From: Cyanobacteria bacterium FACHB-471
GTDB lineage: Bacteria; Cyanobacteriota; Cyanobacteriia; Elainellales; Elainellaceae
Reading direction: 5' to 3'
Assembly: GCA_014695345.1 (NCBI GenBank)
Contig: JACJOC010000098.1
Span: forward strand, 124,001-188,000
Length of the DNA stretch: 64,000 bases
Shown here: positions 1-64,000 of the stretch, in pieces
Numbering within the stretch: the stretch's first letter is position 1
Layout: each line of letters begins with the position of its first letter
Notes under the pieces: model-generated
Databases searched by the model: none
Told to the model about the DNA's origin: nothing
What the model saw: only the letters and a program-made list of their open reading frames with translations
Position numbers and translations under genes: made by a program

Positions 1-801
1 AACGCGATCGCCATTTGGCCCTAGCAAAATCAGATAGGTATCAAACTGACTACTCTCTAGCGTGATGGTGACAGTCTGACCCGCTGTACCCGAGAGAAGA
101 TGTTCTCTAAACAGAGAGCCATCGTTAAGGACCGGTCCACCCGCAGCTAAAGTACCCTGCCCCTGCAAAAGGTAATCCCCTGTTCCCGTAGTAGTGGAGT
201 TGTAGGGAATGGTGCTGATGGGTGCCTGCTGTTGATTCAGCGCGAGAAACGTTTGACGAGCCTGGCTGTCACCGCGTCGTGTTTGGGCAGAAAATTGGCG
301 ATTACACTGCTCTCTCGTAATGCCGCTAGAGTCGCCCTGGACACCCTGACGAAAAAGATTTTCTTCAAACGCGGGAATAAACAAACAGCCCTGGAGTTCG
401 TTTTGGAAGGTTAGCAGAATGTTTTCGGGGTCACAGATGCCCCGCTGTTGATCCTGCGTGTTTCTCGAAAGGCACATGACTGGCTCGTTGTTCAGGTAGC
501 CAAAAGTTGCGTTAGAGAAGGCAGATGCACCATCTCTAACAAAAACTCGTTGAAATCGGGCAGAAATGACCTGGCAGCGCACCTCAGCTGTGTAGGGTGG
601 GGGTGCCCAGGCAGACGTAAAGGTAATGAAGTCAATAACTTGCCCATTCCCAGCAGCAACCATGACCGGGGGTTCACGGCTTTCGTCGCAGTAAAAGCCT
701 GACCCTGTTTGTGCCTGAACGGGCTGACGTAGCCCTGGCAGCAGCGAAATTGTTGCAGTCGAGCCAACCAGTAAAGCAACTAGGAATTTAGCTAATTTCA
801 T
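1..801 (-). CDS. COP23-domain exported protein with C-terminal PPC-like domain (partial, runs off left edge)
   Basis: The frame is open from an ATG at 801 to the window edge (267 codons visible), so the C-terminus is missing. Residues 1-30 form a signal peptide ending VQAQ. Residues about 36-170 carry the cysteine-bearing pattern of the cyanobacterial COP23 family (FYCDES near 36, later CQV, CLSR and GCLF). From about 208 the GDYLLQG...LNDGSLFREH...GQTVTITLES...FDTYLILLGPNGD pattern resembles the bacterial pre-peptidase C-terminal (PPC) domain, a beta-sandwich often found on secreted proteins. It follows the kinase gene on the same strand after a 74-base gap, so the two may be co-transcribed. 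Domain recognition is by pattern. The role is unknown beyond being an exported, disulfide-capable protein. Confidence 0.8.
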   Translation of the reverse strand, partial: MKLAKFLVALLVGSTATISLLPGLRQPVQAQTGSGFYCDESREPPVMVAAGNGQVIDFITFTSAWAPPPYTAEVRCQVISARFQRVFVRDGASAFSNATFGYLNNEPVMCLSRNTQDQQRGICDPENILLTFQNELQGCLFIPAFEENLFRQGVQGDSSGITREQCNRQFSAQTRRGDSQARQTFLALNQQQAPISTIPYNSTTTGTGDYLLQGQGTLAAGGPVLNDGSLFREHLLSGTAGQTVTITLESSQFDTYLILLGPNGDRV

Positions 802-875
802 GGATATTTGTTCTAGTTCTAGAGGTGAAGAATGAGGGGGAAAAGCTAAGAAGGAGGCGTCTCGAATTCGCCTAT

Positions 876-3026
876 CTACAAGCAAACTCCACTGGGGCAA
901 TCCGGATCGGTGAAAGTGGGAGCTTGGGGCTGGGGTTGAGGTTGGGTCGCAGGACGCTGACGCTGCGTTTGAGAGCGGCGCTGGCTGGTTTGGCGTTGGC
1001 GGGGTTGGGATTGGCGTTGTTCAGCGGCTCTTTGCTCGGCAGCTCTTTGCTCAGCCGCCCTTTGCTCGGCTGCCCTTTGCTCAGCGGCTCTTTGCTCAGC
1101 GGCTCTTTGCTCAGCGGCTGAGATTTCGGTGTTGGCTTTTTCTACGATGGGCGCTGCTTGCTGTTTCCAGTATTCGTTGGTAATTTTTTCGGTTTCGGCG
1201 ATCGCCGCCTGCCATTCACCCTGATCTACCGCTTCTTGGGCGGTTTTCAGCAGCCCCTCATCGGCTTCCCATTCCTGATTCCACGAGACAATTTGCGCCT
1301 GCGCCTGCTCATAGATTGAGCTAGTTTCAGGAATTGCCCCTGCCATTGCTACGGCGTTTTCTAACTTTCCACCCTGATATTGCTCGGCTGCCAGTTCTAG
1401 AATTCGCTCAGACCACTCACCTACAAGGTTCTGAGACTCCTCATGGGCAGAATGACCTTCAGCAATTTCGCTGGCGGCAAGAATGGCATCTTTGAGTCGA
1501 TTGCTTGCTGCCAATGCCTGAGCCTGTGCTAACTGGCACTCTCCCAAAAGCTGTTGGGCCTGTGCGTCCCCAGACAGCGCCATCGCAGTGCGAACGCATT
1601 CCTCGTGGTTTCCTTCCATCTTCAAGGAAGTAATCTGACCCAGAGCAAACTGGCGCTGAGACTGGTTGTAGTAATTCAACCCAACAACGGTAGTGGCGAT
1701 CGCCGCTGCCACTCCTGCTCCTACCCCTAGAAACTTCCAAGGGAAGCGAGGAGACTGCACTACCGTACCCTCAGAGGGGGGAGAAGCCACAGTCAGCGGC
1801 ACTTGCACCGGAGGAGAAGGCGGCTCCGTTAGGGGAACGGTTGGCGGTGAAGACGAGGAGGCAGCCCGAGCCGACCCACCCAGCATCCCTTCAACTTGCA
1901 TACCAGGGGGTACGGAAGGAGGCGCAGTCACAGGCACCGTTGGTGCAGAGGAACTGGGTACTACGGGATCTGGGGAGGACTGAGCAGAAGCAGGGTCAAC
2001 AAACACCACTTCAGTCTCAGGAACGCTGCTGGCAGCAGCTACGGGAACTGCAGCTGAGTCTGGTTCGGGAAGCGTTGGCAGTTGCAGATTAACTTCCGTT
2101 GGGGGAAGGGGAAGTCCCGACAGAGAGACAGGAGCAGTCGGAACAGTCGTTATTTCAGGCAGTTGAGTTACAAGCGGGGGGGCGACACGTTGAGATTCGG
2201 TGGATGCCATCAGTGGCTCCAGTGCCCGCATCACTCCTTGCGTAGTCTGGTAGCGCTGGCGGAAGTCATAACAGACCATACCATCCAAAATTTGGCTAAA
2301 TTCGGGACTGACATTAATTCCGTCTCTCCAAACGAGTTCGCCTGTTGTTGGGTCGTCTCGCAACTCAGTTGGATACATTCCGGTTAATGCCTGAATGCCC
2401 ATCATGCCAACGGCGTAAATGTCGCTACATAAACGAGGTTTACCGCTGAGCAGTTCGTTGGGCGCGTAGCCCATTGTGCCTACCGCAACCGTCAGCATGG
2501 TCTTGCCTTGTGAAGTTACGACCTGAGTGCTGATTTGCTTGACCGCACCAAAGTCGATTAGCACTAGCTTGCCATCGCGCTGTCGTCGTCGAATGTTGGA
2601 GGGCTTGAGGTCGCGGTGAATGACCTGATGCTGATGGACAAAGCTCAAGACTTCGAGGATGTCCCACACCAGCTTGATTGCGTCTACCTCTGACCAGCGT
2701 TTGCCCAGCAGCAGTTCACGGCTCAGATCATGCCCTTCGATGAACTCCTGAACCAGGTAGAAGTCCTGTTTTTCTTCAAAATGGGCTAAAAGCCTAGGAA
2801 TTTGACCATGAATGCCCAGCTTGTGCAAAGTTTTTGCTTCGGATTCAAACAGCCGTCGGGCAACCTGTAGCGTTAGCGGGTCAGTGAACTGCGGCTTAAG
2901 CTGCTTGACGACGCAGAGGTTATCTTCGGGGATATACGCATCTTCTGCCAGGTAAGTTTGACCAAAGCTACCGCCCCCCAGGTGCTTAAAGATCCTGTAG
3001 CGACTTCCAACAACTTGACCCAGCAT
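876..3026 (-). CDS. Serine/threonine protein kinase, membrane-anchored, with AEQRA-repeat tail
   Basis: 716 residues. The N-terminal eukaryotic-type kinase domain (about 8-280) has the Gly-rich loop GGGSFG (17-22), Lys41, the catalytic loop HRDLKPSN (137-144) and DFG (158-160), so it looks active. A Pro/Ser/Thr/Val-rich linker (about 285-425) leads to one transmembrane helix (about 430-450). Beyond it is an Ala/Gln/Glu-rich helical region, probably outside the cytoplasm and resembling TPR or coiled-coil repeats, then seven tandem AEQRA pentapeptides (about 636-670). A Gln/Arg/Pro-rich tail ends in DCPSGVCL. The ATG at 3026 begins MLGQVVGSRYRIF, a usual start for cyanobacterial Spk-like kinases. 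The gene lies between the TPS-CHAT and COP23 genes on the same strand. The phosphorylation targets are unknown. Confidence 0.93.
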   Translation of the reverse strand: MLGQVVGSRYRIFKHLGGGSFGQTYLAEDAYIPEDNLCVVKQLKPQFTDPLTLQVARRLFESEAKTLHKLGIHGQIPRLLAHFEEKQDFYLVQEFIEGHDLSRELLLGKRWSEVDAIKLVWDILEVLSFVHQHQVIHRDLKPSNIRRRQRDGKLVLIDFGAVKQISTQVVTSQGKTMLTVAVGTMGYAPNELLSGKPRLCSDIYAVGMMGIQALTGMYPTELRDDPTTGELVWRDGINVSPEFSQILDGMVCYDFRQRYQTTQGVMRALEPLMASTESQRVAPPLVTQLPEITTVPTAPVSLSGLPLPPTEVNLQLPTLPEPDSAAVPVAAASSVPETEVVFVDPASAQSSPDPVVPSSSAPTVPVTAPPSVPPGMQVEGMLGGSARAASSSSPPTVPLTEPPSPPVQVPLTVASPPSEGTVVQSPRFPWKFLGVGAGVAAAIATTVVGLNYYNQSQRQFALGQITSLKMEGNHEECVRTAMALSGDAQAQQLLGECQLAQAQALAASNRLKDAILAASEIAEGHSAHEESQNLVGEWSERILELAAEQYQGGKLENAVAMAGAIPETSSIYEQAQAQIVSWNQEWEADEGLLKTAQEAVDQGEWQAAIAETEKITNEYWKQQAAPIVEKANTEISAAEQRAAEQRAAEQRAAEQRAAEQRAAEQRAAEQRQSQPRQRQTSQRRSQTQRQRPATQPQPQPQAPTFTDPDCPSGVCL
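1018..1122 (-). repeat. In-frame 15-base tandem repeat coding for AEQRA
   Basis: About seven copies of a 15-base unit (plus-strand form close to cagcggctctttgct), with a few synonymous substitutions such as cggc for agcg. They encode the AEQRA pentapeptides of the kinase tail. The unit keeps the frame, so slippage would change copy number without breaking the gene. Confidence 0.85.
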
Positions 3027-3154
3027 AAAAATTCAGTGTTTTTGTCTATCAAATTAGCACGAAGCAAATCTGTCCCCAGACATAAATACAAGCTGCTCGA
3101 TGAATTTTCCATAAGAATTTGGCAGCAACGGCACCCTAAAGCAGCAATAGTGAT

Positions 3155-6100
3155 TCACCAAGGATTACCAATCATCGTAAACGCCGCCCAATAGTAGGGA
3201 TGCGACAGCTCACGACTGCTAATATCCAGGCTGGCAGACGGAAGGTTTAACCCTTCAATTCCCTCCAGTCCACGCAACTGTCCATCTTCCAGATACACCT
3301 CACCTCGCGCCATCGCAATTTGTGCTTGCCGTAGGGCTTCTGCCTTAATGGGAGCAGTGCTTAGCGATTGATAGAAGCCTGTCATCAAAGCGGCTGTTCC
3401 AGCATCACTGACATACCAGAGACTTGCAACCGCAGTTTTTACTCCTGTTTGAACGGCTAGTCCGGCAAAGCCTAGTTCTGCCTGTTCGTCTCCCAGGGCA
3501 GTCCGGCAAGCACTCAGCACCAGCATTTCTACAGCGGGGTCATTCCAGCCAAGCTGCCGCACCTGATCCATTCGCAGCTTGTCATTCCAAAGCTGAATGT
3601 AGGAGTCGTTGACTAGACCACCTACAAAGTCGGCATGGGTTGCCATGTGAATGATGCCAAAGGGCTGCTCGGTGCGGATTTGTTGCAGGTTAGCGATCGT
3701 AGCGTTGTCGTTGAGAAAGATTCTGCCGCGCCAGAGGTTTAGCACAACGGTGGAAAGCTCGACGGGCACAGCAGGCAATGGGGTTTGCCCCTGGGTGCTC
3801 TCAGAAACGCCCATTGCCAGCATTTGAGCATCTTTAATATCGACATAGCGAGTATCGGTCAGGCTCAGACTAGGCATTAAACCGACGCTGTACTGTTCGA
3901 TCAGGAATTGCTCACCGTTGTGCAGGGCGGAAAAGGGGAGCGATCGCAATCCTACATCTGGCAAAAACACCAGATTGTTGATTTCCTGAGCCTGCAAAGC
4001 GGGTTGAATTGGGGCAACGAGCCACTGATAAAGCTGTTGAGCCGAGGTCAGATAGCTTGTGCTGCGGGTACGGCGAGGGTTGGTCACTTCCCCGCGAAAT
4101 GTCTGGGCAGCAGCTAAAACTTGAGCGCGAGTAGCTTCTGGGACTCGCCTGCGCGTTAGTCCTGTTTTGGTAATAACTACTAGTTCCAGTTGATCGCTGT
4201 CCTGAGGGGTGTATCCGGGCAACAAACTCAGCGACTCAGGCACAAAACTGACATAGATAAACGCAGGTTTGGCTCCCGTTGCGTCTTCAATTTCCTGCAA
4301 GATTTCCTTTGCTTCGTCGAGCGACCGAATTCGAGTATTTTCCAATCCCAAGTAGTTTTCAAACTCCTGGGTAAAGTTTTCTTCCAGGGGGGCGATCGCC
4401 GTGTCAATTGTAACGGGCGATCGGCTGACAATTTCTGGGGTTGGGTTGGGAGGGTTGCGGGGAAGGAGTTCCCCTTCGTTAAAGGGTGGAGGAGTGGGCG
4501 TGGGCGTAGGGGTTGGAGTCGGGGTGGGCGTGGGCGTGGGGGTTGGAGTCGGAGTTGGAGTCGGGGTGGGCGTGGGAGTTGGAGTCGGAGTCGGGGTGGG
4601 TTCAGAAGTGAGTACTTGGATGTTACCCAGCACGAATTCGGTGCCAATGATAGGTGAATTGGCGGCAGTTAAGGTTGATTCGCCTGTGGTAATGGCACCC
4701 GCAGTGCCATTGGTAGGGTTAGCAGTGCCGATGGTGAAAGGAGTTTCGGTTCTACCGCCATCGTGCTGAATGCTGATAGAGCCACCCCCCCCTAAGCCTG
4801 ACGTGGAAATGCTGGCGTTGATTTCATTGCGATCGCTAAAACTGCCCAGCACCCGCAACAGCCGCCCCGCAGTAATGTTTACCGTTCCGCCTGTTCCCTC
4901 AAAGCCTTGAGCGTTAATTGTATTCACCCGAATCGCATGGACTGCATTCAGCGTCACGTCGCCGCCATCGCCGCCGCTGGAGGTGTTGATATTACCAAGT
5001 AGCAGGTTTGCACCGGAAATGTCTAAGTTACGGCCATTCGTATCGAGCGTATCATTCAGATTCATGGAGAAGGTGCCTACGCCATCTCCATCAGCATCCG
5101 CCCGAAACTGAACTGGACCCGATTCAAAGGTGCCAAGGCTAAACAGGGTAAGAACACCGTCTGAAAGCGACTCGATTGTAATGTCATTGGTTGCTTCTAT
5201 CTGAAGATTGCCAGAGGCGGCTGCATTTTCTATTGCTGTTTCAGAAATGGTGAACGATTCATTGGGATTGCCATCACCCGCTAGGACTACGCTATCACCC
5301 AGCAGTTGAGCATCATCGTCAGCGCCATTGCCTGCCACAATTGTGATGTTTAACGGGTCGAGCAGCAAAGTGCCAACTTGCCCATTAGCCGCGCTGGTGT
5401 TGACAGTACCTCTAAAAATCAGGTTTTCGTGACCCGACACCTCAACAAAGCCACCATCGCCCGAATCTCCCCCCTGAGCGCTGATGCTGCCGTGAAATGC
5501 AGCGGTATCATTTGCCCAAACGATGACTCGACCCCCATTTCCGCTCTCCTCTGCATTGGCGTTGATCATAGAGTCACGATCAATCAGAGTGCGTGAGGCA
5601 GTAGGGATGCTGCCTTGCCCCTGATAGTCGCCGCCGATCAGTACGGTGCCACCGCCACTGCCAGAGGCATCTATGTTGAGTTCTATCAGTCCAACGACAT
5701 CGCCCAAGACTTGGACTGTGCCGCCAGGTTGACCAGGAGCAGTTGAGGAAACGTCCAGGCTACCAGAGGCGATCGCCACTCCTGCCTGATTGGGAATTTG
5801 AATACCAGAGCCAACTAGCTCAACTTCACCATTGCGATTGAGCCGCAACCCAGTTGCATTGCTGGCACTTCCACCCGTGAGCAGTTCTGGTAGCGAAGCA
5901 GTTGGCAGCGTCCATGAAGCAGGTTCACCAGACTGAGGATTAGCTGCAACAGGTTCGATTTCGACGCTAAGCAAATGACCTGCTTGGCTCAGCCGTACCC
6001 GATTTGCGCCAGAAACTGCGGTTAGGGTAATTTGTCCCGCAGGTGCAGCAAGTTCTCCTGTATTAGTAACGGTGCCACCTAGCAGCGTCAGGGAATGCCC

Positions 6101-6742
6101 TTCAGAAACACTGAGGTTACCTGCATTGGCGATCGCCCCCGGTTCCGTCATGGTGAAAGCAAACTGAGTTGGCGCACCGGTCAAACTGGTGTAATCATTT
6201 GCCCCTGAGCCGTTAAACCAGCCTTGCTCAAACCCAATTGCGTTGGCGGTTGTGGCGGTAAACGAGGCAGGTACATCCAACCGTGCATTGGCACCAAATA
6301 GGATTCCAGCAGGATTCATCAGATACAGGTTTGAGTCGCCACCCGTGACCTGAAGCAAGCCGTTGATTAAAGAAGGATCGCCGCCCACCACCCGTGCCAG
6401 GATGTTTTGAATCGTTGGGTCAGAGCGAAATAAGGCAATTTCATTGGGGCTTAGCCCAAACCGCTCAAAGCTCTGGAATAAATTGGCACCATCTTCCGAA
6501 AGCTGCCCGCCGCGAATAATGTAGCGATCGCCATCAATCCTAACGCGAGTCCCCGTCCTGTCATTAGCAGGCACAATAGACTGAGCTGCAGCTGGGGTAG
6601 CCACGGTGCCGACAATGAGCAACGTTCCTACAGCAAACGTTTCTACGGCAAAAGCAACAGAGAGGAAAGGAAAGGCGATCGCACCACCCCGTGTATGTTC
6701 CTGACCAGAAGACAGCGAAACACCCGGCGTAGAAGAAATCAT
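3155..6742 (-). CDS. Exported TPS (haemagglutination-activity) domain protein fused to a C-terminal CHAT protease-like domain
   Basis: 1195 residues. A signal peptide ends near residue 53 (PAAAQS). It is followed by the TPS/haemagglutination-activity domain of two-partner secretion proteins (about 55-300; FRSDPTIQNILARV and NLYLMNPAGILFG are hallmarks). A repetitive beta-helix-like region rich in Gly, Asn and Asp runs to about 710. A Thr-Pro dipeptide run (about 713-752) links it to a CHAT domain (about 790-1195). The CHAT domain keeps the caspase/separase-like dyad, with His in HMATHADF (near 1035) and Cys in LSACRTALG (near 1078). The TPS domain implies export through an outer-membrane TpsB partner, which is not in this window. 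It sits upstream of the Ser/Thr kinase on the same strand. Substrates are unknown. Such fusions occur in other cyanobacteria, but the biology is little known. Confidence 0.9.
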   Translation of the reverse strand: MISSTPGVSLSSGQEHTRGGAIAFPFLSVAFAVETFAVGTLLIVGTVATPAAAQSIVPANDRTGTRVRIDGDRYIIRGGQLSEDGANLFQSFERFGLSPNEIALFRSDPTIQNILARVVGGDPSLINGLLQVTGGDSNLYLMNPAGILFGANARLDVPASFTATTANAIGFEQGWFNGSGANDYTSLTGAPTQFAFTMTEPGAIANAGNLSVSEGHSLTLLGGTVTNTGELAAPAGQITLTAVSGANRVRLSQAGHLLSVEIEPVAANPQSGEPASWTLPTASLPELLTGGSASNATGLRLNRNGEVELVGSGIQIPNQAGVAIASGSLDVSSTAPGQPGGTVQVLGDVVGLIELNIDASGSGGGTVLIGGDYQGQGSIPTASRTLIDRDSMINANAEESGNGGRVIVWANDTAAFHGSISAQGGDSGDGGFVEVSGHENLIFRGTVNTSAANGQVGTLLLDPLNITIVAGNGADDDAQLLGDSVVLAGDGNPNESFTISETAIENAAASGNLQIEATNDITIESLSDGVLTLFSLGTFESGPVQFRADADGDGVGTFSMNLNDTLDTNGRNLDISGANLLLGNINTSSGGDGGDVTLNAVHAIRVNTINAQGFEGTGGTVNITAGRLLRVLGSFSDRNEINASISTSGLGGGGSISIQHDGGRTETPFTIGTANPTNGTAGAITTGESTLTAANSPIIGTEFVLGNIQVLTSEPTPTPTPTPTPTPTPTPTPTPTPTPTPTPTPTPTPTPPPFNEGELLPRNPPNPTPEIVSRSPVTIDTAIAPLEENFTQEFENYLGLENTRIRSLDEAKEILQEIEDATGAKPAFIYVSFVPESLSLLPGYTPQDSDQLELVVITKTGLTRRRVPEATRAQVLAAAQTFRGEVTNPRRTRSTSYLTSAQQLYQWLVAPIQPALQAQEINNLVFLPDVGLRSLPFSALHNGEQFLIEQYSVGLMPSLSLTDTRYVDIKDAQMLAMGVSESTQGQTPLPAVPVELSTVVLNLWRGRIFLNDNATIANLQQIRTEQPFGIIHMATHADFVGGLVNDSYIQLWNDKLRMDQVRQLGWNDPAVEMLVLSACRTALGDEQAELGFAGLAVQTGVKTAVASLWYVSDAGTAALMTGFYQSLSTAPIKAEALRQAQIAMARGEVYLEDGQLRGLEGIEGLNLPSASLDISSRELSHPYYWAAFTMIGNPW
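4487..4606 (-). repeat. Thr-Pro dipeptide linker, low-complexity repeat
   Basis: Plus-strand ggagtcggggtgggcgtggg-type hexamer and longer units encode roughly 20 Thr-Pro pairs. They separate the beta-helical region from the CHAT domain. The repeat is in frame and purine-skewed. It is a likely site of length variation between strains. Confidence 0.85.
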
Positions 6743-6881
6743 AGCGGTGCCTGAAAGCTGAGTAACCGTTACTACAAAATACGCCAGCCCTGATTAAGAT
6801 CAAAGCTGGCGATATCAAAACTTAATTCGGTTACAGTCCCAAGCTCAAGTTGGGAGGATTTTGAGCTTGAGAGCGATACGT

Positions 6882-7175
6882 CTACTCACGATACCCAGTA
6901 CCAGTTGTACCAGTTGTACCACTTGCGACATCTGGCTCTCGATAAACTTCAGTGGTCTTGCGTTTGCGGAACAGATTTGCTACGCCAATCAATCCAAGCA
7001 AACCTAGCCAACCCCAGTTGTTTGCGTCATCACTACTCTCTTGCAAAGGAGTGGTGTCTAGAGTGGGGTTGTTTGATTCGGTTTGAGCGAGCGCAGATGG
7101 GACAACGGGCACTAGAACTAGGCTGGCTGCTAAGATACCAGCTTTCATAATCTTAGAAAAGTCCATGCTTTTCAT
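6882..7175 (-). CDS. Small exported WGxxGxxG-motif protein (copy 1)
   Basis: About 97 residues from the ATG at 7175. An ATG at 7190 is in frame, but AAGGAAG lies just upstream of 7175 and fits a ribosome-binding site, so 7175 is preferred. A signal peptide (SLVLVPVVPSALAQ) is followed by a short acidic linker and the hydrophobic motif NNWGWLGLLGLIGVANLFRK. A basic cluster and a flexible tail (TTGTTGTGYRE) follow. This is the layout of the WGxxGxxG family of small cyanobacterial envelope proteins, where the motif probably acts as a membrane anchor or sorting signal. It is a tandem paralogue of the gene ending at 7306. No enzymatic role can be assigned. Confidence 0.8.
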   Translation of the reverse strand: MKSMDFSKIMKAGILAASLVLVPVVPSALAQTESNNPTLDTTPLQESSDDANNWGWLGLLGLIGVANLFRKRKTTEVYREPDVASGTTGTTGTGYRE

Positions 7176-7240
7176 ATTCACTTCCTTCATTTAGAGTGCA
7201 AATTTCTATCAAAAAAATTTTCAACTGTCCTGATGGCGGC

Positions 7241-7265
7241 GGGTCTTAGGAATGTTCTAAGACCC
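7241..7265. terminator. Hairpin between the two WGxxGxxG genes
   Basis: GGGTCTTAG (7241-7249) pairs perfectly with CTAAGACCC (7257-7265) across a 7-base loop. It lies 3' of the 7306-7611 gene and 5' of the next. No strong T-run follows on the minus strand, so it may be an attenuator or RNA-stabilising element instead of a true terminator. Confidence 0.45.
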
Positions 7266-7305
7266 TTATTCTCTTATCAGTCCAATTCTTACCGCCTAAT
7301 CTAGA

Positions 7306-7611
7306 TTAGTAGCGTGTAGAAGAAGTCCGGCTTACTTCGTCAGGTTCGCGGTAACGGGTAGTGTGATCATCATCTTTGCGAGCCAAACCAGCCAAGCCGA
7401 TCAGACCCAACAGACCCAGCCAACCCCAGTCAAAGTCGCGATCGCCTTCCACTTCCGTCTCAGTGCCTTCCACTTCCGTCTCAGTGGTTGTTGTGGTGCC
7501 ATCAACCGCAGGAGCATCTTGCGCAAAGCTAGGCGCACCTACAGACAACACAGTCAGGCTCAGTCCTAGTGCACTGGCTCCAGCCAATTTGGCGAAATTG
7601 GAAAGTTTCAT
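7306..7611 (-). CDS. Small exported WGxxGxxG-motif protein (copy 2)
   Basis: 101 residues. A signal peptide ends at APSFAQ. A Thr/Glu-rich spacer holds a duplicated TEVEGTE unit (visible in DNA as the repeated cttccacttccgtctcagtg). The core DWGWLGLLGLIGLAGLARK matches the WGxxGxxG motif, followed by acidic and basic residues and a TRYREPDE tail. The tail shares YREPD with copy 1, which supports a tandem duplication. The ATG at 7611 begins MKLSNFAKLAGASALG. It is expected to be exported and membrane-associated. The function is unknown. Confidence 0.82.
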   Translation of the reverse strand: MKLSNFAKLAGASALGLSLTVLSVGAPSFAQDAPAVDGTTTTTETEVEGTETEVEGDRDFDWGWLGLLGLIGLAGLARKDDDHTTRYREPDEVSRTSSTRY

Positions 7612-8367
7612 AGTTAAGTATCCTCGCTAATTCTCATTTGTTAAGGAGATCTGGCAGTGCAACGACTGCACTTGTTCAATCAGTTGTTGACGGCTTGTTA
7701 AATCGTTTGTTTTAGCTATTCAACAACCATGTCTCTACAGTATTCGTTTGTCTTCAAGACTTGAATCAACCTAGAGCGATAAACCCGGATCAAGCCTAGT
7801 CATCCTGCAGAGATAGAGGATTAGCAGAGACGAATCTATTCCAACCTTTTCAATAGAATCAGCCTTAGAAGAATCAATCGACTTAATTTCAATTCTTGTA
7901 CATTCAAAAAGCCGAAACCTTTGATTCACTGAAGTTTTGGCTTTAAATAAAAATGAGAAACGAATTTAGAAATATTAGAAATACTGGGGTTCTGTTCTAG
8001 AAATAGGAAGCTTTGGGTTAAGACTTTGAATAGACATAAAAACAGATATTCTCAGAAAATACACATTTCTAAACATTCTTTGGTTGCGGACTAATCTACG
8101 AATTCTATAGATTCTTACAGCAGCCTCAAATCGGTTGTAAGTGGAACCAAGAAGTAGGAGAAATATAGCTGTGGGCAGCCCCTATGAAATTAGAGTTTTT
8201 TCGATGCGGCGGTCAGGAATCAGCCCCATGAGTGCAACTAAAACGTACAGCAAGCAAGCGAACCTTGAGTTCTACTACTGCGGTCGATAGGGCGCAATCT
8301 TACACACACGCAGCAGGTTTACTATTCTAGGTTTGGACGTTATCTCACAGCATGAACTGATTAGCGC
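7612..8367. other. Long AT-rich intergenic region
   Basis: About 750 bases between divergent genes (the WGxxGxxG protein and yebC). It is AT-rich, lacks HIP1 sites and contains no convincing gene, tRNA or hairpin. It must hold the promoters for both directions. Confidence 0.6.
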
Positions 8368-9135
8368 ATGGCAGGACACAGTAAGTGGGCAAATATTAAG
8401 CGGCAAAAAGCCAGAGTAGATGCGGTGAAGGGCAAAACCTTTGCCAAGATCTCGCGGGAGATTATTGTGGCAGCCCGGAGCGGAGTGCCTGACCCTGATG
8501 GTAATTTTCAGCTTCGCACGGCAATTGAGAAAGCAAAAGCGGCTGGAATTCCCAATGACAATATCGAACGGGCGATCGCTAAAGGCTCCGGCAAGCTAGG
8601 CGCAGATGCAGATGCGCTGGAGGCAATTCGCTATGAGGGGTATGGGCCGGGTGGCGTAGCTGTCTTGATCGAAGCATTTACCGACAACCGCAACCGCACT
8701 GCCGCCGACCTCAGGGCCGCCTTTAACAAAGCAGGCGGCAACTTGGGAGAAACGGGCTGTGTCGGCTGGATGTTTGAGCAGAAGGGCGTTGTCACCCTGG
8801 TTGGGGAAATTGATGAGGATGAGTTGCTAGAAGCATCGCTGGAAGGCGGAGCAGAATCCTACGAACTGGTTGAGGTCGATGAAGCAGCGGGAGCTGAGGT
8901 CTTCACGGAACCCATCAACCTGGAAACCCTGAGCCAAGTTTTACAGGAAAAGGGCTACAAAATTCAGCAGACCGAACTGCGCTGGATTCCGCAAAATTCT
9001 GTAGAAGTGACTGACTCTGATCAGGCGCGATCGCTGCTCAAACTAATGGATGCGCTAGAAGACCTGGATGACGTGCAGTCTGTCAACGCTAACTTTGATA
9101 TGGCAGATGAACTCATGTCAGTCAGCATGGTCTAA
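8368..9135 (+). CDS. yebC: YebC/PmpR (TACO1-like) family protein
   Basis: 255 residues, the usual length. The N-terminus MAGHSKWANIKRQKARVD is the family signature. The DNNRTAADLRAAFNKAGG segment and the domain 3 region (ELRWIPQNSVEV) are also present. YebC proteins were named transcriptional regulators. More recent work on the family links them to translation of difficult (polyproline) sequences, so the cytoplasmic role here is probably translational. The ATG at 8368 follows a long non-coding region. The 3' end overlaps the convergent DUF928 gene by 18 bases. Confidence 0.95.
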   Translation: MAGHSKWANIKRQKARVDAVKGKTFAKISREIIVAARSGVPDPDGNFQLRTAIEKAKAAGIPNDNIERAIAKGSGKLGADADALEAIRYEGYGPGGVAVLIEAFTDNRNRTAADLRAAFNKAGGNLGETGCVGWMFEQKGVVTLVGEIDEDELLEASLEGGAESYELVEVDEAAGAEVFTEPINLETLSQVLQEKGYKIQQTELRWIPQNSVEVTDSDQARSLLKLMDALEDLDDVQSVNANFDMADELMSVSMV

Positions 9136-10008
9136 CGGTTCATCAGCGATAGCCCCTAGCCCGACTGATTCCAATAAATTGCGCCAACGGGCTGCCGCTG
9201 CTTCGTCTTCAGGATTGGTGCGGCGCTGCTCGGCGATCGCAGACAGAGCATCATGCCAGAGTCCGGCAGCAGCATAAATGGAGGGGCGATCGCTCTCTGC
9301 TGCTGCCTCGATTTCAGCTGCCAGATCAGGGGCAGGCTCAACTCGATGAAGCCAGCCTTCGGTGTAGAGGTCGGCTGAGCGATCGGCTGAATCGCAAATC
9401 AAAGAGAAAGACCAGCGGTATAGCGCATCCACCTCTAAGGGCAGCATTCCAGCGTGAGCGGGTAATGCTAGGCTAACAATTCCCGCTTCACCGGTAATCT
9501 GTAATATAGTGCGATAGATCTCGTTGTCTGCCTCGTCAAACAAGACCAGCTCTATTGCCTCTGCTTGATTTGGGGGAACCCGCCAGAACAGTGTCGGATA
9601 GCCTGATAGCGTTCTTCCGTAGTTATCTATCGGCATCAAGGCAACCAGTTGCGAGTCATCCAGTTGTGAGTGATCGATGCAGTTACCGCTGCCCCTTGTA
9701 CCACCTGCCTCACGCCGACCCGGCAACCCTGGTGCAGGTGGGGTATATCCTCCAGGTGCAGGTCGAGCAGATGGGCTCTCCAGTTCAAAACTGGGCTGGT
9801 CGGTTGGGGGTGCGTCTGTCCCAGACGGACTCCCGAAGTCTCCTGCCCGTGTGCCGCCATCCCCTAAACGCTGAGGTAACCCCCGCTCTGGTGGAACGTA
9901 CTGCTGCGCCAAGGCTGACGGCAAACCGCTATTGAGCAATAGCCCTAATGTCGTCAGGTAAGCCGCAATGCGAATAAGTCGAGGGCGATCGCAGTGCATA
10001 GGGAACAC
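9118..10008 (-). CDS. DUF928 exported protein (copy A)
   Basis: 296 residues. The signal peptide ends at SALAQQ, followed by YVPPERGLPQRLG and a Pro/Gly-rich stretch with GLPGRREAGGTRG. The DUF928 core is LMPIDNYGRTLSGYPTLFWRVP, a beta-rich segment (EIYRTILQITGEAGIVSL), then EGWLHRVEP and a helical tail with WHDALSAIAE and LLESVGL. It is the third gene of a DUF928 tandem (11695 to 9118), 21 bases after copy B. It is longer than B and C because of the linker duplication. It is probably periplasmic or outer-membrane-associated. DUF928 genes are often found near TPS/CHAT genes in cyanobacteria, as here. The function is unknown. Confidence 0.88.
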   Translation of the reverse strand: MFPMHCDRPRLIRIAAYLTTLGLLLNSGLPSALAQQYVPPERGLPQRLGDGGTRAGDFGSPSGTDAPPTDQPSFELESPSARPAPGGYTPPAPGLPGRREAGGTRGSGNCIDHSQLDDSQLVALMPIDNYGRTLSGYPTLFWRVPPNQAEAIELVLFDEADNEIYRTILQITGEAGIVSLALPAHAGMLPLEVDALYRWSFSLICDSADRSADLYTEGWLHRVEPAPDLAAEIEAAAESDRPSIYAAAGLWHDALSAIAEQRRTNPEDEAAAARWRNLLESVGLGAIADEPLDHAD

Positions 10009-10029
10009 CGAATAAGGAACTGTAGAGGG

Positions 10030-10791
10030 TTAGGGGCTAATGCCCAGATTGCTGCTGACAGGCTGGCTGCTGACCTGCTCACAGCAGGGGACGAATGGCT
10101 GATCTGCCACTTTTGCTAGCTCCACCGAGTCAAGCAGAGTTCTCCAGCCTCTCATGAAACTGGCGTTTTGAGGATTGGCGCGACGCAGCTCGGCGAGGGA
10201 TGTAAGCGCATCGTGCCAGATGCCAGCGGACGCATAGATAGTGGGGCGATCGCGGAGCGAGGCTGTTTCCAACCGGGACAGTAGGGCTGCCTCTGGCTCA
10301 ACCCGTTGAATCCAGCCCTCCGTGTAAGGATCGCCCGATCGGTCGACATCATCACAAACCAAGGAGAAGTACCAGTGATAGTCCTTCCCGACTTCTAGGG
10401 GTGGCATCCCGGCATTTTCAGGCAGGCTCAGGCTAATCACCCCTGATGCACCCGTTACCTGAAACCGGGTGCGATATAGCTCATTGTCGTTCTCATCTAA
10501 CAGCACAAACTCCGCTGCTTCGGGCTGCACATCAGGAATGTACCAAAAAAAAGTTGGATACTCCGCAATCGTTTTACCAAAGTTAGTGTCAGGCATGAGG
10601 GCCGTCAGACGCTGGCTGCTGCTGAGGCAATCCCCACGAGTGCCCCCTCCTTCACGACGACCAGGCAAGCCACGCTGAGGAGGAATGTACTCTTGAGCTA
10701 GGGTCACTGTGGGCAGGGCAGCTAGCCATATTCCTACCGCCAGCATGAGAGAAACAGGGAAACGGTTAAGCAAAAAAAGGGGGCGATGCAT
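10030..10791 (-). CDS. DUF928 exported protein (copy B)
   Basis: 253 residues. The signal peptide ends near TLAQEY, followed by IPPQRGLPGRREGGGTRG. The DUF928 core is LMPDTNFGKTIAEYPTFFWYIP, ENDNELYRTRFQVTG, YHWYFSLVCDDVDRSGDPYTEGW and IQRVEPEAALLSRLE. Its C-terminus ends LAKVADQPFVPCCEQ and keeps a Cys pair also seen in copy C. It is the middle gene of the tandem. The small gap to copy A suggests one transcript. Exported, function unknown. Confidence 0.88.
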   Translation of the reverse strand: MHRPLFLLNRFPVSLMLAVGIWLAALPTVTLAQEYIPPQRGLPGRREGGGTRGDCLSSSQRLTALMPDTNFGKTIAEYPTFFWYIPDVQPEAAEFVLLDENDNELYRTRFQVTGASGVISLSLPENAGMPPLEVGKDYHWYFSLVCDDVDRSGDPYTEGWIQRVEPEAALLSRLETASLRDRPTIYASAGIWHDALTSLAELRRANPQNASFMRGWRTLLDSVELAKVADQPFVPCCEQVSSQPVSSNLGISP

Positions 10792-10906
10792 GACTCTTAC
10801 TTCTCAGAACGGTTTTGTTGGCTTATCGGTGTTTTGAGCAGTCTGGATCAAGTCGGTAGGACGCATTGAGTGCGCATGGATAGAGCCACTGGCAATGCTA
10901 GCGAGT

Positions 10907-11695
10907 TTATTCGCTCTGGGCAGTAGTGCAGCACTGAGCAAAGGCAGCTTCAGCGATGTGATTGAGTCCAACCGAGTTGAGTAGAGTTGACCACTGAGTT
11001 GTAAAAGTTTGGCTGGTGGGTGTAGTATGCAGCGCAACCAGGCTGGCGAATGCGTCATACCAGATGCCTGACTGGGCATAGAGGGCAGGAAGTTCTGCTG
11101 GAGTGGCATTTGCCAGGGCAGTTTCTAGGGCAGCGGTAGGTTCAACGCGCTGAATCCAGCCGTCCATGACGCGATCGCCAGAACGATCGCCTAAGTTGCA
11201 GGTTAAGCCAAAGCTCCACTGATATGGTTTGCCAGGTTCCAGAGCAGACGCGCTATCAGCAGGCAGCGTGACGCTAACCACATTAGCGCTGTGACTTGGT
11301 TGAAAGGTGGTGCTGTAGACTTCGTTACCTTGCTCATCCAAAAGCATAAAGTCGGCTGCTACGGCTTTCTCGGCGTAAAGCTGAGGAATGTAGAAGAAAA
11401 AAGTAGGGCGTTCTGAAGTGGTGTAGCCAAAATTTTCAGCCGGAGTCAGAGCAGTAGGCAATTCTTCTACCGATGACTGGGAGGAGGATTGGGTTGGGTT
11501 GGCTACCGCTAACTCATTCCAGCAGCCGCGGGTACCCCCTCCTTCTCGCCGTCCTGGTAAACCCACATCTGGAGGGTTGTATTCCTGGGCGATCGCCATC
11601 AAAGGAAATCCTCCCACTACTAAGCCGAGTGAAAAAGCACAACAAATCGTGACGAAGATTGGACGAATTTTAGAATTCAGATTTAATCGGTACAT
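10907..11695 (-). CDS. DUF928 exported protein (copy C, first of the tandem)
   Basis: 262 residues. The signal peptide ends at MAIAQEY, then NPPDVGLPGRREGGGTRG. The core TPAENFGYTTSERPTFFFYIP, NEVYSTTFQPSHSANVVSVTLP and MDGWIQRVEPTAALETALA follows the DUF928 pattern. It ends with a CCTTAQ Cys pair. It lies upstream of the other two copies with a 115-base gap to B, so it may have its own transcript end. The 467 bases before it probably carry the promoter. The role is unknown. Confidence 0.88.
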   Translation of the reverse strand: MYRLNLNSKIRPIFVTICCAFSLGLVVGGFPLMAIAQEYNPPDVGLPGRREGGGTRGCWNELAVANPTQSSSQSSVEELPTALTPAENFGYTTSERPTFFFYIPQLYAEKAVAADFMLLDEQGNEVYSTTFQPSHSANVVSVTLPADSASALEPGKPYQWSFGLTCNLGDRSGDRVMDGWIQRVEPTAALETALANATPAELPALYAQSGIWYDAFASLVALHTTPTSQTFTTQWSTLLNSVGLNHIAEAAFAQCCTTAQSE

Positions 11696-12162
11696 GCTAA
11701 TTCCATCCTATGAACACACAGGGATCGTTTGATGCAGATGGTTTGTTCGAAAAATAAAGATTGATAATGACTGAAGCGATCGCCACAGAGTTGATTCACA
11801 CTCCCAGTTGATAAAGTTGGGGCTACAACTTGGAGACGGTGCAACGTCTGGGCTGTGAGGATTTGCCTAGCCTTCCGAATTAATGGATAGCGGTTTAATA
11901 GGTGACTCAACAACGGCCTCGACGACTCACTATATTTATATCTGCCCCCGTCTGAGCATCAGAACTAGTACGGAGGTGCTTGTTCTATAGATTCAGAGTA
12001 TTTGCTTTTGTTTCCGTACTAATTTCATCCGTCTCATTCACCTAACTGAGGGTATCAGCAGCGATAACCGTCTTATGGCTCCGATTCCTATTTAAACGCG
12101 GATGTTTTAAGTTTCCGGTTTAGCCCGATGAAGATTAGATAAACCAAATACCTATTTTCCTG
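11696..12162. other. Intergenic region upstream of the DUF928 tandem
   Basis: About 470 bases between the DUF928 tandem and the 3' end of the ClC gene. A short open frame in it has no recognisable pattern and is not called. No repeat or RNA gene was seen. Confidence 0.5.
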
Positions 12163-14823
12163 CTAAGGCTGAGCAGCGATCGCCCCTCTAACCAGAACGA
12201 TGGTGCGATCCCCATAGCGGGCGATCGCCTCTGGAATATTGCCCTTAATTGCCTGCTGTAACAAGCCCTCGCGACTTGCTCCTAGCACAATCACATCGCA
12301 GGCATCTCTGACCGCCAGATGCAGGATGGCTTCTGGGACTGAATGTCCCCAGGCTGGGCAAGCCACCACAGGATAATGTACTTGGCTGCTCAGTTGTTCT
12401 ACCGCCTGATGCAGCAGCACATTATCTTCCGCCGAATCTATTGAATTAAATACCTGACAAATTTCGACCGTAGGGGAAGGGCTAAGTGTCGTTAGTGCTG
12501 GCAACAGCCGCAAAGCCTGCTGGGAGTTTGGTCCGCCTGCAATTGGCACCAGCCAGTGGTCAAAAGTTCCAGCCTTGCTGAGCTTGATCACTACAACATC
12601 GCAGGCAGCCTGTCGCACAACCGTATCTACTGCACTGCCAAACACCCGCCCCGGCGTAGCGGTAGTTCCCTTCCAGCCCATCAAAATCAGGTCGATGTGA
12701 CGCTCCTTAATCGTCTCCAGCATTGCCTGCGCTGCATCATGGGCAACCCGAATTTGAGTATGAATCGGAATTTGCCAATCTCGCCCCAGTTGTTCAGTTT
12801 GGCGCAGTAAGCGGCGACTGGTGGTTGTCCTGACCATTGTTTCTGCTGGAGAACTGCCGCGCGGCACGATAATCACTTGTAGGCATTCCAGCTCATAATC
12901 GCGATCGCGAGCAATGGTTGACGCAATTTTAAGCAGCAACGGAGCCGTTTGGGGATTACTCAACGGTACTAGTAGCCGCCCCTTGCCAGTAGCGGGCGAT
13001 CGCGTCTGATAGACCACATAGGAAGGTTCTGGCTGCGGACCAAACTGCCGGGTTTCGCCATTAAGCTGGTCAGACTCCGCCCGAATAATGTCAGCGCGAG
13101 TGATGATGCCAACCAGCTTAGGACCTTCGGTCACCGGTAAGCGGCTGAGCTTAAACCGATTTAGCAAATAGAGCACATGGGTGAGCGGATCAGACGGGCT
13201 AACCGTGACAGGCTGAGGGGTCATGATATCTGACAGAGTCGCTTCCTCTAGGGCAGAGGGACGACGGGATGGGTCTGCCAGATCGCTCTGGGTGACAATT
13301 CCCACTAGCCTGCCATCATCGACAACCGGAAAACCGCGATGGTGCGATCGCGAAAAAGCCTGCACTGCCTCGCTCAGCTTCATCTGGCTAGATAATGTTT
13401 CAACCCGCCGCTGCATTAGCGTGGCTGCAGTTAGGTCAGCCCACGGACCAGTATTTGCTGTCACCGTTTCTAGGTGAATGCCATTCCAGGCTAAGAGGCG
13501 GCTATAAAGCGATCCCCCAGCAAGGCGATCGGCAATTAGGTAGGCGATTACAGAGCCGATCATCAGCGGCAGCACCAGATTAAAGTCTGTCGTGATTTCA
13601 AAAACGATGACAATCGCCGTAATCGGTCCTCGTGTAATGGCGCTAAAAAAAGCACCCATTCCTGCTAACGCATAGGTGCTGGCGGGACTGACCCCAACGG
13701 GAATTCCTAAGGGAACCCCAATCAGCGTTTCTAACCCCTGGGCCGAGAATCCAACCAAATATCCCAAGGCTGACCCCAGGATCAACGAGGGCGCAAAAAG
13801 TCCTCCAGGGGCTCCAGAGCCGTAAGCGACTAGCGTCAGGACAAACTTCACCCAGAAAACCAGCAGCGTCACCTGCCAACCCGCCGCTCCAGTACTCAAA
13901 AAATCTTGCAGTCCTGTGTCATCTCGCACTGCGGGAGGTAGGAGCATTCCGACCAGTCCAGTAATCAATCCAGCCAGACCAACCTTCAAGGGCAATCCCA
14001 AGTGCAGGGTACGGCGGTAAAAGCTCAAACTGACAAAAATGCCCTGGCTAAACAAAGCGCCTAGCAACCCGGCTAGCAGCCCCAGAACCAGAAAAAAGGG
14101 AATGTCTTGCAGCGAAAAACTGACCTGGGACTCAGCAGCCGTGACGATCGAATTGAGGCTGAGTCCTTGTCCACCTAGGAGCCGAGAGACAACGGCTCCA
14201 ATAAACGAAGCGAGAATGGCAGTGCCCAGCGTTAACCCAGAAAAATCTTGCAGGAATTCCTCCACCACAAACAGCACTCCGGCGATCGGGGCATTAAAGC
14301 CAGCCGCCAGTCCAGCCGCCGCTCCTGCGGCCAAAAGCTGCCTGCGATATTCGGGTGAAGTAGGAATCCACTGGCTCAGTTGAGCTGCAAGTGCTGCACC
14401 AATCTGCACAGTTGGACCTTGACGACCCAGACTTAACCCTGACCCCAGCGCCAAGGTGACGCTGATTAGCTTGACGATCGCCACTCGCAGGTTGAGCGGA
14501 ATGGGAAAATTTGCTAGTGCCGCTTTTACCTGTGGAATTCCACTACCTGCGGCTTCTGGGGCTAGACGCTCGATCAGTAAACCCGTTAAACATCCGCCTC
14601 CAAGACCCACCAGAGGCAGCGTCCAGAGAAACTGATTGGAAAGGTCAATTCGCCAACCGCCCAGCCAGCTAATTCCTTGCTTGAGCAAAACGGCTGCCAA
14701 ACCGGAGACGAGTCCAATGACGCAGGCTTCAAAGATAGCGAGACGCTTTGACCCGACCAAAATCTGTCGGAATTGTCTGGGAACGGAAAGATGCCACATC
14801 GGCGGGTAGATGAAGGACTGCAA
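12163..14823 (-). CDS. ClC-type chloride channel/transporter with CBS pair and tandem USP domains
   Basis: 886 residues. The ClC membrane core (about 25-440) shows GSGIP (93-97), GRQGP (133-137), an EE pair in FVVEEF and GAPGGLFAP. It also has the Tyr of GGSLYSRLL, all aligning to anion-pathway elements of ClC proteins. Two CBS domains follow (about 455-580), then two universal-stress-protein domains (about 610-740 and 745-880). The CBS and USP parts are probably nucleotide-sensing regulatory modules. Residue 135, where ClC exchangers carry the gating Glu of GREGP, is Gln (codon CAA on the minus strand). The first codon is TTG at 14823, and an ATG at 14799 (MWHLSVPRQ) is an equally plausible start. 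No neighbour suggests an operon. Confidence 0.93.
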   Translation of the reverse strand: MQSFIYPPMWHLSVPRQFRQILVGSKRLAIFEACVIGLVSGLAAVLLKQGISWLGGWRIDLSNQFLWTLPLVGLGGGCLTGLLIERLAPEAAGSGIPQVKAALANFPIPLNLRVAIVKLISVTLALGSGLSLGRQGPTVQIGAALAAQLSQWIPTSPEYRRQLLAAGAAAGLAAGFNAPIAGVLFVVEEFLQDFSGLTLGTAILASFIGAVVSRLLGGQGLSLNSIVTAAESQVSFSLQDIPFFLVLGLLAGLLGALFSQGIFVSLSFYRRTLHLGLPLKVGLAGLITGLVGMLLPPAVRDDTGLQDFLSTGAAGWQVTLLVFWVKFVLTLVAYGSGAPGGLFAPSLILGSALGYLVGFSAQGLETLIGVPLGIPVGVSPASTYALAGMGAFFSAITRGPITAIVIVFEITTDFNLVLPLMIGSVIAYLIADRLAGGSLYSRLLAWNGIHLETVTANTGPWADLTAATLMQRRVETLSSQMKLSEAVQAFSRSHHRGFPVVDDGRLVGIVTQSDLADPSRRPSALEEATLSDIMTPQPVTVSPSDPLTHVLYLLNRFKLSRLPVTEGPKLVGIITRADIIRAESDQLNGETRQFGPQPEPSYVVYQTRSPATGKGRLLVPLSNPQTAPLLLKIASTIARDRDYELECLQVIIVPRGSSPAETMVRTTTSRRLLRQTEQLGRDWQIPIHTQIRVAHDAAQAMLETIKERHIDLILMGWKGTTATPGRVFGSAVDTVVRQAACDVVVIKLSKAGTFDHWLVPIAGGPNSQQALRLLPALTTLSPSPTVEICQVFNSIDSAEDNVLLHQAVEQLSSQVHYPVVACPAWGHSVPEAILHLAVRDACDVIVLGASREGLLQQAIKGNIPEAIARYGDRTIVLVRGAIAAQP

Positions 14824-15269
14824 GGGAAGAACGAGAGATGCCGGAAAATTTAATTTTCCTTAAGCTTGCGGATCAGAAACTTCGCATAGCTTGTATACAT
14901 ATCAAAGAGGCAAATTTTCATAAAAACACTCTACCTTCTGTTATTTTTGTTTACCTTATTTGATTACGAGTTGATTTCAACTGTTTTAGAGAGCTTGTAT
15001 TAAGAGTTTAGAGGGATTTACTACCTGGGTTGCTACCGGATTTTGAGATGTTTAGAGTGTTCTTTAATCAGTAGAAACTTTACAGCTCGAAAGTCTATCT
15101 TGACCTGAGCGGTTGGGAGACAAATTTGCTCAGGTGGGGGCATCTGACTCGTAGTTATCGCTTCAGTGGTGGTTTGGGGTGCTGAAATCACTGAAAGAGT
15201 CGCTGTGAGCTGTTTGCAAGTTTCACAGAAGTTGATTGTGTTCCTTGTTGTCACCAATAATTGCAGCCG
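14824..15269. other. Divergent promoter region, ClC gene and histidine kinase
   Basis: About 440 AT-rich bases between two divergently transcribed genes. A TTG-started open frame on the minus strand within it has no recognisable motif and is not called. No hairpin or RNA gene was seen. Confidence 0.5.
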
Positions 15270-18167
15270 ATGGCAGCACGATTGCTTGATGAATCTGCCA
15301 GACTTACGGCCTTGTTTCGGTATCGGATTTTAGATACTGAACCAGAGGCTACGTTTGATGCGATCGCCCGTCTGGCGACTCAAATCTGCCAGGTGCCGAT
15401 CGCCATGGTCAATTTTCTGGTGGACAATTACTATTGGTCAAAGTCAAGCATTGGGCTAGAGTTGCCCGTTAGCCTGGAGCAATCGTTTTGTGCCCATGTG
15501 ATTCAGCAAGCAGGGATGCTGATCGTACCTGACATGCTGGCAGATGAGCGGTTCAGGCTACATCCGCTGGTAGCTGGGCATCCTCACATTCGGTTTTATG
15601 CAGGTGTGCCGCTGATTACTCCAGAAGGGCTGGCCATCGGCACCTTATGCGTTATGGACTGGGACGTGCGATCGCTCAGTCTAGAGCAGCAAGAATCTCT
15701 GCAAACCTTGAGCCAGCAGGTTGTTGCCCAACTGGAACTGCGGCGCAAGTCAGTAGAGCTAGAGGAAGCGATCGCCAACCAAACTCAAATCGAAAAGACC
15801 GGCGAAACCCGTTCTAAGCGTAAACTGGCTCGCTTGCTGACCAGCATTACGGATGCTTTCTTCACGCTCGACCATAATTGGCGGTTTACCTATCTCAATC
15901 CTCAGGTTGAAAAGGCGCTGTTTAGAACTCGAAGTGAACTGTTAGGGCGACGCATTTGGGATGTGTTTCCCGAAACAGTCGGCTCCGTATTTGAGCAAGA
16001 ATATCGGCGATCGATCGCCCAGCAAACTCCCGTACACTTCGAAGAATTCTACCCGCCTTTAGGAAGCTGGTTTGAGGTGAGGGCATTTCCTTATCAAGAA
16101 GGACTGTCCGTTTACTTTCGGGATGTGACGACGCGCAAACAGTCGGAGATGGACTTATTGCAGCGATCGCACCTGTCTGAGTTTATTGCTGCGATGGGGG
16201 TACTGCTGGCGCAAGGCGGGGCTCTATCCGAAATTTTGGGGCGCTGTACCGAAACCACGATGCAGTATCTTGATGCCACCTTCGTTCGCATCTGGACGTA
16301 TAACGCTGAGGCAAAACTGTTAGAGCTACAGGCGATCGCCGGACAGCATTCCCACGTCGAAGATTTTTATAGCCGTATTCCTCTAAGTATTTCCATCATT
16401 GGCTTTATCGCTCAACTCCGTCAGCCTTACCTGACCAATGATGTGCAAAACGACGTATGCATCGGCGCACGCGACTGGGTGCAGCGCGAAAACCTAGTTA
16501 GTTTCGCAGGTTATCCCCTGATTGTTGAAGATCGTCTGGTCGGCGTAATGGCTTTGTTTTGTCGGCAACCGCTGAGCGAAGCGACCCTCAACACCCTCGG
16601 CTGGATCGCCAACAGCATTGCCGTGGCGATCGACCGTATCTGGGCGAGAGAAGCCTTGATGAGCCGCCGAGAAGCATTGTTATTTCGCCTCGCTAGTCAA
16701 ATTCGGGAGTCGCTCAACCTGGATGTGATTTTGGGGACAACCGTAAGTGAGGTGCGATCGCTCTTGCAAATCGATCGCTGTCACTTTCTCTGGTGCTGGA
16801 TGAACGACGATCGCCCCAGTCTGGTTGTCACCCACGAATCTTGCAGTTCTAATTTGCCTAGCCTGCTAGGAGACTGCCCACCAGAAGAGACTGTCCCCCT
16901 AGCGGTAAGCATCCTAAATCTACAGATGATTCGGATTGATGATGCTACCAAGGAGCTAGAAAGAGACGCCGAGGTACAAGAGCTACTCAATCGTGGCATT
17001 ATGGCGCAACTGCTGGTGCCGCTAGAAACGCAATCTAACCAGCTAGGCGCGATTGTCTGTAGCCACAGTCGCGCCCACACCTGGAGCGATAGTGAAGTGG
17101 AGCTGCTGCACGCTGTCGTAGATCAGGTGGCGATCGCCATTGAGCAGGCAGAACTCTACGCCAAAACCCGCGCTGCCGCCTTTGCTGCTGAGACTCAAGC
17201 GAGACAACTGACCGAAGCTCTGCAAAACTTACAGCAAACCCAGTCTCAGCTGATTCAGACCGAGAAGATGTCGAGTCTGGGGCAAATGGTGGCAGGCATT
17301 GCCCACGAAATCAACAACCCCGTCAACTTCATTACGGGCAACCTAGTTCATGCCAACAATTACACCAAGGACCTGCTGCAACTAATTCAGCTTTATCAGC
17401 AGTACTATCCTGACCCGGCGCCCGAAATTCAAGCTTTGATTCAGACCATTGATATTGAATTTGTCGCGGATGACCTGCCCAAGCTGCTAGCCTCTATGCG
17501 AATCGGGGCAGATCGAATTCGTCAAATTGTGCTTTCTCTCCGCAACTTCTCGCGCCTGGACGAAGCTGCAATGAAGCCAGTCAACATCCACGAAGGCATT
17601 GATAGCACGTTGCTCATCCTGCACAATCGGTTTAAGGCTTGCGGCAACAGTACGGGCATTCGAGTAATTAAGAAATATGGGACGCTGCCGCCCGTGGAAT
17701 GTTACGCCGGACAGCTTAACCAGGTCTTTATGAATATTTTGAGCAATGCGATCGATGCTCTGGAAAGCCAGCCCGAACCCAAAACGATTACCATTCAAAC
17801 CGAGTTTACTCCCGACTCACCAACGGTGACCAGGTTATCTGAATCCGGACCTGAGATAATGCTAGGACAACCAATTGCGACTCAGACGACTTTGACTTCT
17901 AGCCCTGACATAGAACAAAACGTTCGGGGAATGGTCACAATCCGCATTCAAGACAACGGCGCAGGAATGACCCCCAATATTCAGGAGCGTCTGTTCGACC
18001 CCTTTTTCACAACCAAGCCCGTAGGTCAGGGAACGGGGCTAGGGATGTCGATTAGCTACCAAATCGTGGTGCAAAAACATGGTGGCAATCTTGAATGCCG
18101 TTCTGCCCCGGGTCAGGGTACAGAATTTATCATTCAAATTCCTTCTTCTCCCAGAAACTTCTTGTAA
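15270..18167 (+). CDS. GAF-PAS-GAF-GAF sensor histidine kinase
   Basis: 965 residues from the ATG at 15270. A TTG three codons upstream is in frame but weaker. Domains in order: GAF (about 27-165, with AGVPLITPEGLAIGTLCVMD), PAS (about 185-285), GAF (about 310-460), GAF (about 475-630), a short coiled coil, HisKA and HATPase. The H-box is GIAHEINNP with the phospho-acceptor His at codon 17304-17306 (residue 679). The catalytic domain has N-box FMNILSNAIDALE, G1 DNGAGM, F-box FDPFFTTK and G2 GTGLGMSI, so it looks active. A long insert with YTKDLLQLIQLYQQYYPDP follows the H-box, as in many cyanobacterial kinases. No transmembrane helix is visible, so it is cytoplasmic. The partner regulator is not adjacent. 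The convergent GGDEF protein gene ends 14 bases away. Confidence 0.93.
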   Translation: MAARLLDESARLTALFRYRILDTEPEATFDAIARLATQICQVPIAMVNFLVDNYYWSKSSIGLELPVSLEQSFCAHVIQQAGMLIVPDMLADERFRLHPLVAGHPHIRFYAGVPLITPEGLAIGTLCVMDWDVRSLSLEQQESLQTLSQQVVAQLELRRKSVELEEAIANQTQIEKTGETRSKRKLARLLTSITDAFFTLDHNWRFTYLNPQVEKALFRTRSELLGRRIWDVFPETVGSVFEQEYRRSIAQQTPVHFEEFYPPLGSWFEVRAFPYQEGLSVYFRDVTTRKQSEMDLLQRSHLSEFIAAMGVLLAQGGALSEILGRCTETTMQYLDATFVRIWTYNAEAKLLELQAIAGQHSHVEDFYSRIPLSISIIGFIAQLRQPYLTNDVQNDVCIGARDWVQRENLVSFAGYPLIVEDRLVGVMALFCRQPLSEATLNTLGWIANSIAVAIDRIWAREALMSRREALLFRLASQIRESLNLDVILGTTVSEVRSLLQIDRCHFLWCWMNDDRPSLVVTHESCSSNLPSLLGDCPPEETVPLAVSILNLQMIRIDDATKELERDAEVQELLNRGIMAQLLVPLETQSNQLGAIVCSHSRAHTWSDSEVELLHAVVDQVAIAIEQAELYAKTRAAAFAAETQARQLTEALQNLQQTQSQLIQTEKMSSLGQMVAGIAHEINNPVNFITGNLVHANNYTKDLLQLIQLYQQYYPDPAPEIQALIQTIDIEFVADDLPKLLASMRIGADRIRQIVLSLRNFSRLDEAAMKPVNIHEGIDSTLLILHNRFKACGNSTGIRVIKKYGTLPPVECYAGQLNQVFMNILSNAIDALESQPEPKTITIQTEFTPDSPTVTRLSESGPEIMLGQPIATQTTLTSSPDIEQNVRGMVTIRIQDNGAGMTPNIQERLFDPFFTTKPVGQGTGLGMSISYQIVVQKHGGNLECRSAPGQGTEFIIQIPSSPRNFL

Positions 18168-18181
18168 AGCGTGAATTGGTG

Positions 18182-19144
18182 TTAGACGTTTTCTGCGTCA
18201 AAGATTTTGTAACAGGTTTTACCAGATTCTTTAGCGCGGTGCATTGCGACATTGGCATAGTGCAACAGATCTTGCGGCTGATCGTAGCCGTTGCTGAGGG
18301 CAATCCCAATACTGGCAGTCACAAAAACCTCATGCCTGTTGAGCGTAAACGGCAGCATTAACCGTTGCTGAATACACTCAACGACCGAAGTAGCCTCACT
18401 GATATCGCTAATGTTGTCCAGCAGAATGGCAAATTCGTCATTCCCAAAATGACTGGCGGTATTACCGAGATGCAGGCAATTTTCTAACTCCTGAGCAAAC
18501 TGACACAGCAGATGATCGCCTGCTGAGTGTCCCAGTTGGTCGTTGATCAGCTTGAACTGATCCAGGTCTAAAAACATCACTGCAAATAGACCGTTTTGCC
18601 GCTGCACTCGCTCAGCGGTGTAGGTTAACCGCTCAAGAAAAAGAGTGCGATTGGGCAATCCGGTCAGCCCATCGTGCAAGGCACTGTGCAACAGTTGAGT
18701 TTCTGTTTGCTTGCGGTTGGTAATGTCTCTGCTAAAGACAGCTACCCCCGTAATTAGCCCACTGCGATCGAAGATTGGATTAAAAGAAATATCAAGGTAA
18801 ATAGAAATATCGTTCAAAAAATAATAGTGCTCAGCATCAAAGCGATCGCCCTTCAAAGCGCGGTTGTAGTAGTCGATCCATAACGTTCGTTGCTCAGCAG
18901 GCAGGCAATCTATTGCATTCATTCCAGGAGCAAGTTCTACATCAAATGCAAGTAAAAACAGTTGCTTAAACGCCAAATTGAGCGTCAACACCGTGTAGTG
19001 TGAATCCACAGACCAGACAGCATCCTGAGTACTTTCAATTAAATTCAGTAGATTTGCTTCGTTTTGACGCAGTGCTTTTTCGGCTTTCTGAAGTCGCTCT
19101 ACTTTCGCCTGCAAAAGCTGATTGATTTCCTCTAAGTCTGACAT
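18182..19144 (-). CDS. PAS-GGDEF protein with degenerate active site
   Basis: 320 residues: an N-terminal coiled coil (1-25), a PAS domain (about 26-140) and a GGDEF domain (about 155-318, starting HDGLTGLPNRTLF). The signature loop reads FGNDEF (residues 233-238), so the second Gly of GGDEF is Asn. The usual RxxD inhibitory site five residues upstream reads HLGN. Both the catalytic and feedback sites therefore differ from active diguanylate cyclases, and the protein may bind nucleotide instead of making c-di-GMP. Loss of activity is an inference, since some variant GGDEF motifs stay active. No EAL domain is attached. Confidence 0.9.
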   Translation of the reverse strand: MSDLEEINQLLQAKVERLQKAEKALRQNEANLLNLIESTQDAVWSVDSHYTVLTLNLAFKQLFLLAFDVELAPGMNAIDCLPAEQRTLWIDYYNRALKGDRFDAEHYYFLNDISIYLDISFNPIFDRSGLITGVAVFSRDITNRKQTETQLLHSALHDGLTGLPNRTLFLERLTYTAERVQRQNGLFAVMFLDLDQFKLINDQLGHSAGDHLLCQFAQELENCLHLGNTASHFGNDEFAILLDNISDISEATSVVECIQQRLMLPFTLNRHEVFVTASIGIALSNGYDQPQDLLHYANVAMHRAKESGKTCYKIFDAENV

Positions 19145-19246
19145 TTTTCTTGCCTCTGGATTTGCGATTGAATAGATAGCTCATTTGCAAGCCGATATTC
19201 CAAAGCTAAAAACCAAAGGTGAAGAAATTGGGAAGGAAGCTGAGAT

Positions 19247-19369
19247 TTACTGGAGCTTCATGGAAGGCTGCCCTTTATAGCGCTGCGCCCATACTTTAGG
19301 ACAAGTTTTTGTGTAGAAGCTCTCGCGCATTTCACGCAAAGACGTTTTAATCAAGGCACGTAGCGCCAT
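19247..19369 (-). CDS. Possible 40-residue basic small protein
   Basis: An open frame starts at ATG 19369 after AGGAAAAGT, a plausible ribosome-binding site, and stops with TAA at 19247-19249. The peptide begins MALRALIKTSLREMRESFY and continues TKTCPKVWAQRYKGQPSMKLQ. It is basic, with Trp, Tyr and Cys, a composition unusual for random frames in an AT-rich gap. It lies alone in a 354-base gap between the GGDEF protein gene and the hydroxylase gene. The family is not recognised. The call rests on the start context and composition only. Confidence 0.4.
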   Translation of the reverse strand: MALRALIKTSLREMRESFYTKTCPKVWAQRYKGQPSMKLQ

Positions 19370-19498
19370 ACTTTTCCTAGCTTCCCCAATTCCCTTAACC
19401 AGGTGGACTAGTGAGGGCGATCGCGTCAGAATAAGGAAGGTATAACTACTTATTTGTTTGACTTAACTTGTTCGGCTTGATTGATTACGGTTTGATCA

Positions 19499-20809
19499 AT
19501 GGTGTTAAATCCGCTTCCATCTCCGGCTTCGCTTGCCTCTGGTCGTAATTCGTCTCACCCGTTTGAACTTCAAACTGGGCTTCAAACTCATCGTTGCGAT
19601 CGTCTCTCTGTAGACTATGACCTGGCGATTGTGGGTGGGGGAATTGTGGGGCTGACCCTAGCCTCTGCCCTCAAGCAAGCAGGGCTAAAGATCGCACTCA
19701 TTGAAGCACAACCTCGGACTGCTGGACTGGAGCGGCGACGGGCATATCACATCACGCTGACCTCCAGCAAAATTTTTGCCGGGTTAGGACTCTGGGCGCA
19801 AATTCTGCCCCAGATCACCACTTTTCGCCAAATTCATCTTGCCGACGCTGACTATCCAGCAGCAGTGCAGTTTCAACCTCAAGATTTAGGGACTGAGGCA
19901 CTGGGCTACGTGGCAGAACATCGGGTTTTGCTGCAAGCTCTACAGGAGAGCCTGGAAGATGCAGAACAGGTAAGCTGGCTCTCCCCGGCAGAGGTCTTGT
20001 CCGCAGACTATCAGCCCGATTGCGTTACACTGACCGTCTCGATGCAGGGAAAGGTTCAATCGATTAAAACGCGGCTGCTGGTCGCAGCCGATGGAACGCG
20101 ATCGCCCATGCGCCAGCAGGCAGGCATTGGCACTCACGGGTGGCAATATTGGCAGTCGTGCATTACCGCAGTGATTCAACCTGAAAAGCCACACGGCAAC
20201 ATCGCCCGCGAACACTTTTGGGAAAGCGGCCCGTTTGCTACTCTGCCACTTCCCGATAACCGCTGTCAGATCGTTCTTACGGCTCCCCATGCTGAAGCAA
20301 AAGCCTTCATGAACCTGAGCAACGCTGAGTTTTTGGCAGAGCTAGACCGCCGCTATGATGGACAACTGGGACATCTGACCCTGGTGAGCGATCGCCTCCT
20401 ATTCCCAGTGCAGCTGATGCATAGCGATTGCTATACACTTCCCCGCTTAGCGCTAATCGGGGATGCAGCCCATTGCTGCCATCCCGTCGGCGGGCAGGGG
20501 TTGAACATGGGAATTCGAGATGCGGCTGCCCTGGCTCAAGTTTTGCAAAGGGCGTATCAGCATGGCGCGGACATCGGCACGTTACGCGTCCTAAAACGCT
20601 ACGAACGCTGGCGTTGGCTAGAAAATTTAACCATTCTCGGTTTCACTGATCTGCTCGATCGCTGTTTCTCAACCAACTGGGCACCTCTGCGACTCAGTCG
20701 GCGACTAGGACTGCGGGTCATGCGTGCTATTCGTCCCCTCAAATGGCTAGCACTCCGACTCATGACGGGATCAAGCGGACGCTTACCAGATCTAGCAAAA
20801 CCTTCTTAA
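19499..20809 (+). CDS. FAD-dependent hydroxylase, UbiH/UbiF/COQ6 family
   Basis: 436 residues. The dinucleotide-binding motif VGGGIVGLTLASALKQAG starts near residue 45, and the second FAD motif LIGDAAHCCHPVGGQGLNMG near 317, both diagnostic of aromatic-ring hydroxylases of the UbiH type. In cyanobacteria such enzymes are candidates for quinone or related ring hydroxylation, but the substrate cannot be read from sequence. The first 38 residues (Ser/Pro-rich) precede the FAD fold, so translation may begin a little later. The gene stands alone on the plus strand. Confidence 0.92.
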   Translation: MVLNPLPSPASLASGRNSSHPFELQTGLQTHRCDRLSVDYDLAIVGGGIVGLTLASALKQAGLKIALIEAQPRTAGLERRRAYHITLTSSKIFAGLGLWAQILPQITTFRQIHLADADYPAAVQFQPQDLGTEALGYVAEHRVLLQALQESLEDAEQVSWLSPAEVLSADYQPDCVTLTVSMQGKVQSIKTRLLVAADGTRSPMRQQAGIGTHGWQYWQSCITAVIQPEKPHGNIAREHFWESGPFATLPLPDNRCQIVLTAPHAEAKAFMNLSNAEFLAELDRRYDGQLGHLTLVSDRLLFPVQLMHSDCYTLPRLALIGDAAHCCHPVGGQGLNMGIRDAAALAQVLQRAYQHGADIGTLRVLKRYERWRWLENLTILGFTDLLDRCFSTNWAPLRLSRRLGLRVMRAIRPLKWLALRLMTGSSGRLPDLAKPS

Positions 20810-20983
20810 CCATTTACTCCAAAGCACCAAAATTTTCAGATTTCCAATCCCCAATCCCCGCTATGATTTAACCTTGAGTTGATCTTTTGCTTACCTCATT
20901 AAAGAGTCTCCAGAGCGATTCGGATATTCTAACGGGGGAAGTCAAGTCTATTAAGAATTTGGAAGTAGCGTTTCTGCACCACC

Positions 20984-21679
20984 ATGTTCCCAGTCCTTGA
21001 AACCGTTATCAAAGGCGGCCCAGTCATGGTTCCTATTGTCGGATTGTCGGTCGCGACGATCGCCTGTGCGCTTGAGCGCAGCTGGTTTTGGTATCAGCTT
21101 TTGAGCCAGGAAGACCGGATTGTACATGATGTGCTGGATGCAGCCCGCTACGATCTGAATGAGGCTGGAGCGATCGCTGAAAAAGCGCAAACTCTGCCTA
21201 TTGGACGCTTCCTGCTAGCGCCTTTGCGACTGAGAAATCCCAGCCCTGAAACTTTTCGTCTAGCAATGGAAGCAACAGGCGATAAAGAATTTGTGCAAAT
21301 GCGAAAGGGCGACAAGCTTTTAGAAACGGTGGTTGCCGTTGCACCGCTGCTGGGACTGTTGGGTACCGTGACGGGCTTGATTGGCACGTTCAACAACCTC
21401 AATATTGGCGGTGGCGGCACTACCCAGCAGGCAACCGCAGCCGCAGCCGGAATTGGGGAAGCGTTGATCACCACTGCGGCTGGAATGGTTGTGGCAATTT
21501 TGGCGTTAGCGGTTTTTCGGGTGATGGTATCGCTTCAGGCGCGGCAAATGGACTACTTTTCGGAAGTGGGTAATGAGCTTGAGCTAATCTATCGTCAGGT
21601 CTGGTATGAGCCTGCGATCGCCGATGAAAACTACGTCCCCGCTGCTATGTCGGGTCGCCCCATCGCCGACGGCAACTAA
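20984..21679 (+). CDS. exbB: MotA/TolQ/ExbB proton-channel family protein
   Basis: 231 residues with three predicted membrane helices: near 12-32 (PVMVPIVGLSVATIACAL), near 112-140 (VAVAPLLGLLGTVTGLIGTF) and near 150-180 (GIGEALITTAAGMVVAILALAVF). The conserved LLGLLGTVTGLIGTF and Thr residues of the third helix are those of ExbB/TolQ. Such proteins form pentameric proton channels with ExbD/TolR that power outer-membrane transport. Only a stump of exbD survives 16 bases downstream, so this subunit must use an ExbD made elsewhere or be non-functional. Confidence 0.92.
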   Translation: MFPVLETVIKGGPVMVPIVGLSVATIACALERSWFWYQLLSQEDRIVHDVLDAARYDLNEAGAIAEKAQTLPIGRFLLAPLRLRNPSPETFRLAMEATGDKEFVQMRKGDKLLETVVAVAPLLGLLGTVTGLIGTFNNLNIGGGGTTQQATAAAAGIGEALITTAAGMVVAILALAVFRVMVSLQARQMDYFSEVGNELELIYRQVWYEPAIADENYVPAAMSGRPIADGN

Positions 21680-21695
21680 GCTCTAAACTTCAGCT

Positions 21696-21818
21696 ATGCG
21701 ATTTAACGATCGTCGCCAAACTTCACAACTGATAGAAGTTGAGCTAACTCCCATGCTAAATTCGCAAACGCATTCTCTCAGAAGATCTGGTGCAAACCTA
21801 CGTCAGAGCGCTGGATGA
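21696..21818 (+). pseudogene. exbD: exbD stump (5' end only)
   Basis: An ATG at 21696, 16 bases after the exbB stop, opens a 40-codon frame. It begins MRFNDRRQTSQLIEVELTPM, matching the N-terminus of cyanobacterial ExbD (usual form MRFK.R...MPEVNLVPMMD). After about 21 codons the similarity ends where the membrane helix should start, and the frame runs through unrelated codons to TGA at 21816-21818. That end overlaps the 3' end of the convergent RCK gene. A deletion that removed the rest of exbD is the simplest reading. Confidence 0.7.
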
Positions 21819-22520
21819 AGCAACTTCTAGAGTTGGAAGACGATTAGTGCAAAGGCCCATGAAGTCGATCATCTTGTGAACTAAATCAGGTTTAGTCACG
21901 ACGAGAATTGTTGAGCCAGCTTCCAAGACCGTGCTGCCATTTGGAATGATCAAATCAGCACAGGAATGGCACTGGTAGCCAATCATCAATGAGCCTTTGG
22001 GGAAGCTGGGGTCTTGAGCAACGTGGGCAACGGTACGCCCGGTAATGTAGCAGTTAGCCGGAACCGGCAGTTTTAACACTTCTACCTGCCCCTGCTCAAA
22101 GTGCATCATCGACTCCACTTCGGGGTATTCGATCGCATTTGCCATTGTCGTGACAGCCAGGTCAATCGTGCTAATCACATGATTGGCTCCGGCGATGCGG
22201 TAAGGTTCAAAGAAATCCTGTTCGCTCATTCGCACGACGATGTGAGGCACCCCGTAGTGCTTAGAAAGCGTCACCATCGCTAGGTTCAAGGCATCGCTGC
22301 TGAGCGTTGCTGCGACTGCATCGGCTTTGCGAATTCCGGCTTCTAACAAGACCAAGGTGCTGACCGCGCTGCCCTCAAAGGCCATTACGCCAATTTTTTC
22401 ACGGGCAAATTGGCATGTCAGAGGATCGGTGTCAATGATGGCAACGGTATGCCCCATTTCTAACAAGTTTTGAGCCAAGCGCAACCCCATCATGCCAGCG
22501 CCACCAATGAGGACATACAT
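21798..22520 (-). CDS. TrkA-family potassium-uptake regulatory protein (RCK domains)
   Basis: 240 residues. The N-terminal Rossmann fold starts at residue 1 with MYVLIGGAGMMGLRLAQNL (nucleotide-binding GxGxxG) and an acidic residue closing strand 2 (IIDTD). It is followed by a TrkA-C-like domain (about 145-225). RCK proteins bind NAD(H), ATP or c-di-AMP and gate Trk/Ktr K+ uptake. No channel subunit is nearby. The 3' end overlaps the exbD stump by 21 bases. It lies 19 bases after the DUF3082 gene on the same strand. Confidence 0.9.
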   Translation of the reverse strand: MYVLIGGAGMMGLRLAQNLLEMGHTVAIIDTDPLTCQFAREKIGVMAFEGSAVSTLVLLEAGIRKADAVAATLSSDALNLAMVTLSKHYGVPHIVVRMSEQDFFEPYRIAGANHVISTIDLAVTTMANAIEYPEVESMMHFEQGQVEVLKLPVPANCYITGRTVAHVAQDPSFPKGSLMIGYQCHSCADLIIPNGSTVLEAGSTILVVTKPDLVHKMIDFMGLCTNRLPTLEVASSSALT

Positions 22521-22539
22521 GTTGATTCATCTCCTAAAC

Positions 22540-22884
22540 TTATTCTTTGTTCGACAGGGAAGGTTGGCGCAATTGTTGAATTAAAAGCTGAATTCCTAGA
22601 GCAATCAGTCCGAGGGCGGCGATCGCAAAAATTGCAGTCGCTAGTGTGCTTAAGCCAATGACCAAGGTCCTCACTGCAACGGCAATGTTCGTTGCCGTCA
22701 CGCTGCTCGTGGGCAAGGGTTTTGCGGCAAGCCCTTGAATGATCGCTTGGTTGAGCAGGTAGAGGAGAAAAGCAAGCCCCCCTGCAATGATCGCCCCCGT
22801 AAAGCAGCGCAACGGTGTAGGCGGAGTTTCACCCGCAGAGTTTTTATTTTGCTGAGAAGAATCTGGTGAAGGTAGGTCTGCCAT
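22540..22884 (-). CDS. DUF3082 membrane protein
   Basis: 114 residues: a polar N-terminus, then two membrane helices (about 30-50, GAIIAGGLAFLLYLLNQA, and about 75-105, TLATAIFAIAALGLIALGI). This is the pattern of cyanobacterial DUF3082 proteins, which are commonly encoded next to ispE, as here. The gap between it and ispE is 179 bases. Inner-membrane location is likely. The function is unknown. Confidence 0.85.
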   Translation of the reverse strand: MADLPSPDSSQQNKNSAGETPPTPLRCFTGAIIAGGLAFLLYLLNQAIIQGLAAKPLPTSSVTATNIAVAVRTLVIGLSTLATAIFAIAALGLIALGIQLLIQQLRQPSLSNKE

Positions 22885-23063
22885 AGTGCGTTTGTTATGT
22901 TCTACAAATGGTAGTTTTCAAATGATATCGAGCGAGAGCAAAAAAGATTTCGCCCTTACAATTTGCTACTCACTGGGTGTATCGGCGCAGCATGAGGCAG
23001 ACAGATTTTTCAACTTCCCCGCAATTCTTGCCCGAATGCTACGCCCTCCGGGAATTCACAAGG

Positions 23064-24023
23064 TCAAACAATACGAATGCCGCCAGCCCTAAACTGCGTC
23101 ACCCAGGTTTGTAAATCTGGATCGGGCAAAGCAGCCTGAATCTGCTGTTGCAAATGTTTTGCCTCTGCCTGGGACTCAGCCAGGGCAAAGACCGTTGGAC
23201 CCGACCCTGACATCATTGTCCCTAGCGGATTGAACTGCTGTATTGTTTCTCGCAACTGAGCCACCTGCGGGTGGGCAGGCAGGACGACTTTTTCCAAATC
23301 GTTGTGCAACAGCTTACCGATTTTGGAACTGTCATGATGCATAATCGCAGCCACAATTTCACCCGCATGGGCACGCTGCTTTGGCGTAGCCGATGTTCCG
23401 ACAGCGGAACCCGTTGTGGAAACAGGGCTATAGGAATCGCCAAACTGTTTACGATAGGTCTGGTATGCCCAAACCGTCGAAACGCTGAGACTGTGGTACT
23501 TGGCTAGCACAGCATAAAGGGAGTTAATGCTGGGCAGCGGTGAAAGCTGTTCGCCTCGTCCGGTGGCGATCGCCGTCCCTCCTGCGATGCAAAACGGGAC
23601 GTCTGACCCCAACTTTGCGGCCAAATCCTGTAGCTCGCCTTGAGTCAGTCCTAACCCCCAAATCAAGTCAAGTCCCACCAGCACGGCTGCGCCATTGGTC
23701 GAGCCACCCGCCAACCCAGCCCCAACCGGAATGTGCTTGTGAATCGTGATATTTACTCCGCCATACTGCTCAAATGCATTTGGGAACTCTGCTGCCATCA
23801 GCAAGGCCGCTTTGTAAGCCAAATTGCTCTCATCAGCAGGCACTTCGGGATGATCGCAGTGCAGCCGAAACTGATCGACCCCATTGGCATTGAGATCGAT
23901 TCGATCTGCCAGATCAATTCCCTGGAGAACCATTGCCAGCTCATGATATCCATCAGGGCGATCGCCAATAATTTCCAGGTAAAGGTTGATTTTAGCCGGG
24001 GCAATCAGGGAGTAGGAGCGCAT
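23064..24023 (-). CDS. ispE: 4-diphosphocytidyl-2-C-methyl-D-erythritol kinase
   Basis: 319 residues. It begins MRSYSLIAPAKINLYLEI, typical of the family. The GHMP-kinase ATP loop is PVGAGLAGGSTNGAAVL (about 97-113), and GSDVPFCIAGGTA and MMSGSGPTVFAL mark the substrate and third GHMP motifs. It phosphorylates CDP-methylerythritol in the MEP pathway for isoprenoids (carotenoids, phytol, quinone side chains). In related cyanobacteria ispE follows rsmA directly. Here about 1.8 kb of foreign and decayed sequence separates them. Confidence 0.96.
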   Translation of the reverse strand: MRSYSLIAPAKINLYLEIIGDRPDGYHELAMVLQGIDLADRIDLNANGVDQFRLHCDHPEVPADESNLAYKAALLMAAEFPNAFEQYGGVNITIHKHIPVGAGLAGGSTNGAAVLVGLDLIWGLGLTQGELQDLAAKLGSDVPFCIAGGTAIATGRGEQLSPLPSINSLYAVLAKYHSLSVSTVWAYQTYRKQFGDSYSPVSTTGSAVGTSATPKQRAHAGEIVAAIMHHDSSKIGKLLHNDLEKVVLPAHPQVAQLRETIQQFNPLGTMMSGSGPTVFALAESQAEAKHLQQQIQAALPDPDLQTWVTQFRAGGIRIV

Positions 24024-24210
24024 TGGAAGGATGAGGGATGAAGGATGAGGACGTGATACTAGTCTATTGTCTATCGCGATGGGTGACTAAGGACTAGTTG
24101 ATTTGCGCTCTTGACCTCATACTGTATTCCTTGTGGGCCAACGACTAGAGTGTGTCATGGCTCGTAATGGAGCTGTTATGCTGCGATCGCCACGCCGAGC
24201 AGGGTGAATC

Positions 24211-24432
24211 TTACAGAGCCCTGTTTAATGGCTGTTGAAGCTGTTGGAGTTCCTCAATTGACCGCGCCCTGTCACACGAGCAATAATTTCAATTGGCAGT
24301 CCTTCTCGCAACAAATTGTTAGCAATTTCTCTTTGCTTTCTTACCGCTGCTGCTTCCTGAGTAGACTAAATAGATCACTGACTTTTGCATGGAGAAGTGT
24401 TCCGCAAGGAATCGGCAGGTATCGTCGTACAT
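24211..24432 (-). pseudogene. Rpn-family (PD-(D/E)XK nuclease) remnant with internal deletion
   Basis: ATG at 24432 starts MYDDTCRFLAEHFS, the standard N-terminus of a large cyanobacterial Rpn-like nuclease/putative transposase family. After about 20 codons the sequence jumps to that family's C-terminus in a shifted frame (REIANNLLREGLPIEIIARV). A further frameshift is needed to read SIEELQQLQQ before the stop at 24211-24213. The catalytic centre is entirely deleted. Intact members are about 250-300 residues long. Decay fits the accessory block between ispE and rsmA. Confidence 0.72.
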
Positions 24433-24514
24433 GGATGGCTTGTACAACTCGTGATACCCACCTGACTTTGGCTTAAATTTAACTAAATTCTGATACTTTG
24501 CTAAACACTCAACG

Positions 24515-24602
24515 GCATAACGTTTGCAATCACCGGACGCAGACAAACTTTGCAACTTAACCAACTATATTGAAACGTTCCGGTGCAGTGCGATTGTTAG
24601 GC
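24515..24602 (-). repeat. attC-like integron recombination site (site A)
   Basis: An 88-base imperfect palindrome. Read on the minus strand it starts with GCCTAAC (24602-24596, inverse core RYYYAAC) and ends with GTTATGC (24521-24515, close to core GTTRRRY). Inside, TGCACCGGAACG pairs with CGTCCGGTG, leaving a bulged base, as in attC sites. The 36-base centre is not paired. It lies 3' of the GC-rich hydrolase gene in the orientation expected for a gene cassette. A second GTTATGC occurs at 25656-25662 (minus), bounding a unit of about 1.15 kb. The core has one mismatch to GTTRRRY (T at position 5). The identification is structural. Confidence 0.65.
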
Positions 24603-24703
24603 GGTGTTTCTACTATGAGGTCCGACGGGGCCGACGCGTCCCCGGCTAACATGGCGCTTCGCAAATCTTCTTCCCGCACCCGGACTTCATGCACGTCGCT
24701 CAT
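24557..24703 (-). pseudogene. 5' fragment of a DUF4440/NTF2-like gene
   Basis: ATG at 24703-24701 overlaps the hydrolase stop (ATGA), so the two were translationally coupled. The peptide begins MSDVHEVRVREEDLRSAMLA and continues GDASAPSDLI, the usual start of SnoaL-like/DUF4440 proteins. Similarity then stops and the frame runs into the attC-like site (TAA at 24557). Only about 30 of the roughly 130 residues expected remain. It was truncated when the cassette end formed or afterwards. Confidence 0.6.
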
Positions 24704-25458
24704 TTCGATTCCTCTGCGAAAAGATCAAGAACCGCTCGCCATGCGCGCTCAGTGTGTTCTGGGTGATAGCCGGCACCTGGCACGGTCGATTGAACATGCG
24801 TGAGCCCTTCGGTCGGCGATCCATCCGAATTTGTCGGGCGAGCCCAAAAGGCGTGCTGGGCACCGCCATAGATGTTTACGCGCCAGTCAACCCCGGCATC
24901 CTGTAATGCGTGACCAAATGCGAGAAGTTGGTCGGGAGTGCAAAGCGGGTCCTCGGAGCCAGTACAGAGGAGGATAGTGCTGTTTATATCGCGCCAGTCC
25001 TGGGCATCAGGTTCCGGCAGGCCGGGATGAACGACCGCGATGGCCTTGAAGGGTGCGCCTGTTTTCGCAAGCTCAAGGACGATATGGCCGCCAGCACCAT
25101 AGCCGAGAGCCAAGAGCCGGTTGGCGTCAACATCAGGTGTCGCGAGGAGAACGTCCAGCGCTACGCGACCAATAGCCCGCATCCGTCCAGCGTCGGACAA
25201 CAAGGGCATGACCCGAGCCAACATCGCGTCGGGTCTGCCAAAGAAGGTCTGTCCGCCGTGAAAGTCCATCGCGAGTGCAACATAGCCGTGCGCGGCGAGA
25301 TCATCAGCGCGGCCCCGCTGGTAGTCGTCAAGACCAACGCCGTCGTGTCCAATGAGAACTGCGGGCCAAGGACCCTCGCCGTGCGGCCGTGCTAGATGAG
25401 CGACCATGTTCAGTCCGTCTGCGTCGTAGAAGACTTGGGAAGTTGTGATTTCGTGCAT
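24700..25458 (-). CDS. Dienelactone-hydrolase-family protein lacking the nucleophile Cys, foreign composition
   Basis: 252 residues of alpha/beta-hydrolase fold: HDGVGLDDYQRGRADDLAAHG, MDFHGG, the nucleophile-elbow region LALGYGAGGH (118-125) and GAQHAFW. DLH enzymes use Cys in GxCxGG. Here residue 121 is Gly (GGT), while the likely acid Asp170 and His202 remain, so hydrolase activity is doubtful. The gene is clearly richer in G+C than its neighbours and has no GCGATCGC site in 759 bases, against many nearby. The start ATG 25458 follows GAGAGG. With the DUF4440 fragment and attC-like site it forms a cassette-like unit. Transfer from a GC-rich bacterium is likely. Confidence 0.88.
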   Translation of the reverse strand: MHEITTSQVFYDADGLNMVAHLARPHGEGPWPAVLIGHDGVGLDDYQRGRADDLAAHGYVALAMDFHGGQTFFGRPDAMLARVMPLLSDAGRMRAIGRVALDVLLATPDVDANRLLALGYGAGGHIVLELAKTGAPFKAIAVVHPGLPEPDAQDWRDINSTILLCTGSEDPLCTPDQLLAFGHALQDAGVDWRVNIYGGAQHAFWARPTNSDGSPTEGLTHVQSTVPGAGYHPEHTERAWRAVLDLFAEESK

Positions 25459-25484
25459 ATCTTACCTCTCGTTGCTCGCGGAAT

Positions 25485-25607
25485 CCACACTTGGTACACG
25501 TCGGCATCCATCGCATTCTGAATCGATTCAAAAACTGGAGTCCATGCCCGAAGCGAAAGACGAACAATAGCATCAAGATGCTGAGGAGTGTATTGTTCAA
25601 TTTGCAT
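25485..25607 (-). pseudogene. 5' fragment of a GNAT acetyltransferase gene
   Basis: ATG at 25607 encodes MQIEQYTPQHLDAIVRLSLR and then AWTPVFESIQNAMDADVYQV, the N-terminus of a GNAT-family acetyltransferase. Similarity stops at about residue 41, where family members usually read YPDWR. The sequence changes there to the leader of the GC-rich hydrolase gene. No C-terminal GNAT part is seen on the far side of the block. The break marks a recombination junction. Confidence 0.6.
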
Positions 25608-25655
25608 TTCGAGATGGAGTTTAGAAGACGCCCAAGGATTGTAGATAATTAAGCC

Positions 25656-25815
25656 GCATAACTATTAATAGACTGAAATTTTCCGCATAAGATCCTAATG
25701 GTTGGTGGATAGGCAGAATGGTTCTGCACAACACACCGAATCTGCATAATAAGCAGATTATTTCTGCATATTATGCAGATTAAGCTAAACAGCTAGAATC
25801 TTTCCGCATATTTAC
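25656..25815. repeat. Six spaced GCATA-type motifs with a 41-base hairpin
   Basis: Motif (C/T)(C/T)GCATAA or close variants occurs with GCA at 25656, 25685, 25726, 25744, 25766 and 25806. The spacings are 29, 41, 18, 22 and 40 bases. Positions 25740-25780 form a near-perfect hairpin: 12-bp arms (ATCTGCATAATA / TATTATGCAGAT), one A-A mismatch, a 5-bp inner stem and a 5-base loop. It sits between the end of rsmA and the GNAT fragment. It could be an operator array or a recombination-site remnant. Confidence 0.6.
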
Positions 25816-25816
25816 C

Positions 25817-26641
25817 TCAGTCCTTAACTTCTTCTGCTAACTGATTACTCAATGCCACCCAATTCTCGACGCTTAAATCTTCGGCGCGGGCTTGGGGGTT
25901 GATTTCGAGTTGTTCTAGTAACTGGTTGAGGCGATCGCGCTCCACCACACTCATCAAGTTATTTCGCAACATCTTACGCTTTGTCGCAAACCCCAGCTTC
26001 ACCAAAGTTTCCAGCTTACGAACATTGGTTACAGGCAGATGAAACTGGCGTGGACGCAATCGCACGACAGCGGAATCAACTTTGGGTGGCGGCTGAAAGG
26101 CTTTAGCCGTGACATCACAAATCCATTCGCACTCGGCTAAATACTGCACTCGCACCGATAGCGCCCCGTAGTTTCTGGAGCCGGGACGGGCACACAGCCG
26201 CAGGGCTACTTCTTTTTGCAACAGCAGCACGATCACGTCAAAGGGGTGGGGGTTTGGGGTGGCTATCGCTCCCAACAGCTTTTCTAAAATCGGACCAGTA
26301 ATGTTATACGGAATGTTTGCAACCACTTTGTTGGGCTGCTGAAAGTCTGGAAATGCCAACAGTGCAGCCTCTAAATCAAGGGAAAGGATATCTCCCTGGA
26401 GCAGCAAGAAATGATCAATTTTGCCTAACTTTTCTACTAGCAGCTTGCATAAATCTCGGTCAATCTCAACGGCAACTACCGCTGCTGCCTTTTCTAAAAG
26501 CGGTCGGGTTAAGGCTCCTCGACCAGGTCCAATTTCTAAGACGCGATCGCCCTCCACTAACCCCGCTGCTGCCACAATTTTCTGCAACGCCTTTTCACTA
26601 CGCAGCCAGTGTTGTCCAAATTGTTTACGAGCTTGAGGCAT
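25817..26641 (-). CDS. rsmA: 16S rRNA dimethyladenosine transferase
   Basis: 274 residues. It begins MPQARKQFGQHWLR, followed by SAM motif I VLEIGPGRGALT (35-46), an acidic residue after strand 2 (VEIDRD) and the catalytic NIPYNI motif (109-114). The C-terminal helical domain is complete. RsmA dimethylates two adjacent adenosines near the 3' end of 16S rRNA during small-subunit assembly. It is transcribed towards ispE, its usual neighbour, but is now separated from it by the cassette block. Confidence 0.96.
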   Translation of the reverse strand: MPQARKQFGQHWLRSEKALQKIVAAAGLVEGDRVLEIGPGRGALTRPLLEKAAAVVAVEIDRDLCKLLVEKLGKIDHFLLLQGDILSLDLEAALLAFPDFQQPNKVVANIPYNITGPILEKLLGAIATPNPHPFDVIVLLLQKEVALRLCARPGSRNYGALSVRVQYLAECEWICDVTAKAFQPPPKVDSAVVRLRPRQFHLPVTNVRKLETLVKLGFATKRKMLRNNLMSVVERDRLNQLLEQLEINPQARAEDLSVENWVALSNQLAEEVKD

Positions 26642-26727
26642 AATTACATTTTCTTAAAAGATCCACAGAACGAAATTTCGCCTGCCAGATTTGTAGAGTA
26701 TTTATGTCTTTGGGATGAGGTACGTGG

Positions 26728-27390
26728 GTGAAATACGAGATTCGTTATAAACCTGCTTTTGCAACTGTTTTTTTGACGTTAAATCCAGGCGATCGCATCA
26801 CGGCTGAATCTGGGGCAATGGCCAGCATGGCAGCACCGCTTTCAATGAAAACTGAATTCTCAGGCGGTCTAGTTCCTGGGCTTTTGAAAAAGTTTCTGGG
26901 TGGGGAGTCGCTCTTTATCAATGTGTTTACAAACGAAACCCAGCAACCGCTGGAGTTGGTCTTAACTCAGTCTACTGTGGGCGATGTCGGTTTGATGGAG
27001 CTTCAGGGAAATGAGATTTGCTTTCAGCCTGGGGCTTACATTGCTCACACACCCGGAGTTCAAATGGGGGTGCAGTGGGCTGGCTTTTCGAGCTGGTTTG
27101 CTGGAGAAGGGCTATTTAAGTTGAAGCTGAGCGGTCGTGGGCTGGTGTTTTTTGGCGCGTATGGCGGCTTGAGCCAGCGACGTGTGAATGGCGATTTCAC
27201 GGTAGACACCGGCCACCTGGTTGCCTACGAACCCAGCATCCAAATGAATATTCGCCTAGCCAGTGGGCTGGTTGGCTCTGTCACATCAGGTGAAGGATTG
27301 GTAAATCGCCTGACCGGGCAGGGAACCATTTACCTTCAGTCTCGCAGCACTGATGGCTTAGTCAGATTTTTGCGCTCTAAGCTGCGTTAG
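26728..27390 (+). CDS. AIM24/TIGR00266 family protein (copy 1)
   Basis: 220 residues, starting at GTG 26728 (MKYEIRYKPAFATVFLTL). Family marks are the ESGAMASM turn, GGLVPGLLKKFLGGESLFINVF, HTPGVQMG and the late VDTGHLVAYEPS. The fold is a beta-sandwich related to yeast Aim24 and bacterial TIGR00266 proteins. The biochemical role is not established. It is the first of three tandem paralogues with short gaps (23 and 34 bases), followed 3 bases later by an M48 protease gene, so one operon is likely. Confidence 0.9.
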   Translation: MKYEIRYKPAFATVFLTLNPGDRITAESGAMASMAAPLSMKTEFSGGLVPGLLKKFLGGESLFINVFTNETQQPLELVLTQSTVGDVGLMELQGNEICFQPGAYIAHTPGVQMGVQWAGFSSWFAGEGLFKLKLSGRGLVFFGAYGGLSQRRVNGDFTVDTGHLVAYEPSIQMNIRLASGLVGSVTSGEGLVNRLTGQGTIYLQSRSTDGLVRFLRSKLR

Positions 27391-27413
27391 TTCTTACATA
27401 AGAAGGCTTCTCA

Positions 27414-28091
27414 ATGAAAGTTGATATTTTGCATCAGCCCGAAAGTGCGCTCGCCAAAATTGACATGGAACCCCAAGAAGAACTCGTTGCCGAAGCAGGC
27501 GCGATGGTTTCCATGAGCGGTCACATGAGCGTCAACACAACGCTGCGAAAGGGCAAAGGTGGCGGCGTTTTTGGCGGATTAAAGCGAATGCTAGCGGGAG
27601 AATCGATGTTTCTCAGCGTCTTCCGCTCTGGCACACAACCCGCCGAAATTTACCTGGCTCCAAAGCTGATGGGCGACATTTTGCCCTACCAGATGGGTGC
27701 CCATGACCTCGTAGTTCAATCCACTGGATATTTGGCTAGCACGCCCGGAGTTGACCTCGACTTAGGATTTCAAGGGCTGAAGTCGGTCTTTTCGGGAGAA
27801 TCAGTGTTTTGGCTCACCGCTAGCGGTAGCGGACTGGTGCTGCTCAGCGCCTTTGGCGGCATTTACGAAATCAAGGTGGACGGCGAATACATTGTTGATA
27901 CGGGTCACATTGTCGCCTTTGAAAAAACGTTGAATTTCTCAATCACAAAGGCAGGCTCAAGCTGGGTTGGCGCATTTTTGGGTGGAGAAGGTCTAATTTG
28001 TCGGTTCCAGGGGCAGGGACGGCTATTTTGCCAAACTCACAATCCTGGCGCATTTGGCAGATTGATCGGCAGCAAGTTACCACCTCGATAA
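27414..28091 (+). CDS. AIM24/TIGR00266 family protein (copy 2)
   Basis: 225 residues. MKVDILHQPESALAKIDMEP, then EAGAMVSMSG, GGLKRMLAGESMFLSVF, STPGVDLD and VDTGHIVAFEKT repeat the family pattern of copy 1. Sequence between copies is well diverged outside these motifs, so the duplication is old. The loop LRKGKGGGVFGG is Gly/Lys-rich. It is the middle gene of the tandem. Cytoplasmic, no signal peptide. Function unknown. Confidence 0.9.
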   Translation: MKVDILHQPESALAKIDMEPQEELVAEAGAMVSMSGHMSVNTTLRKGKGGGVFGGLKRMLAGESMFLSVFRSGTQPAEIYLAPKLMGDILPYQMGAHDLVVQSTGYLASTPGVDLDLGFQGLKSVFSGESVFWLTASGSGLVLLSAFGGIYEIKVDGEYIVDTGHIVAFEKTLNFSITKAGSSWVGAFLGGEGLICRFQGQGRLFCQTHNPGAFGRLIGSKLPPR

Positions 28092-28125
28092 ATCACAAAA
28101 TTACATCTTTAAAAGAATTAATCCT

Positions 28126-28824
28126 ATGACCACCGAAACAGCTTATGAGATTCAACATGCTCCTGCCTACGCGGCTTTAACGCTCAAACTTCAGGCAAAC
28201 CAGACCGTCCTGGTCGAATCGGGCGCAATGGCAGCAATGGACTCTCACATCAAGATGAAGTCTAAAGTGCAGGGCGGCTTGATGAAAGGACTGGGGCGAA
28301 TGCTGGGCGGCGAGTCGCTGTTTGTCAGCGAATTTACCGCTGAGGGCAAACCTGGAGAACTGCTAATTTCACCAGGAGTACCGGGAGACATTCGGCACTA
28401 TCGCTTTGACGGCAATAGCGGTTTGATGGTGCAATCTTCAGGCTTTATCGCTGCTAGCCCCACCGTCACCATTGACAGTAAGTTTCAAGGCTTCAAAGGC
28501 TTCTTTAGCGGTGAGTCTTTGTTTTTGCTGAAGGTGACAGGCTATGGCGACTTCTGGTTTAGTTCGTTTGGTGCAATCATCGAGATTCCAGTTGCCGGAG
28601 ATTACGTCGTAGATACGGGCTACATCGTCGCTTTTGAAGACACGCTTAACTACAAAGTTGAAATGTTGGGCGGCTTGTCGTTCAAAGGCTTGAGAACTGG
28701 TATCTTTGGCGGAGAAGGCTTCGTCTGTCGATTTAGCGGCACGGGCAGACTGTGGGTTCAGTCGCGTCAGCTTTATCCATTCGTTAACTTCATCAATCCT
28801 TTCCGTCCCGTCAAGAGCAGCTAG
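28126..28824 (+). CDS. AIM24/TIGR00266 family protein (copy 3)
   Basis: 232 residues. MTTETAYEIQHAPAYAALTL, ESGAMAAMDSH, GGLMKGLGRMLGGESLFVSEF, ASPTVTID and VDTGYIVAFEDT follow the same framework. It is slightly longer than copies 1 and 2 through its C-terminus (SRQLYPFVNFINPFRP). The stop is 3 bases before the M48 protease start, which suggests translational coupling. Function unknown. Three consecutive copies suggest subunits of a hetero-oligomer or diversified binding partners. Confidence 0.9.
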   Translation: MTTETAYEIQHAPAYAALTLKLQANQTVLVESGAMAAMDSHIKMKSKVQGGLMKGLGRMLGGESLFVSEFTAEGKPGELLISPGVPGDIRHYRFDGNSGLMVQSSGFIAASPTVTIDSKFQGFKGFFSGESLFLLKVTGYGDFWFSSFGAIIEIPVAGDYVVDTGYIVAFEDTLNYKVEMLGGLSFKGLRTGIFGGEGFVCRFSGTGRLWVQSRQLYPFVNFINPFRPVKSS

Positions 28825-28827
28825 ACT

Positions 28828-29658
28828 ATGCCGATTGAGTTACCGCCCGGAACGGCAAGCTACCGGCACGATCGCAATCCAGAGCCCAAAAAGCGGCAAA
28901 TTTTGCTCGTCGTTGGGTTGATCATTGCAGTCGTGTTTTTTGCCTTCTGGCTATTTGGGGCGCTAGTGAATGGATTAGTTTGGCTGATTCCGCCTAGCGT
29001 CGAGCGGCAATTGGGCACATTCACGGTGCCTGTGTTCGAGCAGATGGCAGAACCCTCAGCGGCTCAAGATTCGCTCAATCAGTTGCTCGATCGCCTGGAG
29101 GCAAATCTTCCTCCTGAGCAACAGCAGGATCATGACTACCAGGTGCTATATATTCCCGATGCAACGGTGAATGCGATCGCCATTCCGGGCGATCGCGTCA
29201 TTATCTACCGGGGACTGCTGGCTCAGACGAAATCAGAGAATGAGCTGATGATGGTGCTGGGGCATGAATTAGGACATTTTGCTAACCGTGACCATCTGCG
29301 GCGGCTGAGCCGAGGATTAGTCTTGCAGTTACTCATTGCCGTTTTATTTGGGGATACGGGTGGACTCCAGGATGTAGCGATTTCTGGACTGTCCAGTATC
29401 AGTAATGCTCAATTCTCCCAGGGACAAGAATTGCAGGCTGATGAACTTGGCTTAAATCTTTTGCAGCAAACCTATGGACACGTTGCTGGAGCAACAGACT
29501 TCTTTGAACGGTTGAGCCAGCAAGAAGGAGCAAATATCGACTTTTTAGCAACTCACCCTAACTCAAACAAACGAGTGCAGCGGCTGGAGCGGGCGATCGC
29601 TAAGGGCTATGATCTGGGTGAGCGATCGCCTCTCCCTGCTCCGTTGGCAGATCTGTAA
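28828..29658 (+). CDS. M48-family metalloprotease, membrane-anchored
   Basis: 276 residues. One N-terminal membrane helix (about 24-54) is followed by a linker and the M48 catalytic domain with HELGH (146-150). The third zinc ligand is in QELQADELGLNLL (near 203). It resembles the Oma1/BepA-like small M48 proteases that act on membrane or envelope proteins. The domain after the helix is probably periplasmic or at the membrane surface. Encoded immediately after three AIM24 genes, it may process or control them. That link is an inference from spacing. Confidence 0.92.
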   Translation: MPIELPPGTASYRHDRNPEPKKRQILLVVGLIIAVVFFAFWLFGALVNGLVWLIPPSVERQLGTFTVPVFEQMAEPSAAQDSLNQLLDRLEANLPPEQQQDHDYQVLYIPDATVNAIAIPGDRVIIYRGLLAQTKSENELMMVLGHELGHFANRDHLRRLSRGLVLQLLIAVLFGDTGGLQDVAISGLSSISNAQFSQGQELQADELGLNLLQQTYGHVAGATDFFERLSQQEGANIDFLATHPNSNKRVQRLERAIAKGYDLGERSPLPAPLADL

Positions 29659-29703
29659 CGTCAATCTGCCACTCACTAAAAACCTGAAACAGGCAGCTTG
29701 AAC

Positions 29704-30039
29704 TTACCTGGCTAAGCTCTCCACACTTAGAGGCACCATCTCGCCGCTTTTAGTCAACCCCAACAGCATCAGTTCCTGGGGTCGTATTAACTTGCCGGTC
29801 AACGCACATCTTTCTTCTGCTTGAGCCGTAGCCTCTACGCTGGCTCGTATCTCCTCTGGAGACAGGTGAGGTTGATAGTCTCCAGACTTTTGCTGTACAT
29901 AATGCCACAGCACATCCCGAATCAAAGCCTGATAGCCCTGATTGCCTGCCAAATCTTTGAGTCGGTCTTTGAGGTCTCGCTCCAGCCGGATGCTGGTGAC
30001 TTCCATTTCTGTTGTTGCTGTGCGATTCATCGTGTACAT
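29704..30039 (-). CDS. Ribbon-helix-helix-like DNA-binding protein
   Basis: 111 residues. The ATG at 30039 has AGGAGG six bases upstream, which decides the start over an ATG three codons later. Residues about 12-50 (VTSIRLERDLKDRLKDLAGNQGYQALIRDVL) fit a ribbon-helix-helix fold: a short strand, then two helices around a Gly turn. The C-terminal part (LSPEEIRASVEATAQAEERCALTGKLIRPQELM) is a conserved-looking extension. A 16-base palindrome lies 46 bases upstream of the gene and could be its own operator. It is probably a transcription factor or an orphan antitoxin. No toxin partner is adjacent. Confidence 0.75.
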   Translation of the reverse strand: MYTMNRTATTEMEVTSIRLERDLKDRLKDLAGNQGYQALIRDVLWHYVQQKSGDYQPHLSPEEIRASVEATAQAEERCALTGKLIRPQELMLLGLTKSGEMVPLSVESLAR

Positions 30040-30084
30040 TTCAGTCCTCCTGAAATAGATAAGGTCTAGGTGAGATTTTTTGAA

Positions 30085-30100
30085 GAGGTGTAGACACCTC
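30085..30100. promoter_or_regulatory. Palindrome upstream of the RHH gene, possible operator
   Basis: GAGGTGT (30085-30091) and ACACCTC (30094-30100) are perfect inverted arms around AG. It is placed 46 bases before the RHH start codon on the opposite side from its coding sequence, in a likely promoter zone. RHH repressors usually bind such short palindromes at their own promoters. Confidence 0.4.
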
Positions 30101-30675
30101 CGTAATACGAGTGTAGTATGTTGGATGTAAGAATCAAGTAATATGTTTCAGCAAATAAACCTGTGAGTTACCTAACCACCCCTTGCACTTCACGCCACTC
30201 CACCAAGCGACCAAGCTCGGTTGGGTCGATAGCGTTGGCTGCGGGTGGCTTTGGTGCTGGCAATCTAGTCATAGGCGTCGAGATACAGGGCTTTGGCTTT
30301 GGTGCGATCGCAGGACTGGATGGAAAAAATCGAGGAGTCGATCTCGGAATCGATCTATCCGATTTGCCAGTAGATGAAGCAGACTCACGAGGCGGGCGGT
30401 ACAGGTTAAGAACTGCTGTACCCGGAGAGGACTAGAAAAACCTGAACCAGTTTTTCCAGCCCCCGCTTCTAAATTACGGAAGCGGGGGTTCTTGTCTGTG
30501 AAGTTATTAAAGATTGCAAGGCATTCACTTAGTCACTCAATCTCCACTCGCACAGTCACTCAAGTATCTATCTAAAACCTCAGCTATCCAGCTATCCAGT
30601 TTGTGCCCCACTTTCGTTCGATGGACAGTTCTGAAAACCCAGAAGCCTGAAGAAATCCGAAGGGAGTCCCCGGTG
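30101..30675. other. Intergenic region with a strong GC hairpin (30460-30488)
   Basis: About 570 bases upstream of a conserved hypothetical gene. CCCCCGCTTC (30460-30469) pairs perfectly with GAAGCGGGGG (30479-30488) around a 9-base loop, followed by a weak T-rich stretch (TTCTTGT). A GTG-started open frame (30163-30435) ends shortly before it. Its Gly-rich translation matches nothing I know, so it is not called. The hairpin could be a terminator or the right end of a decayed IS200/IS605-type element. Neither can be shown from sequence alone. Confidence 0.5.
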
Positions 30676-31065
30676 ATGCTGAAATTTACCTATACGGAAA
30701 CGGGTCTACATTTAGAACATTTACCTCAATCAGTTGAAGATTGGATGACGCTCCGGGTGATTTTGTCACTGAGAACCGGACAGCGTTTGATTGTCGAGCG
30801 CGGAACGGCTGCTTTTTTGCTGCCCGCCAATCTGATCGGACTGCGTAGCCTGGAGTCCGCCATTCAGCAAGAAACCCACGGTGCAGTCACACTAACCCAC
30901 GTTGACGCTGAGTACATCGAGGTCAGCCTACACGGCACTTGGGTTTGCTCTAGCCCAGATGATGCTGAGGGTGTGTTTGTGGCGAGCGTGGGCGATCGCA
31001 CCGAATGGCTGGTCTTCAAACTCTGGCGCGAAAGCCAGAACCGCACCTCTCCGCTGCGGCGGTAG
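30676..31065 (+). CDS. Conserved cyanobacterial hypothetical protein
   Basis: 129 residues from ATG 30676 (MLKFTYTETGLHLEHLPQSV). A GTG directly before it is also possible. AGGGAG lies 6-9 bases upstream. The open frame extends further upstream to 30514, but that part looks non-coding. The protein is small, soluble and mixed alpha/beta (LRVILSLRTGQRLIVERGTAAFLLP; YIEVSLHGTWV; VFVASVGDRTEWLVFKLW). I recognise it as a widespread cyanobacterial family without assigned function. No domain suggests catalysis. A palindrome (31079-31096) lies between it and the next gene. Confidence 0.75.
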   Translation: MLKFTYTETGLHLEHLPQSVEDWMTLRVILSLRTGQRLIVERGTAAFLLPANLIGLRSLESAIQQETHGAVTLTHVDAEYIEVSLHGTWVCSSPDDAEGVFVASVGDRTEWLVFKLWRESQNRTSPLRR

Positions 31066-31143
31066 AAACATCGTGGAAAAGGGGCTTAAGCCCCTTGTTA
31101 TGCGGCAGTATGCGGCACTCTTGATGCACAGCGACAAGAAGAC

Positions 31144-32058
31144 ATGATTAAAGAAACAAAATCAAAGCAAGAAGTGCTTGAGCTAGTCCACAAGCATAAC
31201 TTGGCTATCCAAGAAGATTCACTGCAATTTAATGAATCGGGTCTTGACTTTCAGGTTGTATTAGCAACGGACATTAATGGAGAACGTTGGATCTTGCGTC
31301 TTCCTCGGCGGGAGGATGTTCTGCTCTCGGTAGATAAGGAAAAACGAACGCTGGAGCTGATTGCCCCGCTTCTCAGTGTGGAAGTGCCGCGATGGACTAT
31401 CAGCACAAATGAACTCATTGCTTATCGGGCATTAAACGGTGTACCAGCAGGCACAATCGACTCAGAAGCAAAAGCTTATGTGTGGGAAATTGATGTAGCA
31501 AATCCACCCGATCAGTTTCATGAATCGCTGGCTAAGGGGATTGCTTCTCTTCATCAAGTCAGCATTGAGGCAGTACGTGCAGTTGGTCTTCCCATCGAAA
31601 CCGCTGAAGAAGCGCGTATGGCAATGAAACAGAAGATGGATGTTGTAAAGGGCGAGTTTGGTGTTGGTGAAGAGTTGTGGAACCGTTGGCAGTTCTGGCT
31701 CCAAAGAGATGAGATTTGGCCACAAGAAACGGTATTAACTCATGGTGATTTACACGCTGGGCACATCTTGATTAATTCCCAAGCACAAGTAACAGGCTTC
31801 ATAGATTGGACTGAAGCAGCCGTCACTGACCCAGCCCATGATTTTGTCGCCCATTACCGCACTTTTAGTGAAGATGCCCTTAACAAACTGATTGACGCAT
31901 ACACCAGGGTGGGTGGGCGTGTCTGTCCACAGATGGCAGAACACATCATCGAATTGGCTGCTTCTTACCCCATAGCCATTGCGGAATTTGCGCTGAAGTC
32001 AGACTTGGATGAATACAAACAAATGGCTAGGCGATCGCTTGGTGTCAGTGAATTGTAG
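31144..32058 (+). CDS. Mph-family macrolide 2'-phosphotransferase-like kinase
   Basis: 304 residues, the usual Mph length. The aminoglycoside-phosphotransferase fold shows LRLPRRED in the N-lobe, the catalytic loop THGDLHAGHILI (199-210, Asp202) and the Mg-binding IDWTEAAVTDPAHDFV (from 220). The C-terminal segment MAEHIIELAASYPIAIAEFAL closely follows Mph proteins, which inactivate macrolides by phosphorylating the desosamine 2'-OH. All catalytic residues are present. Activity on macrolides is not proved, since chromosomal homologues may have other substrates. AAGAAG precedes the ATG. The single HIP1 site lies near the 3' end. Confidence 0.87.
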   Translation: MIKETKSKQEVLELVHKHNLAIQEDSLQFNESGLDFQVVLATDINGERWILRLPRREDVLLSVDKEKRTLELIAPLLSVEVPRWTISTNELIAYRALNGVPAGTIDSEAKAYVWEIDVANPPDQFHESLAKGIASLHQVSIEAVRAVGLPIETAEEARMAMKQKMDVVKGEFGVGEELWNRWQFWLQRDEIWPQETVLTHGDLHAGHILINSQAQVTGFIDWTEAAVTDPAHDFVAHYRTFSEDALNKLIDAYTRVGGRVCPQMAEHIIELAASYPIAIAEFALKSDLDEYKQMARRSLGVSEL

Positions 32059-32280
32059 TAACTGAAGTGCTGGAAACTTTAGCTTCCTGTAGGGTTAGGC
32101 AAAATGCCTGCTCGATTCGGACGGGTAAGATGCCCATTCCACCAGAAGCCTAGAAAAGTTTCACATCGCGTAATTGTGTGAACCCTGACAAATTTGTGAA
32201 GCCCTCAGGAAATTGTAGTGTTTAAGTAGTATATTTGTAGTATAACGCAATTATTCCAACTTACTTCTTCCCGAACAGCC

Positions 32281-32457
32281 ATGCTATTACTCTACGTTCG
32301 TTTATTTGGGCGGCGTAAACCTCCACCAGAAGAGGTTTCTAAACCAAGTCGTTCTAGTTCAAACTCTCAAACTTACTCTCAGAATCAGACTCACACGACA
32401 AAGCAAGTTCGTCACGCCAGATCGACTCATCATCTGGAGCGGCGTTTATTTCTATAA
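32281..32457 (+). CDS. Doubtful 58-codon open frame
   Basis: An ATG at 32281 opens 58 codons (MLLLYVRLFGRRKPPPEEV...), rich in Ser, Gln, Thr and Arg, ending 17 bases before the double-GNAT start. There is no ribosome-binding site and no recognisable family. It is listed only because it fills part of a 415-base gap. It may be leader sequence of the next gene. Confidence 0.2.
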   Translation: MLLLYVRLFGRRKPPPEEVSKPSRSSSNSQTYSQNQTHTTKQVRHARSTHHLERRLFL

Positions 32458-32473
32458 CAGGTGCAAATACACC

Positions 32474-33442
32474 ATGATGACTTTAACCATGCGCCCCTAC
32501 GCGGGAGAAACTGATTTGGAGGCGATCGCTCACCTGCTCAACACCTGCGAAGCCGTAGACCAACTCGACAACCATCACTCTGTGCAAGATTTGCGGCTGG
32601 AGTTTAGTGAACCGAGTTTTGACGCAGCTCACAACTTGCAGTTGTGGCATGACGGCGACGGCAAGCTGATTGGCTTTGGGCAAATGTGGATTCCTCTCAG
32701 CACAGACAGCCTAGAAGTAGACGGGCACCTCTGGTTTCGGGTCGATTCTGAAGCTCGTGGCGGCAGGCTTGAATCCGAAATCATTGCCTGGGGTGAAGCC
32801 CGGATGCACGAGATTTGGCTGGAGCGAGGCATTCCTGCAAAGCTATACGGTCACGCTCGCGATAAGCAAACCGAGTTGATCGCGCTGTTGGAGGATCATG
32901 GCTTTACCTTTGTGCGACGATTCCTGAGAATGGAGCGATCGCTGACTCAACCGATTCCCGCACCCCAACTACCGGAAGGCTTCACCATTCGGCACAGCCA
33001 GGGAGAAGCAGACATTGAAGCCTGGGTCGAAATGCACAATCAGTCTTTTATTGACCACTGGAACTATCACCCGTTGACTGCTGAGGTTCATCGGCACTGG
33101 CTGAGTGATCCTAACTATCGACCGGAGTTGGATCTGGTGGCAATAGCAGAAGGCGGCACCTTTGCCGCCTTCTGCTATTGCCACATTCCCGTTGAGGAAA
33201 ATCGCCAAACGGGACGCAGCGATAGTTGGGTTGGCATGTTAGGCACCCGTCGCGGATTTCGTCGCTTGGGATTGGGAAGGGCCATGCTGCTAGCGGGTCT
33301 ACAACAACTCAAAGCCGCTGGAGTAGACACTGCAAAACTCGGTGTAGACACCGAAAACCCCAACTGTGCCCAAACTCTATACGAATCCACAGGATTCCGC
33401 AAAGTTCACGCCAGTCTGTCTTTCGTCAAACTGCTGAGTTAG
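32474..33442 (+). CDS. Tandem-GNAT acetyltransferase
   Basis: 322 residues from the ATG at 32474 (MMTLTMRPYAGETDLEAIA). An upstream in-frame TTG at 32306 would add 56 non-conserved residues. There are two GNAT halves: about 5-155, degenerate, and about 165-320, with the acetyl-CoA loop GTRRGFRRLGLGRAMLLAGLQ and LGVDTENPNCAQTLYESTGF. This two-lobed layout is that of mycothiol-synthase-like and other double GNATs. The substrate is unknown. A strong bidirectional terminator follows 65 bases downstream. Confidence 0.87.
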   Translation: MMTLTMRPYAGETDLEAIAHLLNTCEAVDQLDNHHSVQDLRLEFSEPSFDAAHNLQLWHDGDGKLIGFGQMWIPLSTDSLEVDGHLWFRVDSEARGGRLESEIIAWGEARMHEIWLERGIPAKLYGHARDKQTELIALLEDHGFTFVRRFLRMERSLTQPIPAPQLPEGFTIRHSQGEADIEAWVEMHNQSFIDHWNYHPLTAEVHRHWLSDPNYRPELDLVAIAEGGTFAAFCYCHIPVEENRQTGRSDSWVGMLGTRRGFRRLGLGRAMLLAGLQQLKAAGVDTAKLGVDTENPNCAQTLYESTGFRKVHASLSFVKLLS

Positions 33443-33506
33443 GCAGCTTTGATACTTCTAACTTGAACACGTTGATACTCGTAGCAGCGTAGAACTGCGG
33501 CAATAA

Positions 33507-33541
33507 AAAAGAGGGTGAAGGTTAAGCCTTCACCCTCTTTT
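33507..33541. terminator. Bidirectional intrinsic terminator
   Basis: AAAAGAGGGTGAAGG and CCTTCACCCTCTTTT are perfect 15-base arms around the loop TTAAG. The A-tract and T-tract flanks make it work in both directions. It ends the double-GNAT transcript on the plus strand and probably the ndhCKJ transcript on the minus strand. Confidence 0.92.
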
Positions 33542-33644
33542 GTTCTAATTCAAGTAATCAGTATGACGACTTGGTGGATGACTCATTCTCAAGCTAAAGC
33601 CTGAAACAGAAATCAAGGGCTTTCACCCCTCATCCTTCATTCCT

Positions 33645-34184
33645 CTAATAGGCGTCCTGAAGTTCGTAGAAGTCTGGAGAAATATAATCTTTCCGCAACG
33701 GCCAGCCAACCCAGTCTTCATTCATCAGGAGGCGCTTCAGGTTGGGGTGTCCTTCATAGACAATCCCATACATGTCATAGCTTTCTCGCTCCTGCCAGTC
33801 TGCTGCCTTCCAGATCCAATAGACCGAAGGCACCTTCGGATCTTCTCTAGGCAAGAACACTTTTAGGCGAACTTCATCAGGACGGTCTGCATTATCGCTC
33901 AGCTTGAGCAGGTGGTAGGTGCTGACCAGATCGCCTCCTGGACCAGTGTCGTAGGCAGCCTGACACGCTAAGTAATTGAAACCGTAAGCGTAAAGGGCAG
34001 TCGCAAAGGGCAGCAAAAACTCTCGATCAACTTTGAGCACTTCAACACCGCTGTGGTCTTTTTCTAGCGACTCATGCTCAAATCCATTCTCAGTCAGCCA
34101 GCTAGACACTTTGCCAGCTTCGACAATTTTGGCATCACCCTGCTCTTCAGCCTGAGTGCCTTCCTGCTTAGCTTCTTCAGCCAC
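33645..34184 (-). CDS. ndhJ: NAD(P)H-quinone oxidoreductase subunit J
   Basis: 179 residues from GTG 34184, preceded by GAGGAG at good spacing. A TTG at 34205 is in frame but less likely. The start overlaps ndhK by 8 bases. Family marks include [34 protein letters not shown] and [18 protein letters not shown]. NdhJ belongs to the hydrophilic arm of thylakoid NDH-1, which takes electrons from ferredoxin for cyclic flow, respiration and CO2 uptake. The N-terminal 30 residues (Gln/Glu/Ala-rich) are variable. Confidence 0.95.
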
Positions 34185-34902
34185 GATCGCTCTCCTCTTT
34201 CTCAACTTCCTGGAGGGCTGGTGTGATGGGCATACCCATTGCTTCCATCAGTTCTTTAGGCGGTGCTTGTCGAGTCTCTGCCTGCAGATACTTACCCGTC
34301 AGAATGTCGGGCACGATGTTTAGATTATGAGAAACAGTGCGGTAGCGGTGGGTCTGCGCGGCTATTCCACGTTCCTGCAAAGATTCATTCGAGATCTTTT
34401 TCCGCAGCTTGATAATTGCATCAATAATTGCTTCAGGACGGGGAGGACATCCAGGAATGTAAACATCTACTGGAATTAGCTTATCCACACCTCGAACTGC
34501 GGTAGGAGAATCAGTGCTGAACATGCCGCCTGTGATCGTGCAAGCACCCATTGCAATCACATACTTGGGTTCAGGCATTTGCTCATACAGCCGCACCAGC
34601 GCGGGAGCCATTTTCATCGTAATGGTTCCGGCGGTGATGATCAGGTCAGCTTGACGCGGGCTAGAACGGGGAACCAGACCAAAGCGGTCGAAGTCAAATC
34701 GAGAGCCAATCAGCGCTGCAAACTCAATAAAGCAGCAGGCAGTGCCATACAAGAGGGGCCACAGACTCGAAAGTCTTGCCCAGTTATGCAGGTCATCCAG
34801 CGTGGTCAGAATTACGTTTTCTGATAAGTCCTGGGTGACTTGGGGATACTCGGCTGGGCTAATAATGGCTGTATTTTCGGGGGTTGAAGTACTAGGATTC
34901 AT
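34177..34902 (-). CDS. ndhK: NAD(P)H-quinone oxidoreductase subunit K
   Basis: 241 residues from ATG 34902, whose ATGA overlaps the ndhC stop. In-frame starts at 34908 and 34929 are alternatives. Cys ligands of the N2-type [4Fe-4S] cluster are visible in [20 protein letters not shown] and [11 protein letters not shown]. NdhK is the last electron carrier before plastoquinone in NDH-1. It is the second gene of the ndhC-K-J operon, translationally coupled on both sides. Confidence 0.96.
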
Positions 34903-35261
34903 GACCATTCCAGTGCGCCTTTCCTCCATGCGTAAACGAGACCAACGACAAGAATTGCAATAAATATCAGGGCTTCCACAAAGGCCAGTAGCCCAAGTTG
35001 GTTGAATGCAACAGCCCAGGGGTAAAGAAACACTGTCTCAACGTCGAAAATGACGAAGACTAGCGCAAACATGTAATAGCGAATGTTGAACTGAATCCAG
35101 GCTCCACCAATTGGCTCCATCCCGGACTCATAGGTGATTCTTCGCTCTACGCCTTCAGGGTGGGGTCGAACAAGCCTGGCGGTCACAAAGGCCAGGACAG
35201 GAACCAGACTACAGATGAGCAGGAAGCCCAAAAAATATTCGTAGCCGTTGAGGACAAACAC
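34899..35261 (-). CDS. ndhC: NAD(P)H-quinone oxidoreductase subunit 3
   Basis: 120 residues from GTG 35261 ([20 protein letters not shown]). Three membrane helices surround the conserved loop [28 protein letters not shown]. NdhC is a membrane subunit of NDH-1 near the quinone pocket. It is the first gene of ndhC-K-J. The 454 bases upstream probably contain the promoter. Confidence 0.96.
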
Positions 35262-35715
35262 AATTTCTGCTTTTGTAGGATTGACTCAGTAACAATGTTA
35301 CTTGCTTTTTACATTATAAGAAATCGGAAATCTGCTCCTGTCTATACGAACCTGTTATTGGATCAATAGTGAATTGTTTAGGTTAGAGAGTCGTGGATTG
35401 ATTCCTGTACTGAATCCTGGAAGCGAGCGGACGTTTATCTGGGCTGGACTTTAGCTTAGATGGGCATCAGTACCTTGTGAAAAAAATTACTTCGGCTGAG
35501 TTAAGGGAAAGTCGATTAGGATGTCTGCTGTTTCGGCGCTTGATTCGCCCTTGGATCTATTTTTTTGGAGTATCCTCCCTTAATCTGAACTTACACAGAT
35601 TTGAAATCCGATCGCCACTTGTTACTCGTATTGCATATAGACCTGCATAGAGGTGCGTGGCCAGGGATGAAATTGCTCCTTCCTTTATTAATCTTGGAGT
35701 CGTTGATCAGACGCA
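35262..35715. other. Divergent intergenic region between ndhC and the sigma-factor gene
   Basis: About 450 bases without a convincing gene. Promoters for ndhCKJ (minus) and the ECF sigma factor (plus) must lie here. No clear palindrome or RNA was seen. Confidence 0.5.
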
Positions 35716-36303
35716 ATGCATCCTGATTCTCCCAAGCCTGAGCCATTTGCGTCAGACCAAACTGACACAGACCTATTTTTGGCGCTAAAAGCGGGTCGTG
35801 TTGAAGCGCTGAGTGATTTATATGACCGCTACTCGAATCTGGTCTACGGGCTAGCACTGAGAGTTTTGTCTAATTCTGAGGAAGCTGAAGATGTCACGCA
35901 AGAGATTTTTTTGGCACTCTGGCACAAAGACAATTACAACCCAACTCGCGGCTCGCTGAGCAGCTTTTTGGTAACGATGACTCGCTCTCGATCGATTGAC
36001 CGCTTGCGATCGCGCAACACAAAGCTGAAATTTCTTCAGCGCTGGAAGCGAATCTCAACGGCTGAAGAAATTTCAGCTAACCCGCTAGAGCAAGTTTCAA
36101 TCAACGAGCGATCGCAACTGATCCGAGAGGCGTTAGCTCGGCTACCGGACTCAGAACGACAGGTTCTAGAAATTGCCTATTTCGAGGGATTGAGTCAGTC
36201 AGAAATCGCCCAGCGGTTGGGCATTCCGTTAGGTACCGTCAAAACCCGAACTCGTCAGGGACTTTTGAAACTCAAACAACATTTGCGGGATTTTATTCAG
36301 TAG
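35716..36303 (+). CDS. ECF-type RNA polymerase sigma factor
   Basis: 195 residues. Region 2 (about 25-95) has DLYDRYSNLVYGLALRVL, EEAEDVTQEIF and RSRSIDRLRSR. Region 4 (about 130-185) has LPDSERQVLEIAYFEGLSQS and LGIPLGTVKTRTRQGL, a helix-turn-helix for the -35 element. No sigma-1.1 or region 3 is present, as expected for group 4 factors. The next gene, 9 bases later, encodes a membrane anti-sigma factor, so its activity is probably held at the membrane until a signal triggers release. Confidence 0.94.
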   Translation: MHPDSPKPEPFASDQTDTDLFLALKAGRVEALSDLYDRYSNLVYGLALRVLSNSEEAEDVTQEIFLALWHKDNYNPTRGSLSSFLVTMTRSRSIDRLRSRNTKLKFLQRWKRISTAEEISANPLEQVSINERSQLIREALARLPDSERQVLEIAYFEGLSQSEIAQRLGIPLGTVKTRTRQGLLKLKQHLRDFIQ

Positions 36304-36312
36304 TGACACACC

Positions 36313-37047
36313 ATGATCAGACCCTCCCTTCCTGAAAACTGGGAAGAATTGATAGCGGGTTACACCCTTGATGATCTTGACCCTGAAGAGGCTGAGATTG
36401 TTGAACGATTGCTTAATGAAAATCCTGATCTGAGGGGAGAAGTTAAGCAGCTTCAGGAAGTTTTGGACTTATTGCCCTATGGTCTGCCGCAGCAGGAACC
36501 TCCAGCTCATTTGCGTGCAGCGATTTTAGATGCCGTGCAAGAGGGCGATCGCCCCGCTAGACCCCACAGACGTGCCCGTCGTCGAATTTGGCTGGAAATG
36601 GGTGGAGCCGTTGCTGCGTTTTTGGCGATCGCCCTGGGACTGGATAACTACCGCCTCCGCCAAGACCTGGAAAGTGCAGATGCAGTTATTCAAGCGCTAC
36701 GTCAGCCTGAAACCGAAGTCTATGCCCTGGAAGGAACCGGAGAAACAACGGCTGCTTCCGGTCGGCTAGTCGTCAATCCAAATCAAGATCAAATTTTAGT
36801 CACTGTGCAAAACCTGCCGGAACCTTCGGCAGGACAAGCTTATCGGCTTTGGGGGCTAACTCCTGGTAGCACAGAACCCATTTATTATGGTCAATTTGGC
36901 ACAACCGCTCAGGGAGAAACGCTAGCTCAGCTTTCGATTCCCAGAGATGCTATTCCAACTGAGGAAATTCAACTGCTGATCACACTGGAGTCGTCTACAG
37001 CGCCTCCAATTCCAGAAGGCCCTTTAGTGATGCAAAGCAGTTTGTAA
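36313..37047 (+). CDS. RskA-like membrane anti-sigma factor
   Basis: 244 residues. A cytoplasmic N-terminal helical domain (about 8-75; IAGYTLDDLDPEEAEIVERLL) binds sigma. A basic stretch precedes one membrane helix (about 94-112). The outside domain has the RskA/anti-sigma-K pattern (LVVNPNQDQILVTVQNLPEPSAGQAYRLWGLTPG). No zinc-binding HxxxCxxC motif is present, so it is not redox-sensed through zinc. It is paired with the ECF sigma factor just upstream. The signal is unknown. Confidence 0.9.
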   Translation: MIRPSLPENWEELIAGYTLDDLDPEEAEIVERLLNENPDLRGEVKQLQEVLDLLPYGLPQQEPPAHLRAAILDAVQEGDRPARPHRRARRRIWLEMGGAVAAFLAIALGLDNYRLRQDLESADAVIQALRQPETEVYALEGTGETTAASGRLVVNPNQDQILVTVQNLPEPSAGQAYRLWGLTPGSTEPIYYGQFGTTAQGETLAQLSIPRDAIPTEEIQLLITLESSTAPPIPEGPLVMQSSL

Positions 37048-37065
37048 GGGTTTGGGTATTAGGGA

Positions 37066-38034
37066 TTAGCTGAATTTAGTATCACGGTTGTGAGGAGTTT
37101 CAAAGTCGATAATGGGCCCTTTGGGGACAATGCGGGTCGGGTTTACCTTGGGGTGGCTCTTGTAGTAGTGGCGCTTGATGTGGTCGAGGTTACAGGTTTC
37201 TTTAACACCGGGGTGCTGATATAAATCGCGCAAGTAGCCCCAGAGGTTGGGGTAATCCACAATGCGGCGCAGGTTGCACTTGAAGTGAACGTAGTAGACT
37301 GCGTCGAAGCGTAGCAGCGTGGTGAACATGCAGATGTCGGCTTCGGTAAGGCGATCGCCACACAAATATCGTTGCTTGCCTAGCACCGTTTCCCAATGAT
37401 CTAAATTCTCGAATAGCTCTGTGACCGCTTCTTCGTAGGCTTCCTGAGTGGTGGCAAATCCAGCGCGATAGACTCCGTTGTTGATCGGTTGATAGATTGC
37501 GTCGATGGTTTCATCAATCTGTTGCTGGAGCGCTTCGGGATAGAGGTCTGCATCGGGTTTGGCAATTTCACCAAACTCAGTGTCTAACATGCGAATGATC
37601 TCGCGAGATTCGTTGTTGACGATAGTGCCTTTTTGCTTATCCCACAGCACCGGAACGGTAACTCGTCCGGTGTAGTCCGGCTCAACTTTGGTGTAAAGCT
37701 CCCACAGATAACGGGTGTGATTTACTGTATCCGGAATGCAGCCTTCACTATCAGAAAACTCCCAGCTATTTTCACCCATTTCAGGATCAACGACTGAGAT
37801 GGAAATGGCATCACTTAACCCTTTCAACTGACGCATGATCAAGGTGCGATGCGCCCAAGGGCAAGCCAGGGAGACGTAGAGATGATAGCGATCGCGCTCA
37901 GCCTTAAACCCACTAGAACCATCTGCCGTGATCCAGTTACGAAACGTGGTCGAGGGGCGGACAAACTTACCTTTTTTGTCTTCTTGTTCCCGTTCTGTGA
38001 CCCACTTCCCATCCATCAACATGCCAAGTCCCAT
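37066..38034 (-). CDS. Xi-class glutathione S-transferase / glutathionyl-hydroquinone reductase (copy 1)
   Basis: 322 residues. The N-terminal thioredoxin-like part ends with the active-site LACPWAHRT (Cys58), and the helical GST domain carries RYLCGDRLTEADICMFTTLLRFD. This is the Xi-class signature. These enzymes remove glutathione from glutathionyl-hydroquinones and recycle quinone adducts. It lies 25 bases after a close paralogue, forming an operon of two with shared function. DoxX, CDGSH and MarR genes nearby suggest quinone or electrophile stress. Confidence 0.93.
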   Translation of the reverse strand: MGLGMLMDGKWVTEREQEDKKGKFVRPSTTFRNWITADGSSGFKAERDRYHLYVSLACPWAHRTLIMRQLKGLSDAISISVVDPEMGENSWEFSDSEGCIPDTVNHTRYLWELYTKVEPDYTGRVTVPVLWDKQKGTIVNNESREIIRMLDTEFGEIAKPDADLYPEALQQQIDETIDAIYQPINNGVYRAGFATTQEAYEEAVTELFENLDHWETVLGKQRYLCGDRLTEADICMFTTLLRFDAVYYVHFKCNLRRIVDYPNLWGYLRDLYQHPGVKETCNLDHIKRHYYKSHPKVNPTRIVPKGPIIDFETPHNRDTKFS

Positions 38035-38059
38035 AATCTTCTCCCTGATTGCTTGAAAT

Positions 38060-39046
38060 CTACCGAATCGCCATCTCTCTACTGCCCAGCCTAGCGCGAT
38101 CGTGTGGGGCGCTAAAATCTATCGCTGGACCCAGCGGAACGATGCGATTAGGATTCAGTTGAGGAATTCCGGCGTAATAGAGCCGTTTAACGTGTTCAAT
38201 GCTGCATACTTCTGCCACACCTGGATGCTGGTAAAGATCGCGCAGATAGCCCCACAGGTGGGGGTAATCGACCAGTCGCCGCAGGTTGCACTTAAATAGA
38301 CCGTGATAAGCCAGGTCAAACCGAAACAGCGTGGTAAACATGCAGATGTCAGCTTCGATGAAGCGATCGCCACACAAATATCTCTGATTTTCCAACACCT
38401 TTTCCCACCGATCCAAAGCGGCGAATAGCTCTGTCACTGCTTCCTCGTAAGCCGCTTGGGAATTGGCAAATCCAGACCGATATACCCCGTTGTTGATGGG
38501 TTGATAAATCTCGTCGATGGTCTGATCAATCTGTTGCTGAAAATCTTTGGGATAGAGGTCAGCCCCGGTCGTAGAAAAAGCCGCAAACTCGGTGTCAAAC
38601 ATCCGAATGATTTGGCGTGATTCATTATTGACAATTGCGCCTGTCTGCTTGTCCCACAGCACGGGAACGGTGACTCGTCCTGAGTAATTAGGATCTGCCA
38701 GTGTGTAAACTTCGCGCAAATAGTGAGTGCCGTTCACCACGTCGGGAATACATTCTGGCGCATCAGAGAACGTCCAGCCTTCCTCACTAATTACCGGATC
38801 AACAATTGACAGGCTGATTACATCCTCCATGCCTTTCAGCTTTCGCATGATCACGGTGCGATGTGCCCAAGGACAACCTAGCGACACGTAGAGGTGATAG
38901 CGTCCTGGTTCAGCTTTGAAGCCGCTGGAGCCATCTGCTGTCACTGTGTTGTGAAAGTGAGTCGGCATTCGGTTAAATCTGCCCTTCTCGTCTTGCTCTG
39001 TCCAGTCTTTAACCCACTTGCCGTCAACTAACATTCCCAGTGCCAT
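38060..39046 (-). CDS. Xi-class glutathione S-transferase / glutathionyl-hydroquinone reductase (copy 2)
   Basis: 328 residues from ATG 39046 (MALGMLVDGKWVKDW), preceded by GGAG at 7 bases. The open frame continues upstream to 39157 but without family similarity. The active site LGCPWAHRT has Cys58. RYLCGDRFIEADICMFTTLFRFD and KRLYYAGIPQLNPNRIVPLGP match the Xi class. It is a tandem paralogue of copy 1, about two-thirds identical by eye. Cytoplasmic. Confidence 0.93.
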   Translation of the reverse strand: MALGMLVDGKWVKDWTEQDEKGRFNRMPTHFHNTVTADGSSGFKAEPGRYHLYVSLGCPWAHRTVIMRKLKGMEDVISLSIVDPVISEEGWTFSDAPECIPDVVNGTHYLREVYTLADPNYSGRVTVPVLWDKQTGAIVNNESRQIIRMFDTEFAAFSTTGADLYPKDFQQQIDQTIDEIYQPINNGVYRSGFANSQAAYEEAVTELFAALDRWEKVLENQRYLCGDRFIEADICMFTTLFRFDLAYHGLFKCNLRRLVDYPHLWGYLRDLYQHPGVAEVCSIEHVKRLYYAGIPQLNPNRIVPLGPAIDFSAPHDRARLGSREMAIR

Positions 39047-39138
39047 CGGTTTGCTCCAGTAGTTTTGGTATTCAGATCTCTTACACAGAAACTCGTCTAG
39101 CACCTCGTCTCCAGGTAGAACCTGGAACTGCCTTGGTT

Positions 39139-39215
39139 GAGGCTCTGTCTCGCGCAACTTCTATAAGGTATGAGGCAGAGCCTCACCAAAGGCATTGCAA
39201 GGCGGAGCCTTGCAA
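39139..39215. repeat. Dispersed-type palindromic repeat cluster
   Basis: GAGGCTCTGTCTC (39139-39151) and GAGGCAGAGCCTC (39172-39184) are inverted with one mismatch. TTGCAAGGC (39195-39203) and GCCTTGCAA (39207-39215) form a perfect 9-bp stem with a 3-base loop. This style of gaggctctgcctc/gccttgcaa repeat is common between genes in filamentous cyanobacteria. It separates doxX from the GST operon. Confidence 0.65.
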
Positions 39216-39236
39216 CGAGAGGATGAGAAGAGGGGT

Positions 39237-39692
39237 TTAGCGAGTGCGATCGAGGCTGATGCGACCGGGTCCGTATTGCATGACTAGGAGCAGACCGCCG
39301 AGCAATCCCAGGTTTTTGAGAAACATGATTTGCTGAATCGGATCGGCAAAGTTGGTGTGAAAGATCAGCGTGGCGGGAATCAGGAAAATCACCAGTGCGA
39401 TCGCTCCGAGGCGAGTTTTGTAGCCCAGCAGCAGGGAAAGTCCGCCAGCTAGTTCGATGGCGATCGCCAATACTAAAAACAATCCTGTCCAAAACATACC
39501 GTTAGCTGCCATGTATTCCTGGGTGCCTACCGGATTCAGAATTTTGTTTACCCCAGACACCAGATAGATCGAAGACAACAAAATTCGGGCAATCAGGGGA
39601 ACGATGTCCCTGTCGTTACTTGCTTGAGTAGTGCTAGCGGGTTGTGAATTGGGATAAGAAGCCGAATCAGGAGCCAAAATTTTAATTTTCAC
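39237..39692 (-). CDS. DoxX-family membrane protein
   Basis: 151 residues. Four membrane helices follow a polar 30-residue N-terminus: ARILLSSIYLVSGVNKILNP (about 34-53), GLFLVLAIAIELAGGLSLLLGY, LGAIALVIFLIPATLIFH and FLKNLGLLGGLLLVMQYG. This is the DoxX pattern, with the conserved Lys-Pro of the first helix and HTNF. DoxX proteins are linked to quinone or thiol redox reactions and are often found next to stress-responsive MarR regulators, as here. The product is in the inner membrane. Confidence 0.9.
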   Translation of the reverse strand: MKIKILAPDSASYPNSQPASTTQASNDRDIVPLIARILLSSIYLVSGVNKILNPVGTQEYMAANGMFWTGLFLVLAIAIELAGGLSLLLGYKTRLGAIALVIFLIPATLIFHTNFADPIQQIMFLKNLGLLGGLLLVMQYGPGRISLDRTR

Positions 39693-39755
39693 GGTGTTTT
39701 CCTCGTGTTTCCTGGGTGTGTCTCTACTGCCTTGCGTACCTATTGCCTTACCGCT

Positions 39756-39950
39756 CTATTGCTTTGCCCAGTCAGAAATTACAATGGTCTGTGGTACTTC
39801 AAGTTCTAATGCGATCGGCTGGAATGGAGTGCCCTTGTGAGAACCATCGCAGTAAGGCGCATTTTTGCTTTGCCCACAGCTACAGATCCAGTGAGTGCCT
39901 GCATCCAGCGGTAATACAAAGGGTTCGCGGCTAGTCGAAGGTTGAGTCAT
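39756..39950 (-). CDS. CDGSH iron-sulfur domain protein
   Basis: 64 residues. The [2Fe-2S] ligands are CSC (Cys23, Cys25), Cys34 and His38 in PYCDGSHKG, the 3-Cys/1-His pattern of CDGSH (mitoNEET-like) proteins. Such clusters are redox- and pH-sensitive and can be transferred. The gene is divergent from a methyltransferase gene, with shared upstream repeats (39983-40065). It is probably part of the detoxification cluster. Confidence 0.9.
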   Translation of the reverse strand: MTQPSTSREPFVLPLDAGTHWICSCGQSKNAPYCDGSHKGTPFQPIALELEVPQTIVISDWAKQ

Positions 39951-39982
39951 GGCGATCGCTCCTAATCAAAGTTCCAAATATA

Positions 39983-40065
39983 TTTGAACCAATACAATTT
40001 GCTTCTGCACTGTTTGAACCAGTACTTTTATGTTCTATCACAATTATTGTTTGAATGCAAACAAT
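39983..40065. promoter_or_regulatory. Direct repeats and palindrome in the divergent promoter, possible MarR operators
   Basis: TTTGAACC(A/G)A... repeats as TTTGAACCAATAC (39983-39995) and TTTGAACCAGTAC (40013-40025), 30 bases apart. ATTGTTTG / CAAACAAT form 8-bp perfect arms at 40046-40065. AATGCAAAC inside the palindrome recurs upstream of the MarR gene. These are good candidates for shared operator sites. Confidence 0.5.
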
Positions 40066-40159
40066 TAAAAGTAGAAAATCTTTTTCCTCTCGGAAATTAT
40101 TTGAGCGAATCGCCAATTGCGACGAAGATGAAGTAAACCGTCGAGCTTGCTTCAAGGAA

Positions 40160-40939
40160 ATGACTACTGCCAATTCTGTTCACGCTGCTGCACGTCAAGG
40201 TTTTCAGATTGGGGCTGATGCCTATGAACGAGGCAGACCTGGCTATCCTGCCGCAGCGATTGAGTTTTTGCAGCAAACGCTCAACCTTTCATCTGCCACA
40301 ACGGTCGTAGATCTGGCAGCAGGAACAGGTAAATTTACCCGGCAGTTACAAGATTTGGGCTGTCAAGTCGTGGCGATCGAGCCAGTTGAAGGGATGCGGC
40401 AAAAATTTGAAGCGCTTTTGCCGAATATACCTGTTCTTAACGGAACCGCTGAATCCATTCCCTTAGACGCTGCTTCGACTGATGTAGTTACCGTCGCTCA
40501 AGCATTTCACTGGTTTCAGGGAGAAGCGGCGTTAGCAGAAATTCATCGGGTGCTAAAGCCGGGTGGCTACCTTGGGTTGATTTGGAATGTTCGTGACGAG
40601 TCAGTAGATTGGGTAGCGCAAATCTCAGCAATCATTACGCCTCACGAGGGAGATGCACCCCGTTATCGAACCGGACAGTGGCGAACAGCGTTTGAGCAAA
40701 CGGACTTATTCACACCGCTCGAAACTCAAATTTTTTCCTATGCACATCAGTATGATCTGGACGCAGCCATTGATCGAGTTGCTTCTATTAGTTTCATTGC
40801 CGCACTCAATGCTCAAACACAGCAAACCGTTCTTCGGCAAGTGCGTGAATTACTTGAACATCATCCTCAAACACGCGATCGCCCCATCATTGAGCATCCC
40901 TATCGCACAGAGGTTTTTTGGTGTACTAGGAAAAATTAG
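40160..40939 (+). CDS. Class I SAM-dependent methyltransferase
   Basis: 259 residues from ATG 40160. The frame is open from 40055, but the family normally starts near MTTANSVHAAARQGFQIGAD. Motif I VVDLAAGTGKFTRQL, motif II VVAIEPVEGMRQ and the post-motif AFHWFQGEAALAEIHRVLKPGGYLGLIWN identify it. The substrate is not predictable. Small-molecule methylation (for example of quinones or metalloids) is possible from context. The 3' end overlaps the convergent MarR gene by 4 bases. Confidence 0.9.
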   Translation: MTTANSVHAAARQGFQIGADAYERGRPGYPAAAIEFLQQTLNLSSATTVVDLAAGTGKFTRQLQDLGCQVVAIEPVEGMRQKFEALLPNIPVLNGTAESIPLDAASTDVVTVAQAFHWFQGEAALAEIHRVLKPGGYLGLIWNVRDESVDWVAQISAIITPHEGDAPRYRTGQWRTAFEQTDLFTPLETQIFSYAHQYDLDAAIDRVASISFIAALNAQTQQTVLRQVRELLEHHPQTRDRPIIEHPYRTEVFWCTRKN

Positions 40940-41427
40940 AAAATACTCCGCAGTTTCTTTAGCGCTGCCAAAATTTCTTCCAGATCGGACGAATCGAGCT
41001 TGTCAAATCGCTGTTTGATGTAGGCAATCTGAGCCGGAAAAACTTGCTCAAACAGTTGCTCCCCTTCGGGGGTTAGCACGATGACAAAACAGCGGCGATC
41101 GCCCTCTGGCACTTCACGTCGGACAAATCCCTTTTTTTCCAGGCGATCGACAATGCCAGTGAGCGTTCCCTTAGTCACTAAGGTTTTCTCAGCTAGCGTA
41201 TTCATCGTCATGCCCGTGGTATTTCCCAGCGTAGCAATCACATCAAACTGAGGGGAAGTCAGCCCCAGTTGGCGGATATTTTCATCGGTATAACTTTCAA
41301 ACGCCTGATAGGCTCTCACTAACTCTCGCATCACGGGTACAAACGGCTGTTTAGCAGCACTTTTGGCATCAAGCGGTTGGTCAGGGGGCTGGTCAATTAA
41401 AGTCTGGTCGGTTGGCGATCGCTCCAC
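40936..41427 (-). CDS. MarR-family transcriptional regulator
   Basis: 163 residues from GTG 41427. The winged helix-turn-helix is LTSPQFDVIATLGNTTGMTMNTLAEKTLVTKGTLTGIVDRLEKKGFVRRE, then GDRRCFVIVLTPEGEQL (the wing). Helices at both ends form the dimer interface. One Cys in the wing could sense electrophiles, but this is only an inference. It is expected to repress itself and perhaps the DoxX/GST/CDGSH genes, since related motifs lie upstream of both this gene and the CDGSH gene. Confidence 0.92.
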   Translation of the reverse strand: MERSPTDQTLIDQPPDQPLDAKSAAKQPFVPVMRELVRAYQAFESYTDENIRQLGLTSPQFDVIATLGNTTGMTMNTLAEKTLVTKGTLTGIVDRLEKKGFVRREVPEGDRRCFVIVLTPEGEQLFEQVFPAQIAYIKQRFDKLDSSDLEEILAALKKLRSIF

Positions 41428-41454
41428 GCTGTTATTCCAATTTCTTAAACTACG

Positions 41455-41507
41455 TTTGGTTTACCACAAAGAAGTACTAATGCAAACCATTTTTAGCATA
41501 AACCAAA
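41455..41507. promoter_or_regulatory. Candidate MarR autoregulatory operators
   Basis: TTTGGTTTA (41455-41463) and TAAACCAAA (41499-41507) are perfect 9-bp inverted arms. Between them, CTAATGCAAACCA (41477-41489) and TTAGCATAAACCA (41493-41505) are near-direct repeats 16 bases apart. All lie within 80 bases upstream of the MarR start. The AATGCAAAC word is shared with the palindrome at 40046-40065. Confidence 0.5.
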
Positions 41508-41608
41508 AAACCTGGAAATGCTGCCACTCTCAGGAGAGACTTGTATGCTCCTGCTTGGTCATTGGGAATGACAAGTAGCCTTTCAGTCAAATTTGACCTG
41601 CTAGTCGT

Positions 41609-42176
<568 letters not shown>

Positions 42177-42309
42177 AGCATTTCTCAAGCTTGCTCAAAT
42201 CCTACTTGATTGAGAATTGATATGGATTTAACAGAGTCACCAGAATCTTCGGACAGGTTTTAGACTGAAGGAAGTCAGTCTGAACGAATTGAGTCGGAGA
42301 GAAAAGCGC

Positions 42310-43698
42310 GTGGTTATTTCTATTGCTTCCATGCAAGATCGTCTGCTAGATGCGATTACGCCTTACCGCGATCGCGTCGATTACTTAGAAATTCGACTAG
42401 AGCAGGGTGAGGCTAGCGTCATTTCCTATCGCGGGGCGCAGTTGGATGCGGTAGACCGCAGCTTTTCTCTGTCGGGTGGGATTCGCGCCTGCCACAAAGG
42501 TGGCTGGAGTTTTGTCACGTTCAACGGGTTGTCTGAGCTAAAGGGACGGATTGAAGAAGCGATCGCCCAGGCTCACTTAGTCGGCAGCGAAACCACACAG
42601 CTAGCCGATGTGGAACCCATTCAAGATTACGTGTCGGTAAAGTTTGGCAGAGATCCTAGAGGCATTTCCTTAGAGGAAAAGCGGCAACTGGTTGAGCGCT
42701 ACAATCAACTGTTGCTGGATACCGATCCGCGCATTCAAACGACGATGTCAGGGTATAGCGATCGCTTTAACACCACCTATTTCGTCAACTCTCTGGGCAC
42801 CTGCATTGCACAAGAGCGGCTGGATGTCTCTGGCAGATTTGGCGTGATTGCTAGAGGCGAAGGTGGCGTGGTGCGTCAGGGGTTTGAGTCGATTCACTCT
42901 CGCTCTGACTACAACGTGCTGCTGGGCGCTGAGGATCGGGTTCATGATGCGGCAAAGCGAGCAATCGGTCAGCTTGATGCAACGTCGGTTAAGGGTGGAC
43001 AGTACACCGTTCTGCTTGACCCGTATCTGGCAGGCGTGTTCATTCACGAGGCGTTTGGGCATCTCTCGGAAGCAGATTTTGTTTACGAAAATCCCAGGAT
43101 GCAGGAATTGCTGGTTGTGGGCAAACCTCTTGGGATTCCTCAACTGAATGTGGTAGACGATGCCACGATGCCTGACCTCCCAGGTTCCTTAAAGTATGAC
43201 GATGAGGGCGTTCCGGCACAGCGCAAGTTTTTGATTAAGGACGGCGTGTTGACCCAGCGCTTACACAACCGGGAAACCGCAGGCAAGATGCACGAGCAGC
43301 CAACGGGCAACGCACGGGCAATGAATGCGACCCATCCGCCAATTGTGCGAATGACGAATACCGGAATCGAACCAGGCGATCGCACCTTTGAGGAAATGAT
43401 TGGCGACATTGAGGAAGGAGTTTACGCCGTTCGCATGTTGGGCGGACAAACCAACGGTGAGATGTTTACCTTTGCGGCGGCTGAAGGCTTCATGATTCGC
43501 GATGGCAAGATTGCTGAACCTGTCAGCGATGTCACCCTCAGCGGCAATGTCTTCCAGACGTTGAAGGATATCGAGGCGATCGGTAGTGATTCTGTTTATA
43601 CCAATGGCGGCTGTGGTAAGGGCGGACAATCTCCTCTTCCTGTCAGCGTTGGTGGTCCTCACGTTCGGATCAAGAATGTTGTTGTAGGCGGACGCTAA
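42310..43698 (+). CDS. tldD: TldD-family metalloprotease
   Basis: 462 residues from GTG 42310, which has GGAGAG eight bases upstream. A TTG (42289) and an ATG (42331) are alternatives. The TldD hallmark HEAFGHLSEAD holds the zinc ligands (His246 and His250 region), and the C-terminal domain ends GGQSPLPVSVGGPHVRIKNVVVGGR. TldD pairs with TldE/PmbA to process peptides such as modified natural products and CcdA. TldE is not in the window. No precursor peptide gene is adjacent. Confidence 0.93.
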   Translation: MVISIASMQDRLLDAITPYRDRVDYLEIRLEQGEASVISYRGAQLDAVDRSFSLSGGIRACHKGGWSFVTFNGLSELKGRIEEAIAQAHLVGSETTQLADVEPIQDYVSVKFGRDPRGISLEEKRQLVERYNQLLLDTDPRIQTTMSGYSDRFNTTYFVNSLGTCIAQERLDVSGRFGVIARGEGGVVRQGFESIHSRSDYNVLLGAEDRVHDAAKRAIGQLDATSVKGGQYTVLLDPYLAGVFIHEAFGHLSEADFVYENPRMQELLVVGKPLGIPQLNVVDDATMPDLPGSLKYDDEGVPAQRKFLIKDGVLTQRLHNRETAGKMHEQPTGNARAMNATHPPIVRMTNTGIEPGDRTFEEMIGDIEEGVYAVRMLGGQTNGEMFTFAAAEGFMIRDGKIAEPVSDVTLSGNVFQTLKDIEAIGSDSVYTNGGCGKGGQSPLPVSVGGPHVRIKNVVVGGR

Positions 43699-43780
43699 AG
43701 TAGCTGGCGATCGCACATCAAGGAAGTTGCGGGGTGGGTGAGATAGCCCACCCTGTTACTGTGTTTACTGTGTTCAATAA

Positions 43781-43830
43781 AACGGTGCGTTTGCTTGTCA
43801 GCAATGCACCCTACAAGATGGCGATCGCAC
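43781..43830. repeat. 50-base direct repeat, left copy (flanks TA module)
   Basis: A 50-base sequence starting aacggtgcgtttgcttgtca. It is 47/50 identical to the copy at 44483-44532. It contains an imperfect hairpin (GGTGC...GCACC). It ends exactly at the stop codon of the DUF5615 gene. A 7-bp GC hairpin (GGGTGGG/CCCACCC) lies just to its left. Confidence 0.85.
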
Positions 43831-44168
43831 TAGTCTCCGCTAATTTCAACTAAATCTTCACCAGATCGAAGAAGCTCTAGGGCTTCTAGCAAAGTAGTAC
43901 TCAAAATTTCCTGCAACCGAGCATTTGAGGTGTTTCCGCATGTCAACCAGATAATTTGTGGTGGCGAGCCAAGGCGATCAACTAGATCAACAAAATCACT
44001 GTCTTTAGTCATGAAGATAACGTCTTGAGCCTTTGCTGCCTCAAAAATCTCAAGATCTTCAGCGTCTCTCAAATCAACATCTCGCAAAGCTAATGCTGTT
44101 ACTCCAAAAGCGCTGCTAATCCAAGTTGCGATCGCAGGCGACAAATGCGCGTCTACCCAAATTGTCAT
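43830..44168 (-). CDS. DUF5615 PIN-like toxin
   Basis: 112 residues. It begins MTIWVDAHLSPAIATWI, with Asp6 in the first acidic position of the PIN-like fold. It then has ALRDVDLRDAEDLEIFEAAK, MTKDSDFVDLV and PPQIIWLTCGNTSN, the DUF5615 pattern. It is presumably an RNase toxin paired with the DUF433 protein, whose gene overlaps it by 4 bases upstream. The acidic residues needed for metal binding look intact. Confidence 0.9.
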   Translation of the reverse strand: MTIWVDAHLSPAIATWISSAFGVTALALRDVDLRDAEDLEIFEAAKAQDVIFMTKDSDFVDLVDRLGSPPQIIWLTCGNTSNARLQEILSTTLLEALELLRSGEDLVEISGD

Positions 44169-44389
44169 GCAACCAGCACTGGATGATTAAGCTTACGTGA
44201 GGCGTATAGAAAGGCTGCCTTCAGATCATCAGCTTCTAAATCAGGCATCTCTTCTAAAATTTGCTCAGCACTCAGTCCTGCCGCAAATAAATCCAGTACA
44301 TCCGAGACTCTAATTCTCATACCTCGAATGCAAGGACGACCACCGCATTGTCTTGGATTAACCGTGATTCTCTTAAGCAAATCTGACAT
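44165..44389 (-). CDS. DUF433 antitoxin
   Basis: 74 residues. RITVNPRQCGGRPCIRGMRI is the DUF433 signature, followed by a helix-turn-helix-like stretch RVSDVLDLFAAGLSAEQILE. AGGAG lies nine bases before the ATG. Together with DUF5615 it forms a type II toxin-antitoxin operon. The whole operon is flanked by 50-base direct repeats. Confidence 0.92.
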   Translation of the reverse strand: MSDLLKRITVNPRQCGGRPCIRGMRIRVSDVLDLFAAGLSAEQILEEMPDLEADDLKAAFLYASRKLNHPVLVA

Positions 44390-44482
44390 GTGGCTTTACT
44401 CCTAAGTTCTCCTCCATATCAACACTATCGTAATTGAGCATTGAATATTTTTGAGGAGGGGACAGGTTAGTATGCTCAACAC

Positions 44483-44532
44483 AACGGTGCGTTTGCTTGT
44501 CAGCAACGCACCCTACAGGATGGCGATCTCAC
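44483..44532. repeat. 50-base direct repeat, right copy (flanks TA module)
   Basis: 47/50 identical to 43781-43830, with differences at three single bases (t/c, a/g, g/t). The two copies are 702 bases apart and enclose the DUF433-DUF5615 genes and their promoter. The sequence type resembles dispersed cyanobacterial palindromic repeats (ggtgcgtt...aacgcaccctac). Confidence 0.85.
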
Positions 44533-44687
44533 TTTTCACGTAAGTCTGAAAGTATTGCATTCGAATCGTAGTTGGCGGCGATCGCCAATGTGAAAGAAAT
44601 AGTAACAGTTTAAGTAGAAGCAATACCGGGTTTCTTTGCAACGAGCCAGTTGACAGCTATGAGCGATCACACTCTTATTCTCTGAGT

Positions 44688-45674
44688 TCACGGCACCATA
44701 ATTACATGGGTTATCACACGGGGCAACGTAGAGTAGAATGAGTAGTCTCTGCTCCATCTATATGCATCCACGTCTACACCCTCTTTCACAAAAATTAGGA
44801 ACAGTAGTACACGAATGTTTCCATTGCGTTTGTAGAATCGTGCAAGGCCATCAAGGGTCTTCACCACCTCTGCCTTCTTGCCGTTGCTGTCAATAAACTT
44901 CATCTCGACGATTAACTGATTGTCAAAGAAAGCAAAGTCCGCACTCTTTCTCTGCTCATCATAAATGACGGTCACTTCTTCACGTGCAATAGATGGCAGC
45001 CACGGTTTCACAACAGTGTAAAAGAGGTTCTGGCAATCGTACTCTGATTTCAGATTAACTGTCCAACTATCCTTTGCTGCACCTCGTTGTCCGAGATCAG
45101 TTGGCTTCAGTATCATGCGTTTGGCAATTTCAGTCAGCATAGCAGTAGCCTTATCAACGGTATCACCAATGAATGGACAAACAGGTAGCCCTGCATCTTC
45201 TGCACGCTTGATCATGTACTGCCAACTAAGTTCTCCTACGCTCCCATCGGGTAGTACCGTAGCCGCAAAGTTTACTGTTCCGCCAACTTCGAAAACCCAT
45301 GAAACTGGAGGCTCAGTAAATCCATCCTGAGCACTCCAAAGCAACAACGCATCTAGTTTTTCAACTAGTTCCTCAAAGGCATCAGCCCACACGTAGCTGT
45401 CGTTCATACAACTAATGGCTCGTCCGCCTTCAGCAATGAAGAAGTCAAGTGCACGGCATTGAGTAAGTGCGAAATCACGTAGAGCGCTGGCCTTGACGTA
45501 CTCTCCCTGCTTAACGCGAACGAGAATATCACAATCGGAACGCAGGCTCTGTGTACCATAGGCTCGCGAACCAAACATCCATAACTCAGCAATACTGACC
45601 TGCTCGTCTACTAACTCGCTTAGAAGTAATTTGAGATTGTACTTAACGTGTGTTGGTTGTTTCCCAAGCGGCAT
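44688..45674 (-). CDS. Nucleotidyltransferase fused to a PD-(D/E)XK nuclease-like domain
   Basis: 328 residues. The N-terminal domain has the nucleotidyltransferase motif FGSRAYGTQSLRSDCDILV (Gly35-Ser36, Asp47, Asp49). A middle helical part (about 75-195) may be its lid. The C-terminal domain has a restriction-nuclease pattern: Glu211 in LKSEYDCQNLFYTVVKPWLP, Asp246 in RKSADFAFF and Glu257-x-Lys259 in LIVEMKF. All catalytic residues seem present. I know no named family with this fusion. It resembles MNT-like antitoxins and defence nucleases. It follows the attC-like site B on the same strand, 81 bases after the core, so it may be a second integron cassette, although no attC was found after it. 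Confidence 0.8.
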   Translation of the reverse strand: MPLGKQPTHVKYNLKLLLSELVDEQVSIAELWMFGSRAYGTQSLRSDCDILVRVKQGEYVKASALRDFALTQCRALDFFIAEGGRAISCMNDSYVWADAFEELVEKLDALLLWSAQDGFTEPPVSWVFEVGGTVNFAATVLPDGSVGELSWQYMIKRAEDAGLPVCPFIGDTVDKATAMLTEIAKRMILKPTDLGQRGAAKDSWTVNLKSEYDCQNLFYTVVKPWLPSIAREEVTVIYDEQRKSADFAFFDNQLIVEMKFIDSNGKKAEVVKTLDGLARFYKRNGNIRVLLFLIFVKEGVDVDAYRWSRDYSFYSTLPRVITHVIMVP

Positions 45675-45755
45675 AGTAGCAAGAATCTTGTTTTAGGGGT
45701 GCGGATGCGATCGAGTGTGAGGTACTGTCCAATTCTTTATTTGGTCAAATGTTCT

Positions 45756-45842
45756 GCCTAACGGCACAGTTGAGCGGCAACTGACCAGTTTGAAGGCAAC
45801 ACCAGGAGCTTCGTTTGTCCGCTCCAACGCCGTGTTTCGACC
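45756..45842 (-). repeat. attC-like integron recombination site (site B)
   Basis: About 87 bases directly 3' of the interrupted gene. Minus-strand core GTTAGGC (45762-45756) fits GTTRRRY exactly. Plus-strand GTTGAGCGGCAA (45769-45780) pairs with TTGTCCGCTCCAAC (45815-45828) over 12 bp, leaving two extra bases on one arm, as attC sites do. The outer part GCCGT.TT continues the pairing less well, and the inverse core is degenerate. An identical GTTAGGC lies 37 bases upstream of the gene (46607-46613). Gene and site thus fill an 850-base cassette-like unit. Confidence 0.7.
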
Positions 45843-45849
45843 GCAACCG

Positions 45850-46569
45850 CTACGGTGGACCCTGTAACAACTTATCGATAGCACCTTCAAGAAGCTTCTG
45901 TCCTGGTTTAGAAGATAACGCACGAACGCTGAGAGCGTACAACTTACTACATGCAGTTCTAAACCAGCTTCGCTTCGACATATTGCGAGTTGCTCGTGCA
46001 AGATCAGCAATAACCCCTCGGATTTCTTTAAGTTCAGCTTTCGTCAAGGTACTTTCTTTTTCAAGTTCCGTAACTCGTTCCTAAAATTGATTTAGTTTCT
46101 CATAAAGATCAGCACGCTCTTCTTCAGAGAAATGTGCATTTTCATCATCTATATGTTCATCAAGCCGTTTATTCAATTCGTCCTGAAAATGCTCTAGACG
46201 CTGCTGAAATAAATTAACTAAAAGGTATTCGTTTTTTATTCGTTCAGTCCAGAGGCGTAATGCATCAAGAAATTTAGCAAAAGACTCAACTTCATGACTT
46301 TCTACTTCAACAAAATCGCCTGATGCTTGCTCTACCTTAAGAATGCGAACCTCCTGCATACCGGTTATCGCTGTCAGTGCTAGAAGAGAACTAGGACGTT
46401 TGGTAGCGTAGCGAAGTTCAATGAAATATTTATCGTTATCACAAAATTGAACTAGAACAATTCTATTTTGATCTTCTGAAGTTTCTACAGTGAAGCCTGC
46501 GGATGTGAAGAATGATTCATCAAGGATATCTGAAACTTGGGCTAAACGAGTTTTGGTTAGCTTTGGCAT
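45850..46569 (-). pseudogene. Cassette gene of unknown function split by one in-frame TAG
   Basis: A 162-codon frame from ATG 46569 stops at TAG (46083-46081). The same frame then stays open for 77 more codons to TAG at 45852-45850. Reading through gives a 239-residue protein. The N-terminal half is alpha/beta (VSDILDESFFTSAGFTVET; KYFIELRYATKRPSSLLALTA). A coiled coil spans the stop (ERADLYEKLNQF*ERVTELEKE), and a basic helical tail follows (KRSWFRTACSKLYALSVRAL). A single C-to-T change of CAG would create the stop. The first half could still be made. A TTG restart at 46047 is possible. The family is unknown. Confidence 0.72.
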
Positions 46570-46606
46570 AATGCAGAATCATTCGGCACTGTAGATTTTG
46601 AATCCA

Positions 46607-46613
46607 GCCTAAC
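46607..46613 (-). other. Core site at the 5' boundary of the cassette-like unit (candidate attI or secondary site)
   Basis: GTTAGGC on the minus strand, identical to the core of attC-like site B, 37 bases before the cassette gene start. It lies between that gene and the integrase remnant, where attI is expected in an integron. No strong palindrome surrounds it, which also fits attI. Confidence 0.5.
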
Positions 46614-46789
46614 TCATGGTTACTGAATATAGCCCTGCTAAAACTGAACAAGTATTAAACTCTAACAAAAAACTTTGCAGCTACATCACCCCAAAAGGAA
46701 GCTAGCGGTTGGACAATTTATTCTGCAAAATTTAACTGTACATCTAGATGTATGAGGTGAGCCGACGAATGCCTTGCTGTATATCTATC

Positions 46790-46923
46790 CAAGCACTCTC
46801 AGTAGGACACACGACATTTCACAGTGTAGGAACTGCTGAGGCACAAGACTGTAAGCAAGATGATCTACACGCACGTGTTGAACAAAGGTGAGTGTGAAGT
46901 ACGCAGTCCGCTGGATGAAGGGA
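46790..46923 (+). pseudogene. intI: IntI-type integron integrase, C-terminal remnant
   Basis: The clearest part reads HKTVSKMIYTHVLNKG followed by ECEVRSPLD (46841-46916), the C-terminal signature of integron integrases (MIYTHVLNRG..GVRSPLD), with the Tyr nucleophile present. Upstream, in shifted frames, are V-G-H-D-I and T-V-(stop)-E-L-L-R-H, matching GYDIRTVQELLGH. There is one TAG and small indels. A KHS before that may be left of RHSFATH. The rest of the gene is missing. It is divergent from the cassette-like unit, as intI is in integrons. The gene is dead. Confidence 0.75.
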
Positions 46924-46963
46924 AGGGGCGATCGCCCCCTCTTCACTCCTCTTTCCTCTTCTC

Positions 46964-47212
46964 TTACTCTCCCACTCTTCGATCGCGCACTAAGATACTC
47001 ATCACTTCACCTGTATCCGGTGCGGGTAACAATGGACTCCATGCGCCTACTTCGGCAAAGCCGCGACTGTGGAGTTCGTGAATGGTGCTGATTACGCCAT
47101 CACGGGAGCTAATAATCAGGACTCGAACTCGTTCGCGTTCAGGGAGCGGGATAGGAGCAGCTTCTCCCTCAACGGTTGCCCAGTTGAGGGATTCTAAGAA
47201 ACAGTGAGACAT
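46964..47212 (-). CDS. Conserved hypothetical small protein
   Basis: 82 residues from ATG 47212 (MSHCFLESLNWATVEG), with GGAG nine bases upstream. The frame is open from 47239. The central part LPERERVRVLIISSRDGVISTIHELHSRGFAEVGAWSPLLPAP looks like a compact alpha/beta protein, and VMSILVRDRR ends it. It seems to be a known cyanobacterial hypothetical family, but no function can be given. It lies between the integrase remnant and a repeat-rich stretch. Confidence 0.6.
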   Translation of the reverse strand: MSHCFLESLNWATVEGEAAPIPLPERERVRVLIISSRDGVISTIHELHSRGFAEVGAWSPLLPAPDTGEVMSILVRDRRVGE

Positions 47213-47255
47213 GAGTTGTGACTCCGTTAGGGTTTGCAAAGAAACCCCAAAAACC

Positions 47256-47377
47256 TAGCCACCCCACACTTATTCACGCGCTGCAAAAGTGAGTGGAGAA
47301 ACAAAAAGTGAGTAAACTCACTTTCATGTTCTAAAGGGTTTGCAACGCTTTTTTGACATGACAAGTCGGGGTGGCTA
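47256..47377. repeat. Nested inverted repeats with a central 20-base palindrome
   Basis: TAGCCACCCC (47256-47265) and GGGGTGGCTA (47368-47377) are perfect 10-bp arms about 100 bases apart. Between them AAAGTGAGT/ACTCACTTT (47305-47324) is a perfect palindrome with a 2-base centre. A third AAAAGTGAGT half-site lies at 47285-47294. GGGTTTGCAA occurs on both sides (near 47230 and 47336). Confidence 0.6.
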
Positions 47378-47642
47378 AGGGAGTGTTAAAATTCACCGTT
47401 AGCCGCCAGACTGCTTGTACCAGTTTGGGGGTTAGTCGCTCATTGCTGGTGTCAACAGCTTTGAGCGGCGCTAGATTCTTGGGTTTTGTCGGGTTGCTGC
47501 AAGTAAAAAAGACAACCTTGACGTGACAGCATATCTGAGTGAACGGTATCTCGTCAAGGTGGTAAGTTACGAAGTTTTTGAGGCAATGGGGAGGGCGATC
47601 GCTCCTCTTACCAGTATGTTTTCTAGAAAATGTAAACAAAAA

Positions 47643-47825
47643 CAGGTTTAAGAGTTTAAAGCAAGGTTTTTAAATTTCAAAACAAGGTTTACAAGTTTAA
47701 AACAAGGTTTTTAAGTTTGAAATCAGGTTTTTGAGCTTAAAAACAAGGTTTTAAACTTCTAAAACAGGTTTACGAGTTTGAAACCTTGTTTTTAAATCTA
47801 AAAACAGGTTTTTGAGTTTGAAAAT
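47643..47825. repeat. Iteron-like array, nine units of 19-21 bases
   Basis: Units begin with CA(A/G)GGTTT at 47643, 47662, 47683, 47703, 47724, 47744, 47765, 47784 (CCTTGTTT variant) and 47805. The consensus is close to CAAGGTTTTTAAGTTTGAAA. Spacing of 19-21 bases puts units two helical turns apart on the same face. No reading frame explains it. It lies between the accessory island and the TrmH gene. Confidence 0.8.
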
Positions 47826-47909
47826 TAATTTTCTGAGTCGAGTAGGACATACGCAAACAGAAGCAGTCCTGTATATTTGTTGGCAGAATGCACTGGCGTA
47901 AGTTGAACT

Positions 47910-48434
47910 GTGGCAAATCGAGCTGTAGGGAATCGAACGGTTGGCCGTGACAGTTACACAAACTTACCCCGTCACAGTTTGATTGTTTGTGCCACTCTGG
48001 TGCAAAATCCGGCAAATTTGGGAGGACTGTGCCGCACGACTGAGGCGTTTCGGTTGGAATCGCTGGTGTTAGCAGATAGAGCGATCGCCCAAACCACTGC
48101 CTTCAAAAACCTGTCCGCTTCCACTCACCACTGGCAGCCTTTTACCATTTGCCCCATTGAATCTTTGCTCGATTGGCTAACCCAACAGCAGCGATTAGGC
48201 TATAGCCTGATTGCCCTCCATACCAGTTCAAAAGCAATTCCCCTAACCCAGTTCACTTACCCGCGTCAGTCGGTTCTAATTCTCGGACAAGAACTCACAG
48301 GCATTCCCTCCAGCGTGTTGGAACTGTGCAACCAGGCGGTGATGATTCCGCAATTTGGGTTGGTCGAGTCTTTGAATGTGCAGACGGCAGGGGCGATCGC
48401 CATCTACGAATATGTGAAACAGCATTCTGTATAA
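47910..48434 (+). CDS. TrmH/SpoU-family RNA methyltransferase
   Basis: 174 residues from GTG 47910. The SpoU motifs are NPANLGGLCRTTEAFRLESLVLAD (motif 1), LILGQELTGIP (motif 2) and IPQFGLVESLNVQTAGAIAIYEY (motif 3), forming the trefoil knot. It 2'-O-methylates a tRNA or rRNA ribose. The target is not clear from sequence, and it lacks the N-terminal extension of RlmB. The iteron-like array lies just upstream. Confidence 0.92.
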   Translation: MANRAVGNRTVGRDSYTNLPRHSLIVCATLVQNPANLGGLCRTTEAFRLESLVLADRAIAQTTAFKNLSASTHHWQPFTICPIESLLDWLTQQQRLGYSLIALHTSSKAIPLTQFTYPRQSVLILGQELTGIPSSVLELCNQAVMIPQFGLVESLNVQTAGAIAIYEYVKQHSV

Positions 48435-48520
48435 AATCTAAAGGAAAGCTTTAACCTGGCTATTCTTCTCTTTCAACCCTCACCCACATCAGTAGAATCA
48501 GACACAGGAGGGAAATAAAT

Positions 48521-49342
48521 ATGGGATCTTCTATTGTTGTTGGTGATGCAAATTTTGCCGCTGAAGTGGTGCAAAAGTCTTACGAAAAGCCAGTACTGGT
48601 AGACTTTTTTGCTCAGTGGTGTGGACCCTGCCAGATGCTCAAGCCGGTTTTGGAGAAGCTGACCCAAGAGTATGACTTTGTGTTGGCGAAAGTAGACATT
48701 GACCAAAATCCAGAGCTGGCGAGCACTTATGGAATTGAGGGTGTTCCTGATGTGCGGGTGGTGAGTCACGGTGAACTCAGCAACGGCTTTGTAGGGATGT
48801 TGCCCGAAGCTCAGATTCGAGATTTGCTGGCTCAGCTTGGGCTGAAGTCAGAGTTGGAATTGGGGTTGGAAGCTGTAAGGGAGGCGATCGCCGCAAATAA
48901 CCCAGCCCAGGCAAAACAGCAGTTTGACCAGCTATTTCAGAAATATCCTGAAGACCGCAAGCTGATTCTAGAAGCCGCCAAATTTTTGCTCAGCTTAAAT
49001 CAGTTAGAGCCTGCTCAGAAAATGCTGGCAACGATTCAAGAACATGAGAAGGGCTATTTTGCCGAAGCGCAAGCAATCAAAGCGATGATTCAGTTTCAGC
49101 AAGAAACTGACAATCCGGTGATCGAGTCTGAGCTAGACCAGCAGTTTTCGAATGCCTCCAAACTAGCGCTAGAGCAGAACTATGAAGCGGCGCTGCAAGG
49201 CTTTTTGGCGATCGTCGGGAAAGACCGCAAATACAAAAACGACGGCGCTAGAAAAGCTATGATTGCCATCTTTGATCTGCTAGGAGACGACCATCCGATA
49301 ACCAAAGGTTATCGGAAGCAGTTGATGCTGACGCTGTACTAA
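48521..49342 (+). CDS. Thioredoxin-TPR protein, CnoX/YbbN-like
   Basis: 273 residues. A thioredoxin domain (1-108) with an intact WCGPC (33-37) is followed by TPR-like helical repeats (about 120-270, AIAANNPAQAKQQFDQLF; LEQNYEAALQGFLAIVG). This is the layout of the chaperedoxin CnoX (YbbN). The E. coli protein has lost one Cys, whereas this one keeps both and may be an active oxidoreductase. GGAGG precedes the ATG. Cytoplasmic. Confidence 0.92.
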   Translation: MGSSIVVGDANFAAEVVQKSYEKPVLVDFFAQWCGPCQMLKPVLEKLTQEYDFVLAKVDIDQNPELASTYGIEGVPDVRVVSHGELSNGFVGMLPEAQIRDLLAQLGLKSELELGLEAVREAIAANNPAQAKQQFDQLFQKYPEDRKLILEAAKFLLSLNQLEPAQKMLATIQEHEKGYFAEAQAIKAMIQFQQETDNPVIESELDQQFSNASKLALEQNYEAALQGFLAIVGKDRKYKNDGARKAMIAIFDLLGDDHPITKGYRKQLMLTLY

Positions 49343-49432
49343 TCTGCCAGCATACGCTTCCTCTGGGCTATTTCATATATCCATACTGCTTTGGCGATCG
49401 CTAACTCCGACAACATCAGTAGCGATCGCCTG

Positions 49433-50062
49433 TCACGCCTCAATTTGCTTTCTCACCCAATACCGCAAGGTCTTTACCAATTCCAGATAATCAGTTGTTT
49501 CAGCCTGTTGTAGAAACCTGGAGATTTCTGGAACTGGCACGTTTGAGAAGAATTGACTGGTCTGAGAATTGATGTAAGTATCACTTTGTAATTGTTTGAT
49601 TACAAGAAATTCCCCGTTGTAAATCCAGACTTCTACTACGCCTAAATCTGCATAGACTTGGAGGCGATCGCTAGAGCTACTAGTGACATCGATTTCAACT
49701 ACAAGATCGGGAGCAGGGTCTTTGTCTAAATCCAGTCGTTTTTTTCCCCGAACCGCAGCAATATTACGAATGTAAAAACATTTATCGGGTTCTGCCCCGC
49801 TCAGTTCAGGACGTTTGAATGTCATTGAGCCAAGAGGATAAATTTGCACCTCCCACTCTTCTGCGATTGTCTCTACGAAACGACCTAAAACTTCTTTGCC
49901 AAGTTCATGTTCAGGGGAAGGGGTCAGGATTTCTAAATTGCCGCGATTGTAAGTGAGGCGGAGACGGCGATCGCTCAATTCTTCCAGCAGTGTTTCATAG
50001 GTCTGCCAGCTAATTCCCGATAAATGAACTACTTCAATAAGGGAAGGTGAAGTTGCAAGCAT
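49433..50062 (-). CDS. Uma2-family putative endonuclease
   Basis: 209 residues. The Uma2 pattern is SWQTYETLLEELSDRRLRLTYNRGNLEILTPSPEHE, GAEPDKCFYI and PAPDLVVEIDVTSSSSDR (the Asp...Glu-x-Asp of a PD-(D/E)XK-like fold). Large Uma2 families are typical of filamentous cyanobacteria. Their role (nuclease, possibly repair- or transposon-linked) is not settled. It stands alone between unrelated genes. Confidence 0.92.
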   Translation of the reverse strand: MLATSPSLIEVVHLSGISWQTYETLLEELSDRRLRLTYNRGNLEILTPSPEHELGKEVLGRFVETIAEEWEVQIYPLGSMTFKRPELSGAEPDKCFYIRNIAAVRGKKRLDLDKDPAPDLVVEIDVTSSSSDRLQVYADLGVVEVWIYNGEFLVIKQLQSDTYINSQTSQFFSNVPVPEISRFLQQAETTDYLELVKTLRYWVRKQIEA

Positions 50063-50214
50063 GAGACAAAAGCGTAGGGTGTTTACATTTTAGATTGGGG
50101 AAGGCGATCGCTCGCTGCGTCCAGATCGCTTACGAACGCAACACCAGCGCTGCCATTTGTAATCTCAAACAACAGTTAGCTGGTAGCTAATCGTTAATTG
50201 CAATAATCAAGAAA

Positions 50215-51132
50215 TTAAGACTCTTGAGCATAGCCATTTTCACGCAAGAAAGTGCGGAGGCTGTTAAAGAACTGTTGGCGATCGCTTCCCTGGTAAGCCT
50301 GCTCTACCATCTGCCAACCTTCCTGCGCCTGCCCTAACAAGTGTTTATCTGCCAGATAAGCTGCCCAGACTACCTTCATCGTAGGGTCTGTCCTAACGTT
50401 AGTATCTCCACTGCTCTGGCGCTGCCAGTAGTGTGACCACAAAATGTAGGCATGACTACCAATCTCTTGTGGGTGTTGGCGCGTCACCTCAGCCATTCTG
50501 CCATCCTGATATTGCAGTACCCGCAGCGGCAAAACGCTGGGTGAATAGCTGCTTTCCTGAAGCTGTTCCGACATCTCAACCGACGGAAAGCCAAACGGAT
50601 AAGCGAACAGATTATCATTTGTCAGAAATTCTGGCGCTCCATCTTCATTCAAATCGCGTAGCCGATAACCTGCATAACCCCAAAAATGCTCCGTGTAAGA
50701 ATAAGTTTGCTGTTCAGGGTCATACCGATAAATCTGCGTGTAGGTGCAGCAACCTCCAGGGCGATCGCCGAAGTCAAACAAAATCTCGAGTTCACCATCC
50801 TGATTCAGGTCTACCACCTTGAGTGATTCTGGGAAAGGACGATTGCCCGGCGACTGTATATTTGACGGGTTGCCATAGGTGCTGCGGGCAGTGGCAAGAT
50901 CCTGATCGATCAAAGTCTGACCCGCTCTGACGACTCGCAGCTTAAAGTTGGCGAACTGAGACGGTTCAGCCCCCAAAACTTCTCCGCTATAAGACAGTTC
51001 AGCAACCACATCATCACTTGATTGCGTCACGCGAATTTCGCCCGATGCTTTAGCAACCTGCGGTGAAGCGATCGCCAAACCTAGCACCAAAACCCGACTC
51101 AGCCAAGCAGCAATCTTGATTTTTTGTGTCAT
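50215..51132 (-). CDS. Exported protein with Asp-rich FG-GAP/EF-hand-like motifs
   Basis: 305 residues from ATG 51132 (MTQKIKIAAWLSRVLVLGLA). The frame is open to 51225, but the signal peptide fits this start, with cleavage after VAKA. Two Asp-rich motifs, DLNQDGELEILFDFGD and DLNEDGAPEFL, resemble calcium-binding FG-GAP or dockerin-like loops. A CC pair (GGCCTYTQIY) lies between them. The C-terminal helical part ends LRTFLRENGY. It is probably periplasmic and calcium-binding. No named family is recognised. Confidence 0.78.
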   Translation of the reverse strand: MTQKIKIAAWLSRVLVLGLAIASPQVAKASGEIRVTQSSDDVVAELSYSGEVLGAEPSQFANFKLRVVRAGQTLIDQDLATARSTYGNPSNIQSPGNRPFPESLKVVDLNQDGELEILFDFGDRPGGCCTYTQIYRYDPEQQTYSYTEHFWGYAGYRLRDLNEDGAPEFLTNDNLFAYPFGFPSVEMSEQLQESSYSPSVLPLRVLQYQDGRMAEVTRQHPQEIGSHAYILWSHYWQRQSSGDTNVRTDPTMKVVWAAYLADKHLLGQAQEGWQMVEQAYQGSDRQQFFNSLRTFLRENGYAQES

Positions 51133-51364
51133 CGTCAACCCAAATATTGGTAGTGGCACAGCCAACGCGAGGCATAAGCTTGCTTTGCCTCCTCCAACGC
51201 AGCACTGCCATGAGCATTCTTGCAAAATCCATACTCGGCACCCTGAGTCATTTTATTTTGAAATGATCCAAAGCGAAACCGAGGGAGCCACCAAGCACTT
51301 GCCTCCCACCAATGCGAAGCGCGCCATGCCACCTATCCCCAATCCCTTGCGGAGGGGGTCTGCG

Positions 51365-51407
51365 GGACGCGCTTCGTCCCCTAGGGGGCTGGGGGCAAGT
51401 CCCCAGA
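51365..51407. repeat. Two GC-rich hairpins, dispersed-repeat type
   Basis: GGGACG/CGTCCC (51365-51381) and CTGGGG/CCCCAG (51390-51407) lie in a GC-rich patch (cggagggggtctgcgggacg...). The patch differs from its AT-richer flanks and resembles dispersed intergenic repeats. It sits in the 412-base region between the exported-protein gene and ddl. No T-run follows, so it is not an obvious terminator. Confidence 0.5.
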
Positions 51408-51544
51408 AAAAGACCCAACTGAGACGAGGAATCAGAACTGCCTATGATACGCTATCTGCGTAATTAAATTTAGTCTCATGACCAGCAGTCATTCAGGATG
51501 TTACTGCTGATACATAGAACAACGAGTGGCAGGAGTTTAGGGCT

Positions 51545-52663
51545 ATGGTATTGCGAGTCGGGCTACTATTTGGCGGCTGTTCAGGAGAGCATGAAGTTTC
51601 AATTCGGTCTGCTCAGGCGATCGCCCAAGCCCTAAGCTCCGGTGCCAACACCGACAAATACCAGATCAACCCCGTCTACATTCAAAAAGATGGTCGCTGG
51701 CTAGGAGCGGCGCTCGCCCAACAGGTACTCGAAAGCGGCACCCCCCTACAAATTTCTGCATCCGACCCCGCTTTACCTGACGAAAAGCAAGCCGCCGAAA
51801 ATTCTACAGGTACCCTTCAAGCTACCGATTCTCAAAAATTGCGCTGGCAGTCTCCCGCCCAAGTCGCCGATGTAGACGTATGGTTTCCGATTTTGCACGG
51901 ACCAAACGGCGAAGATGGCAGCGTTCAGGGATTGCTCAAACTCATGCAAGTTCCCTTTGTGGGCTCAGGCATTCTCGGTTCCGCCTTAGGAATGGACAAG
52001 ATCGCCATGAAAATGGTCTTTGCTCAGGCTGGGCTCCCTCAAGTCAAATACGTAGCCGTCAACCGTTCGCAAATCTGGTCAAACCCCTGTGTTTTTCCAA
52101 AACTATGTGACGAAATCGAACAAACGCTGGGCTATCCCTGCTTCGTCAAACCCGCCAACCTAGGTTCCTCAGTTGGAATTGCCAAAGTGCGATCGCGCCC
52201 CGAACTCGAAGCAGCCTTAGACAATGCCGCCAGCTATGATCGCCGCCTCGTTGTCGAAGCCGGAGTCACCGCCCGTGAAGTAGAATGTGCCGTCTTAGGA
52301 AATGACCAGCCTAGAGCATCCGTCATCGGTGAAATCACCTATGAGAGCGATTTTTATGATTACGAAACTAAATATACTGAGGGATTAGCAGGACTGTTGA
52401 TTCCTGCCCCTTTACCAGAAGCGATCGCTCAGCAAATCCAAGAAATGTCACTGAAAGCATTTGCCGCAGTTGATGCAGCAGGGCTAGCCAGGATAGACTT
52501 CTTCTACGTTGAGGCAACTGGTGAAGTCTTCATCAACGAAATTAATACCTTGCCTGGATTCACAGCAACTAGTATGTATCCCAGGCTCTGGGCAGCCAGT
52601 GGTGTTGCCTTTCCAGAACTGGTCGATCAGCTAATCCAGCTTGCGCTGGAGCGCGGTTCCTAA
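51545..52663 (+). CDS. ddl: D-alanine--D-alanine ligase
   Basis: 372 residues. [24 protein letters not shown] is the Ddl start. [38 protein letters not shown], and the Mg-binding [18 protein letters not shown] complete the ATP-grasp active site. It makes the D-Ala-D-Ala dipeptide of peptidoglycan precursors. The ATG at 51545 is preceded by GGAGTTTAGGGCT. No other cell-wall gene is adjacent. Confidence 0.96.
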
Positions 52664-52758
52664 ACTCTCATGCCTCCTCGGCGCAGCAGACCAGATTCTA
52701 GCTAGTATCAAGCGTGACGTATTAGAAATAGTCTGGCTCTGTACTGCTGAGGTTGCAG

Positions 52759-53376
52759 ATGGAAAAGGATCAGATTCACAATCAGACAGCCAACCCAGCA
52801 GTGGGACAACTCGTTCTTCCTGCTGCTGGTCAGAGCAAATCAGACTTTGCCTTGCTGATGCGGGCACTCTGCCGACATCCGTTTCTACTTTGGGGCAGTT
52901 TGTGGACAATCTTGCTGATTATTGTCCAGGTTACGCTCAATATCTTTTTGCTTAACCCTGAATTTGTAACTCAGAGCGAACAAATTCAAGAACCCGCTGC
53001 CATTGAGTCACCTGACACACCAGTGTCCCCTTCCGTCGAGGACAAAGATTCCTTACCGCTCTGGTCATTTGGGGCGATCGCCTTTAGCTGTGCGATCGCG
53101 TCCTTGATGGTTTCCCAGCGTTTGAGACAGCCTCCCAATGCCCGAAAACCAAAACGTGGCTCCGTTAGTCCTCGAATCTTGGCTCAAAATGGAGCGATTT
53201 CTCAATCCCGCCCTACTGCACCTGCCCTGAAACCCTCTACCCTTCGAACTGAATCCGAAGAACCAGGCGTTAGCGTTGTTCCAACAGAGGAAAGCCATCC
53301 GTTGGATTGGGGAGAGGAAAATCTGGCAGATAATTTAGATATTCGCTATCGTCGCCCGCTTTCTTTTTGGCGTTAG
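52759..53376 (+). CDS. Two-helix membrane protein of unknown function
   Basis: 205 residues from ATG 52759 (a TTG two codons upstream is in frame). Two membrane helices, about 47-68 (LLWGSLWTILLIIVQVTLNIFLL) and about 103-122 (LWSFGAIAFSCAIASLMV), flank an acidic Pro-rich loop. The C-terminal half is polar, Pro/Ser/Arg-rich and probably disordered. No domain is recognised. It follows ddl on the same strand by 95 bases and is convergent with the lipoprotein gene 12 bases on. Confidence 0.7.
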   Translation: MEKDQIHNQTANPAVGQLVLPAAGQSKSDFALLMRALCRHPFLLWGSLWTILLIIVQVTLNIFLLNPEFVTQSEQIQEPAAIESPDTPVSPSVEDKDSLPLWSFGAIAFSCAIASLMVSQRLRQPPNARKPKRGSVSPRILAQNGAISQSRPTAPALKPSTLRTESEEPGVSVVPTEESHPLDWGEENLADNLDIRYRRPLSFWR

Positions 53377-53388
53377 TGAGAAAGGGAG

Positions 53389-54213
53389 CTATATTTCTGG
53401 TGCTGATTCGACCGCTGGCATTTCGGGTTGAGGTTCCAGGAGAGATTTTACGAAACTGCCGCTGATAACGAGTAGGGCGATCGCCACACTGCCGATTCCA
53501 AGCGGACTGGGAATCCAAAAGATAGCTTCCAGGTGATTCATTTCTCCCGGTTTGAGCATCCAGACAAGCTGCTTTCCCTGGCGCACGGCTTCGCTAGAGA
53601 AATTGACACTACGGGCACCCCAGGGACTATCCAGGCTAAATTCTAGATCGATCAGAGATCCAGGACTGACCAACAGATTGCCCTTGCTAGAGAGAACACC
53701 AAGCGATCGCAAATCCAGATCAAAGCTAAGGCGATTGCGCTCTAGCAGCAGCAGATTGCTTTCGGTTAACGTCAGATGCGAGGTGAGTTCGGGCAAGCCT
53801 AATTCAGCAGTGGAATCATCAACAGAAGCTTCTGCCTGGCTTTGAAAGAACTGATTAAACTTCTCCTCCAGATCTGCCCCATTGTTAAACGGAATCGTCA
53901 CCCGCAACTCTTGATCCGAGACGCGCTTGACCCGCCCGCCCAACTGCTTAGTCCGTTGCTCAACGCTACGAAGCCATTCCTGGGCAGCATCACTAAAGCT
54001 GGTGAGGCGATCGCTCAACCGCACATGCTGCACAATAGTTCCATGATTCTGGCTGTCGTAGTGAACACCCACGTCATACTTAACGCAGCCAGAGAGAAAC
54101 AGAGCCGCAATCAGAATAATCCAAAATACCCGCAGCCGAACTAGAACTCGGATCAGGAGTTTTAGCGCTGTGACCACTAGAGAAGCAGATGTAGATGAGG
54201 AAGATCTACGCAT
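53389..54213 (-). CDS. DUF3153 lipoprotein
   Basis: 274 residues. A basic N-terminus and a hydrophobic stretch end in LFLSGC, a lipobox with Cys43 as the acylation site. The mature part (KYDVGVHYDSQNHGTIVQHVRLSDRLT) and the later IPFNNGADLEEKFNQFF match the DUF3153 family of cyanobacteria. A C-terminal membrane helix (about 240-262, IFWIPSPLGIGSVAIALLVISG) follows. It is located on the outer side of the plasma membrane. Function unknown. Confidence 0.85.
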   Translation of the reverse strand: MRRSSSSTSASLVVTALKLLIRVLVRLRVFWIILIAALFLSGCVKYDVGVHYDSQNHGTIVQHVRLSDRLTSFSDAAQEWLRSVEQRTKQLGGRVKRVSDQELRVTIPFNNGADLEEKFNQFFQSQAEASVDDSTAELGLPELTSHLTLTESNLLLLERNRLSFDLDLRSLGVLSSKGNLLVSPGSLIDLEFSLDSPWGARSVNFSSEAVRQGKQLVWMLKPGEMNHLEAIFWIPSPLGIGSVAIALLVISGSFVKSLLEPQPEMPAVESAPEI

Positions 54214-54469
54214 GGAAGGGTTCCGGGTGAGTCGATGCGATAAAGTTGCTTAGATAGAAGCATACTCCAAACTGCAAAACCACAAATCCCTGGAGAGGCG
54301 AGGCGTTTGGGCAAAAAACTTTGTTGTGAGCTAGAAAATGCTTGCCGAATGCTTCGCCCTTATAGAGTGAAGATGCGAGTTCACGCAACAGTAGGATTTT
54401 TTCGTGCAGGCGTAATGGTTGAATAGGTGACGGAATTGCTAAATTCCATCACTTATTTGTAGCGCGTCT

Positions 54470-55216
54470 ATGGCACTCGATTTTTGGGTAAGAACTAGCG
54501 GCACCTGGATTAATGTCATTACAGTTGTTTTGGGTACTGCGCTAGGGCTGTTTCTGCGGGGGCGGCTACCTGGACAGATGCAGAAGGTGATCACTCAGGG
54601 CTTAGGTTTGGTGACGCTGTTCATTGGCTTTAGCATGGCTGGAAGTTTGCGAGAGGCGCAGGCAGGTCAGGTCGATGGAGTAATTTTAGGGTTGCTGGCG
54701 CTTGTCCTGGGCGGGCTACTGGGTGAATGGTGGAAGTTAGAGCTTCTCCTAGAAGCGGTAGGCAATTGGTTGAAGCATCGGTTTAAAGGCAAAGGCAGCT
54801 TTACGGAAGGATTTGTCGCCGCTAGTCTATTGTTCTGTGTGGGACCGCTGGCGTTAATTGGCAGTCTAAATAACGGCCTGGTCGGTAACAACACGTTGCT
54901 AACGCTGAAGGCTTCGATGGATGGACTAGCCGCGATCGCCCTTACCAGCAGCTTTGGCATTGGCGTTGGCTTTTCTGCCCTTTCTATCCTCATTTACCAG
55001 GGCGGAATTTCTCTGGCGGCAGGGGCACTTGCCCAAACACTGCCTGATCCGGCTACTGCGCCCCAGGTGATGCTGATTACAGGCGTAGGAGGGCTAATGA
55101 TTATGGGGTTAGGGTTAAATTTGTTGGAGGTTGCTCAGGTCAGAATTGCTTCCTTTTTACCCGCTTTGCTGTTGAGCCCGTTGCTGTATGCGATCGCTGC
55201 TCGGCTGACGTCATAG
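54470..55216 (+). CDS. DUF554 membrane protein
   Basis: 248 residues, strongly hydrophobic with about seven membrane helices. The start WINVITVVLGTALGLFLRGRLP, FIGFSMAG and FCVGPLALIGSLNNGL are typical of DUF554. The family is widespread in bacteria and looks transporter-like, but no substrate is known. It is an isolated gene. Confidence 0.92.
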   Translation: MALDFWVRTSGTWINVITVVLGTALGLFLRGRLPGQMQKVITQGLGLVTLFIGFSMAGSLREAQAGQVDGVILGLLALVLGGLLGEWWKLELLLEAVGNWLKHRFKGKGSFTEGFVAASLLFCVGPLALIGSLNNGLVGNNTLLTLKASMDGLAAIALTSSFGIGVGFSALSILIYQGGISLAAGALAQTLPDPATAPQVMLITGVGGLMIMGLGLNLLEVAQVRIASFLPALLLSPLLYAIAARLTS

Positions 55217-55382
55217 TAAACTTCTCACCGATGCCACTCCAGCTGTTTCTGCTGTTATTGAAAACGTTGAAACTCTTAAGTTGGGCTTAACTTGCCGATT
55301 CTTACTGGTAATCTAGAATTCGTTAGGTTAGTCTGTCGGTGGCTTGGACTGTAGCCAGATCTTTCCCGAAAGAAGTGCCCCT

Positions 55383-56042
55383 ATGAATTCATTCTCCGAA
55401 CTGCCACCCATGCGGGTTTTGATTGTCGAAGATGACCCAATGATGCAGCTAGGGTTAGAGCAGTCTTTGGCAGCTTATCCCAACATTGAAGTTGTGGGTC
55501 GAGTGGATGACGGCTATCTAGCAGTTGAAGAAGCCCTCAAGCTGAAGCCCGACATTATTGTGATGGATATTGGGTTGCCTCGACTCGATGGCATCGCTGC
55601 AACCCAGCAAATTAAACAATCACTCAAAGAGGTGCGCATTGTCATGCTCACCTCTCACACCACGGAGAATGAGGTGATTGGGGCACTCTCCAGTGGTGCA
55701 GATGCCTATTGCGTCAAAGGCACGAGCGTTGATCGGTTGTTGGCGGCGATCGCCGCTGCTCAAGAAGGAGCCAGCTATCTTGATCCCCACGTTGCCCGCC
55801 GAGTTTTAGATCATTTGAAGCCTCCGACGCAAACTGATATGGGCGCAGTCGGTCAACTTTCACAACGAGAGCTAGAAGTGCTCAAGCTGATGGTCGAAGG
55901 CTATAGCAACCCAGAAATTGCCGCCGCCCTTTACCTCAGCCCCAACACCGTCAAGACCCACGTTCGCGGAATCATGAACAAGCTTGCGGTAGACGATCGG
56001 GTGCAGGCTGCGGTTGTGGCGCTACGTGCAGGAATTGTGTAG
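55383..56042 (+). CDS. NarL/FixJ-family response regulator
   Basis: 219 residues from ATG 55383 (MNSFSELPPMRVLIVEDDPM). An upstream TTG (55344) adds residues without similarity. In the receiver domain the phospho-acceptor is Asp62 (IIVMDIGLPRLDG), with the acidic pair at 17-18 and the Lys in AYCVKGTS. A LuxR-type HTH follows (about 155-215; LSQRELEVLKLMVEGYSNPE and LSPNTVKTHVRGIMNKL). The partner kinase is not adjacent. It is probably a DNA-binding activator. Confidence 0.93.
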   Translation: MNSFSELPPMRVLIVEDDPMMQLGLEQSLAAYPNIEVVGRVDDGYLAVEEALKLKPDIIVMDIGLPRLDGIAATQQIKQSLKEVRIVMLTSHTTENEVIGALSSGADAYCVKGTSVDRLLAAIAAAQEGASYLDPHVARRVLDHLKPPTQTDMGAVGQLSQRELEVLKLMVEGYSNPEIAAALYLSPNTVKTHVRGIMNKLAVDDRVQAAVVALRAGIV

Positions 56043-56044
56043 GT

Positions 56045-56461
56045 CTAATCACCACTAATATGCACAAGCACTTCACGCAGGTGGCTGTGCTGCCGATGTT
56101 CCCAGACATAAATGCCCTGCCAGGTTCCTAGCATGAGCCGACCGTGGGCGATCGGAATTTGCTCTGAGGTGTGAGTCAAGACGGTACGAATGTGGGCAGG
56201 CATATCATCTGGACCTTCGGTGCTGTGGATGTAGCGATCGCCCTCAGGCACCAGCTTTGCCAAAAAATTTGCCAGATCTCGCAGCACATCGGGGTCAGCA
56301 TTCTCTTGAATGATTAAACTAGCTGACGTGTGCCGCAAAAATAACGTACATAGCCCGGTGCTAATACCCGACTTAGATACAGCAGACTCGATTTCTGATG
56401 TGATCTTATGAATCGATTTGCCGTTGGTCTTGACTTTGACTAATTGCTGGTAATGACTCAT
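56045..56461 (-). CDS. YjbQ-family protein (UPF0047)
   Basis: 138 residues. The family marks are GLCTLFLRHTSASLIIQENADPDV, then HSTEGPDDMPAHIRTVLT and LGTWQGIYVWEHRQHSHLREVLVHI, with conserved His and Asp residues. Members show weak thiamine-phosphate synthase activity, and the true role is unsure. The start overlaps the stop of the upstream acidic protein gene by four bases (ATGA). The stop lies 2 bases from the end of the response-regulator gene. Confidence 0.93.
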   Translation of the reverse strand: MSHYQQLVKVKTNGKSIHKITSEIESAVSKSGISTGLCTLFLRHTSASLIIQENADPDVLRDLANFLAKLVPEGDRYIHSTEGPDDMPAHIRTVLTHTSEQIPIAHGRLMLGTWQGIYVWEHRQHSHLREVLVHISGD

Positions 56462-56799
56462 GAAACGGATTCTGCCTGAGCGGTGTCAGTTGGGCTAGCA
56501 GTGGCAATAAGGCTGCTATCAGGCGATACAGTATCACCCTCGCTCTCAACAGCCTGATGTTCTTCCAGTTCCACGCTTGCAGAATCGTCTTCCGGTTGGT
56601 TGGCTGCCTGATCTGCTTCAGCCTCTGGCGCATCTAGCGATTCTGATTCTGGGTTAAGCCAGGGAGAGTCGTAACGGTGCCAGGGCAAGATCGGCTCATT
56701 TGGCAACTGGCGCGTCAGAACCGTAATGTTAGACATATCGGGTTCTGGCAAACGGATACGCTTCTCAAGCACAGAGCTATCAGTTGGTTTAGCTTCCAT
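56458..56799 (-). CDS. Acidic hypothetical protein
   Basis: 113 residues. The N-terminal 50 residues (RIRLPEPDMSNITVLTRQLP, PILPWHRYDSPWLNPE) look conserved. The rest is Glu/Asp/Ser/Ala-rich and probably disordered. It is translationally coupled to YjbQ through an ATGA overlap. No domain is recognised. Confidence 0.65.
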   Translation of the reverse strand: MEAKPTDSSVLEKRIRLPEPDMSNITVLTRQLPNEPILPWHRYDSPWLNPESESLDAPEAEADQAANQPEDDSASVELEEHQAVESEGDTVSPDSSLIATASPTDTAQAESVS

Positions 56800-56861
56800 A
56801 AGTTAGCGGTTATCTCAAGCAATTTGCAGCGGCATTTCTCAAGCACGAACCCCGATCAGAT

Positions 56862-57464
56862 TCATATCAGGAAATAAACTACCACCATATGCATTAACAT
56901 CACCACAGCAATTACCCAAGTAGCATAAGCGGCGTACCTCAAAGTTTGAGAAACATCATCAAGTCGCTGCTTATTTGCATTATAAGTCTCGGTCAAATTA
57001 ACTAGCATCTGTAGCTGGTATTCGTCTGATGACAAAACCAGATATTTCTCCAAAAATTTACGGTCTTCTAAATTCGGGCTAACCGCCACCTGGCGAGGGA
57101 GAAATGCCCTTACTAGTAGCGTGAAACTGATTAAAAAACCAACCACTTCAGTGATGCTAAACGGGCTGGGGATCATCATCAAACGGGAAATGTTGAGGCT
57201 GGTCAGCAAAGCCCCATTCGTGACAAAGAGAATGTTGAGCTTTGTCGTGAGAATTTGACTTTGCTCTCTCTGCTCGGTCAGCACAAGGCGCACGTCCTTA
57301 GCGGCCAGCTCTATCGTTGAAACGGCAACACTCCCTGTTGGAGTTTCTACTGAAGCTGTCATGCCCAATTCGTCGGGGATGGGTTGGTTTGTGAAAGTTT
57401 CAGTTTTCTCTTCGGCTTCCTCAGAAACCAGAATCTGGTCAAACGAGTTGACTGCTGCTGTCAT
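56862..57464 (-). CDS. Three-helix membrane protein of unknown function
   Basis: 200 residues. A polar N-terminal 60 residues leads to helices at about 76-95 (LNILFVTNGALLTSLNI), 104-123 (ITEVVGFLISFTLLVRAFLP) and 174-200 (YAAYATWVIAVVMLMHMVVVYFLI). A cytoplasmic segment of about 50 residues (LEDRKFLEKYLVLSSDEYQLQMLVNLTETYNANKQRLDDVSQ) lies between helices 2 and 3. The topology recalls Pycsar/CBASS-type TM effectors (DUF5706-like), but no cyclase gene is nearby and motif similarity is weak. Function unassigned. Confidence 0.7.
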   Translation of the reverse strand: MTAAVNSFDQILVSEEAEEKTETFTNQPIPDELGMTASVETPTGSVAVSTIELAAKDVRLVLTEQREQSQILTTKLNILFVTNGALLTSLNISRLMMIPSPFSITEVVGFLISFTLLVRAFLPRQVAVSPNLEDRKFLEKYLVLSSDEYQLQMLVNLTETYNANKQRLDDVSQTLRYAAYATWVIAVVMLMHMVVVYFLI

Positions 57465-57523
57465 GGGTTGGGCGGGTTGAAGTTCAGCAAAGCGATGTCA
57501 ATAGCGATGTCAATAAAGCTATG

Positions 57524-58597
57524 TTAATAGAAATAATCTTTGACGGACTGAGCGATCGCCTCATTCCCATCAACTGCTAAAGGCTGTGACTGTCGAGGTG
57601 GCTGCATGGGTTCTCGCAAAAACTGCCAGTCGCCAAAGAACTCAGCAGGCTGCAAAATTCGATGGTGGGCGTAGTCCTGAATGCCTTCCAGCAAAATGGG
57701 CGACTCAGCAAAGTCCTCACGGGTAACAGAAACGATTGGCACTCCTAGACGGCAAGCTTCAGCAAAAGTGCTGTATCCAGGCTTTGAGACAACTCGACCG
57801 CAAAGCGGCATAAAATCTACGGGTCGGTAGTGACGGTCGGTAATCTTGAGCAAATTTGGCAAATCGGGAGCTTGACGGTCAAAGGTAATAAACTGCCAAG
57901 CAGCGAAATTTTCTAAATTTTGGTAGGGAATTTGGTCAAGCCCTAAGCCGCCAAAGGTCAGCAAGGTAGTTTGTTCTGGTGGTTTAGTCAGATTAAACTT
58001 TGTCCGCAATTCCTCGATCGCATAGCGGGGTGAACCGCCGGTCAGTCCCACATCAGTGATGTGAGGAAAGGCAGACATCGGCTCATGAAATGGTAGGCGA
58101 AAGAGGCGATCGCATTCCCCAAAGCGCTCAACAATCCAGTCTGCCATCTCAACAAACTCACCACCCCAGGCACGGTAGATAAAATCCCAGCCAAAATTAC
58201 TGATCATCCAGCAGGGAACGTGGGCAGCGTGGGCGATCGCCGTTGCTAACGGTGGAATATCTGCCAGCACCAGACCAACTCGATTCTGCTTAATAAAGGT
58301 CACTTCCGAGGCAATCAGTGAATTTGCCTGTGCCCGAATCTGCTTCAGCTTTTCCAACGTGGCGGGTTTGTCCATCGTGATACTGTCACTTTGCAGCACC
58401 CCCACATCAAACCCACGCGGACGATGAATAAAGTCACTCTGAATGTAAGAATCTAGCAGCCAGCGAGGAGCCGTCGTCACCAGCGCAATGACCATTTCAG
58501 GGCAGAGCCGCTTAATTTCGCTCACTACTGCTGCTGTGCGAGTGGCGTGACCAAAGCCGTGATTGGTAATTGCAACGTAAAGAATGGGTTCAGGCAT
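57524..58597 (-). CDS. GT-B-fold glycosyltransferase, MurG-like
   Basis: 357 residues. The N-terminal acceptor motif NHGFGHATRTAAVVSEIKRL is like those of MurG/MGDG-synthase-type enzymes. The C-terminal nucleotide-sugar part has LTFGGLGLDQIPY, GRVVSKPGYSTFAEACRLGVPIVSV. The protein is probably cytoplasmic or membrane-peripheral. Donor and acceptor cannot be named. It is an isolated gene. Confidence 0.87.
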   Translation of the reverse strand: MPEPILYVAITNHGFGHATRTAAVVSEIKRLCPEMVIALVTTAPRWLLDSYIQSDFIHRPRGFDVGVLQSDSITMDKPATLEKLKQIRAQANSLIASEVTFIKQNRVGLVLADIPPLATAIAHAAHVPCWMISNFGWDFIYRAWGGEFVEMADWIVERFGECDRLFRLPFHEPMSAFPHITDVGLTGGSPRYAIEELRTKFNLTKPPEQTTLLTFGGLGLDQIPYQNLENFAAWQFITFDRQAPDLPNLLKITDRHYRPVDFMPLCGRVVSKPGYSTFAEACRLGVPIVSVTREDFAESPILLEGIQDYAHHRILQPAEFFGDWQFLREPMQPPRQSQPLAVDGNEAIAQSVKDYFY

Positions 58598-58823
58598 TGA
58601 CAGATCTGGGACAGAACAGACTCACGGTGAAGTCTCCTGTCAAAATACTCATTTTTCAGACCATCAACAAGGTGCTTTGCCGCTTTGCCCTTAAAGCAAA
58701 CTGCTTGAATCTGCCATTTATGGAGAATATGCTGCAATTTTGAGTCTTTTGACTCTATAGCAGGTTGCTCAAGTCTATTGATTTTGCTTTTACTGTATCT
58801 AAAACCGTTTAAGGGAAAAATTG

Positions 58824-59414
58824 ATGCTTACAGCCAAACACCTACCTGGATTGCTGGCGATCCTGCTTCTGACGAGCGCTCCTGGCTGCTTTTCTCGCAG
58901 TCAAGACTCTCCTCAAGCGAGTTCAGCCAGCCCAGCTAGCCCTACCCAAACTTCAACCGCGGCTTCTCCGGTCGAACCTGCTACCCCTTCACCAGAGTCA
59001 GAGTCAGAACCGTCCCAAGCAGTACCTCCCCAAGCGGCACCTGAACCCACAGCCCCGACGGCTAGCTCCTCGGCTCCTGATACTACATCGGCTCAAGCAT
59101 CGGCTCCATCAGCAGACTGTGCCAATGCTCAAACCCAAGCCGAAATCAACCAGTGCGCTCAGGCGTCTTATGAAACAGCCGACAAAGAGCTAAATCGGGT
59201 TTATCAGGAACTTAAGTCCAGCCTCAACAACCAGGAACAGGAAGAACTGATTGATGCAGAACTCGCCTGGATTGAGTATCGCGACCAAACCTGTGAGGCA
59301 GAGAGCAGCCAGTATGAAGGGGGCTCAATTCAACCGACGATTTACTATGGCTGTCTGGAGCGAGTTACCACAGAACGAACTGCTGAATTGCAAAGTCAGC
59401 TAGAACAAAGTTAG
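58824..59414 (+). CDS. LprI-domain lipoprotein
   Basis: 196 residues from ATG 58824 (a TTG immediately before is possible). The signal peptide ends in LTSAPGC, a lipobox-like sequence. A Ser/Pro/Thr/Ala-rich linker (about 27-92) leads to an LprI/DUF1311 domain: DCANAQTQAEINQCAQASYETADKELNRVY and then LAWIEYRDQTCEAESSQYEGG, with paired cysteines. LprI proteins inhibit lysozyme in mycobacteria. Here only the fold is inferred. Envelope-located. Confidence 0.87.
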   Translation: MLTAKHLPGLLAILLLTSAPGCFSRSQDSPQASSASPASPTQTSTAASPVEPATPSPESESEPSQAVPPQAAPEPTAPTASSSAPDTTSAQASAPSADCANAQTQAEINQCAQASYETADKELNRVYQELKSSLNNQEQEELIDAELAWIEYRDQTCEAESSQYEGGSIQPTIYYGCLERVTTERTAELQSQLEQS

Positions 59415-59667
59415 CTTAAAGATATCAACTTTAAGATGCAAGGGGCGATCGCATATTCTTTCTCTAGAGCGACTCCATCTCTATCTTTTGGTAGGAAGTG
59501 AGTAAACTGTAGCTCTTCTAACAATGCGGGGATGGCTGTCCATATCAAGATATATTGTCTTTTTCTAGAGACACTTTTCTAAATACCAATTAAAGGTTGA
59601 ATCTAAAATGTAAACGATTGCTATTTAACTAGAATGGTTGGTTTCTTTTACCTAAATTTATCAAACA

Positions 59668-60189
59668 ATGAAAAAACCTGAAGTAATTATCATTGCCGCT
59701 GTTGCTGAATCTAATCGAGTGATTGGTAAAAACGGCAAGCTGCCTTGGAGGATTCCTCAAGACTCCAAACGGTTTCAGGACATTACGCTGGGTCATCCCG
59801 TGATCATGGGTCGAAAAACCTGGGAATTCGATGTCGAGAAATGTCCCTTAGCAAAGCGGTTTAACATTGTTGTTTCATCCAGTCCTGAACAAGAAGATGT
59901 CTCAGAGCATTGCCATGATTACCCTTTTGAGCTGGCTTTTGTTAATTCTGTTCAAGACGCGTTAAAGAATACTGCGAATCAAGAAAAAGCTTTTATTGTG
60001 GGAGGGGCTTCCATTTATTCACAAGCGTTAAACCTGGCAGATACGCTGGAATTAACTTTAGTAGAAGGTAACTTTGAAGGAGATACTTTTTTCCCAGATT
60101 ATCAGCATCTAATCGGTAGCCAATTTAAGCTTGTGAATCAGGAAAAGCATCCGGGTTTCAGATACGAGACCTATAGGCGCATTAGCTAA
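59668..60189 (+). CDS. folA: Dihydrofolate reductase
   Basis: 173 residues. VAESNRVIGKNGKLPWRIPQDSKRF holds the Trp, Pro and catalytic acidic residue of DHFR. GHPVIMGRKTWEF is the NADPH-binding motif, and IVGGASIYSQALNLADTLELTLVEG completes it. It reduces dihydrofolate to tetrahydrofolate. The coding region is AT-rich and lacks GCGATCGC, as does the 250-base stretch before it apart from its first 40 bases. Many cyanobacteria lack folA, so it may have been acquired. Confidence 0.94.
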   Translation: MKKPEVIIIAAVAESNRVIGKNGKLPWRIPQDSKRFQDITLGHPVIMGRKTWEFDVEKCPLAKRFNIVVSSSPEQEDVSEHCHDYPFELAFVNSVQDALKNTANQEKAFIVGGASIYSQALNLADTLELTLVEGNFEGDTFFPDYQHLIGSQFKLVNQEKHPGFRYETYRRIS

Positions 60190-60198
60190 AACTGCAGC

Positions 60199-61623
60199 TT
60201 ATGGACAACGGGTTTGTTCCTCTTTGATTCGCTGCTGCAAAAAAGTAGGCACGCCCAAACTTGCTCCTTCGTAGAGCCGAGCAAATTCTCGCTGAAAGTG
60301 TGCTGCAACAGTGGGATTATCAATTACCAGTAAGTTTTCGTCATTGCTATTGTTAGCAGCTGCGCTCCAGTTCTGTGACCCGGTGATGACGAGATGTTCG
60401 TCTACCATGCTGAACTTATGATGCAGCAGATCGCCTTCTGCAAGGCTGGGAGTGCCGACTGTGGCGATCGCCCCACTCCAGGGACGATTCCCTTCCTCAT
60501 AGCGACACTGCCGATTCTTTAACGCAACCCCCATCATGTCTAGCGCTTCACTGTAGTCCCGATAGATAAAGCCAGAATCAATCAGAGCGCGAACCTGAAC
60601 ACCTTGCTGGTGGCGAGTTTCCAAAAGGTTGCTGAGATTTTGGTCAGAAAATACAAATAAGGCTGTATCGACTGTTTGAGTCGCAGTGTTTAAGGCTCTG
60701 CCAATCAGTCCGTTCGTGCTTTGCTGCCAGGGTAAAGAGGTTGAGGTTGGCGAAAATTGCACTGTAACGGTCGAGCCGGGTGCCAGTGTCACGGTTTGAG
60801 CGGGACGGGGTGGCTTTTGCAAGCCAAATTTGCTGTCTAAGGCTCCACCCGGACCGTCTCCCCACATCCACTCAAACTCCTGGGTGTAAAGCTGAGCTAA
60901 TCCTGGGCTGTCAATTTTCACCAGGTTGTTGGCATTGCCGCTGCTGTGAGGGGCAAGAAAGTCCCCATGTACATCACTGGTCGTCAGATTGGCCGAAGCA
61001 ACAATCACCAGCCGGTGATCGATCACCAAAAACTTGTGATGCATCAGGTCACTGCCTTTGGAGCCATCAGCCGTGTCGTCGATCACCGGAATTTTGGCTT
61101 GTTGCAGGATCACGAGTGCGTCACGCTGATTGATTTCGGCTGGGGTAAGCTGTCCGTCCTGATTTTGGTCTGCAAGCTGAAAGAATTCCAGGTATTTTCC
61201 TTGCTGACGCTCATCCAGTTGGACTGCTTCTTCGGCTGTAAAGCTACTCCAAGGACGGCTATATTCATTTTCTATAATGACGCGCACCCGTACGCCAACT
61301 CGCTGCTTTTCCTGAAGCGCTTGAGCAATCCGAGGCAGGCGAAACTCGTGGCTAGCTACATCTATTGATGATTGGGCAGTGGCGATCGCTTCCACGATGA
61401 CCTGTTCTAAGTCGTCTCCTAACCGTTCCTGCAATCGATAGGGTTCGGTATAGGTCGCCGCTTGTGAATGGTTAAAGTAAACCTGAATGAATCGGTCTTG
61501 AGGTAGTGGCTCCAGTGCTGGCTGGAGGGCTGAACTTTGCCGCCAGTGGTTAAAACCCAAAAACAGCAATAGCCCCAGAACAAACAGAAGGCAAAACCGA
61601 ATCCACCAGGATGATAGACGCAC
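60199..61623 (-). CDS. Phospholipase D-like protein with embedded EF-hand
   Basis: 474 residues. An N-terminal membrane helix (about 6-26, WWIRFCLLFVLGLLLFLGF) anchors a two-lobed PLD domain. HKD motif 1 is HHKFLVID (His195, Lys197, Asp202) and motif 2 is LHHKFSMVDEHLVITGSQNWSAAANNSNDEN. Between strand and motif 1 lies an EF-hand loop DQNQDGQLTPAE (152-163) with Asp, Asn, Asp, Gln and Glu at calcium positions. It could be a nuclease or phospholipase outside the membrane, controlled by Ca2+. Three bases of the HIP1 word recur in it. The enzyme class is known, the substrate is not. Confidence 0.92.
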   Translation of the reverse strand: MRLSSWWIRFCLLFVLGLLLFLGFNHWRQSSALQPALEPLPQDRFIQVYFNHSQAATYTEPYRLQERLGDDLEQVIVEAIATAQSSIDVASHEFRLPRIAQALQEKQRVGVRVRVIIENEYSRPWSSFTAEEAVQLDERQQGKYLEFFQLADQNQDGQLTPAEINQRDALVILQQAKIPVIDDTADGSKGSDLMHHKFLVIDHRLVIVASANLTTSDVHGDFLAPHSSGNANNLVKIDSPGLAQLYTQEFEWMWGDGPGGALDSKFGLQKPPRPAQTVTLAPGSTVTVQFSPTSTSLPWQQSTNGLIGRALNTATQTVDTALFVFSDQNLSNLLETRHQQGVQVRALIDSGFIYRDYSEALDMMGVALKNRQCRYEEGNRPWSGAIATVGTPSLAEGDLLHHKFSMVDEHLVITGSQNWSAAANNSNDENLLVIDNPTVAAHFQREFARLYEGASLGVPTFLQQRIKEEQTRCP

Positions 61624-61713
61624 AACAAATCCTCACAGTTGGGCATTCACTAGGCAATGAAATGCATGGGCTGATTTTGCCCAACGGTGAGAAAGGGATA
61701 ACGCGATCGCCCC

Positions 61714-61742
61714 AAAAAAAACCTCTGGCATTACACCAGAGG
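61714..61742 (-). terminator. Intrinsic terminator on the minus strand
   Basis: CCTCTGG (61722-61728) and CCAGAGG (61736-61742) form a 7-bp stem around CATTACA, with an A8 tract at 61714-61721 (T8 on the minus strand). It ends a minus-strand transcript that comes from above 61742, where no annotated gene lies. That points to a short unlisted transcript. Confidence 0.8.
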
Positions 61743-61773
61743 AAAGGTTCCCGAACATGAACAGAGGAGAAAT

Positions 61774-61899
61774 TTAACTGGTTGCCACTGCTTCTTGGCG
61801 AAATGGGCCAATATCCTGAATCAATCCGCCAACCAGGCTATGACGTAACTTAGTTTTATTTAACTCACTAAATAAATATTGTCTAACTTGCAGAATAAT
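61774..61899 (-). other. Possible small peptide frame without a standard start
   Basis: A minus-strand frame of about 42 codons ends at TAA 61776-61774, 32 bases before the terminator stem. It reads LQVRQYLFSELNKTKLRHSL, then VGGLIQDIGPFRQEAVATS. There is no ATG, GTG or TTG in frame, only CTG or ATT codons. The composition (GGLIQDIGP) looks protein-like. It could be a small peptide with an unusual start, a decayed gene, or chance. Confidence 0.3.
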
Positions 61900-62237
61900 T
61901 CAGGATCATTGGTTACAGAACTGAAAACTTTTTACGACTTTTCTCTTGAACCGAGTTTTGTCGGTTGGTCAGCATAACTGAGAGCAATCAGTCCGATTTA
62001 AGGCAGCTTTGTAGCTTTAAGATGTATTTCTTCTAACTGATTTCTCAGAGAGAAATTACATCCCTAGGGCGATGAATTCTATAGGCGAAGATCGATACAA
62101 AGAATGAGGAAAGTAAAACCAACATTGTCCCACTAGCGGGAGCTAGTAAGTTTCTACGCTAGCAAGTTAAAGTTTTCGATTTAGATAACTGTGAACTTAC
62201 TGGGAACTGCATTCATCCCATCTACGAGGAAGAAAAT

Positions 62238-63584
62238 ATGGTTTCGGGCAAGCAAAAGCGTGCTGTTGGGGTATTCCCCGATCGCCCTACAACGGCATCT
62301 GCACTTCAAGCGCTCCGGGATTCTGGCTTTTCGATGCGTCAGGTGACGATTGTGGCGCGAAATGCTGCTAGACAAGAGGCGATCGCTGGGGTCGAAATCA
62401 GAGATCAGAAGGGGAACCACGCGAATGAAGGGGCCGCAGCAGGTGCCTTGAGTGGTGGCATCTTGGGTGGTATCGCAGGCTTGCTGGTAGGTCTAGGTGC
62501 TCTAGCCATTCCGGCACTTACTGGAGTCCTTTTAGTTGGAGAAGCCGCAACCGCACTGATTACAACATTGGTTGGGGGTGCAGCAGGAGCGGCAGCAGGA
62601 GGGTTAGTCGGGGCCCTAATTGGGTTAGGTATCCCTGAGGATCGGGCGCGGACCTATAGCGATCGGGTGGCGCGGGGTGAATACTTAGTTCTGGTAAAAG
62701 GTACAGAGCCAGAGGTTCGTCGTGCCGAAGATACGTTACGGCATCAGGGTATTCGTGACCTTGGAGTTTATGATGCGCCGGGACATCGTAGCAATGTGGT
62801 AGAAAAAATAGGCGCATTGCAGGCAGTTCCAGGACGAACTGCTTATACTGAAACGCCTCTAGAAGCGCCACGAAATTTAGGGGTGGTTAAACCAGGCGAT
62901 CGCAATCTTGGTCAGGTACAACCCATTCATCGAACTGAGACCCCTGCTGTGCCGTCACGAGTTAGGCAACCTGTAGACTACTCAAGCGATCGCCCAGTTG
63001 CTCGCCCGATTGGTGCAACAGCACCCGTAACTGAGACAGTAGCAGGTAACACCAAGCGGGCAATGGGCGTGTTCTATGATCAGCACGGGTTAGAACAGGC
63101 GCTAGAAGCTCTGAGAAACTCAAACTTCACTATGCACAGAATTTCGATTGTGTCGCGCGATGGCGGACAGGAAGAGGCAGTTCACCGCAGTCAACCTATA
63201 AATCCGCTTTCAAGAATTGACTCTGAAGGTCGGGTTAGACCCACCGCATCCAGTTCTTTAGGCGGGATCACAGGATTGTTAGCTGGACTGAACACAGTTA
63301 CGATTCCTGGATTGGGAGAAGTTTTAGTCGTCGGCGAAGCTGCCCCAACGATCAAGTCTTCTCTGGCAGAAAGCGGAAACTTTGCCTCGGCACTAACCCG
63401 CTTAGGTATTCCAGGAGAGCAAGCGAGAGTGTATGGCGATCGCCTCAGTGCAGGTGCCAGCTTGATCATGGTGAGCGGCACAGGCGAAGAAGCCCTCCAA
63501 GCTGCTTCTATTCTCAGCAAGCACGGTATTCAAGACTGGGGAATTTATGATGTCACCAGTGTTTCGGACTCATTTCCCCGATAG
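62238..63584 (+). CDS. Duplicated general-stress-protein (17M/DUF1269-like) domain protein
   Basis: 448 residues, GAGGA before the ATG. Two homologous halves (about 1-175 and 272-448) each start with KRAVGVFPDRPTTASALQAL / KRAMGVFYDQHGLEQALEAL. Each then has a Gly-rich hydrophobic stretch and a ferredoxin-like end (GIPEDRARTYSDRVARGEYLV / GIPGEQARVYGDRLSAGASLI). The Gly-rich hydrophobic region of the second half is much shorter. A linker (about 176-270) is polar. Family members are called general stress protein 17M or low-temperature-induced proteins. The function is not defined. It is probably membrane-associated through the Gly-rich helices. Confidence 0.88.
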   Translation: MVSGKQKRAVGVFPDRPTTASALQALRDSGFSMRQVTIVARNAARQEAIAGVEIRDQKGNHANEGAAAGALSGGILGGIAGLLVGLGALAIPALTGVLLVGEAATALITTLVGGAAGAAAGGLVGALIGLGIPEDRARTYSDRVARGEYLVLVKGTEPEVRRAEDTLRHQGIRDLGVYDAPGHRSNVVEKIGALQAVPGRTAYTETPLEAPRNLGVVKPGDRNLGQVQPIHRTETPAVPSRVRQPVDYSSDRPVARPIGATAPVTETVAGNTKRAMGVFYDQHGLEQALEALRNSNFTMHRISIVSRDGGQEEAVHRSQPINPLSRIDSEGRVRPTASSSLGGITGLLAGLNTVTIPGLGEVLVVGEAAPTIKSSLAESGNFASALTRLGIPGEQARVYGDRLSAGASLIMVSGTGEEALQAASILSKHGIQDWGIYDVTSVSDSFPR

Positions 63585-63605
63585 GCAGTGAAATTGCTCA
63601 ACCCG

Positions 63606-64000
63606 TATGAAGTTTAACCTTGGCTGTCAGCTCAGCTACGCTATCAATGAATCCAGCACCCTAATTTTCAATATTGCTGTGCCTGATGGTCATCAGACCG
63701 TCATTGAAGAGGATCTAGTTATCACTCCTTCGACTCCCGTTGAGGAGTATCGCGATCCCGTTCTCAAGAATCGTTTTCTGCGGGTTAACGCTTCGGTAGG
63801 AGAGATCAAAATCTCCTACCAGGCAAGTGTCGAAAAGCCCGATGAAAAGCCTGATCCCAGCGATGTGAACGAGGTCAACATCGCTGATTTGCCACTCGAA
63901 GTAGTGCCCTATCTTTATCCCAGTCGCTACTGTCAGTCGGATCAGTTAACCCGCTTGGTAAACACCGAATTTGACCATTTGGTTCCTGGCTATTCACGAG
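63606..64000 (+). CDS. Transglutaminase-like family protein, N-terminal part (runs off right edge)
   Basis: ATG at 63606, then 131 codons open to the window end. MKFNLGCQLSYAINESSTLI and the later YLYPSRYCQSDQLTRLVNTE are typical of the bacterial transglutaminase-like N-terminal region. The catalytic Cys/His/Asp domain would follow outside the window. Such proteins may be peptidases or cross-linking enzymes. It is 21 bases after the stress-protein gene on the same strand and may be co-transcribed. Confidence 0.8.

Follow-up and report, generated by a model that had tools for sequence, protein, structure and literature searches.

A probable chromosomal integron remnant with an attI-like landing site, one gene cassette and no adjoining integrase between cyanobacterial ispE and rsmA

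In the window, the whole 64,000-nucleotide stretch of a Cyanobacteria bacterium FACHB-471 contig analysed here, ispE and rsmA are separated by a block containing an attC-like site. How did such a block come to lie between these two genes without an integrase beside it? An earlier note on this DNA had regarded the block as an insertion between usual neighbours, perhaps a cassette captured at a secondary site. The first part agrees with the spacing elsewhere: the ispE–rsmA gap is 1,793 bp here versus 8–280 bp in 20 relatives. Since synteny with genomes G001 and G002 is disrupted around ispE, other relatives served as the source of the empty site; several relative genomes are fragmented. The note had also placed the block far from an integrase (intI) remnant, and that remnant lies at 46.8 kb. 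Window segments 21761–22521 and 42232–43700 are 20 kb apart here and lie ∼1.5–4 kb apart on one contig in G001:C380 and in G002:C555; thus, rearrangement has occurred in this region within the genus. Read on the minus strand, the locus runs from rsmA through an attI-like stretch, the cassette (GNAT fragment, DLH gene and attC) and a decayed spacer to ispE, with the following features.

23064–24023, minus strand: ispE, distal flank of the insertion (open reading frame; amino-acid identity 88% to G002 and 59–76% elsewhere in the family)
24183–24514, minus strand: decayed spacer distal to attC (pieces resemble sequence that flanks an attC array of G002:C473 on its distal side)
24515–24602, minus strand: cassette attC, with R'' GCCTAAC at 24602–24596 and R' GTTATGC at 24521–24515 (model match and covarying stem)
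24521–25661, minus strand: complete gene cassette of 1,141 bp, delimited by two G^TT crossover points (97.8% identical to L194 2798–3941)
24700–25458, minus strand: cassette gene of the dienelactone-hydrolase (DLH) family, 252 amino acids (Pfam DLH, E 5.3e-33)
25485–25607, minus strand: GNAT acetyltransferase gene, 5' fragment, joined to the DLH gene on its upstream side (homology to complete GNAT genes)
25656–25813, minus strand: putative attI, comprising the core GTTATGC at 25662–25656 and the intI-proximal region (homology to the attI/leader beside intI; profile)
25813–25816, minus strand: junction of the attI-like stretch with the rsmA stop codon, where intI and its leader are missing (same junction in G002:C371)
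25817–26641, minus strand: rsmA, proximal flank of the insertion (open reading frame; neighbour of ispE in 20 relatives)

The attC site was modelled anew, because an Rfam scan of the window gave no match. We built a covariance model on 36 sites that do not include the window site; it matched 24513–24602 on the minus strand with 80.4 bits and an E-value of 2.9e-18. The E-values of this model are rough, and the model is independent of the window site but not of its family, since most of its sites were collected through similarity to the window site. The only other match in the window is at 45754–45840 on the minus strand, with 44.1 bits. Iterated profile searches of the compared loci gave 78 matches, some of which are overlapping copies. 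Among 40 aligned sites, 11 of the 17 consensus pairs of the stem have at least one sequence changed on both sides with pairing kept, and the covarying hairpin carries conserved unpaired positions. The attC-like site that had been noticed at 24515–24602 is thus borne out by the model and by its co-varying arms. It lies downstream of the DLH gene (25458–24700, minus strand) in the same orientation, as expected of a cassette attC. The spacer beyond it holds two pieces with 78–81% identity to L111 3855–4362, which adjoins an attC there, and a short stretch past attC 24515–24602 is also common to G001:C286.

The other end of the proposed unit is the repeated GTTATGC, which is present on the minus strand at 25662–25656. 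This heptamer or its complement GCATAAC occurs eight times in the window and is weak evidence by itself. The two cores gain meaning as the exact limits of a stretch of high identity to another genome. With the DLH protein as query, a scan of a genome collection led to the Leptolyngbyaceae MAG C42_A2020_001, where the whole cassette is present with 97.8% identity over 1,145 bp; the match starts and stops at G^TT cores, and the DLH proteins are 96% identical. The cassette-sized unit of about 1.15 kb is therefore 1,141 bp long (25661–24521, minus strand), with ends at the recombination cores of the MAG copy. In the MAG, the unit sits among other attC sites and cassettes and is preceded by another attC and followed by a DNA adenine methylase-like gene, the latter judged by eye. 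The ispE and rsmA genes of the MAG are only 69–75% identical in DNA to those of the window and lie 53 bp apart without an insert. The MAG contig ends close to the sister cassette, so the placement of this copy in the MAG could be a binning error. Found in a second context and bounded there by the G^TT cores, the unit is a real mobile gene cassette.

Regarding the contents of the cassette, the DLH gene has a GC content of 59.8% versus 49.9% for the window, and GCGATCGC is absent within 24183–25931, in line with the description of a GC-rich, HIP1-free gene. Upstream of it lies the GNAT fragment, of ∼40 codons versus 159–173 codons in same-genus homologues; 117 bp of it share 79% DNA identity with the complete GNAT genes of G002:C425 and G001:C46. 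The GNAT–DLH fusion is identical in the MAG copy, so this is a fused cassette that moved as a single unit; a GNAT cassette and a DLH cassette would have fused via loss of the intervening sequence. Neither of the two observations that the earlier note had set against its reading was made, that is, a block without attC similarity in relatives or an intact GNAT gene spanning the junction. No sigma-70-like promoter reading from attI into the cassette was found. The nucleophile elbow of DLH proteins is G-x-C-x-G. The protein encoded at 24700–25458 and its relatives have G-Y-G-A-G at the expected position; the whole subfamily thus seems to lack the usual Cys/Ser nucleophile. Other relatives of the DLH protein, with 82–89% amino-acid identity, occur in Sphingobium, Sphingomonas, Spirosoma and a Chitinophagaceae MAG. 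At these six non-cyanobacterial loci, DNA similarity extends no more than ∼50 bp past the gene, and no attC was found; thus, the DLH gene looks horizontally acquired. A plasmid BLAST yielded the first attI and attC matches and no second copy of the DLH gene.

What, then, received this cassette? Its upstream neighbour, 25656–25813, is 75–81% identical to attI/leader regions beside intI and matches the profile with 140 bits. Region 25643–25816 matches the interval between integrase and first cassette of an annotated integron on Kovacikia minuta pB, and the attI region also matches sequence beside full-length intI in G002:C32, G001:C266 and G015:C254. In Kovacikia pB, G002:C32 and G001:C266 it lies between the divergent intI and the first cassette, and the homology ends at the G^TT crossover. 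We compared this target with that of a secondary (attG-like) chromosomal site, at which a distant integrase would have placed the cassette without an integron ever having been at the locus. A real and mobile cassette without an adjoining intI would fit such an event; however, a secondary target should be unrelated to attI and attC, and the ∼155 bp of attI homology on the target side, matching integrons with annotated or full-length intI, goes far beyond the share of a secondary core site. Capture at a secondary site, as the earlier note had suggested, is thus not upheld and we regard it as extremely improbable. On sequence grounds 25656–25813 is best read as attI, and since the cassette adjoins an attI homologous to those of intI-linked integrons, the locus would be an integron of its own that has lost intI. 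In an alignment to intI leaders the window copy stops earlier than most others, so it may by now be an incomplete attI.

The attI element was matched in 21 of the 36 family genomes searched, and 59 copies were compared (57 in family genomes, two on Kovacikia plasmids), a set curated from the listed matches with our own thresholds. No intI was detected at 42 of these copies, a fragment at 11 and a full-length or nearly full-length gene at 6, the status of a few copies being assigned by eye. An element with up to eight strong copies per genome, some of them amplified along with an adjoining small gene, could also be an ordinary dispersed, MITE-like repeat that is not attI and that the cassette adjoins only incidentally. 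The geometry of the copies argues against this. At nearly all left ends a RYYYAAC core, itself variable, precedes a constant TATTAATAG-like stretch. Of the attC sites within 3 kb, 60 are on the cassette side and point the way predicted, with none reversed, and four are on the intI side. Beside intI, the element sits where attI belongs, between the divergent gene and the cassettes. A fixed right end, as in a MITE, was considered, but an intact attI–intI reference showed that the right ends differ between lineages around the intI leader, and a single common boundary was rejected. We therefore consider the repeat explanation very improbable. The variation of the right ends points to repeated, independent losses of intI in the family.

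Some copies of the attI element have spread further. In G003 (L181, L191 and L192), G024 and G018, intI-less blocks of ∼0.7–1 kb that start at the attI core recur with 79–95% identity while the flanks on both sides are unrelated; some of these blocks have thus multiplied. G003 has a full-length intI elsewhere, and its three intI-less attI blocks are 93–95% identical with unrelated cassette sides. Many attI/intI copies in G024, G018 and G011 (e.g. L135, L158, L155 and L187) are accompanied by a small gene of ∼66–85 amino acids that has no match in Pfam or NCBIfam. The family of this gene counts 40 copies in G024 and 22 in G018, mostly away from the attI copies found, and the window open reading frame at 46977–47222 (minus strand) is related to it. 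The 1.2 Mb plasmid pA of Kovacikia minuta also has an intI-less attI (L079 3002–3181), with an attC ∼1.8 kb away on the cassette side.

When was intI lost at the window locus? The attI-like stretch extends to GCATATTT, followed by ACC and the rsmA stop codon. No intI, which a complete integron would have in cis, was detected beside it, and no intact intI was found in the genome, which is 99.87% complete. In G002, of the same genus, the rsmA junction is the same and the remainder of attI is gone; the junction match is 33 bp with 91% identity and an E-value of 8e-6. The rsmA genes of the two genomes are 86% identical in DNA. We infer that intI was lost at this attI before the split from G002. 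The cassette differs from its MAG copy by only ∼2%, so it would have moved without an intI beside attI. Alternatively, a complete integron took up the cassette in cis and lost intI only later. Decay of intI is common, as the 11 attI copies with fragments attest, and the window itself has a second intI remnant; on the other hand, the intI-less junction is shared with a genome whose rsmA is 86% identical, against ∼2% difference between the cassette copies, and even an old cassette exported to the MAG lineage would still have left without intI in cis. Uptake in cis followed by loss is thus unlikely.

The second remnant belongs to another integron relic in the window, at 43830–47603. It comprises the attC at 45754–45840 (minus strand, 44.1 bits), minus-strand genes and a C-terminal intI remnant at 46806–46916 on the plus strand; near 46678 there may be a decayed start of intI, as judged by eye. 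A repeat at 46926–47603 follows the intI remnant and has many copies in G001 and G002; since this high-copy repeat forms the right-hand flank, synteny is uninformative there. We rejected the idea that this intI remnant at 46.8 kb and the ispE–rsmA remnant were once a single integron split in two, as the former has its own cassettes and attC.

Taken together, the ispE–rsmA block is very probably the remnant of a chromosomal integron with attI and one cassette but without intI, and its cassette was probably moved by IntI in trans after the loss. The attI beside rsmA would have lost intI before the divergence from G002, and the cassette would then have been inserted at, or exported from, this attI. 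The integrase would have been supplied in trans by another integron of the same cell or by an incoming plasmid, and the cassette would now be stranded unless an integrase comes back. Trans action is likely as judged from the sequence comparisons, among them the intI-less attI blocks of G003 with a full-length intI elsewhere in that genome.

Tentatively, and with somewhat less than even odds, we suggest that the integron of this family is distributed: many integrase-less attI sites per genome, some in self-multiplying blocks, cassettes exchanged between genera and a few intI genes serving all of them in trans. If so, finders keyed on intI and attC would miss the platform. One cassette has been caught at two places in divergent cyanobacteria, and the findings suggest that landing sites, beyond cassettes, may also persist and multiply without an adjoining integrase. 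A concrete attI profile for cyanobacterial integrons is now at hand, and trans service of orphan arrays becomes directly testable.

Finally, we compared the locus with known systems. Integrons and taxon-specific attC sites are already known in Cyanobacteria (PMC8618304, PMC8352920), and so are CALINs and their proposed origins, among them the loss of intI (PMC8618304). In the literature searched we found no dedicated study of cyanobacterial integrons or of orphan attI, which does not prove its absence. The locus has an attC without a neighbouring intI, as CALINs have, and may be described as an attI-headed CALIN that is best explained by an integrase in trans. However, CALINs are defined by attC alone, usually at least two, which is also the usual software threshold (PMC12444791), whereas this locus has a single attC and a recognisable attI head, and such heads recur at many loci per genome. 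The chromosomal integrons of Xanthomonas are likewise old platforms with intI lost or broken and the array frozen; there, the intI platform keeps to a single ancestral position at ilvD, and clusters of attC are found elsewhere (PMC12444791), whereas the cyanobacterial family has up to eight strong attI copies per genome, most of them without intI. In fused gene cassettes, two cassettes merge through loss of the intervening attC (PMC4670013); the window cassette also lacks most of its first gene (GNAT). Delta-attI-type cassettes of mobile integrons similarly show attI sequence involved away from its usual place beside intI, but there attI pieces replace attC at the 3' end of the cassette (PMC12901181), whereas here attI heads the array and the attC is normal. 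In summary, the kind of locus is known, and its attI-headed, intI-less, multi-site form is new within the literature searched.

Follow-up and report, generated by a model that had tools for sequence, protein, structure and literature searches.

The unit at 45756-46613 of the window (the whole 64,000-nt stretch that was analysed, positions 124,001-188,000 of contig C117) is very likely, with a probability of roughly 0.83, the first cassette of a cyanobacterial-type chromosomal integron that has decayed, accompanied by the 3' end of the integrase gene (intI). The genome is a 7.15 Mb draft assembly in 118 contigs with a completeness of 99.87%. The features of this unit and of a second attC in the window are as follows.

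45756-45841, minus strand: attC site B, from a match to covariance model R1, pairing and alignment; cassette sense on the minus strand
45756-45762: R' core of site B; 45769-45780: L' arm; 45815-45828: L'' arm
45824 and 45818: extrahelical bases of site B; about 45834-45841: eroded R'' box
45850-46569, minus strand: cassette gene, probably one 239-codon frame split by a TAG at 46081-46083
46607-46613, minus strand: GTTAGGC, putative attI/cassette junction core, assigned by position only
46806-46916, plus strand: degraded integron integrase gene of which the 3' end is left (IntI profile positions 278-313); it carries a stop and has lost one codon
46926-47602, minus strand: repeated module, a small ORF (47239 or 47212 to 46964) with a conserved leader
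24515-24602, minus strand: a second, well-preserved attC in the window, R1 76.6 bits, E 5.3e-18
24700-25458, minus strand: gene of the dienelactone hydrolase family, located shortly upstream of the second attC, Pfam DLH E 5.3e-33
25650-25813, plus strand: element similar to the attI/intI-promoter region of relatives, with no intI after it

The R1 model was trained on 19 palindromic sites from the DNA upstream of intI in other cyanobacteria, and the window contributed none. Common to these reference attC are R boxes, an L stem whose L'' arm carries one extrahelical base, another unpaired base deeper inside (usually A), and an overall length that is mostly close to 87 nt. Their proposed pairs are paired in 91% of cells with strong compensatory change, and the covariation score is 0.484 vs 0.138 after shuffling. 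In a search of the 64 kb window with all filters off, site B scores 51.8 bits (E 2.3e-11); R1 E-values are approximate, and the model derives from those sites near intI that were more palindromic. The remaining matches in the window do not exceed 12 bits, save two: the attC at 24515-24602 and the same site read in reverse (18.9 bits). The sequence-only reading had called site B attC-like; this independent model agrees, and the score is not at background level. R1 is specific, as 12 of 98 sampled cyanobacterial genomes give zero matches at E <= 1e-3; the same 12 are also without intI. In an Rfam scan of the whole window nothing reached the gathering score.

The L stem of site B is composed of GTTG/CAAC, AGCGG/CCGCT and CAA/TTG, which confirms the earlier claim of a 12-bp pairing that leaves two bases extrahelical (45824 and 45818). 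The 87-base imperfect palindrome described before is likewise present as a palindromic site of 86-87 nt. Site B thus has an L stem with extrahelical bases and the conserved R' core GTTAGGC, as cyanobacterial attC do. The R'' box is eroded to GTCGAAAC, which is only in part complementary to R', and the alignment shows GCCTAAC-like boxes in relatives. The R1 match together with the L stem argues for a decayed integron; the eroded R'' box counts against it.

The minimum-free-energy fold of the 87 bases does not take the attC form, and the same is true for many of the 19 reference attC. When the L stem is enforced, the bottom strand of site B takes the attC fold with a probability of about 0.2, inside the reference range, although the comparison is rough since the reference attC were scored with more pairs enforced than site B. 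Folding of the single strand, suggested earlier as a check, is uninformative in its plain form. The two identical GTTAGGC cores reported in the sequence-only reading are indeed present (minus strand, 45756-45762 and 46607-46613), but the heptamer itself is not significant. The window contains 8 copies of it vs 6.6 +/- 2.7 expected, so the two cores are no proof by themselves and the R1 match carries the case. The lack of significance of the core at 46607 is a further point against a decayed integron. The unremarkable plain fold and the chance-level heptamer would fit a chance or unrelated palindrome, such as a terminator or a repeat element, beside an intI scrap. Since the E-value came from a model that excluded the window, and 12 genomes were without any match to that model, this explanation is extremely improbable.

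The segment at 46806-46916 matches the end of the IntI profile with an E-value of 1.9e-5, and it is 73% identical over 33 residues to an intact cyanobacterial IntI. The intI remnant is therefore real. It lies about 1 kb from attC B, and the cassette and attC B are located 5' of it in the opposite reading direction. This is the canonical layout that had been proposed, with attC on the minus strand, intI on the plus strand and both in the right order. The canonical polarity of the intI 3' end, combined with the orphan cassette-like gene content, argues for a decayed integron. There is no match to the attI regions of relatives between 46614 and 46806, which counts against this reading, as does the presence of a single attC at the locus. 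Of the parts of a complete integron, the locus retains attC in the canonical opposite orientation and lacks a functional intI and a recognisable attI next to it.

The site B locus resembles the sedentary chromosomal integrons of Cyanobacteria (PMC8352920) in its R and L boxes, its extrahelical bases and an intI opposite to the cassettes. It differs from them in that intI is reduced to the last 36 residues, attI is unrecognisable and only one attC is present. It is similar to a CALIN in having attC and a cassette gene without a functional intI. Unlike a CALIN, for which the default threshold is two attC (PMC12444791), it has one attC, the next (at 24.5 kb) being 21 kb off, and a scrap of intI is still present.

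The cassette gene appears to be broken. The minus-strand ORF from 46569 encodes 162 aa up to a TAG stop at 46081. Since the same frame remains open for 76 codons past the TAG and stops at 45850, only 8 nt from attC B, the region is probably one 239-codon gene with a nonsense codon. The cores were said to bound exactly one gene; there is one gene region between them, but the gene is probably not intact. No relatives of it were found in 390 cyanobacterial genomes, among GTDB species genomes scanned by pattern or in plasmids, and there is no credible family match. Such orphan status is typical of cassette content. The gene next after attC B (44688-45674, minus strand) encodes an N-terminal nucleotidyltransferase domain fused to a DpnII-MboI-like REase domain, and has zero relatives in the 98 sampled genomes. 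R1 finds no second attC behind this gene in the window, which also counts against a decayed integron.

The module directly 3' of the intI remnant has an ORF of 82-91 residues. In the same-genus genomes G001 (contigs C275 and C266) and G002 (contig C32), the module sits directly 3' of an intact intI, which argues for a decayed integron in the window. The genome studied here has about 14 module copies. Six copies (C117, C6, C38, C115, C35 and C73) are accompanied by an attC (E <= 1e-3) no more than 2 kb away, with side and strand as expected, vs about 0.08 expected by chance according to our own arithmetic, and a seventh (C32, at about 71 kb) has a weaker attC nearby. The interval between attC and module contains an attI-like element without intI in C6, C115 and, weakly, C32, IntI residues 9-65 in C38, apparent degraded intI tails in C35 and C73, and IntI residues 281-313 in the window. 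In contig C683 of G002, IntI residues 10-42 abut residues 260-313. These varied scraps allow repeated partial or complete loss of intI to be seen directly. The excess of attC-flanked modules, with attI or intI scraps in between in most of them, is therefore a further argument for a decayed integron at site B.

The small protein encoded in the module (46964-47239, minus strand) belongs to a family with the motif RGFAEVGxWSPLLPxPxxGEVMSIL, for which there is no Pfam or NCBIfam model. The family is multi-copy in 50 of the 98 sampled cyanobacterial genomes, with 18 matches here and a maximum of 35 per genome, and upstream of its ORF is a conserved, noncoding leader of about 340-390 nt (47264-47602 in the window). 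In other genera the module is multi-copy and rarely adjoins intI. It may be an independent gene family whose link to integrons is peculiar to this genus. Short AT-rich tandem-like repeats (AAACAAGGTTTTTAAGTTT) are located at 47636-47840 between the module and spoU, and are also found in G002 (C118 and C37). Contig C275 of G001 was considered as the orthologous locus since several hundred bases align, but a thioredoxin gene lies beyond the module there and spoU in the window. The spoU flank of G002 is orthologous and includes the module, but the contig ends before intI would start. In G001 the spoU flank lacks the module and carries a solitary attC, oriented the same way.

The sequence-only reading overlooked the broken cassette gene, the recurring half-eroded platform, and a better attC with an attI-like element at 24.5-25.8 kb. 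The dienelactone-hydrolase gene is likely the cassette gene of this second attC. The attI-like element is about 80% identical to a stretch that ends 85 nt upstream of the intact intI in C266 of G001 and C32 of G002. In the window ksgA begins at 25817, 4 nt after the element, where intI is absent. The half at 24515-25813, which comprises the attC, the dienelactone-hydrolase gene and the attI-like element, is probably a second relic. A single integron split by a 21-kb insertion, with one part at 24.5-25.8 kb and the other at 46.8 kb, would fit the orientation. The 21 kb, however, contain ordinary chromosomal genes such as ksgA, and the platform is found many times over, which makes two separate relics the likelier reading.

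It is unlikely that site B is a solo cassette that was placed off-target in trans by an IntI from elsewhere, with an unrelated scrap of intI nearby, and was never the first cassette at this locus. Off-target insertion is a recognised source of integrase-less attC (PMC8618304), attI is unrecognisable at the site B locus, and lone attC are found at other places in this genome and beside spoU in G001. However, attC, intI scrap and module are oriented, ordered and spaced as in the other platforms of the genome and in the intact integrons of the sister genomes.

IntI acts on the bottom strand of attC in its folded form, cutting the core between G and TT and joining the site to attI. Under the preferred reading of a decayed integron, an intact IntI would have cut the bottom strand of site B (the plus strand of the window) at the same G/TT step, and the joining of the cut site to attI would have inserted the gene beside intI as a cassette. 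Later losses would have removed most of intI, part of the R'' box and whatever could be recognised as attI, and a nonsense codon would have arisen in the gene. Unless IntI is supplied in trans, site B is most likely inert today.

A cassette that is still usable, with an IntI in trans from an assembly gap or incoming DNA able to excise it or to insert at site B, is unlikely. Because the genome is a draft in many contigs, an intI might hide in an assembly gap, and as many as five intI matches are seen in a single genome among the relatives. Site B retains an intact L stem, compatible with the attC fold at the probability given above, and cassettes of CALINs, which are common, can be mobilised in trans (PMC9668308). 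However, a TIGR02249 profile search found no intact intI in the 99.87% complete draft, the R'' box is eroded and the gene is apparently broken. The TIGR02249 matches in the genome score below 37 bits with partial model coverage, far under the 265-bit cut-off, and were rejected as intact integrases. There are also two tyrosine-recombinase-like sequences (L093:7783-8250 and L110:8604-9071, on contigs C19 and C8) with 24-31% identity to IntI and attC a few kb away; their score rules out IntI.

The genome has about 41 attC (E <= 1e-3) by R1, spread over 21 contigs. The largest group is on contig C93 (L094), with at least 7 attC (E <= 1e-3) across 2.4-18.3 kb and neither intI nor module near it. 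Clusters of attC are thus present on contigs other than that of the window, e.g. C93 and C32. In the sample of 98 cyanobacterial genomes, 56 have a TIGR02249 integron integrase match (E <= 1e-20), of which 39 exceed the curated cut-off, and 86 have attC by R1, where a per-genome count of 45 means at least 45. Of the 42 genomes with no intI match, 30 nevertheless have attC, so integrase-less attC are common in cyanobacteria. Recurrence of the arrangement in many genomes without integrase had been named as a point that would refute the reading; it is partly seen in these 30 genomes, as the known CALIN phenomenon, but the 850-base cassette unit of site B has no second occurrence in the 390 cyanobacterial genomes.

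Cyanobacterial integrons and a taxon-specific cyanobacterial attC model have already been published (Ghaly et al. 2021, PMC8352920; PMC2426708; PMC8618304), and intI pseudogenes are common, at nearly a third (PMC2426708). Integron decay with scattered CALINs has been described in Xanthomonas, where intI is likewise truncated or absent and residual cassettes persist; there, the retained intI sits at one place beside ilvD (PMC12444791). In contrast, the genome studied here has several integrase-less platforms, many of them beside copies of one small gene family. The integrons and integrase-less attC clusters of cyanobacteria are therefore known, and the number of integrase-less platforms in this one genome is the notable part. 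The open-access literature yielded neither a description of many such platforms in one cyanobacterial genome nor a survey dedicated to cyanobacterial integrons.

The attC site B and the intI remnant are confirmed here by a model and not by eye; a default integron search could miss them since there is a single attC and intI is mostly deleted. A broader explanation, which we consider doubtful, is that the attI-intI head multiplied in this Leptolyngbya-like genus with or beside the leader-bearing small gene, and that most copies lost intI. If so, the outcome would be a distributed integron with many integrase-less attI/attC platforms, which in the sister genomes would be served in trans by one or two intact IntI. 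With several integrase-less platforms in one genome, it becomes testable whether they are frozen relics or still have IntI acting on them in trans. The finding of attC in 86 of 98 genomes, 30 of them with no long intI match, points to integron-derived cassettes as a sizeable and little described share of cyanobacterial genomes.
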